Below are positions 1 through 26,578 of a stretch of 26,578 bases of DNA, in pieces; position 1 is the stretch's first letter; every line of letters starts with the position of its first letter. Source of the stretch: a virus. The position numbers and the translations under genes were made by a program. Below the pieces are notes generated by a model, which was not told the DNA's origin, ran no database searches, and was given only the letters and a program-made list of their open reading frames with translations. The stretch is taken from positions 1 to 26,578 of IMG/VR virus record IMGVR_UViG_3300030430_002837; one strand, written 5' to 3'.

Positions 1-547
1 TAAAACTCTTATCTAATGTGTCAAAAAATGTTTTCTTGATTGTATTTATGGTTTTATCAAACCTTAACCAATCTCTAACAGGTACAGATTTGTTAGCTAC
101 ATCTATTCCATATTGTTTTTTTATAAACGAAGTCCATTTATTTGGTTTTATTTTATACGCTTCTCCACTTCCCTTTCCAGTCCTTTTAACAAATTCATCA
201 AGGTCTAAATCAATAGTTTCACCCTCTTTCATTCCTAGATGAAACATTCCATACTTATTGAACTCCAACTCTTTATTTCTTTTACTCATCTTTAATGAAC
301 GGAATAATTGTCCTGAATGTCTTAATGGTTTTTTCGATGATTTTCTTTGTCCAAAATGACCTGATAAACCTTCTTCTCTTACAAACTTAGTAAAGTCGCT
401 GATTTCTATAAACTTTCCACTTTTTAAAGCATCTTTAGAGCCTTTAAATAAAGAACTCAATGCTCCATTCATATATTCACGAATCATCTTAGGCATCGCT
501 TTTTGTAGCTTACCAGCATCGTATGTTATGTCAAACTCAATCCTCAT
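1..547 (-). CDS. Phage morphogenesis-like protein, cut by the left edge
   Basis: An open frame on the minus strand begins with ATG at 547 and runs 182 codons to the window edge without a stop, so the C terminus is missing. The N terminus reads MRIEFDITYDAGKLQKAMPK, followed by a helical region. Around residues 75-86 there is a PLRHSGQLFRSL segment. This resembles the 'SGrLrrSi' signature of HK97 gp10-like and gpG-type virion morphogenesis or tail-completion proteins. The start overlaps the stop of the upstream small gene by four bases (ATGA), which suggests translational coupling, and it follows portal and terminase in the same unit. A head-completion or neck role fits the context, but the family assignment is inference from one short motif. 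Confidence 0.7.
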   Translation of the reverse strand, partial: MRIEFDITYDAGKLQKAMPKMIREYMNGALSSLFKGSKDALKSGKFIEISDFTKFVREEGLSGHFGQRKSSKKPLRHSGQLFRSLKMSKRNKELEFNKYGMFHLGMKEGETIDLDLDEFVKRTGKGSGEAYKIKPNKWTSFIKKQYGIDVANKSVPVRDWLRFDKTINTIKKTFFDTLDKSF

Positions 548-768
548 TTGATTTGTAGATTCCTTTTGGCAAAGTCCATACCAAGTTTTTTTGCTTTAAG
601 TATTCTTTCGAAACTACGGCTAAGATTGTTTTCGACAAAGTCTTGTCCGAATCTTTCAGGATTTTCGAGTATTTCGTCAATGGTCGAGTCCAAATCTCTG
701 ATTTCAAACTCATTAAGTTGTTTCTGTTCTGTTACGAAGTCTTTGAATAACCGATTGCCCTTGCTCAC
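544..768 (-). CDS. Small charged protein overlapping the portal 3' end
   Basis: This 74-residue, highly charged and predicted helical protein begins MSKGNRLFKDFVTEQKQ. No family was recognised. The start is GTG at 768, inside the last 56 bases of the portal gene in another frame. An AAGGAG box at 774-779, five bases upstream of the GTG, supports this start. The stop overlaps the next gene by four bases. Its place between portal and a morphogenesis-like gene suggests a small virion assembly factor, but the sequence shows no function directly. Confidence 0.72.
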   Translation of the reverse strand: MSKGNRLFKDFVTEQKQLNEFEIRDLDSTIDEILENPERFGQDFVENNLSRSFERILKAKKLGMDFAKRNLQIK

Positions 769-2047
769 TCATTCTCCTTTTCATTTCGTTATTTGCAATA
801 ACATTCTCGTCAATGATTTGCTTTGCTTGTTCGTCTGTTAAATCGTTGTTGTAATGTTGTAATAATTTTGTATGACTAATAAGATTGTTATCTAACATAA
901 ACTGATTAAACATAATTTCATCTTGTGCCGACTTTGGATACTCAGGTTCACTAAAATCTAATCCTAGATCATCAGGAAGTGTAATATTATTCGCACTTAA
1001 TATTGCTTTCTCTACTTGGTAGATTTCGTGTTCATACATTTCCCACAGATCAACGTAATCTTCATAATCCTCTTTACGCTCCAAATCTCGTATAACAAGA
1101 GCTATACCACTTGGTACTTCTCCACCCGAACGATTAAAGTCAATATGTAGATGATTATTTGCAGCACTTGTTTCCATTATTGTCTTTATTATTTCTATCA
1201 AACCTCTCATATCGCCTTTTGGAGAAACAATATCAAAGTTAGCACCTTCAGGTAATATTAAAGTTTCATCTGTACCAGCTCTTACTACATTAGAATCTGC
1301 ATAAACTCCTGTAACTACTGGCTGACCAAATGCCTGAAATCGACCACCGATACAAAGTTCTGTAAACAAAATGTTTACTGCTTCATTTGCTTGTACTATA
1401 TCGGATGCCCCTGCAACAAAGTGTGAATCAATTTGTGGTTCTCTGTGAATAAATGATACTGGAATGATACCATAATTATGTTCGACTTCATCTAGTATCT
1501 TACCACTACTGTCGTATTTAATCATCAAGGTATCATCAAGATACATATATGTCTGCTCTTGTTCGTATGAGATGTCATCAACTAAATTATCTATTGGATA
1601 AGCGATTGCTATTGGGTTTAATGGATCGTCATCAGACATAAACGGATGATAAAAGTAAATAGGATGATAATCTAATTGTTGCTTTACTGGATTAAAAGTA
1701 ATTCTACAAGCTACTGTACCTAACAGTTTAGCAATACGCTCAATATGTTTTAACTTTACATTTTTAAATCGTGTCAATGCAGTATATTGATCGTTTACAT
1801 TACGAACTGCACCTGTACGATATATTCGTGCCATCTTATTTATAAAACGATGTGTAAAGTTAATAAATAAAGGTGGAACTTCTCTGAAAGCATCAATCTT
1901 GAAACGGTTAGCTATGTAACCTTCCATGTTTTCACCTTCATAGTAGTCAAGCATCTTATTGATGTGCTTTTGCCTTCTTCTATGTATATCTAACTTTTGA
2001 TCTTGGATTGATTCGTTAATCAATTCCTTTGCCATTGAGTATATCAT
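713..2047 (-). CDS. Portal protein
   Basis: A 444-residue protein encoded directly after the large terminase, overlapping its stop by four bases (ATGA). The portal is the dodecameric ring at one head vertex through which DNA is packaged and to which the tail attaches. Supporting features are the length, the position next to terminase, an N-terminal helical region followed by a mixed alpha/beta body, and helical segments around residues 310-360 (LERKEDYEDYVDLWEMYEHE) that fit the portal stem and wing. The C terminus is charged. ATG at 2047 is used because it is coupled to the terminase stop. An internal Met at residue 5 is an alternative, and neither has a clear SD site. The call rests on context plus general portal-like organisation rather than a diagnostic motif. 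Confidence 0.85.
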   Translation of the reverse strand: MIYSMAKELINESIQDQKLDIHRRRQKHINKMLDYYEGENMEGYIANRFKIDAFREVPPLFINFTHRFINKMARIYRTGAVRNVNDQYTALTRFKNVKLKHIERIAKLLGTVACRITFNPVKQQLDYHPIYFYHPFMSDDDPLNPIAIAYPIDNLVDDISYEQEQTYMYLDDTLMIKYDSSGKILDEVEHNYGIIPVSFIHREPQIDSHFVAGASDIVQANEAVNILFTELCIGGRFQAFGQPVVTGVYADSNVVRAGTDETLILPEGANFDIVSPKGDMRGLIEIIKTIMETSAANNHLHIDFNRSGGEVPSGIALVIRDLERKEDYEDYVDLWEMYEHEIYQVEKAILSANNITLPDDLGLDFSEPEYPKSAQDEIMFNQFMLDNNLISHTKLLQHYNNDLTDEQAKQIIDENVIANNEMKRRMSEQGQSVIQRLRNRTETT

Positions 2048-3354
2048 CTACTTACCACTTTCATTTGCATATTTTTAATTGGATAATGCGTTACAAAAAA
2101 CATTCTCAAAGAGTCCATTGAGTGATCTGAACGACCATCTTTCAATGGATTTTCTTTCAAAGGTCTATTGTCTTTATCTAATTCGTACCGATAGGCTTCT
2201 AAATCCTCTATCAACCCCTTACATTTCTTATCTATATGGATTCTATGTATTCCATCGGCATTTTCAAAAAACGATCTAACATGGTCTATTCCTGTGGCAA
2301 TAGAACGAGATACTTTATCTCGTGGGAATCGGCAATATATACCGAAGTTTCTCATTTGAGCTATATCACCCATTCCTGTTTGACTTTGAACTTGTCCTCC
2401 AGCAGGATCAGCGTAATAACGAGCAACATGATACGGTTTTTGTAATATTCTCCTTGCTAATGTTTCGGTCTTAATATTACGCTCATGTACTATTTCATCA
2501 ATCACGTTGATATGTTCTAAACCGTCTGTATCTATCCAAGTTTGAAACCATAAAACTGCTGGTTGTCTGTAACCAAAATCCATACTACAAAAAGTTGGCT
2601 TTCTTGGATCATGTGGGAAATCTCCTACATGAGTATCTCTACGGAACGATTCGTAAACTATACCTCCCATTGAAGTGAATGAAGCACCATACTCCTGTTG
2701 AAAAATCTGTGGCGATAAATTTCTGCGTATCTCTTGCAAATCTTTATCTTGATAACCATCAGGAAACGCATGATGATTATCCCAAGATGGTGAGTTGAAG
2801 GAAAACCACTCAGGATCATCTCTTTGATATAATTCGTGTACCCAATTAAATCCTGATGGTGTTGTAATAAAAATAGCACGACTGTCCTTTTGGTCTGATA
2901 AAGTAGGTCGTAAATATTGTTCCCAAACTCGTTTATCTATGTATGCTGCTTCATCCAAGATTACCAATGAATTACTCTCTCCGAGCAACGTAGAGGGGTT
3001 ATTAGCCGATTTACCTTGTATCGAGCTACCCCAATCAAATTCTAAAAATTGATCCCTTTCACTAAACCTTTTAGGTTTCCATCCCATCTCAATCACTAAC
3101 TTCTTATAAACCTCTCTAAATACTTTATTAGAAAGCTCATAAGTCGGTGCGACAACCCATATTCTTTTATTGGGTTGCGTGATCGTGTAGATTGCTTCCA
3201 TCGCAGAAGATAACGATTTACCAAATCTTCTACCACAAACTGCAACCGTAAAGCGATGCTGTTTTTCAGGAAAATGTAATTTGATCTGACCACTATGAGG
3301 TACATAGTTAATCTGTTCAAATAACTTCTTTTTAAACTCTTTTTGTTTATCCAC
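2044..3354 (-). CDS. terL: Terminase large subunit
   Basis: The ATP-driven DNA packaging motor and headful or cos nuclease, 436 residues. The ATPase domain has a Walker A motif CGRRFGKS at residues 40-47 and a Walker B motif LVILDEAA at 130-137, with a TTPSG coupling-type motif at 164-168. The nuclease domain shows SMDFG (D259), YYADPAG (D316) and SDHSMDSLRM (D410/D414), the expected acidic positions of the RNase H-like fold. The start is GTG at 3354. No in-frame ATG precedes the Walker A motif and an in-frame stop lies upstream, so the GTG is the only canonical choice, though it lacks an SD site. No small terminase subunit was recognised in the window. The gene is transcribed away from scaffold and coat, which is unusual. 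Confidence 0.97.
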   Translation of the reverse strand: MDKQKEFKKKLFEQINYVPHSGQIKLHFPEKQHRFTVAVCGRRFGKSLSSAMEAIYTITQPNKRIWVVAPTYELSNKVFREVYKKLVIEMGWKPKRFSERDQFLEFDWGSSIQGKSANNPSTLLGESNSLVILDEAAYIDKRVWEQYLRPTLSDQKDSRAIFITTPSGFNWVHELYQRDDPEWFSFNSPSWDNHHAFPDGYQDKDLQEIRRNLSPQIFQQEYGASFTSMGGIVYESFRRDTHVGDFPHDPRKPTFCSMDFGYRQPAVLWFQTWIDTDGLEHINVIDEIVHERNIKTETLARRILQKPYHVARYYADPAGGQVQSQTGMGDIAQMRNFGIYCRFPRDKVSRSIATGIDHVRSFFENADGIHRIHIDKKCKGLIEDLEAYRYELDKDNRPLKENPLKDGRSDHSMDSLRMFFVTHYPIKNMQMKVVSR

Positions 3355-3395
3355 GAATAATCTTGTGCAAGTCCACTACTTTAATTTAATATATA

Positions 3396-3432
3396 ATGTG
3401 TGTAATCTACAAGATATTGTATATACGCACAT
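3396..3432. promoter_or_regulatory. Nested inverted repeat in the divergent control region
   Basis: The 105-base gap 3355-3459 separates the leftward packaging genes from the rightward scaffold and capsid genes. Outer arms ATGTGTGTA (3396-3404) and TACGCACAT (3424-3432) are complementary at eight of nine positions. Inside them a perfect pair TACAA/TTGTA (3408-3412 and 3417-3421) flanks GATA. The two centres differ by only half a base. The dyad overlaps a candidate leftward promoter and follows a TATAAT hexamer (3392-3397) that could serve the rightward unit, although no good -35 precedes that hexamer. A protein operator is the favoured reading; an RNA hairpin in a leader is the alternative. 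Confidence 0.5.
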
Positions 3433-3444
3433 TCTCAAACACAA
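3416..3444 (-). promoter_or_regulatory. Candidate sigma70-type promoter for packaging genes
   Basis: On the minus strand, TTGTGT (3444-3439) and TACAAT (3421-3416) are separated by exactly 17 bases. The -10 box matches the TATAAT consensus at five of six positions and the -35 at three. It would produce a leader of about 55 bases before the terminase GTG and lies across the inverted repeat, so an operator bound there could block it. This is consensus matching in an AT-rich spacer and therefore only suggestive. Confidence 0.4.
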
Positions 3445-3459
3445 TATATAGGAGGACAG

Positions 3460-3966
3460 ATGTCCGAAGAAACTAAGACACCAGCAGGTGTTCAGAACGA
3501 GCAGTCAGCTCAATCTATAAAATCTGATGATAATATAGACTATAAATCTCTTTACATGAATGAAGTTGAAAATGCAAAAAAACAAAGAAGTTTGAAGCAA
3601 GATGCTCTGTCGCAGTTAAATTCTTTTAAAGAAGAACAAATGAAAGAGCAGGGTAAATATAAAGAACTTGCAGACGAGTTGAGTAAGAAAGTAGAATATC
3701 TTTCACCTTTTGAACAGAAGTTCAATGAGATACAAACACAGACTAAAAATGATCTTTTGCAACAACTTTCAGATGAAGATAAAGAGTTATTGGCTGATAA
3801 GGATATTGGTACAATAAGATTATTCGTAAATAAATTTAATAGTAATGTCGCAAAGAATCCTGAACATATTGCTGGTAGAACAAGAAATAGTTTACCTCAA
3901 AAAGCATGGAAGGATATGACAGATAGTGAGCGTAGAGCTTATTATCAGGAAAAGTCTTTGCAATAA
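3460..3966 (+). CDS. Capsid scaffolding protein (probable)
   Basis: A 168-residue, strongly charged protein with an unstructured N terminus (about residues 1-28) followed by long helical, coiled-coil-like segments rich in K, E and Q (KKQRSLKQDALSQLNSF, KEEQMKEQGKYKELADELSK). It lies 18 bases before the major capsid gene. This composition, size and position are characteristic of phage scaffolding proteins, which guide coat assembly into proheads and then leave. The C terminus ends in a short basic and aromatic helix (DSERRAYYQEKSLQ), which could bind coat protein. An AGGAGG-type SD site lies just before the ATG. No protease gene was recognised nearby, so how the scaffold is removed is unknown. 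Confidence 0.8.
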   Translation: MSEETKTPAGVQNEQSAQSIKSDDNIDYKSLYMNEVENAKKQRSLKQDALSQLNSFKEEQMKEQGKYKELADELSKKVEYLSPFEQKFNEIQTQTKNDLLQQLSDEDKELLADKDIGTIRLFVNKFNSNVAKNPEHIAGRTRNSLPQKAWKDMTDSERRAYYQEKSLQ

Positions 3967-3984
3967 ACATAAGGAAAATTAAAA

Positions 3985-5067
3985 ATGGCTTTAAGTGCAA
4001 CAAATAATATTACCCTAGCTGGTGGATTGGGAGATACAGATGGAGAATCTTCGGTTCAAAACTTTATTCCTGAAGTTTGGGGTGCTTCAATTATGGATTA
4101 TATGGAAAAAAATCTAGTATTTGGAGCATTAGCAAATGATTTATCTGCTATGGTTGCTAACGGTGGTGATAAGATTCATTTACCAAAGCATACTGAATTA
4201 ACTGCAAGTGATACTTACGGTGGGGCAACTCCTGCTGTAGAAACTCTAATTGGTACAAATTTAGCATTTTCTGCGACAAGTGCAGCAGACGGAGAATACA
4301 CCCTTGATATTAATCAAGCAATTCATAGTGCTGTTGCAATAACAGATGTAGCTCAGATGCAATCAAGTTATGATGTGATGAATATTTACACTCAAAAACT
4401 AGGTTACGCACTTGCTAAAAAAACAGATCAGTATATAGCTCAAAAATTATTTGAATCTGTAGCATTTAATTATGCTAACGCAGATGGGAACGATGGTTCA
4501 CAAGCTGGTAATGCTATTGTTATAAACGCTGATGTAGGTTCGAGAACTATTACACAACTTGGTGTTTCAAATATGTTAAGTTCAATATATTCAAATGATT
4601 CAGGGATACAAGATTATGTTATGGTTCTTACTCCTGATGTATATGCAAGTTTATTTTTACTAGATAACTTTGTGAAATTTGACGGTATTGGTACTTCTTT
4701 CGGAACAGAAGTTCCTTTAGTTAGTGGTTTTGTAGGTAAACTAGCTGGAATAGATGTAATTGTTTCAAACAACTTTGTAGATTACGGTGCTGGTTCATCT
4801 ACATTAGCTTCAACATCTACCCCAGTAGGTAATTTTAGTGCTAATGGTATTAATGATGAGCATGAGAAGTTATTAGGATTTTTAATCCACAAAGATGCTT
4901 TACATATAGCATATTCAAGGGGCATGAAAGCAAGAGTACAAAGTGATTATCATTTAGCTTCACTATCTACAAGATTTGTAGCAGATAGTGTTTATGGATG
5001 CTTAGTTACTGGAAGTGCCACAGCAGGAAATAAGAGAGTTTTTGCTTTAATAGATAAAATATCTTAG
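3985..5067 (+). CDS. Major capsid protein
   Basis: A 360-residue protein that probably forms the head shell. It follows the scaffold and precedes a hairpin and terminator, as expected for a highly expressed coat gene. Supporting sequence features are the N-terminal segment with FIPEVWGASIMDYMEKNLVF (about residues 27-46), an alternating beta and helical body with a KKTDQYIAQKLFES helix, and a C-terminal stretch with LLGFLIHKDALHIAYSRG and MKARVQSDYHLASLSTRF, typical of HK97-fold phage coats. The 'large helix then loop, then viral-coat C-terminal beta strands' pattern is inferred from sequence, not modelled. AAGGA lies nine bases before the ATG. No N-terminal delta domain is obvious, in keeping with the separate scaffold gene. 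Confidence 0.9.
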   Translation: MALSATNNITLAGGLGDTDGESSVQNFIPEVWGASIMDYMEKNLVFGALANDLSAMVANGGDKIHLPKHTELTASDTYGGATPAVETLIGTNLAFSATSAADGEYTLDINQAIHSAVAITDVAQMQSSYDVMNIYTQKLGYALAKKTDQYIAQKLFESVAFNYANADGNDGSQAGNAIVINADVGSRTITQLGVSNMLSSIYSNDSGIQDYVMVLTPDVYASLFLLDNFVKFDGIGTSFGTEVPLVSGFVGKLAGIDVIVSNNFVDYGAGSSTLASTSTPVGNFSANGINDEHEKLLGFLIHKDALHIAYSRGMKARVQSDYHLASLSTRFVADSVYGCLVTGSATAGNKRVFALIDKIS

Positions 5068-5083
5068 TCTTATTTTCAAATCC

Positions 5084-5119
5084 TTAATAAGAGGGGAGAT
5101 TAAATCCCCTGCTTATTAA
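5084..5119 (+). other. Stable RNA hairpin after the coat gene
   Basis: TTAATAAGAGGGGA (5084-5097) pairs with TCCCCT-G-CTTATTAA (5105-5119), giving a 14-base-pair stem with a single bulged G and a seven-base loop. There is no T tract after it, so it is unlikely to terminate alone. It sits 17 bases after the major capsid stop and just upstream of a true terminator-like hairpin. It may protect the capsid mRNA 3' end or serve as a processing site. Confidence 0.6.
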
Positions 5120-5128
5120 TTAAAACAT

Positions 5129-5158
5129 AAGGGGGCAGTTCTCTGCCCCTTTATTTAT
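5129..5158 (+). terminator. Intrinsic terminator downstream of the major capsid gene
   Basis: GGGGCAG (5132-5138) pairs perfectly with CTGCCCC (5143-5149) around a TTCT loop, with an extra AA/TT closing after a bulged G. The stem is followed by TTTATTTAT. A GC-rich stem and short T-rich tract fit a rho-independent terminator, probably partial because same-strand genes continue after only a short gap. Confidence 0.75.
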
Positions 5159-5170
5159 AAGGAGTAATTA

Positions 5171-5515
5171 ATGTCAAAACTAAATAAATTTACATCACAG
5201 GAGTCCCTTAACGCAACTCAGGGTTATGCTGGTGAATTTACAGTAAAAGCAAGACAGACAGTTAATGCAGCAGGTGGAACAACAGGTCATATACCATTAG
5301 ATGGCGATACATCAATAGTATTGCTACAACCTTCAGTAGATACGCAATTTTCATTTACAACAGCAGAAGCAGATATTGTACCTAATGATGATTTACATAT
5401 ACAAGCTGATTTATTAACATCTTTAGTAGTTCCGAAAGGATTAGGTGATACTGTTGTTTTAAACTTTTTAGCATTAGGTAGTTCAGCAGGTACTATGAAA
5501 GTAGTAGAGGTTTAA
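5171..5515 (+). CDS. Candidate head decoration or small virion protein
   Basis: A 114-residue protein, predicted mostly beta-stranded, rich in T, V, A and G and poor in lysine after the N terminus. It is the first gene after the coat terminator, preceded by AAGGAG (5159-5164) six bases before the ATG. Many phages place a capsid-stabilising decoration protein directly after the coat. The size and composition suit that role, but no diagnostic motif was recognised. It could equally be a small fibre-associated protein given the fibre gene that follows two bases after its stop. Confidence 0.75.
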   Translation: MSKLNKFTSQESLNATQGYAGEFTVKARQTVNAAGGTTGHIPLDGDTSIVLLQPSVDTQFSFTTAEADIVPNDDLHIQADLLTSLVVPKGLGDTVVLNFLALGSSAGTMKVVEV

Positions 5516-5516
5516 T

Positions 5517-6857
5517 ATGTTAAATGGTAATATAAATTCTGTAGGTAAAATAGCAGATACATCAGGTGATAAAATAAATTTTGATTCTAATACACTTGTA
5601 ATTGATGAAACTAATAATAGAGTTGGTATCGGAGTAGAAAGTCCAACTGAATCATTTGAAATAAGAGGAAGTACCTCAGCTACAAGAGCTTTGGTCAAAA
5701 CTACAACAGGTAATGCTATATTTAGAGTAGATACAGACACATCTGATTTTTCAGTAGTAGGAAAGGGTGATTCTAATAGATTAGATTTTTATGATGCAAA
5801 TGCAAATGCAACTCCTTTTAAACTAGATGGTGGTGGCACAGGTCATGTTACAGACACTCTTGTAGTAAAGTCAGGTAAAGTTGGAATTGGAACATCTGCT
5901 CCAATTACGGCATTACAGGTTAATAGTGCAGACCATACTCAAGTACAAATAAGAAGTAGTGATGGCACTAAAGTACCAATATTATCTTTAACTAATACTG
6001 ATAGAACTTGGCAATTAAGATGTAATGGTGGTTCAAATGATAGATTTGAAATAAGAGATGAAACAGCATCAAGTGATAATACTAGATTTGTTATAAATAC
6101 ATCAGGTGAAGTAGGTATAGGTAATGCACCATCAGCTAAACTACATCTTGAACAAGGTGATTTTAGAATTAACAATGATACAGATGGTTTTCAGGTTATA
6201 GAGTTTTCTGAAGCAGGTATTCTTCAATCAAAATTTGGTTTTAATTGTAGTAATAATACATTAAATATCAGAACAAGAGATTCATCAGGAAATCTTGATA
6301 ATAGGGTTAATGTTTTTAGTGGGGTTGATAACAGTCTATTTCAAATTACTAATACTGGTCAGTCTATTCTATCACTTAAAAATTCAGCTAGTAATGGAGC
6401 AGACTTTAGAATAATAAGCAAAGTTAATGGCTCTAAAGCAAATTTATTATTTCAAGATAATACTCATAGTGCTGATATAATGACTTTAACTCAAGATGGT
6501 CAAATAGGTATTAATACTGCTACACCTTCAACTAACTTGCAAATTAATGGAACAACAGCTTTTCAAAGTGCAGCAACAACTATATCTGGTGGTGCATTTG
6601 CAGTTACTAATAGTTTTCACAATCTTACACCTCAAGGTGGTTCAGGTAGCGATGATTTAGATACTATAAATAGTGGTGCAGTAGCTGGACAAATTTTAAT
6701 TTTAAGAAGTGTAAGTAGTTCTAATACAATTACTATAAAAAATGGTACAGGCAATATTATAGTTAAAGGTGGTGATTTCGTTATGAATGCTAGTACAGAT
6801 TATTTTTGCTGTATTTATGATGGTAGTAATTGGGTAGAATTATTTAAAAGTGAATAA
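5517..6857 (+). CDS. Tail fibre or virion appendage with VGIG repeats
   Basis: A 446-residue beta-rich protein. Four spaced copies of a 'VGIGTxxPxxxLxV' motif occur: RVGIGVESPTESFEI (35-49), KVGIGTSAPITALQV (121-135), EVGIGNAPSAKLHL (198-211) and QIGINTATPSTNLQI (329-343). Such motifs are common in trimeric fibre and appendage proteins of marine phages. Between them lie S/T/N/D/G-rich strands. The C-terminal 60 residues (GQILILRSVSSSNTITI, then TGNIIVKGGDFVM and DGSNWVELF) match the general form of a fibre end cap with a final 'WVEL' strand. It probably helps recognise host surface glycans. Its place between capsid and lysis genes rather than after the tail tip is atypical, so attachment to the head is also possible. 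Confidence 0.82.
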   Translation: MLNGNINSVGKIADTSGDKINFDSNTLVIDETNNRVGIGVESPTESFEIRGSTSATRALVKTTTGNAIFRVDTDTSDFSVVGKGDSNRLDFYDANANATPFKLDGGGTGHVTDTLVVKSGKVGIGTSAPITALQVNSADHTQVQIRSSDGTKVPILSLTNTDRTWQLRCNGGSNDRFEIRDETASSDNTRFVINTSGEVGIGNAPSAKLHLEQGDFRINNDTDGFQVIEFSEAGILQSKFGFNCSNNTLNIRTRDSSGNLDNRVNVFSGVDNSLFQITNTGQSILSLKNSASNGADFRIISKVNGSKANLLFQDNTHSADIMTLTQDGQIGINTATPSTNLQINGTTAFQSAATTISGGAFAVTNSFHNLTPQGGSGSDDLDTINSGAVAGQILILRSVSSSNTITIKNGTGNIIVKGGDFVMNASTDYFCCIYDGSNWVELFKSE

Positions 6858-6875
6858 TAAATAAAAGGAAAAAAA

Positions 6876-7157
6876 ATGGCACTATTTACAGAAGATGAAG
6901 CAAAAGCATCTACAATAGTTAGATTAGAAAAACAAATGTCAGATGGAGTTTATAACTCTATGATTATAGGTATAACTGATGCAGATGATAATTATTATGA
7001 TTGGGAAGATAGCTCAATTAGAGCAAATGCTAGTAAAGATACTATTAAAGCAGCAGTATCTGCATATTTACAGGCTAATGTAGAAAAAAAAGCTAAACCA
7101 GCAGTAAAAACTTATGAACAACTAGAAGATAAAGGTATAGGAGAAACACTTGGATAA
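6876..7157 (+). CDS. Small acidic protein of unknown function
   Basis: 93 residues beginning MALFTEDEAKASTIVRLEKQ. No family was recognised. The N-terminal half is acidic (DADDNYYDWEDSS) and the C-terminal half is helical and alanine- and lysine-rich. AAAGGA lies seven bases before the ATG. It follows a fibre gene and overlaps the next small gene by eight bases. It may be a fibre-assembly helper or a minor virion protein, but that is guesswork from position. Confidence 0.78.
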   Translation: MALFTEDEAKASTIVRLEKQMSDGVYNSMIIGITDADDNYYDWEDSSIRANASKDTIKAAVSAYLQANVEKKAKPAVKTYEQLEDKGIGETLG

Positions 7158-7326
7158 AGTGGAAAAAAAAGACTCTAAAAAATTAAGTATAGAAGAAGAG
7201 ATAGAATCAATTAAGCAACAATACAATGATGCTATAAATAAACAACAACAATATAGTAATCTTGCTCAAAGATGTTTAGGTGCTATTGAAGTTTTAGAGA
7301 AAATGATAAAAGATAGCGATGTTTAA
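7150..7326 (+). CDS. Small coiled-coil protein with a TTG start
   Basis: A 58-residue frame starting at TTG 7150, with AGGAGA at 7139-7144 and six bases between GGAG and the start. A GTG nine bases later would lie too far from that SD box. The product begins MDKVEKKDSKKLSIEEEIES and is almost entirely helical: charged, Q-rich and heptad-like through residues 13-55 (IESIKQQYNDAINKQQQYSN). It overlaps the upstream gene by eight bases and the endolysin by eight bases, filling what would otherwise be a 160-base gap. No function is recognised. Small coiled-coil proteins beside lysis genes are common but diverse. Confidence 0.75.
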   Translation: MDKVEKKDSKKLSIEEEIESIKQQYNDAINKQQQYSNLAQRCLGAIEVLEKMIKDSDV

Positions 7327-7711
7327 GTTTGGCAAAAAATCAAAAGAGAGGTTGGCTACTTGTCATCCTGATTTACAAAAGGTGTTTAATGAAGTTATTA
7401 AATTCGTTGATTGTTCAGTTCTTGAAGGTCATAGAGGTGAAGAAAGACAAAATAAATTTTATGAAGAAGGTAAATCAAAAGTTAAGTTCCCCAACGGTCG
7501 TCATAATGCTAGTCCAAGTAATGCTGTGGATATTACCCCTTATCCTGTTGATTGGGATGATAGAGAACGTCAAACTCTTTTTGCAGGATTCGTTTTAGGA
7601 ATCGCACAAGGTATGGGTATAAAGCTAAGATGGGGAGGTGATTGGGATATGGACTTTGAGGTTCAAGATAATAGATTCGATGATTTTCCACATTTTGAAT
7701 TAAGGAAATAA
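7319..7711 (+). CDS. Endolysin, M15-type peptidase (L-Ala-D-Glu or D-Ala-D-Ala class)
   Basis: A 130-residue single-domain lysin expected to cut peptide cross-links or stems of peptidoglycan at the end of infection. It has the M15/VanY zinc peptidase signature: EGHRG with EERQ (residues 36-44), GRHNASPSNAVDI with H62 and D71 as metal ligands, and DFPHFEL with D122 and H125 as catalytic and metal residues. The length matches compact phage M15C enzymes such as T5-type endolysins. There is no signal peptide, so it needs a holin or similar membrane lesion, and two small membrane proteins follow directly. The ATG at 7319 lies eight bases before the upstream stop. Confidence 0.93.
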   Translation: MFKFGKKSKERLATCHPDLQKVFNEVIKFVDCSVLEGHRGEERQNKFYEEGKSKVKFPNGRHNASPSNAVDITPYPVDWDDRERQTLFAGFVLGIAQGMGIKLRWGGDWDMDFEVQDNRFDDFPHFELRK

Positions 7712-7712
7712 T

Positions 7713-7883
7713 ATGCTAGATACGCTGAAAAATATTCCTATTAAAGATTTAACAATACCTACTGCTACGGTAAGTATGAGCTTTTTAGAGTGGTTGCCAT
7801 TTTGGTTGAGAATAATTACTATGATCGGTGGTGTTATTTATATTTTTGCCAAAGCGTACAACGAAATTTTTAAGCATGAATGA
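7713..7883 (+). CDS. Small membrane protein, candidate holin
   Basis: A 56-residue frame starting one base after the endolysin stop (MLDTLKNIPIKDL...FKHE). One hydrophobic segment, about residues 24-47 (FLEWLPFWLRIITMIGGVIY), predicts a single membrane span. It carries a short polar N terminus and a charged C terminus. The position between the endolysin and a second membrane protein is typical of holins or holin partners. No family-specific motif was recognised. The next gene starts eight bases before this stop. Confidence 0.75.
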   Translation: MLDTLKNIPIKDLTIPTATVSMSFLEWLPFWLRIITMIGGVIYIFAKAYNEIFKHE

Positions 7884-8193
7884 CTTTATGTACCTCATAT
7901 CTGAAGAAGGTTTGCCAACTTTTCTTGTTGTTACTTTCCTTATTGGCATTGGCATTGTTGCTCGTTGGTTTGCTACCGTTTATAATGATAATCTCAATCG
8001 TCAATTTTCAGAAACTTTGAGGGAGATCGGTGAAATACAGACTCAAGTTATTGAGTCTAATAACAAAGTTTACGATATTGTATCGCAACTTATTAAAAAT
8101 CAGAAAGATATACAGCAGGATATTAATGCGATTGAATCATCAAATGATACTCTTATTAGCTTCATCAAGAAAAATGGAAATGGTCATAAATAA
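7876..8193 (+). CDS. Membrane-anchored coiled-coil protein, holin-like
   Basis: 105 residues from ATG 7876. An in-frame GTG at 7828 lies deep in the previous gene and is less likely. The N terminus has one strong membrane span, about residues 13-33 (LPTFLVVTFLIGIGIVARWF). The rest is a hydrophilic coiled coil (IGEIQTQVIESNNKVYDIVS...) ending in a basic tail, KKNGNGHK. This layout resembles BhlA/UviB-type holin-like proteins and some inner-membrane spanins. With the preceding small membrane protein and the endolysin it forms a plausible lysis cassette. Which of the two acts as holin and which as partner or antiholin cannot be decided from sequence. Confidence 0.78.
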   Translation: MNDFMYLISEEGLPTFLVVTFLIGIGIVARWFATVYNDNLNRQFSETLREIGEIQTQVIESNNKVYDIVSQLIKNQKDIQQDINAIESSNDTLISFIKKNGNGHK

Positions 8194-8195
8194 AT

Positions 8196-8672
8196 GTGGC
8201 TAAACTGGGAGGACTTGATAAAGATGGTGGCATTAGTTTTGCTAGAAAGCCTAAAGCAGACGAAGAAAAACCTGTTGAAGAAGTTAAACAAGAGAAAGGT
8301 ATTAGTGAAGAAGAAATTGCAAAGATGCAACGATTGGGTGCAAAACTATCTCAGGCGAAAAGGATTAACGCAGGAGGATTCGCAATTAACGGTTCAGCTA
8401 TTATCTCTATGCTTTTCTATATTGATAGCCTTTTACTCGATCCATCTACTGTTGAAACTCTTAATATAATTAATGATTTAGCAGATACGGATATAGATTT
8501 TGAGCAGATTATTGCAAGAATACAGGGATACAAAGCACAAATTATTGGAGTGTGTGTAACAACACAAACGATGATTATGCAATATAAGAATACGGTACAA
8601 AAAATGAAGAACGAAGGTAATGAATCCTTCTATGATATTTTTAATAAACAACTAGAAGAAGTAGGATTTTAG
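8196..8672 (+). CDS. Unknown protein downstream of the lysis genes
   Basis: 158 residues from GTG 8196, two bases after the previous stop. The N terminus (about 1-45) is polar and lysine- and glutamate-rich. A central segment near residues 62-80 (AINGSAIISMLFYIDSLL) is hydrophobic and could be a membrane or buried helix. The C-terminal half is helical (FEQIIARIQGYKAQIIGV). No family was recognised. An ATG at 8194 opens a different 91-codon frame over the same DNA; the 158-codon frame was preferred for its length and ordinary composition. There is no strong SD site, so translation is probably coupled to the gene before it. Confidence 0.72.
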   Translation: MAKLGGLDKDGGISFARKPKADEEKPVEEVKQEKGISEEEIAKMQRLGAKLSQAKRINAGGFAINGSAIISMLFYIDSLLLDPSTVETLNIINDLADTDIDFEQIIARIQGYKAQIIGVCVTTQTMIMQYKNTVQKMKNEGNESFYDIFNKQLEEVGF

Positions 8673-8673
8673 A

Positions 8674-8877
8674 ATGAGTAAATTTTTAAAAATGATAACA
8701 AAAATTGGAATTTCAGCACTTGTTAATAAAATAGAAAAAGATAAGGCAAAGTATGCAAAAATTATGGCATCGAAATTTGATATTCCCTATTTGAAAGAAT
8801 CTGATGAAATCTTGCTATGCGAGTCAATCCTTGAACTATTAAATAAATTACCTGAAATAGTTGATGAAAAAGCGTAG
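8674..8877 (+). CDS. Small helical protein, unknown
   Basis: 67 residues, beginning MSKFLKMITKIGISALVNKI, with a lysine-rich amphipathic N-terminal half and an acidic C-terminal helix (ESILELLNKLPEIVDEKA). It starts one base after the previous stop and overlaps the next, strongly basic gene by 14 bases. No family or motif was recognised. It shares its helical character with the gene before it, so the two may act together. Confidence 0.7.
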   Translation: MSKFLKMITKIGISALVNKIEKDKAKYAKIMASKFDIPYLKESDEILLCESILELLNKLPEIVDEKA

Positions 8878-9055
8878 AAAGCGTAGAAAAAGCAGAGTAA
8901 ACGAAGCTGGTAACTACACTAAACCTACTTTAAGAAAGCGATTATTTTACAGAATTAAAGCTGGTTCAAAAGGTGGTAGAGCAGGACAATGGTCAGCAAG
9001 AAAAGCTCAGATGTTAGCTCGTGCTTATAAAAAAGCAGGGGGAGGTTATCGTTAA
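8864..9055 (+). CDS. Small arginine- and lysine-rich protein 1
   Basis: 63 residues from ATG 8864; an in-frame TTG one codon earlier is less likely. The N terminus is a dense basic run (MKKRRKRRKSR). It is followed by a conserved-looking segment, LRKRLFYRIKAGSKGGRAG then QWSARKAQMLARAYKKAGGGY. About 23 of 63 residues are K or R. I recall similar 'WSARKAQ...YKKAGGGY' small proteins from marine phages and large viruses but cannot name the family with certainty. It probably binds nucleic acid or acid surfaces. It is the first of four consecutive strongly basic genes. Confidence 0.78.
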   Translation: MKKRRKRRKSRVNEAGNYTKPTLRKRLFYRIKAGSKGGRAGQWSARKAQMLARAYKKAGGGYR

Positions 9056-9300
9056 TGGCTTTAAAAAGATCACAAAGAAGTTTAAAGAAATGGACTAAGG
9101 AAGATTGGGGTTATATATCTAAAGGTGATAGTAAGAAACCTCGAAGAAAGCGTGGTCGTTATCTTCCGAAGTCAGTCAGGCAGAGTTTAACAAAATCTCA
9201 AAAAGCCTATGAAAATAGGAAGAAAAGAAAAGCATCTGCTAAAGGTAAGCAGAGAGCTAGTTATTCTAAATCAGTCAGAAGAAAAGTAGCAAGGAGATAG
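9055..9300 (+). CDS. Small arginine- and lysine-rich protein 2
   Basis: 81 residues, sharing one base with the upstream stop (TAATG). It contains 18 lysines and 14 arginines against four acidic residues. The core KKWTKEDWGYISKGDSKKP is followed by RRKRGRYLPKSVRQSLTKSQ and a C-terminal tail KQRASYSKSVRRKVARR. The 'KWTKEDWGYxSKGD...KSRGRYLPK' pattern recurs in small proteins of phages and nucleocytoplasmic large viruses as I remember them, usually without a known function. A nucleic-acid-binding or virion-internal role is likely from composition alone. Confidence 0.8.
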   Translation: MALKRSQRSLKKWTKEDWGYISKGDSKKPRRKRGRYLPKSVRQSLTKSQKAYENRKKRKASAKGKQRASYSKSVRRKVARR

Positions 9301-9301
9301 T

Positions 9302-9370
9302 ATGCCATATCATGGAAGCCATAAAGGCAAAAAGAAAAAGAAGATGAAAAAAGGTAAAAAGAAGAAGTGA
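9302..9370 (+). CDS. 22-residue lysine-rich peptide
   Basis: A complete frame, MPYHGSHKGKKKKKMKKGKK plus two more lysines, so 12 of its 22 residues are lysine. It is preceded by a textbook AAGGAG at 9291-9296 with a five-base spacer, better than most sites in the window. It sits exactly in the 76-base gap between two larger basic genes. The SD site and fit to the gap argue that it is translated. Poly-lysine microproteins of this type occur beside similar genes in related phages, as far as I recall, but the role is unknown. Chance A-rich sequence cannot be excluded. Confidence 0.6.
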   Translation: MPYHGSHKGKKKKKMKKGKKKK

Positions 9371-9376
9371 AAATAG

Positions 9377-9637
9377 ATGGCTAAATATAAAGGCAGGACA
9401 GTTCGTCTAAACAAACCTACGAGGATCAGAAAAGGTCAGCCATCTTACGGTAAAAAGAAATCACAAGTTTTTGTTAAGAACTCAAAGGGTAGAGTAATTC
9501 GTGTAACCTTTGGTGATCCGAATATGAGAATTAAGAAGTCTAGTCCGTCTCGTAGAAAATCTTTTAGAGCAAGACATAGGTGTGCAACTGCAAAAGATAG
9601 AACAACTGCTAGATATTGGTCATGTAAGGCTTGGTAA
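9377..9637 (+). CDS. Conserved basic protein with FGDP and WSCK motifs
   Basis: 86 residues, about one third K or R. The N-terminal half is basic and possibly flexible. The C-terminal half reads RVIRVTFGDPNMRIK, then SRRKSFRARHRCATAKDRT and TARYWSCKAW. The 'vtFGDPnMkikk...RRkSFrARH.C....T..YWSCK.W' signature is one I associate with a widespread phage and giant-virus protein, sometimes found with capsid or protease genes. Two cysteines (C69 and C83) and H67 could coordinate metal. The function is unassigned, and a virion-internal or assembly role is inference. It ends one base into the next fibre gene (TAATG). Confidence 0.82.
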   Translation: MAKYKGRTVRLNKPTRIRKGQPSYGKKKSQVFVKNSKGRVIRVTFGDPNMRIKKSSPSRRKSFRARHRCATAKDRTTARYWSCKAW

Positions 9638-10488
9638 TGAAGAATTTAATTGTAGATCAACCCATAGACAAACATTTAAAACCTGTGAAGGATTCTGATG
9701 GAACTTCGACTTCTATCGAATTATCAGATAGCAAGATAAGAGTTAAAGATTTAGAAGTTACAGGTACTACTACAGGTATATCTACAGGAACGACAATAAC
9801 AGTAGATTCTTCACTAACAGATGGTTCTGCGAATCCTGTAGAAAATAACGCAGTATTTGATGGTTTAGCTACAAAGCTAAATTTAAGTGGTGGTAATATG
9901 ACAGGCAGTATTAATATGGCTGATAATACAATTTCAGATGTTAATAGGCTTATATTTAACGATGGTGGTTTTATTACAGAGCTAATTGATAATGATGATA
10001 TGAGTAATGTATCAAATACAAAAGTTAGCAGTAGTGAAAGCATTAAAGCGTATGTTGATACAACTATAACACAAATTATCCCATGTGGATTTAACTATAG
10101 TTCTACAGCAGGAACAAAAATATTTTTACCACTTAACGGTTATATCATAGAAATGAGTACCACATCAAATCTTAATGAGTATGTATCTTTTGTAGCCCCT
10201 TTTGATGGATATTTAGATCAAGTAGTAGTTAGGAGTGAAGAAGCCTGTGGTAGTACGGTTGTAGGTTTACATAAATCTTCAACAGGAACAGAAGTACCAA
10301 ATAGTACAGCAAGTGCAACTGTAACTGTAGATATGACTGCTGATGATACTCCTTTCAAGTTTGATTTTACAAGCAATAATACTTTTACAGCAGGTCAAAT
10401 ACTAGCAGTAAGTTTTCAACCGTCTAATGATGCAAATGATACTAATGCAAGTGTAGTATTTGTTTTTGATAGAACACAAGGAGTTTGA
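9637..10488 (+). CDS. Tail fibre-like protein
   Basis: 283 residues from ATG 9637; the upstream in-frame TTG lies inside the previous gene. The N terminus, MKNLIVDQPIDKHLKPVKDS then DGTSTSIELSDSKIRVKDLEV, matches the attachment-type start of many marine phage fibres. A serine- and threonine-rich shaft with an LSGGNMTGSINM element and an ESIKAYVDTTI helix (about residues 130-142) leads to a C-terminal beta-sandwich-like head (FVAPFDGYLDQVVVRS ... FTAGQILAVSF ... VVFVFDRTQGV). Such heads are candidate receptor-binding domains. Together with the next two genes it forms a surface-protein block. Confidence 0.82.
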   Translation: MKNLIVDQPIDKHLKPVKDSDGTSTSIELSDSKIRVKDLEVTGTTTGISTGTTITVDSSLTDGSANPVENNAVFDGLATKLNLSGGNMTGSINMADNTISDVNRLIFNDGGFITELIDNDDMSNVSNTKVSSSESIKAYVDTTITQIIPCGFNYSSTAGTKIFLPLNGYIIEMSTTSNLNEYVSFVAPFDGYLDQVVVRSEEACGSTVVGLHKSSTGTEVPNSTASATVTVDMTADDTPFKFDFTSNNTFTAGQILAVSFQPSNDANDTNASVVFVFDRTQGV

Positions 10489-11276
10489 TGAGTTTAATTA
10501 ATAAAACAATAGCAAGTACATTTAAAGATTTATTATACATTAATAATTCTAACAATGGATTTGACTCAAATATAGATCAGATTAGGACAGGTAACGGTAA
10601 CGGTTCATCATTATTTCTTTCGACAAACAATTTTAAAGTACAGCCTACAGCCGATAGCACTACAAACTCTGTAATTTACGATAAAGATGGAAATATACTT
10701 TTTCAAGTGGATTCTACGAATGATAGTGTTAAGGCTCTAGGAAATCATGTAAATACTAATTATGCGTATTTTGCAAATAGTTCTATTGGAACTGCTCAAC
10801 TTACTGCAAATGAGCATTTTGCAATTTTGTTTGGAGGCTCTTATCGTTCAAATTACGCATCATCCAATAGAATTAGTTTAGGTACAAGCACAAACCCAGC
10901 ATCAACTTATGAAAATACTGCAACAGCAGATGAGATAGTTGGTAGGTTTTGGTTTGTTCCAGACAATATTGTTATAGATAAAGTAAGTGTATGGGTAGGT
11001 GCAAGTAGTTCAAGTGGTGATACTTTAAGATTTCATTTAATGGCTTATGATATAGTTACTGCAAGTGGTTCTACAGGTGGTAACTTATCAAACGGTGTTG
11101 TATTAGCAGATGGTGCTGATATATCAAATGATGGTAATGAACAGGCTTATTTTCAAGACATGACAATTCAAAGCTCATCAGTTACAGCTAATCAAGCTGT
11201 AATATTTACATTTTTACAAACTGGTACTAATAGTGATTATACAGTATCAGCCACTATTAAATATCATTGTGTATAG
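10488..11276 (+). CDS. Virion surface or fibre-associated protein
   Basis: 262 residues from ATG 10488, overlapping the previous stop (TGATG), with AAGGAG at 10478-10483 four bases upstream. It begins MSLINKTIASTFKDLLYINN, a pattern seen in short fibre-type proteins. A central 'VIYDKDGNILFQVDSTNDSV' strand pair and a C-terminal beta domain (IVGRFWFVPDNIVIDKVSVW ... NQAVIFTFLQTG) resemble the head domain of the preceding fibre in layout, suggesting a related carbohydrate- or receptor-binding fold. No enzyme motif is seen. The role is inferred from composition, neighbours and domain order. Confidence 0.78.
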   Translation: MSLINKTIASTFKDLLYINNSNNGFDSNIDQIRTGNGNGSSLFLSTNNFKVQPTADSTTNSVIYDKDGNILFQVDSTNDSVKALGNHVNTNYAYFANSSIGTAQLTANEHFAILFGGSYRSNYASSNRISLGTSTNPASTYENTATADEIVGRFWFVPDNIVIDKVSVWVGASSSSGDTLRFHLMAYDIVTASGSTGGNLSNGVVLADGADISNDGNEQAYFQDMTIQSSSVTANQAVIFTFLQTGTNSDYTVSATIKYHCV

Positions 11277-11285
11277 GAGATATAT

Positions 11286-12809
11286 ATGCCAAATTTTACA
11301 ACAAATTTAAGCATCACAACAGGTCGAGGAGATACATTAAGTGCGTCTAAAACTGGTGATTATAATGAAGTATTTAACATTAGACAATCTGTAGATAATT
11401 CAGATACAGGAACTCTATTATTAACAGGGGCTAAAAATATTGGTGTTGCATCTGTCAATAATTCACAAGGATTAATTATAAAAAATACAGGGTTAGTACC
11501 AGCAGAAATTATGGTTGCAACTTTAACACACACAAACGGTACTCCTGACACAACAGCTGCTCAGGCTTTTCAAAAATATATTTTAGCATCAAATGATTTT
11601 TTATATTTTCCAAATATCAGACAGATGTATAGTTCTACAACTCACAGTTCTATTAATGCTTATACGCTAGATAATGTTTCACCTCATGGTAGTATGTATG
11701 GTGGCGTGAATAACGCTGGTGCATCTGATCCACAGTTAGTAAATGAAGCTATTGATAGTTCAGAAACAGAGATAGATGTTGATGAGGGTGCATATTTTTA
11801 TATTGGTGATTTGATTAGAATAGAAGATGAAATAATGAAAGTTACTTCAATCTCATCAAATACTTTAACAGTTATTCGTGGTACTCATGGTTCAACTGCG
11901 ACATCTCACTCTGATGATACTGCTATTCGATTCCCATTTTTTAATGCTCATGTCGATTTTGATAAATATTCAACTGCTCAAACAGATGCAAGTGGTAATT
12001 TTATGGCGATGAATTTCTTTGGTTATGGTCGAAATACAGATGGTTCAGGTAACAGAGAATCTAATGGTGTTAATAATATTGCGATCAAGTTTTACAGTTC
12101 GGGCTACCAAGAATTAGGACTATCAAATATTTCAAGTAATACTTCTTCAGGTTTAGCTGTAAGTCAAGAGTATAAATTTAATATTACAGTAGATGGAGGT
12201 TCGACCTTTGAAAATCTCACATTTACGACTGATAGCTCGGATGTAACCTTTGGTGGAAGTGCAAATTCAGTTATTAATAAGATACAAACTGCACTTGACG
12301 AGCAATTTAGAACTGCTGGATCAAATCTATTTGAAAAGAAAGTTAATGTTTCTATCGTTAATGGAGATATTAGATTTACGTCAGGAAGTCATCTATCAGG
12401 ATCAGCTATTTTACTCGCAGCACCATCATCAGGTACTACACCTTTTGGTGTTGGTCGCATACCAGCTATTGGAGATATTGAAGCACCAGTAGCTTCTGCA
12501 TTACCAGCAGACACAATAATAGACAAACAATCAGGTATCGAAGTAAAGAATATCGGACAATGTGCTTATGATGATGGTCATGGTGTGATTAGAGGTGCTT
12601 GTGATGGATCAATTAATTATGAAACAGGGGCAATAACTTTAACTAATGCACCTGTTAATGCTAATTTTGTTTTTTCTGCGAATTATGGTTCATCTCAAAA
12701 TGGTGGTAATAGATTCTCAACAAGTGATGGTAATTCTATTGTTGCTATAAATGGTCGGTCATGCAATTCCAAAGTAGATACAACGATTGAAATTATAGGA
12801 CTAAAATAA
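11286..12809 (+). CDS. Large virion structural protein with embedded beta domain
   Basis: 507 residues, preceded by AGGAG (11275-11279) six bases before the ATG. It is rich in S, T, N, G and D and predicted almost all beta. Around residues 152-217 lies a segment of the form 'EAIDSSETEIDVDEGAYFYI, GDLIRIEDEIMKVTSI, TVIRGTHGSTATSHSDDT', a recurring module of phage tail and baseplate proteins with a conserved 'RG..GS.a..H' turn. A later strand set (SGIEVKNIGQCAYDDG, then TGAITLTNAPVNANFVFSA) is also typical of such proteins. It is probably an adhesin, tail sheath-like decoration or baseplate component. The exact position in the virion is unknown. Confidence 0.78.
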   Translation: MPNFTTNLSITTGRGDTLSASKTGDYNEVFNIRQSVDNSDTGTLLLTGAKNIGVASVNNSQGLIIKNTGLVPAEIMVATLTHTNGTPDTTAAQAFQKYILASNDFLYFPNIRQMYSSTTHSSINAYTLDNVSPHGSMYGGVNNAGASDPQLVNEAIDSSETEIDVDEGAYFYIGDLIRIEDEIMKVTSISSNTLTVIRGTHGSTATSHSDDTAIRFPFFNAHVDFDKYSTAQTDASGNFMAMNFFGYGRNTDGSGNRESNGVNNIAIKFYSSGYQELGLSNISSNTSSGLAVSQEYKFNITVDGGSTFENLTFTTDSSDVTFGGSANSVINKIQTALDEQFRTAGSNLFEKKVNVSIVNGDIRFTSGSHLSGSAILLAAPSSGTTPFGVGRIPAIGDIEAPVASALPADTIIDKQSGIEVKNIGQCAYDDGHGVIRGACDGSINYETGAITLTNAPVNANFVFSANYGSSQNGGNRFSTSDGNSIVAINGRSCNSKVDTTIEIIGLK

Positions 12810-13798
12810 TGCCAAGAGCCAAACCTACATACGCAACTGAGAGCGATCTCAGAGATATTTATCCTAACATTGATAAGTATGATACAAAAAAGCCTGTATA
12901 TGGGTGGGAAACCACAGATACAACTCATTTTTATAAATCTTACAACACAGGATTAATAAATGTTCTTTTCTTTGATGGTATAGAAGGTACAGCAGTTATA
13001 GATGATCCTAATGCTAATTATGAGTTTAGATATTCCCCAAGCAACGATTCAGTTGAGGTATTTATAAACACAGGCAGTCCTGCTGATATGTTAATAGAGT
13101 CAGGCGAAGATTGGGAAACTCATAAAACAGATTTGTTATACAAAGCATCAAGATTTTTCGATTCTTATGTGGATGCAGTTTTACCAGCACAGATGTCTAA
13201 AAATGATGAAGGAGAGTTTCCATATTTAGTCGTTAGAACAACTGCACAGATTTGTGCTTACTTTCTTATCTCTGCTCACGATCCTGAGAACGAAGATGCT
13301 ATAAAGATTAAAGAAGAATACGAGGAGATTCTTGAAAAGTTAATCGCTGGTCAGATTAAATTAGACTTTGAAAAGTCTGCTGATAGCTCAAAGGGAATTA
13401 TCAGAGAATTGTCTGCAAGTGGAACATTAAAGCCTGTTGATTTAAGAGGTTCTTATCGAGGTGGCATTTATGATAAGATTCGTATTCAGATTACAACAGC
13501 AGGAGTAATTGGTACAGCTCGTTACAGCGTATGGACTTATGGTAATGATAAACTTGGAATTAACAAGGGTAATTTAGCTGTAGATAACGAGATTATTACT
13601 GGTGAGTATCAAATGATCGGTGGAGGTCTTAGAGTCCGTTTTGGAGCATCTACACCGACAGGAACAAGTGGTTCTACGGATAATTTAATGTCGGCATCTG
13701 CTACATTACACGATGTTTATGAAGTAGAAGTTTGGGGAGTTGGTGAAGAACTTGATGATGCTCGTGGAATCAAGTCTGCTATGCTAACGAGATCATAA
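12809..13798 (+). CDS. Head-tail connector-like protein
   Basis: 329 residues, sharing one base with the upstream stop (TAATG). The N-terminal TYATESDLRDIYPNIDKYDT stretch and a helical central region (about residues 100-195, DWETHKTDLLYKASRFFDSY ... ENEDAIKIKEEYEEILEKL) resemble DUF1320/gp6-type adaptor proteins that line the neck below the portal. The C-terminal 120 residues are beta-rich (YDKIRIQITTAGVIGTARYS ... YEVEVWGVGEELDDARG), an extra domain not usual for minimal adaptors. It lies directly before a tail-terminator-like gene and the tail tube, which supports a connector role. Confidence 0.65.
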   Translation: MPRAKPTYATESDLRDIYPNIDKYDTKKPVYGWETTDTTHFYKSYNTGLINVLFFDGIEGTAVIDDPNANYEFRYSPSNDSVEVFINTGSPADMLIESGEDWETHKTDLLYKASRFFDSYVDAVLPAQMSKNDEGEFPYLVVRTTAQICAYFLISAHDPENEDAIKIKEEYEEILEKLIAGQIKLDFEKSADSSKGIIRELSASGTLKPVDLRGSYRGGIYDKIRIQITTAGVIGTARYSVWTYGNDKLGINKGNLAVDNEIITGEYQMIGGGLRVRFGASTPTGTSGSTDNLMSASATLHDVYEVEVWGVGEELDDARGIKSAMLTRS

Positions 13799-14235
13799 TG
13801 CCAATTACTTTTACAAACAATTTTAAGAATATACTCGATAAGTTACAGAGTGTATTTAGGACTGAATTTAAAAACACTTTGCCTGTTTTTGTAGGCGAAG
13901 AAAATGAGAAAGTGGGAAGTCAATTTTTAAGGCTTGATCCCATAGGTAGTGAGTTAATAGAATATAATGTTAATGCTGAACTTCGTGAGTACACGATTAA
14001 TATCTTTTTATATTTCGGTGATAAATCTCATAACAGAACGAAACTTGATGCAGTATTGCGACTTGTGTCGAGGATTGAGGCACTTATTCACGATAATATA
14101 AGTATGACATTATCTGATTCATCAAATTTATTTAACAACAGACTTGAAAGTACGACATTGGATGCAGTAGAAGATTCTGAGAATTATGTAGTTCAATTTG
14201 TTTTTCAAGGACAACATTTAGGTAACGTAGCATAA
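13798..14235 (+). CDS. Tail terminator or tail completion protein (probable)
   Basis: 145 residues, starting on the last base of the previous stop. The order helix (NNFKNILDKLQSVFRTEF), strands (LPVFVGEENEK, YTINIFLYFG), helix (LDAVLRLVSRIEALIHDN) and final strands (NYVVQFVFQGQHLG) fits the fold of tail terminator proteins such as lambda gpU and related DUF3168-type proteins, which cap the tube and join it to the head. Size and position, just before the tail tube gene, agree with that. There is no unique motif, so the call is structural and contextual. Confidence 0.68.
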   Translation: MPITFTNNFKNILDKLQSVFRTEFKNTLPVFVGEENEKVGSQFLRLDPIGSELIEYNVNAELREYTINIFLYFGDKSHNRTKLDAVLRLVSRIEALIHDNISMTLSDSSNLFNNRLESTTLDAVEDSENYVVQFVFQGQHLGNVA

Positions 14236-14246
14236 AGGAATAAAAT

Positions 14247-15272
14247 ATGGCAATTTCAACAGTAGCATTTTCTCCAAAGCAATTTAAAATTGCAATAGCA
14301 GAGCAAGATGCGTTTGGTACTATACAAGGAGCAGGAACATATCATACTCTTGATGTGGATTCTGTTGGTAGCCCTTCACTTAACCCTGTTCAATCATTAG
14401 ACGTAAAGACAGGAAGTAGAGTTTTGCAACAGGCAGATTTTTTTCAATCAGTAACTACATCTGTAAAAGAAATATCAATCTCAGGCACAGCTACTACAAA
14501 TGCTCTTGATTTATTATTAGAGAATATAATAGGAGAAGCAGAAGGTTCTGCAAGTGGTGTTTATAATTTTGCATCAAATGCAGGAACTCAGTCTGTCGGA
14601 ACTGGTGCAACATCACAAGCAGGAACTTTATTATCTGTTATTATTATTTCACCACATACAGGTACAGAAAATTCTAATTTAGCTTTTAAAGATTGCGTTG
14701 TTACTAATTTAACTTTAAACGGAGATATGGGTACAGAAGGTGGTAGAATAAAGTTTTCTGCAACCTTACAGACAGGTTCAGTTGTTGATGACTTGACTGA
14801 TGCAGCTACAGCAATAGCTACTGCATACACAGGAACAGAAAATTACGTTATGACAGATTGGAGTGATCCTGTTTATCGACAATTAGTGGGTGTTAATGAA
14901 TTAGTTATGAATAGCTTTTCTTTAACACTTGATAACCCAGCTTCGTTTGCAGGTGGTACATCAGCAGGATATGAGGTAGTCGTTAGAGCAGGGGAGTTTT
15001 CTGCAACTTTAGATGCTTCTGTAAAATATGATGACAAGACAGAAAATATGTTTGAAGTTTTTAACAATCAAACTTCAGGATCAGATACAGGAACTACCTT
15101 GTTAAATAATGATGACACTTTATCAGATGGTACATTTGGAATACATATGCCTGAGTCAGTATTAACAAATGTTTCTTTTAACGAAGGAGATATTATGATG
15201 CTTGATTTATCTATAAAAGCAGTAGGAACAGCAGTAAATAGTTCAACATCATTAGTTGTGGTATCTTGCTAA
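14247..15272 (+). CDS. Major tail tube protein
   Basis: 341 residues, preceded by AAAGGA. The protein is beta-rich, with the start MAISTVAFSPKQFKIAIAEQ and strands such as VKEISISGTATTNALDLLLE, CVVTNLTLNGDMGTEGGRIK and SVLTNVSFNEGDIMMLDLSI. A tube protein polymerises in rings around the tape measure. Evidence is the place before the chaperone and tape measure genes, the length, and the strand pattern with an 'isG' turn. It is longer than minimal tube proteins, which suggests an added surface domain, possibly within residues 95-230. The gene ends at 15272, where the chaperone ATG begins (TAATG). Confidence 0.82.
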   Translation: MAISTVAFSPKQFKIAIAEQDAFGTIQGAGTYHTLDVDSVGSPSLNPVQSLDVKTGSRVLQQADFFQSVTTSVKEISISGTATTNALDLLLENIIGEAEGSASGVYNFASNAGTQSVGTGATSQAGTLLSVIIISPHTGTENSNLAFKDCVVTNLTLNGDMGTEGGRIKFSATLQTGSVVDDLTDAATAIATAYTGTENYVMTDWSDPVYRQLVGVNELVMNSFSLTLDNPASFAGGTSAGYEVVVRAGEFSATLDASVKYDDKTENMFEVFNNQTSGSDTGTTLLNNDDTLSDGTFGIHMPESVLTNVSFNEGDIMMLDLSIKAVGTAVNSSTSLVVVSC

Positions 15273-15532
15273 TGAAGAAAACTTTAAGCACAAAAAAAGA
15301 AGTAACATTAAAAGATATGTCTATTGATGATATGGATTATTGTAACGACCTACAGCACATCTGTCAAGAGCCTGATGGTGGTATTTCGATCTATGGATTA
15401 AATAAATCTAATACTGCATGGATTAGGCGAGGTGTTGAAGGTTCTGATGATAAGTTTATAAAAGGACTTACAGAAGCCGAGAAAATAGAATTAGTATCTA
15501 TGGTCAAGGCTCACAATACTGTGGGGGAGTAG
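15272..15532 (+). CDS. Tail assembly chaperone, short (G-type) product
   Basis: 86 residues, MKKTLSTKKEVTLKDMSIDD..., from ATG 15272; an upstream in-frame TTG inside the tube gene is less likely. It is small, charged and helical and lies between tube and tape measure, the standard position of the gpG-type chaperone that coats the tape measure before tube assembly. Near its 3' end the DNA reads GTG GGG GAG TAG, a run of five G just before the stop, and an open -1 frame continues beyond. Residues 14-60 contain alternating charged helices and strands with two cysteines. The function call rests on position and the frameshift arrangement. Confidence 0.8.
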   Translation: MKKTLSTKKEVTLKDMSIDDMDYCNDLQHICQEPDGGISIYGLNKSNTAWIRRGVEGSDDKFIKGLTEAEKIELVSMVKAHNTVGE

Positions 15533-15978
15533 CTAGTGTCAAACTGGCGATAAATGTTCATTTATCAACGGTTTGTAATGGTTGTAATTATCACGAGTTT
15601 CCCTATCAGGCAACTCCACCCATATCAGGACAAGGGAGCAAAACATTTAAATCTAAAGAAGATATAGATGATGTTATTGAACAACTTATAAATGAAGCAG
15701 AAGAATGGAATAGAAGGGGAAAGAGTTTTGATGTCGCACTTAGTGTTGCTAAACAACTCCCCTTTTTTTGCTGTCCTAATAAAATATTAAACGCAGAAGA
15801 TCAAAAGGTAATACAAAGATATATTTATTGTAATGAAACAGGCACACAAGCATATAACGGTTCTTACGGAGATCAACCATATAAATGGTTGCAACAGTAT
15901 TTTATCCTCAAACAGGCATTTGCTCAAAAAGAAAAGGCACAGATAGATGGCAGAAGGCAAAATAAGAGTAAAGTTTGA
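15272..15978 (+). CDS. Tail assembly chaperone, -1 frameshift (GT-type) product
   Basis: Translation of 15272-15526 followed by a -1 shift at the G run gives a 235-residue fusion: 85 shared residues and 150 from an open frame ending at TGA 15976-15978. That frame is open from 15454 but has no ATG or GTG and only one late TTG, so it is not independently expressed by a normal start. It covers the otherwise empty stretch 15533-15946. The extension reads GVASVKLAINVHLSTVCNGC, then a region with FCCPN and YCNETG and a helical end WLQQYFILKQAFAQKEKAQ. In lambda-like phages GT recruits the tube protein to the tape measure. The extension overlaps the tape measure start by 32 bases. Confidence 0.82.
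15523..15574 (+). promoter_or_regulatory. Programmed -1 frameshift signal
   Basis: The heptamer G GGG GAG lies at 15523-15529, directly before the zero-frame stop TAG (15530-15532). A P-site tRNA on GGG can re-pair perfectly with GGG one base back. After an 11-base spacer a stem-loop occupies 15541-15574: AAACTG pairs with CGGTTT (one G-U), then a two-by-two internal loop, then a perfect GATAAATG/CATTTATC stem around TT. A slippery run, a near-adjacent stop and a downstream stem are the classic parts of such a signal. The A-site codon re-pairs poorly, so this is not a canonical X XXY YYZ heptamer. Confidence 0.72.
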
Positions 15979-18079
15979 AGAAAAAGATAGCGATAAACTA
16001 ATATCTGCTATTAAAGCATTAAATGTTGAAACTAAGAAATTATCAGGTCAATCATTAAAGTATAGAAAAGAATTAAAAAAACTTGATGGCGATCAACTAA
16101 ATTTAAGAAACAATACAAATATTCTAGGTTCATCTTTTTTAGGTTTTGGTAATATTTTAACATCAGCTCGTGCAAAATTATTACTTTTTGCTTTTGCTAC
16201 AAATCAAGCATCTCAGGTCGTTAATAGCTTAGTAAGAACTAATGCTAATATTGAGGATATGGGTCGTGCTTTTAATAATCTATCTGATGCTGCTGGGTTC
16301 AGTTCTGATACATTTAACAAGCTGAATGAAGCTGTAGATGGTACTGTTAGAAAAACTAATCTTATGCAACAAGCAAACAATGCTATGTTGCTTGGTATCT
16401 TTGAATCATCGGATCAAATGGCAGAAATGTTTGATGTTGCACAGAGATTAGGACAAGCATTAGGTAGAACAGCAAGTGAAAGTATTGAATCGTTAGTAAC
16501 TGGATTAGGTCGGCAATCTAAACTTATGTTAGATAACTTAGGTATTGTTTTCGATACAAATCAGTCCTATGAAGAATACGCAGCAACATTAGGAAAAACT
16601 GCAAGTGCTTTAACAGATCAAGAAAAGAAACAAGCTTTTGTAAACAAGGCTGTAGCAATAGCAAATGATTTAGTAAAACAATCAGGTGAAGAAGTATTAT
16701 CTACTAATGCAAAACTAGATCAACTTTCTGTTTCTTTTGAAAATTTACAAGCACAAATAGGTGAAGGTCTTACACCTGTAGTAATTCTTGCAGTTGAAAG
16801 TTTAACAAAATTTATGGATTCTATTGATGTTGAGGAAATTAAATCTTATAGTGCAGGGTTTGCTTCTGTAGTTACGGTAGTTGGATTATATCAAGCAGCT
16901 ATTACTATAGCGACAATAAAAACTGTAGGATTTTCAAAAGCACTTATTAAAACTGGATTTGGAGCTTTAGCTGTGAGTGCAGGGTTAGCAACAGGTGCAT
17001 TGTTAGATTATTTTAATGTTTTTGATGATGATGATAGACAAGAAGATTTAGCTAAATCTAATAAATCACTTGAATCTTCATTTAAAAACTTAAGAAAAGC
17101 AATTCCTAATAATCAAACCAAAGAATTTAATAGAAGGGTAGAAGAACAAGCTGAAACATTCTTAGCATTAAATCCAACGGTTCAGCAGTTAGAATCTATT
17201 CTTATTAATGTTATGGGAAGTGCAAAGGATTTTAAAATTGGTGATAAAGAGTTTATTACAACACCTCAATCTATTGATGCGATAACAGCAGCTTTAGATA
17301 AGCTAAGAGAGCCTCTTGATGGTGTTTCAGTTACAAAAGTAGGAAACTTTGGTTTTGATGAAGCACAAGAAACTCTTTTATCAGATTTTTTTCTAAAAAG
17401 ACAGAAAACATTAATTGAAAATAACGAATTAGAAAGATCAATTTTAATTGAAGCTGCAAATGCCACAATAGAAGATGAAACTGCTCTTAGACAAGTCTTG
17501 CTTGATATTAATACACATTTTGATGAAAAGGAAAGAAAACAAAAAGAAAAAGCAAAAACTAGATTAATTTCACAAACTTTATCAACTACAGCACAGCTTT
17601 TAGGGATAAATCAAAAAAACATGAAGCACGTTGCAAGGATACAGGCTGCTGCTGGTCTTGTAGATGCTTATTCTGCTGCACAATCTCAGTTTGCTTTGGT
17701 TTCTAAAACATTACCACCACCTTTTCCACAAATAGCTTATGCCGTAGCTATTGGTCAAGGTATTGCACAAGCTCAACAAATAACAAAAGCAGCAGGAACA
17801 CCAATTTTCGAACAAGGTGGTCTAGTAGGTGGAAGAAGGCACTCACAAGGTGGTACTATGATAGAAGCAGAACGAGGTGAGTTTGTTATGAGCAGAAATG
17901 CTGTATCTGCTATTGGTGTTGAGAATTTGAACAGAATGAATCAAGGTCAATCATCAGGAGGTGGTTCTATAAATATAAACATTAACGGTGGTATGATTAG
18001 TCCTGATTTCGTTGAAAATGAATTAGCAGAATCCATCAGAGAAGCAGTAAGACGAGGTGCAGACTTTGGCATTTCTTGA
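15947..18079 (+). CDS. Tail tape measure protein
   Basis: 710 residues. This protein sets tail length and is released on DNA ejection. The N terminus is a charged coiled coil (about 10-55). A hydrophobic stretch lies near residues 60-90 (ILGSSFLGFGNILTSARAKL) and a longer one near 300-355 (FASVVTVVGLYQAAITIATI ... GFGALAVSAGLATGALLDYF), both typical of tape measures that insert in the host membrane. The middle is helical and A/Q/N-rich. The C-terminal part has GGLVGGRRHSQGGTMIEAER then GEFVMSRNAV (about 623-650), a motif shared by many tape measure ends, and a glycine- and serine-rich tail. At roughly 0.15 nm per residue the tail would be near 100 nm long. Confidence 0.92.
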   Translation: MAEGKIRVKFEEKDSDKLISAIKALNVETKKLSGQSLKYRKELKKLDGDQLNLRNNTNILGSSFLGFGNILTSARAKLLLFAFATNQASQVVNSLVRTNANIEDMGRAFNNLSDAAGFSSDTFNKLNEAVDGTVRKTNLMQQANNAMLLGIFESSDQMAEMFDVAQRLGQALGRTASESIESLVTGLGRQSKLMLDNLGIVFDTNQSYEEYAATLGKTASALTDQEKKQAFVNKAVAIANDLVKQSGEEVLSTNAKLDQLSVSFENLQAQIGEGLTPVVILAVESLTKFMDSIDVEEIKSYSAGFASVVTVVGLYQAAITIATIKTVGFSKALIKTGFGALAVSAGLATGALLDYFNVFDDDDRQEDLAKSNKSLESSFKNLRKAIPNNQTKEFNRRVEEQAETFLALNPTVQQLESILINVMGSAKDFKIGDKEFITTPQSIDAITAALDKLREPLDGVSVTKVGNFGFDEAQETLLSDFFLKRQKTLIENNELERSILIEAANATIEDETALRQVLLDINTHFDEKERKQKEKAKTRLISQTLSTTAQLLGINQKNMKHVARIQAAAGLVDAYSAAQSQFALVSKTLPPPFPQIAYAVAIGQGIAQAQQITKAAGTPIFEQGGLVGGRRHSQGGTMIEAERGEFVMSRNAVSAIGVENLNRMNQGQSSGGGSINININGGMISPDFVENELAESIREAVRRGADFGIS

Positions 18080-21000
18080 TGATATAAAAAGTAAACATCT
18101 CACAAATTATGTGTTAGTTACCATTGGCGATAATATTCGAATATCGACTCAAAATATAAATTTTGACGGTGAATATTATAAACCAATTTTAATGAATATA
18201 CCGTCTATTTCTGAATCTTTAGACATAGAGCGAAGAAAGTATAAAATCTCGTCTGTAACGCTAAATATAAGCGATTATGAGCATGATGGTGTTCGATTCT
18301 CCGACAGCCTAAATACATTAATGAATAAAGAAGTTAATATTTATTATGCAAGTATGGGTTCTAAAGAATTTACATTTTTTGGTGATAGTCAAGGAACGAC
18401 AAAAGAAGATGCAGATTTATATAAAGCTGGTACTTTTATTGTTCGTTCATTTAATCAGAATGAAGATACTGTGTCTTTAAATTGTGAGGATTTATCACAA
18501 AAAAATTTACAAACAGAAATACCATTAGTTGAAATGAGTGACAATGAATCTATATTAGAAAAATATAGAAACAAACCTATACCAATGGTTTTTGGTGAAG
18601 TTGATAGAAGTCCATGTGTTTTAGATAGTAAAAAAATTATATTTGATGTAGGAGATGCTACTGATTTATCAGGTATTACAGTAGATGATATTTTTTTTAA
18701 AATAAAAACACCATTATATATATATGATGATGATTCTACTTATAGTAATGTATTGCATGATATAAGTGAAATTTTAACCGAAGAAGAATTTCCATATATA
18801 CAAGAGCAGCAATATATTGATGTTAGTAATCTTGGTTATTTAGAATTAAAAAATACAAAATTATTAAGAAAAGATGGAATACAAGTAAGAAGATTTGCTA
18901 AATCTGCAAGTCCTAATTTATACAATGATAATCAGGTAGAAAACATTGTTGATGCTACAGATATTATAGATAGAGATGGTAATCCTCAAGACACTATAGA
19001 TAACGACAATTCAAGCTATGTATTAGTTCAGGATGCTCAATTCACTACATCTGATGAAGCTGGAGGTATAGATGGTGATTTTAATCCAATCACACTATCA
19101 TTCTTTAGATATTATCGAATGATTATACCTATAGTTAAGGCAAAAGATACTATAGCAAATGGTATTCCTGAAATTGCCATAAATAACAAAAGATTTCCAA
19201 TTCCATTTAATGGACTTTCTGATGAAGGTAGTAATTTTATTAACAATGCTGATAATGAAAATTACATTATTGCTGGTGGTAGTAATGCAGGTAGTTTAAA
19301 TAATGTCTCATTTTTTCCTAATAACTTAGAATCTCATCCATCATCACTTCAAAATTACTCAGATTTGATTATATTTAATGAAACTGAGGTAGGTACTGAA
19401 TTAGGTCAAGGTGAAGCATCTTTAGATCAATTTAATGTAGATATTGGGTTTAAAGATACATCATTCCAAGCAAGTTCAGCAGCTATAGGTTGTTTCGCTA
19501 ATGAACAAATATTTGAATTAGTATTTTTTGCTAAATTGCCACAAACAGCATTATTACCAAGTGGCGAAACATATACATCAGAACTTGTAGCAAGAATTAG
19601 AGAAATAGATACTACATTTATTGCTGATATTGGTGAGCCTCTTAAAAAACATTATTTTGTTCATGCCATTGGTAGGGGTAGCTCAACACCATCAGCACCT
19701 AGTGTATTTACAGAAATCTTATCTGAATTAAATTTTAATCAAGTAGTAGGGGGTATTGATTACACAAGTCTAGGATCATATTCTTTTACGATTGATAAAA
19801 AAATAAACAGCAAGAAATTGATCGAAGAAATAAGTCAAAGCACTAGCTTATACCCATACTTCAAAGACGGTCAATTTAAATTAAAGAGTATAAATAAATC
19901 TTACAGTTTTAATGAAACCAAATCTATAAATCCAGACGATGTAATTAATTATAAATATGATCGTACCAAAATAGAAAAAGTTTACACTCGTGTAAATGTT
20001 AAATATCATTATGACTATGGTATTAAAGATTTTACAAGAGAAACAGGTGATGTTACTCCAACAAATAGTGGTTTAGATTCTGATTATTTAACAGGCTCTA
20101 ATGAGAATTATTTTGGTGAAGATTTCGATCAAGAGTTAATATTTGAGTCTAAATATATCAGAGATGAAGCTACTGCATTTAATTTAGCAAGATATTTGTG
20201 TGGATTACACGCTAATCAGCACAACTTAATAACTCTTACACTACCTTTAAATTATATAACTCTTGAATTAGGCGATATAGTAAGATTAGATAAACTTATA
20301 CAAGGTCGTAAAATATTTGGAGAAGATTACGCTCTAATACATGAAAATCAACCAAGTTATATTCGTAATGGTCAAACTATTTATAAATTCTTTTTTGTTG
20401 AACAAATAAAAAAATCATTAGATAAAGTAGAGGTTAAATTATATCAATTACATGAGTTTGATTTTACTCCTGATGATGTAGGTGTCGATGAAATTGAAGA
20501 TGAAATAGATGATGAAATAGAAGATATAATAGATGACACAGAGCCACCAGTTGATCCACCTCCAAGTGTCATAGAAGCGTGTCTTTTACCTGATTTTGAA
20601 AATTCATATTTAGATGGAAATTTAAATCCTGTTGATGTTACTGATAATTCATTGATTTTTAGTCATAATCAAGATTTATGTGGTAATGAGATAGTTGAAG
20701 AACAAGTCGGTTGGTGTACTATTAATGGTATTCCTGAATTTGGTGTTACAGAATCAGATTGCACAGGTACATGGACTGTAAATCAACCTGTAATTGCTTG
20801 TGGAGATCCTAACGCTTTAAATTACAATTCTAATGTTGATATTGCTGATAATACTCTATGTTTTCTTCAAGAGCCTTTACTATCACCACAGATTACAACT
20901 CCAACTGAGGATGAGGTAATACCGTTACAATCTATTGAGGAAGTAAATCAGCCTGAATTTAATGATAGTGATTGGGTTTGGAATAATAACAGCCAAAATG

Positions 21001-22007
21001 TAGGAAATTTTATAATAGAAGGTGGTAATCAATCAATAATTATAAGACAACCACAATTTGATTTTTCTAAATTTATAAAAATATACCCAAGAGATTTAGA
21101 TGGAAATTTAATACCCATCGAATACGGATCTTATGATTATACTGTGATTGCAAGAAGAGTAAATAATAATAATTTTTCCATAGGTTTAAAGATAGGTTTT
21201 AATTATAATACAGGTAATACTCATAACCTTTCTACTGATTTTAATGAATTTAGTGGTAGTTTTAATGCTTCTAATAATGTTGATATAAATAATGGTTTTT
21301 TTGTTATAAAACAAGGAGCAGGAAATTCGAATAATAATGATAATTCTTTTGAAATATCTACTATTGAAATAAGAAGAAATGGAATTAATCTTATTCCTGA
21401 TCCAAATCGTAACAGTTATTTTTCAAATAATACTGCTGGTGGTATGATAACAGTAGAAACTTCACCTGTTCTTAATCTAACTTGGAATAAATCTCCAAAT
21501 TTATTAAATCACAGCCAATTACCACCAAATTATTTAGGTGGCTCTTACATAGTTAGTTTAGTAAGATCATATAATGATGAAAATGGTGATACACAGCTTG
21601 AAAATGTTTATACTAATGAAAATAATTTAATTAGTGCTGTAGAAGGTCAAGATACATACACACATACAATAGATTTTGTCGAGCAAGATATTCCTGTTAA
21701 TTCAAGACTACAAGTAAGTGTAATTGCTCGTAGTTTTTCACAATATAATGGTCAAAATATTTTTACAGGTGATGCAGATGCAATACTTGATTATACAATA
21801 GCACAAGATACAGTAAATTTTAATTATGGAAATGTAGATGAGGAAGAACAGGCTTATAATGTATCAGATATTGTTATTTTAGTAAATTTTATTTTAGGTG
21901 AGTCTAGTCCAACACAACAAGATTTGGAATTATATGATATTAATAATGATGGAATAATAAATATTCTTGATATTTTAAATTTAGTAAATATTATATTGGG
22001 TAATTAA
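18066..22007 (+). CDS. Giant tail-tip or baseplate protein with dockerin-like C terminus
   Basis: 1313 residues from TTG 18066, chosen because GAGGTG (18054-18059) lies six bases upstream. GTG 18057 in the same frame would add three residues. The N terminus (MAFLDDIKSKHLTNYVLVTI) resembles minor tail proteins that follow tape measures. Residues about 1-170 and 565-790 look like hub beta domains (YSFTIDKKINSKKLIEEISQ, IEKVYTRVNVKYHYDYGIK). An acidic and proline-rich linker spans about 803-836. Next come cysteine-containing modules with ACGDPNALNYN (D914), beta-sandwich regions to about 1250, and a C-terminal dockerin-like repeat (1264-1313) with a Ca2+-loop motif DINNDGIINILDIL. It probably anchors or forms the host-binding tip. 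Confidence 0.85.
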   Translation: MAFLDDIKSKHLTNYVLVTIGDNIRISTQNINFDGEYYKPILMNIPSISESLDIERRKYKISSVTLNISDYEHDGVRFSDSLNTLMNKEVNIYYASMGSKEFTFFGDSQGTTKEDADLYKAGTFIVRSFNQNEDTVSLNCEDLSQKNLQTEIPLVEMSDNESILEKYRNKPIPMVFGEVDRSPCVLDSKKIIFDVGDATDLSGITVDDIFFKIKTPLYIYDDDSTYSNVLHDISEILTEEEFPYIQEQQYIDVSNLGYLELKNTKLLRKDGIQVRRFAKSASPNLYNDNQVENIVDATDIIDRDGNPQDTIDNDNSSYVLVQDAQFTTSDEAGGIDGDFNPITLSFFRYYRMIIPIVKAKDTIANGIPEIAINNKRFPIPFNGLSDEGSNFINNADNENYIIAGGSNAGSLNNVSFFPNNLESHPSSLQNYSDLIIFNETEVGTELGQGEASLDQFNVDIGFKDTSFQASSAAIGCFANEQIFELVFFAKLPQTALLPSGETYTSELVARIREIDTTFIADIGEPLKKHYFVHAIGRGSSTPSAPSVFTEILSELNFNQVVGGIDYTSLGSYSFTIDKKINSKKLIEEISQSTSLYPYFKDGQFKLKSINKSYSFNETKSINPDDVINYKYDRTKIEKVYTRVNVKYHYDYGIKDFTRETGDVTPTNSGLDSDYLTGSNENYFGEDFDQELIFESKYIRDEATAFNLARYLCGLHANQHNLITLTLPLNYITLELGDIVRLDKLIQGRKIFGEDYALIHENQPSYIRNGQTIYKFFFVEQIKKSLDKVEVKLYQLHEFDFTPDDVGVDEIEDEIDDEIEDIIDDTEPPVDPPPSVIEACLLPDFENSYLDGNLNPVDVTDNSLIFSHNQDLCGNEIVEEQVGWCTINGIPEFGVTESDCTGTWTVNQPVIACGDPNALNYNSNVDIADNTLCFLQEPLLSPQITTPTEDEVIPLQSIEEVNQPEFNDSDWVWNNNSQNVGNFIIEGGNQSIIIRQPQFDFSKFIKIYPRDLDGNLIPIEYGSYDYTVIARRVNNNNFSIGLKIGFNYNTGNTHNLSTDFNEFSGSFNASNNVDINNGFFVIKQGAGNSNNNDNSFEISTIEIRRNGINLIPDPNRNSYFSNNTAGGMITVETSPVLNLTWNKSPNLLNHSQLPPNYLGGSYIVSLVRSYNDENGDTQLENVYTNENNLISAVEGQDTYTHTIDFVEQDIPVNSRLQVSVIARSFSQYNGQNIFTGDADAILDYTIAQDTVNFNYGNVDEEEQAYNVSDIVILVNFILGESSPTQQDLELYDINNDGIINILDILNLVNIILGN

Positions 22008-22009
22008 TT

Positions 22010-22513
22010 ATGATAACTTATGGAAATGGTGAATGTTTTGTTGATTACACAAAAGAAAGAATATCATCAATAGTAATACATTATAAAGGTAGCGTTTTAT
22101 TAAAACATAAATTTATGACAATCAGCTCTTTTTTGGGTGGTGATAGAGTTATTTTAAAAAACATTAATAGGAATAATATGTTTATTGAAGGTAACAATCA
22201 AATACATATTGGATTTATTGAACAACCAAAAAATTTAAATAAGTTGTTTGATTATAATGGTGATTTTAAGATTACAAGTGCTAAAATAAACAATGAGGTT
22301 GTAACTGTTAAAGCTACTAATGTAGATTTTTATGAGCTTATAGACTCAAATTGGGATAATGCTGGAGAGCCTGAGAAATATAAAGGAACTTACGTGGTTG
22401 GTAAAGTGCCACGCAAACGAAAATCAATAGGTGGTACTAAGACATCATCTAAGGCAAGAAATGGCGTTAGAAGGTCAATTACAGGCTCGACATCTAGTAG
22501 AGGAGGTTATTAA
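22010..22513 (+). CDS. Tail-tip associated protein, unknown
   Basis: 167 residues, beginning two bases after the tail-tip gene. The first 115 residues are predicted beta-rich (RISSIVIHYKGSVLLKHKF, RNNMFIEGNNQIHIGFI, AKINNEVVTVKATNVDFYEL), and the last 35 form a basic, S/G/R-rich and probably disordered tail (VPRKRKSIGGTKTSSKARNG). No family was recognised. The position between the tail tip and a larger distal protein suggests a small tip component. The basic tail could contact nucleic acid or an acidic partner such as the acidic linker of the tail-tip protein; that is speculation. Confidence 0.75.
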   Translation: MITYGNGECFVDYTKERISSIVIHYKGSVLLKHKFMTISSFLGGDRVILKNINRNNMFIEGNNQIHIGFIEQPKNLNKLFDYNGDFKITSAKINNEVVTVKATNVDFYELIDSNWDNAGEPEKYKGTYVVGKVPRKRKSIGGTKTSSKARNGVRRSITGSTSSRGGY

Positions 22514-23568
22514 TGAGCTATAATTCAGTTGGCAGACCTAAATTTTATATTGATGCAGTAATGTTAGCAAGACAATTAGGGCATTTAGATTATAGTGGTA
22601 ATCATAATGAAGGTTCTAATAGATTTTTTTTAAATCCTGTAAATACAAGAAATATTGAGTTAGGTACAGACCCTGCTCCTGATTATCTTTTCCATAGGCA
22701 ATTTAATCACATAAGATTTAAAAACACAGGGAGTAATTTATATGGTCGAAGATATTTAAATTCTATTAATTATTTTTTTATTTTAGGTCATAGACTAGCT
22801 ACAGATAATTTGATTACTGAGGTTTTTATTGTAAGTGATATTAACCCAGCAGAGATTAGAGATTATTTATTTCAGGGCTCTATTGCAAGTGATGGTTGGT
22901 TTAAACATGAAAAAGATTTAGATAAAAGTTTAGATGTAAACAGATTTACCGTTCATTTTAGAGGCATAGGTAATAATGGAGTTTTTAGTGATGTAACCAG
23001 CACCCCAATAGGTGATTTTAGTGCAGGCTGGTCATTTCTTATGCCACAGTCTCCTAACCTTGAATTAACGCAAACTTTCAGTAATGAATCGCTAAAAGTA
23101 CAGACTACTAAAGGTGGTGCAACTCTTACTAACAAAGGATGGAATCAACCACCAAAATGGGGTGTTTATCCTCAATGGAAAGCATCACCAAATGATGTTG
23201 CTTATCCAACTAGACGCAGTTGGAATTTAAAATTTTCATTTATCAGCGATACAAAGTTAATGCCCCAATTTTTTAATGAGCTAGACTCAAATGGCAATAA
23301 TCGTGGGATATTTGAGAGATTTAGCGAATTTATTGATGATAATCCAATAAATCCTAGAACAGACACTTTACAATCATTTAGAATCAAAGATGATTTCTTG
23401 ACAAAAGTTGTTTCGGGTACTAACAATTTTATGCTACCTTTTATATTTCAACCCGATCATAATGTCGAGGAATATGCGATTTGTAGAGTTAATCAAGACA
23501 GCGTAGTATTTACGCAAGTAGCTCACAGAGTTTATGATGTTAGTTTAAATATAATAGAAGTTTGGTAA
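22513..23568 (+). CDS. Distal tail structural protein, unknown family
   Basis: 351 residues with AGGAGG (22501-22506) six bases before the ATG. It is the last gene of the long structural unit and ends 32 bases before a strong terminator. Sequence features are mixed beta segments rich in aromatics: GRRYLNSINYFFILGHRL, LITEVFIVSDINPAEIRDYL, RSWNLKFSFISDTKLMPQFF and a C-terminal VFTQVAHRVYDVSLNIIEVW. There is no obvious enzyme motif. The last strand pattern, 'a..d...vsl.i.E.w', occurs in virion proteins at the tail end of other phages. It is likely a tip or fibre-attachment component; I do not recognise the family. Confidence 0.78.
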   Translation: MSYNSVGRPKFYIDAVMLARQLGHLDYSGNHNEGSNRFFLNPVNTRNIELGTDPAPDYLFHRQFNHIRFKNTGSNLYGRRYLNSINYFFILGHRLATDNLITEVFIVSDINPAEIRDYLFQGSIASDGWFKHEKDLDKSLDVNRFTVHFRGIGNNGVFSDVTSTPIGDFSAGWSFLMPQSPNLELTQTFSNESLKVQTTKGGATLTNKGWNQPPKWGVYPQWKASPNDVAYPTRRSWNLKFSFISDTKLMPQFFNELDSNGNNRGIFERFSEFIDDNPINPRTDTLQSFRIKDDFLTKVVSGTNNFMLPFIFQPDHNVEEYAICRVNQDSVVFTQVAHRVYDVSLNIIEVW

Positions 23569-23600
23569 TGGTCTAACTAGATTTCTATTCTTGTGGAAAG

Positions 23601-23636
23601 AAAACCCTCTATTTATTTAGAGGGTTTTTTGTTTTT
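23601..23636 (+). terminator. Strong intrinsic terminator ending the structural unit
   Basis: AAAACCCTCTA (23601-23611) and TAGAGGGTTTT (23618-23628) form a perfect 11-base-pair stem with a six-base TTTATT loop, followed by TTGTTTTT. It separates the structural genes from the regulator module. The A-rich left flank could let it work in both directions. Confidence 0.9.
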
Positions 23637-23657
23637 AAGAAAAATTAAAAAAATCTA

Positions 23658-23685
23658 TTGACTTATTTTAAAAAAACTTTAAATT
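23658..23685 (+). promoter_or_regulatory. Promoter for the regulator module
   Basis: TTGACT (23658-23663) matches the sigma70 -35 consensus at five of six positions. TAAATT (23680-23685) lies 16 bases further and matches the -10 at four of six. Transcription would start near 23692, where the HTH gene's ATG lies, so the message may be leaderless. It is the first -35 of this quality after the strong terminator, which supports a new transcription unit. Confidence 0.55.
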
Positions 23686-23691
23686 AGGTGT

Positions 23692-23895
23692 ATGGAAAAC
23701 AAACAAATATTTAAAGAGTTTTTAAGAAGTCGTGGCATAAAACAGAGATGGTTAGCAGATCAGTTGGGTGTCAGCGAGATAACAATTAGTAATTGGGCGA
23801 ATGGTAATAATTACCCTCAAGTCAAATATATTAATAAGATGAAGAAGATGTTTCGAAAAGAGAGTGTACGCTTCTTATTTAAGAAAGATAATTGA
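23692..23895 (+). CDS. HTH transcriptional regulator (XRE/Cro-CI type)
   Basis: A 67-residue protein that is little more than a DNA-binding domain. Helices of an XRE-type helix-turn-helix are clear: IFKEFLRSRG, then IKQRWLADQLGVSEITISNW (16-35) with the conserved 'LAdqLGVS..tIsnW.nG...P' pattern, and INKMKKMF. The size suggests a Cro-like protein without an oligomerisation or cleavage domain. It starts a new unit after a strong terminator with its own promoter, so it may repress its own or the late genes. The nested dyad near 3414 is a possible target but no evidence links them. AGGTG lies only one base before the ATG, too close for a good SD. Confidence 0.9.
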   Translation: MENKQIFKEFLRSRGIKQRWLADQLGVSEITISNWANGNNYPQVKYINKMKKMFRKESVRFLFKKDN

Positions 23896-24095
23896 TGAAC
23901 GAAGATACATTAGTAAAAGATGTCATGGATGATATGGCTAATTTGCAAAAAGCAACAAAGGTTGTTTTAAGATACGTTAGTGATTTAATCGTTGAGAATA
24001 ACGAATTGAAAGCTAAATTAAAAACAGCAGAGAAACAAGTTGATTTAGCCAATGAACAAGTACAAAGTTTACACATGAGATATAAAGGATTTTAG
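23895..24095 (+). CDS. Small coiled-coil protein
   Basis: 66 residues from ATG 23895, sharing one base with the regulator's stop (TGATG). The N terminus is acidic (MNEDTLVKDVMDDMANLQKA) and the C-terminal two thirds form a coiled coil with leucine and valine heptads (LIVENNELKAKLKTAEKQVD). No family was recognised. Coupling to the HTH gene suggests that it may modify or oligomerise with the regulator, or it may be an independent early protein. Confidence 0.75.
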   Translation: MNEDTLVKDVMDDMANLQKATKVVLRYVSDLIVENNELKAKLKTAEKQVDLANEQVQSLHMRYKGF

Positions 24096-24103
24096 TAAAA
24101 CAA

Positions 24104-24146
24104 GGAGGGGAGGTTTTTTTTCTATTTTTCATTGTTCCTCTCCTCC
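24104..24146. other. Purine/pyrimidine-rich hairpin in a short intergenic gap
   Basis: GGAGGGGAGG (24104-24113) pairs with CCTCTCCTCC (24137-24146) over ten positions with one G-U pair. The 23-base loop begins with eight T. The left arm contains AGGAGG, a perfect SD sequence, and the right arm is anti-SD-like, but no start codon follows within a normal distance. It does not have the usual stem-then-T form of a terminator on the plus strand. It fills most of the gap between the coiled-coil and nuclease genes. Confidence 0.55.
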
Positions 24147-24164
24147 GTTTCCTATTGAAAGATT

Positions 24165-25007
24165 ATGATAGAAAATAATATACCACTAGAAAGACACGAT
24201 TGTGTAAACGGTCGTTTCTATTCCAATAATGATGGAAACCACAAGATATACCACCCTTCGGTTACGACTATACTAAATATTGTGGCTAAAGGAGAACAGT
24301 TCGATAGATGGTTGGGTGATTCAAAGAGTTATCAGGATGCTATGGATTACGCTAATAACAAAGCATCTATTGGTACAGTTGTTCACATAGCATTAGAATA
24401 TATGTTACAAGAGCCTAATTTGACTTTAGAGATTGAGCCTATTATCAAAGATTTTAATGAGAATAATTATTATAAGATTCATAAGAATGACATAAAAAAG
24501 GTATCTAAGTGTGTAATGGGTGGTTTACAATTCTTTCACGAAAATGAGATTAAAGCAGAAGCATTGGAGTTACAATTATGGGATAAGGATTTACCCTTTA
24601 GTGGTACTGCTGATTTAATTTGTAAAAGAAAGAATCCAAAGACCGGAAAGTTTGAAAGATGGTTGATTGATTTTAAAACAGGGCGAGAGAATCCTGAAGT
24701 TGAATTACAATTAACTTTTTATAAACGATTGTTTGAAAAGATATATAAAAAGAAAATCAAGAAGATAGGTGCTTTATATATTGGTAATACTTGGAAGAAA
24801 AAGCCTACCTATAAGCTAAAAGAATTTAAATATAATCCTAAGTTAGCAAAAGATGTTTTAGAGCTTTACGCTTGGAAATATGGTAAGAACGGTGAAATGC
24901 CTAAACCGTATTTCAGTAAAGAATATCCAACAGTTTTTTCATTAAATAAAATACAAGGAGTCTATAATGAATGGTCAGACTACGACCAACTGGGTAAAAC
25001 CAGCTAA
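24165..25007 (+). CDS. PD-(D/E)XK nuclease, RecB/Cas4-like
   Basis: 280 residues with the ordered motifs of the PDDEXK superfamily: H74 in GTVVHIALEYML, E135 in ALELQLW, D150 in SGTADLIC, D169 and K171 in LIDFKTG, and Q182/Y186 in QLTFY. This set matches RecB-type and Cas4-like exonucleases that process DNA ends, usually in recombination or replication. The C-terminal 80 residues are lysine- and tyrosine-rich. No cysteine cluster for an iron-sulphur centre was seen, which favours a phage RecB-like exonuclease over Cas4. The following gene starts 41 bases before its stop and encodes an SSB-like protein, giving a likely recombination pair. Confidence 0.88.
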   Translation: MIENNIPLERHDCVNGRFYSNNDGNHKIYHPSVTTILNIVAKGEQFDRWLGDSKSYQDAMDYANNKASIGTVVHIALEYMLQEPNLTLEIEPIIKDFNENNYYKIHKNDIKKVSKCVMGGLQFFHENEIKAEALELQLWDKDLPFSGTADLICKRKNPKTGKFERWLIDFKTGRENPEVELQLTFYKRLFEKIYKKKIKKIGALYIGNTWKKKPTYKLKEFKYNPKLAKDVLELYAWKYGKNGEMPKPYFSKEYPTVFSLNKIQGVYNEWSDYDQLGKTS

Positions 25008-25419
25008 AGTAACAGAGCCTATGACGGTTGTGTTAGAGAGTGCTACTGCACAAAAATATGAAGCAGATTGGCAAGGTCATAAATCAACAAGGTATCGCAT
25101 TAAGTGTAAAAATGATATTATGCTTGATACTACAGGAATGTTTGTGAAGATGATGATTGATTCAGGAGCAAAAGATGGTGATACAATGACATTTCATTGT
25201 GTTAAGGATTCTAACGGCAGACCGAATTACAATATCAGCATTAAATCAAATGGTATGGGTGGTATGAAAGAAGCGATTAAAAATGTATTTGGTGCAGAGC
25301 CTGTTGATAATTCTAATGATGTAATGGCGAAGATTAATTCTTTAAATGCTCGTGTTACAGCCATTGAAAATAAATTAACAGCCACATCAAGTAATGTAAC
25401 TGATGAGATTCCATTTTAA
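24967..25419 (+). CDS. Single-stranded DNA-binding-like protein with DEIPF tail
   Basis: 150 residues from ATG 24967, preceded by AAGGAG (24955-24960) with a six-base spacer inside the nuclease gene. The N-terminal 100 residues form alternating strands (PMTVVLESATAQKYEADWQG, STRYRIKCKNDIMLDTTGMF, GDTMTFHCVKD, NYNISIKSNG) consistent with an OB fold. A short helical linker region follows (NDVMAKINSLNARVTAIENK). It ends TDEIPF, the acidic and hydrophobic tip by which bacterial SSB proteins recruit partner enzymes. The tail and the neighbouring exonuclease support an SSB or recombination-mediator role. The OB-fold claim is from pattern only. Confidence 0.78.
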   Translation: MNGQTTTNWVKPAKVTEPMTVVLESATAQKYEADWQGHKSTRYRIKCKNDIMLDTTGMFVKMMIDSGAKDGDTMTFHCVKDSNGRPNYNISIKSNGMGGMKEAIKNVFGAEPVDNSNDVMAKINSLNARVTAIENKLTATSSNVTDEIPF

Positions 25420-25646
25420 TGAGTTACAATATGCCTGATTCTGCTGATTATAAATTTCTTAAAATAGAAGAAGATGCAGAAAAATTAGATAGAGCTGTAG
25501 ATAAGTGGGATAGTATGACTAATGATGAGAAGGTACTATGGTTTCAAGAAAATTTCAGCGATGAGCATATAGTTGATATCCTTGAGAATGACGATGACAT
25601 TATGGAATCAATATACGTTGAACTTGTAGCGATTGATAACCAGTAG
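25419..25646 (+). CDS. Small acidic protein, unknown
   Basis: 75 residues, strongly acidic, sharing one base with the SSB-like gene's stop (TAATG). The sequence MSYNMPDSADYKFLKIEEDA, then KLDRAVDKWDSMTNDEKVLW and ENFSDEHIVDILENDDDIME, predicts helices only. Acidic composition could mimic DNA or contact a basic partner. No family was recognised. It ends 26 bases before a terminator stem and so closes this small operon. Confidence 0.75.
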   Translation: MSYNMPDSADYKFLKIEEDAEKLDRAVDKWDSMTNDEKVLWFQENFSDEHIVDILENDDDIMESIYVELVAIDNQ

Positions 25647-25669
25647 TTACCTTTGAATAGTGAACGGAT

Positions 25670-25706
25670 AGCAGGACAGTCATTAATTTGGTTGTCCTGT
25701 TTTTTT
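25670..25706 (+). terminator. Intrinsic terminator after the recombination operon
   Basis: CAGGACA (25672-25678) and TGTCCTG (25693-25699) form a perfect seven-base stem, extended by a G-U and an A-T pair, with a 14-base loop. Seven T follow (25700-25706). The next gene begins ten bases later, so some read-through is likely. Confidence 0.82.
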
Positions 25707-25716
25707 ATGGAGTAGA

Positions 25717-26028
25717 ATGACTACCAAAGAATTTAAAGAATTATACGACAAAGTAATTATCCCAAGCGTAGAGAAGATGCGTAATAGTGGTCAAAGAGAA
25801 TATGCTAATGACCAAAACAATATATTTGCTAATTTTGATCGAGTTGCTGAAGATATAAATATAAACAGAAAGCAAGTAATTTGGTGTTATCTTCGTAAGC
25901 ATTTAGATGGTGTCCTGAATTACATCGAAAACGGTGTTGAACAACGAGAAGCTATACAAGGTCGGATTTCTGATATTATCGTCTATATGATGCTATTATG
26001 GGCGAGTATTGAGGATGATAATTGTTGA
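25717..26028 (+). CDS. Conserved small phage protein, possibly nucleotide-modification associated
   Basis: 103 residues, beginning MTTKEFKELYDKVIIPSVEK. The body has a conserved-looking arrangement, QNNIFANFDRVAEDININRK then QVIWCYLRKHLDGVLNYIEN and EQREAIQGRISDIIVYMMLL, which I associate with a common small phage family sometimes linked with nucleotide modification (DUF1599-like). I am not sure of the exact family. Helical throughout, it has no membrane segment longer than one amphipathic helix. The first gene after the terminator, it overlaps the next by seven bases. Confidence 0.78.
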   Translation: MTTKEFKELYDKVIIPSVEKMRNSGQREYANDQNNIFANFDRVAEDININRKQVIWCYLRKHLDGVLNYIENGVEQREAIQGRISDIIVYMMLLWASIEDDNC

Positions 26029-26312
26029 GCAACTTTAAGGAAGATGAATATAATTGGTGGTATGTTAAATTAATCAACAACTATCACAAAAAGAGCGAAA
26101 CTCGTAGAACTGGTATTAACTCAAGAGATATAATTTGCAGTTCATTGTACTATTGCAAGGTATGCGATCAGTTATATACGAAAACTGGTTATAGTGGCAG
26201 CAAGAAAGAAAATTACTATGAATATTATACAAGAAAAGATTTATCGTTTTACGGTTTTATAAACAATGAAGAAAAAAGAAAAGTATGTGAAAGGTGTTAT
26301 GAAGAAAAGTGA
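26022..26312 (+). CDS. Zinc-ribbon-like protein 1
   Basis: 96 residues from TTG 26022; a second TTG follows at 26025. GAGGA at 26011-26015 is six bases before the first. Two CxxC pairs, C45/C48 in YYCKVCDQLY and C89/C92 in KVCERCYE, are spaced about 40 residues apart, which suits one zinc site. The N terminus (EDEYNWWYVKLINNYHK) is aromatic and helical. The next gene repeats the same cysteine layout, so the two look paralogous. Function unknown; DNA- or RNA-binding is likely for such ribbons. Confidence 0.72.
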   Translation: MLSNFKEDEYNWWYVKLINNYHKKSETRRTGINSRDIICSSLYYCKVCDQLYTKTGYSGSKKENYYEYYTRKDLSFYGFINNEEKRKVCERCYEEK

Positions 26313-26577
26313 ATGTGATATTTGGAAAGAATTTACGTACGGAGCATGGTGGCTACCGTTTGAAAAGAACGGTTCTAATCTCTCATGGCAGAAAAAGAAG
26401 AAATCAAAGTGGGGTAATAATATGTTAAGATATTGTAAGAAATGCGACAGAGCTTATGAGATCAATCAATTTGCACGACCAAGACAAGTTTATTATTTTA
26501 GTAACGTACCAAAAAAACAGAATCCTAAAGTATGTCCTGTATGTGAGGGCAAAAATGTAAGTGTACATAATTATTAA
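26299..26577 (+). CDS. Zinc-ribbon-like protein 2
   Basis: 92 residues from ATG 26299, where an AAAGG box lies a few bases upstream. An ATG at 26266 would deepen the overlap with the previous gene and has no SD. The cysteine pairs are in MLRYCKKCDRAYEINQFARP and PKVCPVCEGK. This is the same 'YCK.CD..Y ... YY ... KVC..C' framework as the gene before it. An N-terminal FTYGAWWLPFEKNGSNL segment is unique to this copy. The stop TAA ends one base before the window edge, so the gene is complete. Function unknown. Confidence 0.75.
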   Translation: MKKSECDIWKEFTYGAWWLPFEKNGSNLSWQKKKKSKWGNNMLRYCKKCDRAYEINQFARPRQVYYFSNVPKKQNPKVCPVCEGKNVSVHNY

Positions 26578-26578
26578 T

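Follow-up and report, generated by a model that had tools for sequence, protein, structure and literature searches.

The sequence analysed here, which we call the window, comprises 26,578 nt of a viral record in IMG/VR. From the source collections we guess that the viruses concerned are marine. The locus of interest lies between a tail tube gene and a tail tape measure gene, and its features are as follows.

14247..15272, + strand: tail tube protein gene (weak Pfam Phage_tube_2 match, and homologues in relatives)
15272..15532, + strand: putative G-like tail assembly chaperone of 86 aa, the zero-frame product (ORF, family alignment, AlphaFold2)
15506..15509, + strand: weak SD-like AAGG, 5´ of the slip site (anti-SD duplex profile)
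15523..15529, + strand: slippery heptamer G_GGG_GAG, with the zero-frame TAG at 15530-15532 directly 3´ (sequence; conserved in relatives)
15523..15978, + strand: T-like domain in the -1 frame, TGA stop at 15976-15978, predicted to give a GT fusion of 235 aa (stop-to-stop ORF, alignment, dN/dS, AlphaFold2)
15540..15575, + strand: putative stimulatory RNA hairpin, stems 15540-15546/15569-15575 and 15549-15555/15560-15566 (fold z, pairing in the clade)
15947..18079, + strand: tail tape measure gene, beginning before T ends (PHROG 3779)

The tube gene matches Phage_tube_2 in Pfam at E 1.2e-4, under the curated cut-off, and its TAA overlaps the start of the G ORF (TAATG), which runs from the ATG at 15272 to the TAG at 15530-15532 and encodes 86 aa. 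The tape measure gene matches PHROG 3779 (tail length tape measure protein) at E 1.5e-8. The order tube, G, T, tape measure is conserved, with a tube homologue 5´ of the slip site in 80 relatives and a tape measure homologue 3´ of it in 82. Between the G stop and the tape measure ATG (15947) lie 414 nt with no zero-frame gene inside. A preliminary description of this DNA had said that the stretch looks empty, as indeed it is in the zero frame, and had put its length at 441 bases, which is the length of the T reading at 15535-15975 and not of the gap. Elsewhere in the window, the 1316-aa gene that follows the tape measure gene (18057-22007) has a dockerin type I-like end (residues 1268-1314, above the Pfam cut-off), which is odd in a phage tail protein and may be a calcium-binding repeat. 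Small, very basic ORFs rich in Lys and Arg (64, 81, about 22 and 86 aa) are found at 8861-9637, between lysis-like and structural genes.

The -1 frame was said to be open from 15454 to 15978 and to lack ATG and GTG. The stop-to-stop ORF, which ends in the TGA at 15976-15978, and the start-codon scan agree with this; the T frame has no ATG, GTG or TTG before codon 122 of T, a TTG near 15889. The open frame is beyond chance: among 3000 dinucleotide shuffles of 15533-15978, none kept a forward frame free of stops. When the T codons of the window are compared with those of three relatives (L002, L003 and L005), dN/dS is 0.16, 0.15 and 0.28, against about 0.85-1.5 for the other frames of the same DNA, a pattern indicating that the T frame is a protein under purifying selection. 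Two profile scans found 275 and 266 viral stretches that encode relatives of T; from each scan the 80 best were kept for locus inspection, and 89 distinct T sequences were compiled from the single-sequence scans and the first profile scan. The T alignment has 25 invariant columns; the short T of L026 reflects only the end of the fetched stretch.

AlphaFold2 models of the two proteins have a mean pLDDT of 84 (T) and 85 (G). Neither has a match in Pfam or to a named PHROG, and fold searches of both against the PDB gave nothing significant. The viral matches in the fold search of T were short unnamed proteins, such as A0A516LCZ5 (E 1e-7, 108 aa, 42% identity), whose shorter lengths would fit T domains clipped by gene callers. 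T found no match in the cultured-phage collection or among species genomes, all of its relatives being uncultivated contigs. A weak PDB profile match (E 0.017) had raised sulfhydryl oxidase as an identity for T, which we discarded, as the fold search gave it no support. T carries an invariant CxxC plus more conserved cysteines, and a metal site is possible.

Several relatives confine the point at which T can be entered. In five of them (L002, L003, L005, L007 and L050) the last -1-frame stop and the zero-frame stop are only 13 nt apart, and in L077 and L108 a -1-frame stop lies directly before GGG. No conserved T start codon was found among the 89 distinct sequences, 53 of which lack ATG, GTG and TTG throughout T codons 1-30, and T conservation begins directly at the heptamer. 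These patterns indicate that translation enters the T frame at the heptamer.

The heptamer G_GGG_GAG at 15523-15529, pointed out in the preliminary description together with the zero-frame TAG directly after it, is present in the sequence, as is the stop. By itself GGGGGAG is not rare in the window (2 found, 1.4 expected); what makes the copy at the slip site significant is where exactly it lies and that it is conserved. The other copy (9038-9044) precedes the ATG at 9055 by 10 nt, an ordinary Shine-Dalgarno place. Loci of relatives were picked by protein similarity, not by the GGGGGAR motif. Where T homology begins, the motif is present in 42 of 42 loci for the single-sequence scans, 80 of 80 for the first profile scan (the best 80 of 275) and 77 of 79 for the second (the best 80 of 266), where the other two have GGGAAAA; the three sets overlap in contigs. 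One locus of the second scan, L177, is truncated by the end of its contig. A supposed exception, L054, was dismissed: its tblastn alignment merely began late, and the GGGGGAR site is present. The 89 distinct sequences divide into 73 with GGGGGAA and 16 with GGGGGAG (the window and 15 others).

The two loci with GGGAAAA, L198 and L200, come from different contigs with identical local sequence. Both read G_GGA_AAA at position 1501 in the same codon phase, have the same downstream stem, and show no T start before codon 90. They represent a natural heptamer swap, from GGGGGAR to the canonical G_GGA_AAA. Only these two follow the canonical X_XXY_YYZ rule, with Watson-Crick re-pairing at non-wobble positions; GGGGGAR departs from it, since the move from GAG to GGA needs a central G-U. 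The A-site codon is solely GAA or GAG across the family, or AAA at the swapped site. Among open-licence papers we found no report that links GGGGGAG with frameshifting, which may be reported elsewhere.

A further constraint falls on the first G of the heptamer, which is the third base of the codon preceding GGG. The codon itself varies (TTG, CTG, ACG, GTG, ATG, AAG, GAG or GGG), so that the amino acid is free, and on the T tree it has undergone at least 21 changes, 14 of them amino-acid changes, with 0 third-base changes. Each of eleven codons further upstream shows 16-25 third-base changes on the same tree, and elsewhere in G a third-base G is used in only 19% of Leu, 13% of Val, 3% of Thr and 8% of Gly (GGG) codons. 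In the -1 frame the triplet is re-paired only, never decoded. Neither protein accounts for the constraint, but re-pairing in the P site does so directly.

Downstream of the heptamer, most relatives have a stem of 7-8 bp that starts within a few bases of it and, in either of two registers, encloses a loop of about 30 nt. Cells of this family stem are paired in 92.7% and 95.8% of cases for the two registers, compared with at most 63.7% and 60.4% when the partners are slid, and its covariation score was reached by 0 of 500 shuffles. Changes are seen on both sides, as at one pair with 17 GC and 11 CG, and L050, which branches off next, retains the stem with several pairs changed. The alignment therefore indicates that a downstream RNA stem is conserved and covarying. 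The window has a hairpin at 15540-15575 (7+7 bp, GUUC loop, MFE -13.2 kcal/mol, z = -2.9; 1 of 200 shuffles folds as well). It had been described as a stem-loop of 34 bases beginning 11 bases downstream; stem-loop and position stand, the first base being the 11th after the heptamer, and the length is 36 nt. With 10 nt in between, it is farther from the heptamer than the stem is in most relatives. In the window clade, 95% of the cells of this hairpin are paired, compared with no more than 45% when the partners are slid, figures that come from five distinct sequences only, for which shuffle controls are weak. In this clade the family stem (CCUCC/GGAGG type) is gone and this different local hairpin stands in its place, so the structure has been replaced between close relatives. 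On the 5´ side, an SD-like peak appears 15-21 nt upstream of the slip site in the family average, and many relatives have AGGA or AAGGAG; in the anti-SD duplex profile the element is weak in the window (AAGG) and missing in its closest relatives.

The arrangement resembles that of phage lambda, whose G attaches to the tape measure while the T part of gpGT recruits the tube subunit (PMC5009743), and where the slip site is G_GGA_AAG (PMC7618472). In both systems the site lies between the tube and tape measure genes and a -1 shift near the 3´ end of G would give a G-T fusion, and the G_GGA_AAA of L198 and L200 is one base off the lambda heptamer. In contrast to lambda, the slip site here is mostly G_GGG_GAR and a downstream stem is conserved; we found no sequence or fold match. 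Tail assembly chaperones are known to diverge widely (PMC5009743). For the heptamer, the closest likeness is to actinophages: GGGGGAA is the 'fivetwo' motif of PRFect, found in about a thousand actinophage tail-chaperone genes, for which the authors invoke G-U re-pairing (PMC10885494). Heptamer and phase are alike there and here, but 'fivetwo' covers only GGGGGAA, whereas the window has GGGGGAG. We checked the sequence of corynephage phi16 gp14/gp14A, which reads GTG_GGG_GAA_GAC_TAA, with GGGGGAA in the same phase; for this phage, an internal SD as well as a downstream structure have been described (PMC5506516). No protein relationship of the phi16 or actinophage chaperones to G or T was found.

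We propose, with a probability of about 0.93, that the locus encodes a lambda-type tail assembly chaperone pair, G (86 aa) and GT (235 aa), made by a programmed -1 ribosomal frameshift. The preliminary description had suggested as much from position, and the conserved heptamer, the selected T frame, the lack of a conserved start, the covarying stem and the synteny all speak for it. In this model, the majority of ribosomes would terminate at the TAG at 15530 and release G. A minority would stall at the hairpin while tRNA-Gly occupies GGG (15524-15526) and tRNA-Glu occupies GAG (15527-15529). Both tRNAs could then move back one base, to GGG and GGA, with the Glu tRNA holding by G-C, a central G-U and A-U, and reading would resume at GTA (15529) so that T is decoded to 15975. 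If lambda is a guide, the two products may go on to coat the tape measure protein and to bring in the tube subunit. We infer slippage itself, its efficiency, the tandem over the single-tRNA mode, and the chaperone role. The last of these is suggested by the architecture, namely position, gene order and two-frame design, because G and T match no named family or solved structure.

The preliminary description had leaned toward slippage of the P-site tRNA near a stop, on the ground that the A-site codon re-pairs poorly. That ground is not supported: when tRNA-Glu (UUC) passes from GAR to GGA, G-C is kept, a central G-U is gained and A-U is present, and use of GGGGGAA has been published (PMC10885494). 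In such a scheme, tRNA-Gly alone would slip on GGG before the A site fills, aided by pausing at the stop, and Gly would replace Glu at the junction. The junction peptide given earlier is accordingly corrected to AHNTVGEVASVK for tandem slippage or AHNTVGGVASVK for P-site-only slippage. Re-pairing from GGG to GGG would be perfect, and the stop adjoins the heptamer in the window, as it does in 38 of the 89 distinct sequences. It is, however, 22 or 28 nt off in the remainder, and 10 nt from the heptamer start in four further members from the second scan. This spread, from 7 nt through 10 and 22 to 28 nt depending on the member, led us to reject the stop as a required stimulator for the family. 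P-site-only slippage also makes no demand on positions 6 and 7, where A and a purine, respectively, are invariant across the family, although the Glu could matter to G. The only natural substitute seen is a tandem-slip heptamer, G_GGA_AAA, and the literature explains GGGGGAA by G-U re-pairing (PMC10885494). We therefore consider slippage of the Gly tRNA alone unlikely, and tandem slippage is favoured.

T could instead be a separate gene, reached by internal initiation or re-initiation with GGGGGAG as its Shine-Dalgarno sequence. The pairing of GGGGGAG with the anti-SD is strong (-8.4 kcal/mol), the copy at 9038 sits in just such a place for its ATG, and L002-L004 carry a T-frame TTG and ATG 14-20 nt downstream. 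Against this, T conservation sets in before any start codon, the window offers none until codon 122, and a Shine-Dalgarno role leaves unexplained both the in-phase G before GGGG and the switch to GGGAAAA. We rejected an independent start, and a Shine-Dalgarno role for GGGGGAG, on the start-codon scan, the in-phase G and the swap, and regard them as very improbable. No more credible is that the run of five Gs marks transcriptional slippage, or a sequencing error or decayed gene, since the same frame layout recurs in independent contigs from many samples with T under purifying selection. RNA polymerase slippage usually requires longer A or T runs, and the phase constraint and the covarying stem implicate the ribosome.

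The programmed frameshift proposed here would be ordinary in kind, a trick well known in phages, but it is well supported. Its value lies partly in assigning a probable function to a family that has no Pfam or named PHROG match and occurs in hundreds of uncultivated viral contigs, and whose T part gene callers would skip or start at an internal codon. The family also provides a clean comparative test of the constraint on a slippery site, with a degenerate position that stayed fixed while its codon changed at least 21 times, and with G-U-dependent and canonical heptamers naturally swapped at one spot. We offer as a speculation of low probability the proposal that G_GGG_GAR slips in tandem with a stable mid-codon G-U, beyond the classical rule, and that in the window branch the adjacent stop adds a termination-linked route, with the Glu-tRNA in the P site and the stop in the A site. 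If that is true, the family would be a natural series in which to measure how heptamer, stop distance and stem are traded off to hold one G:GT ratio.
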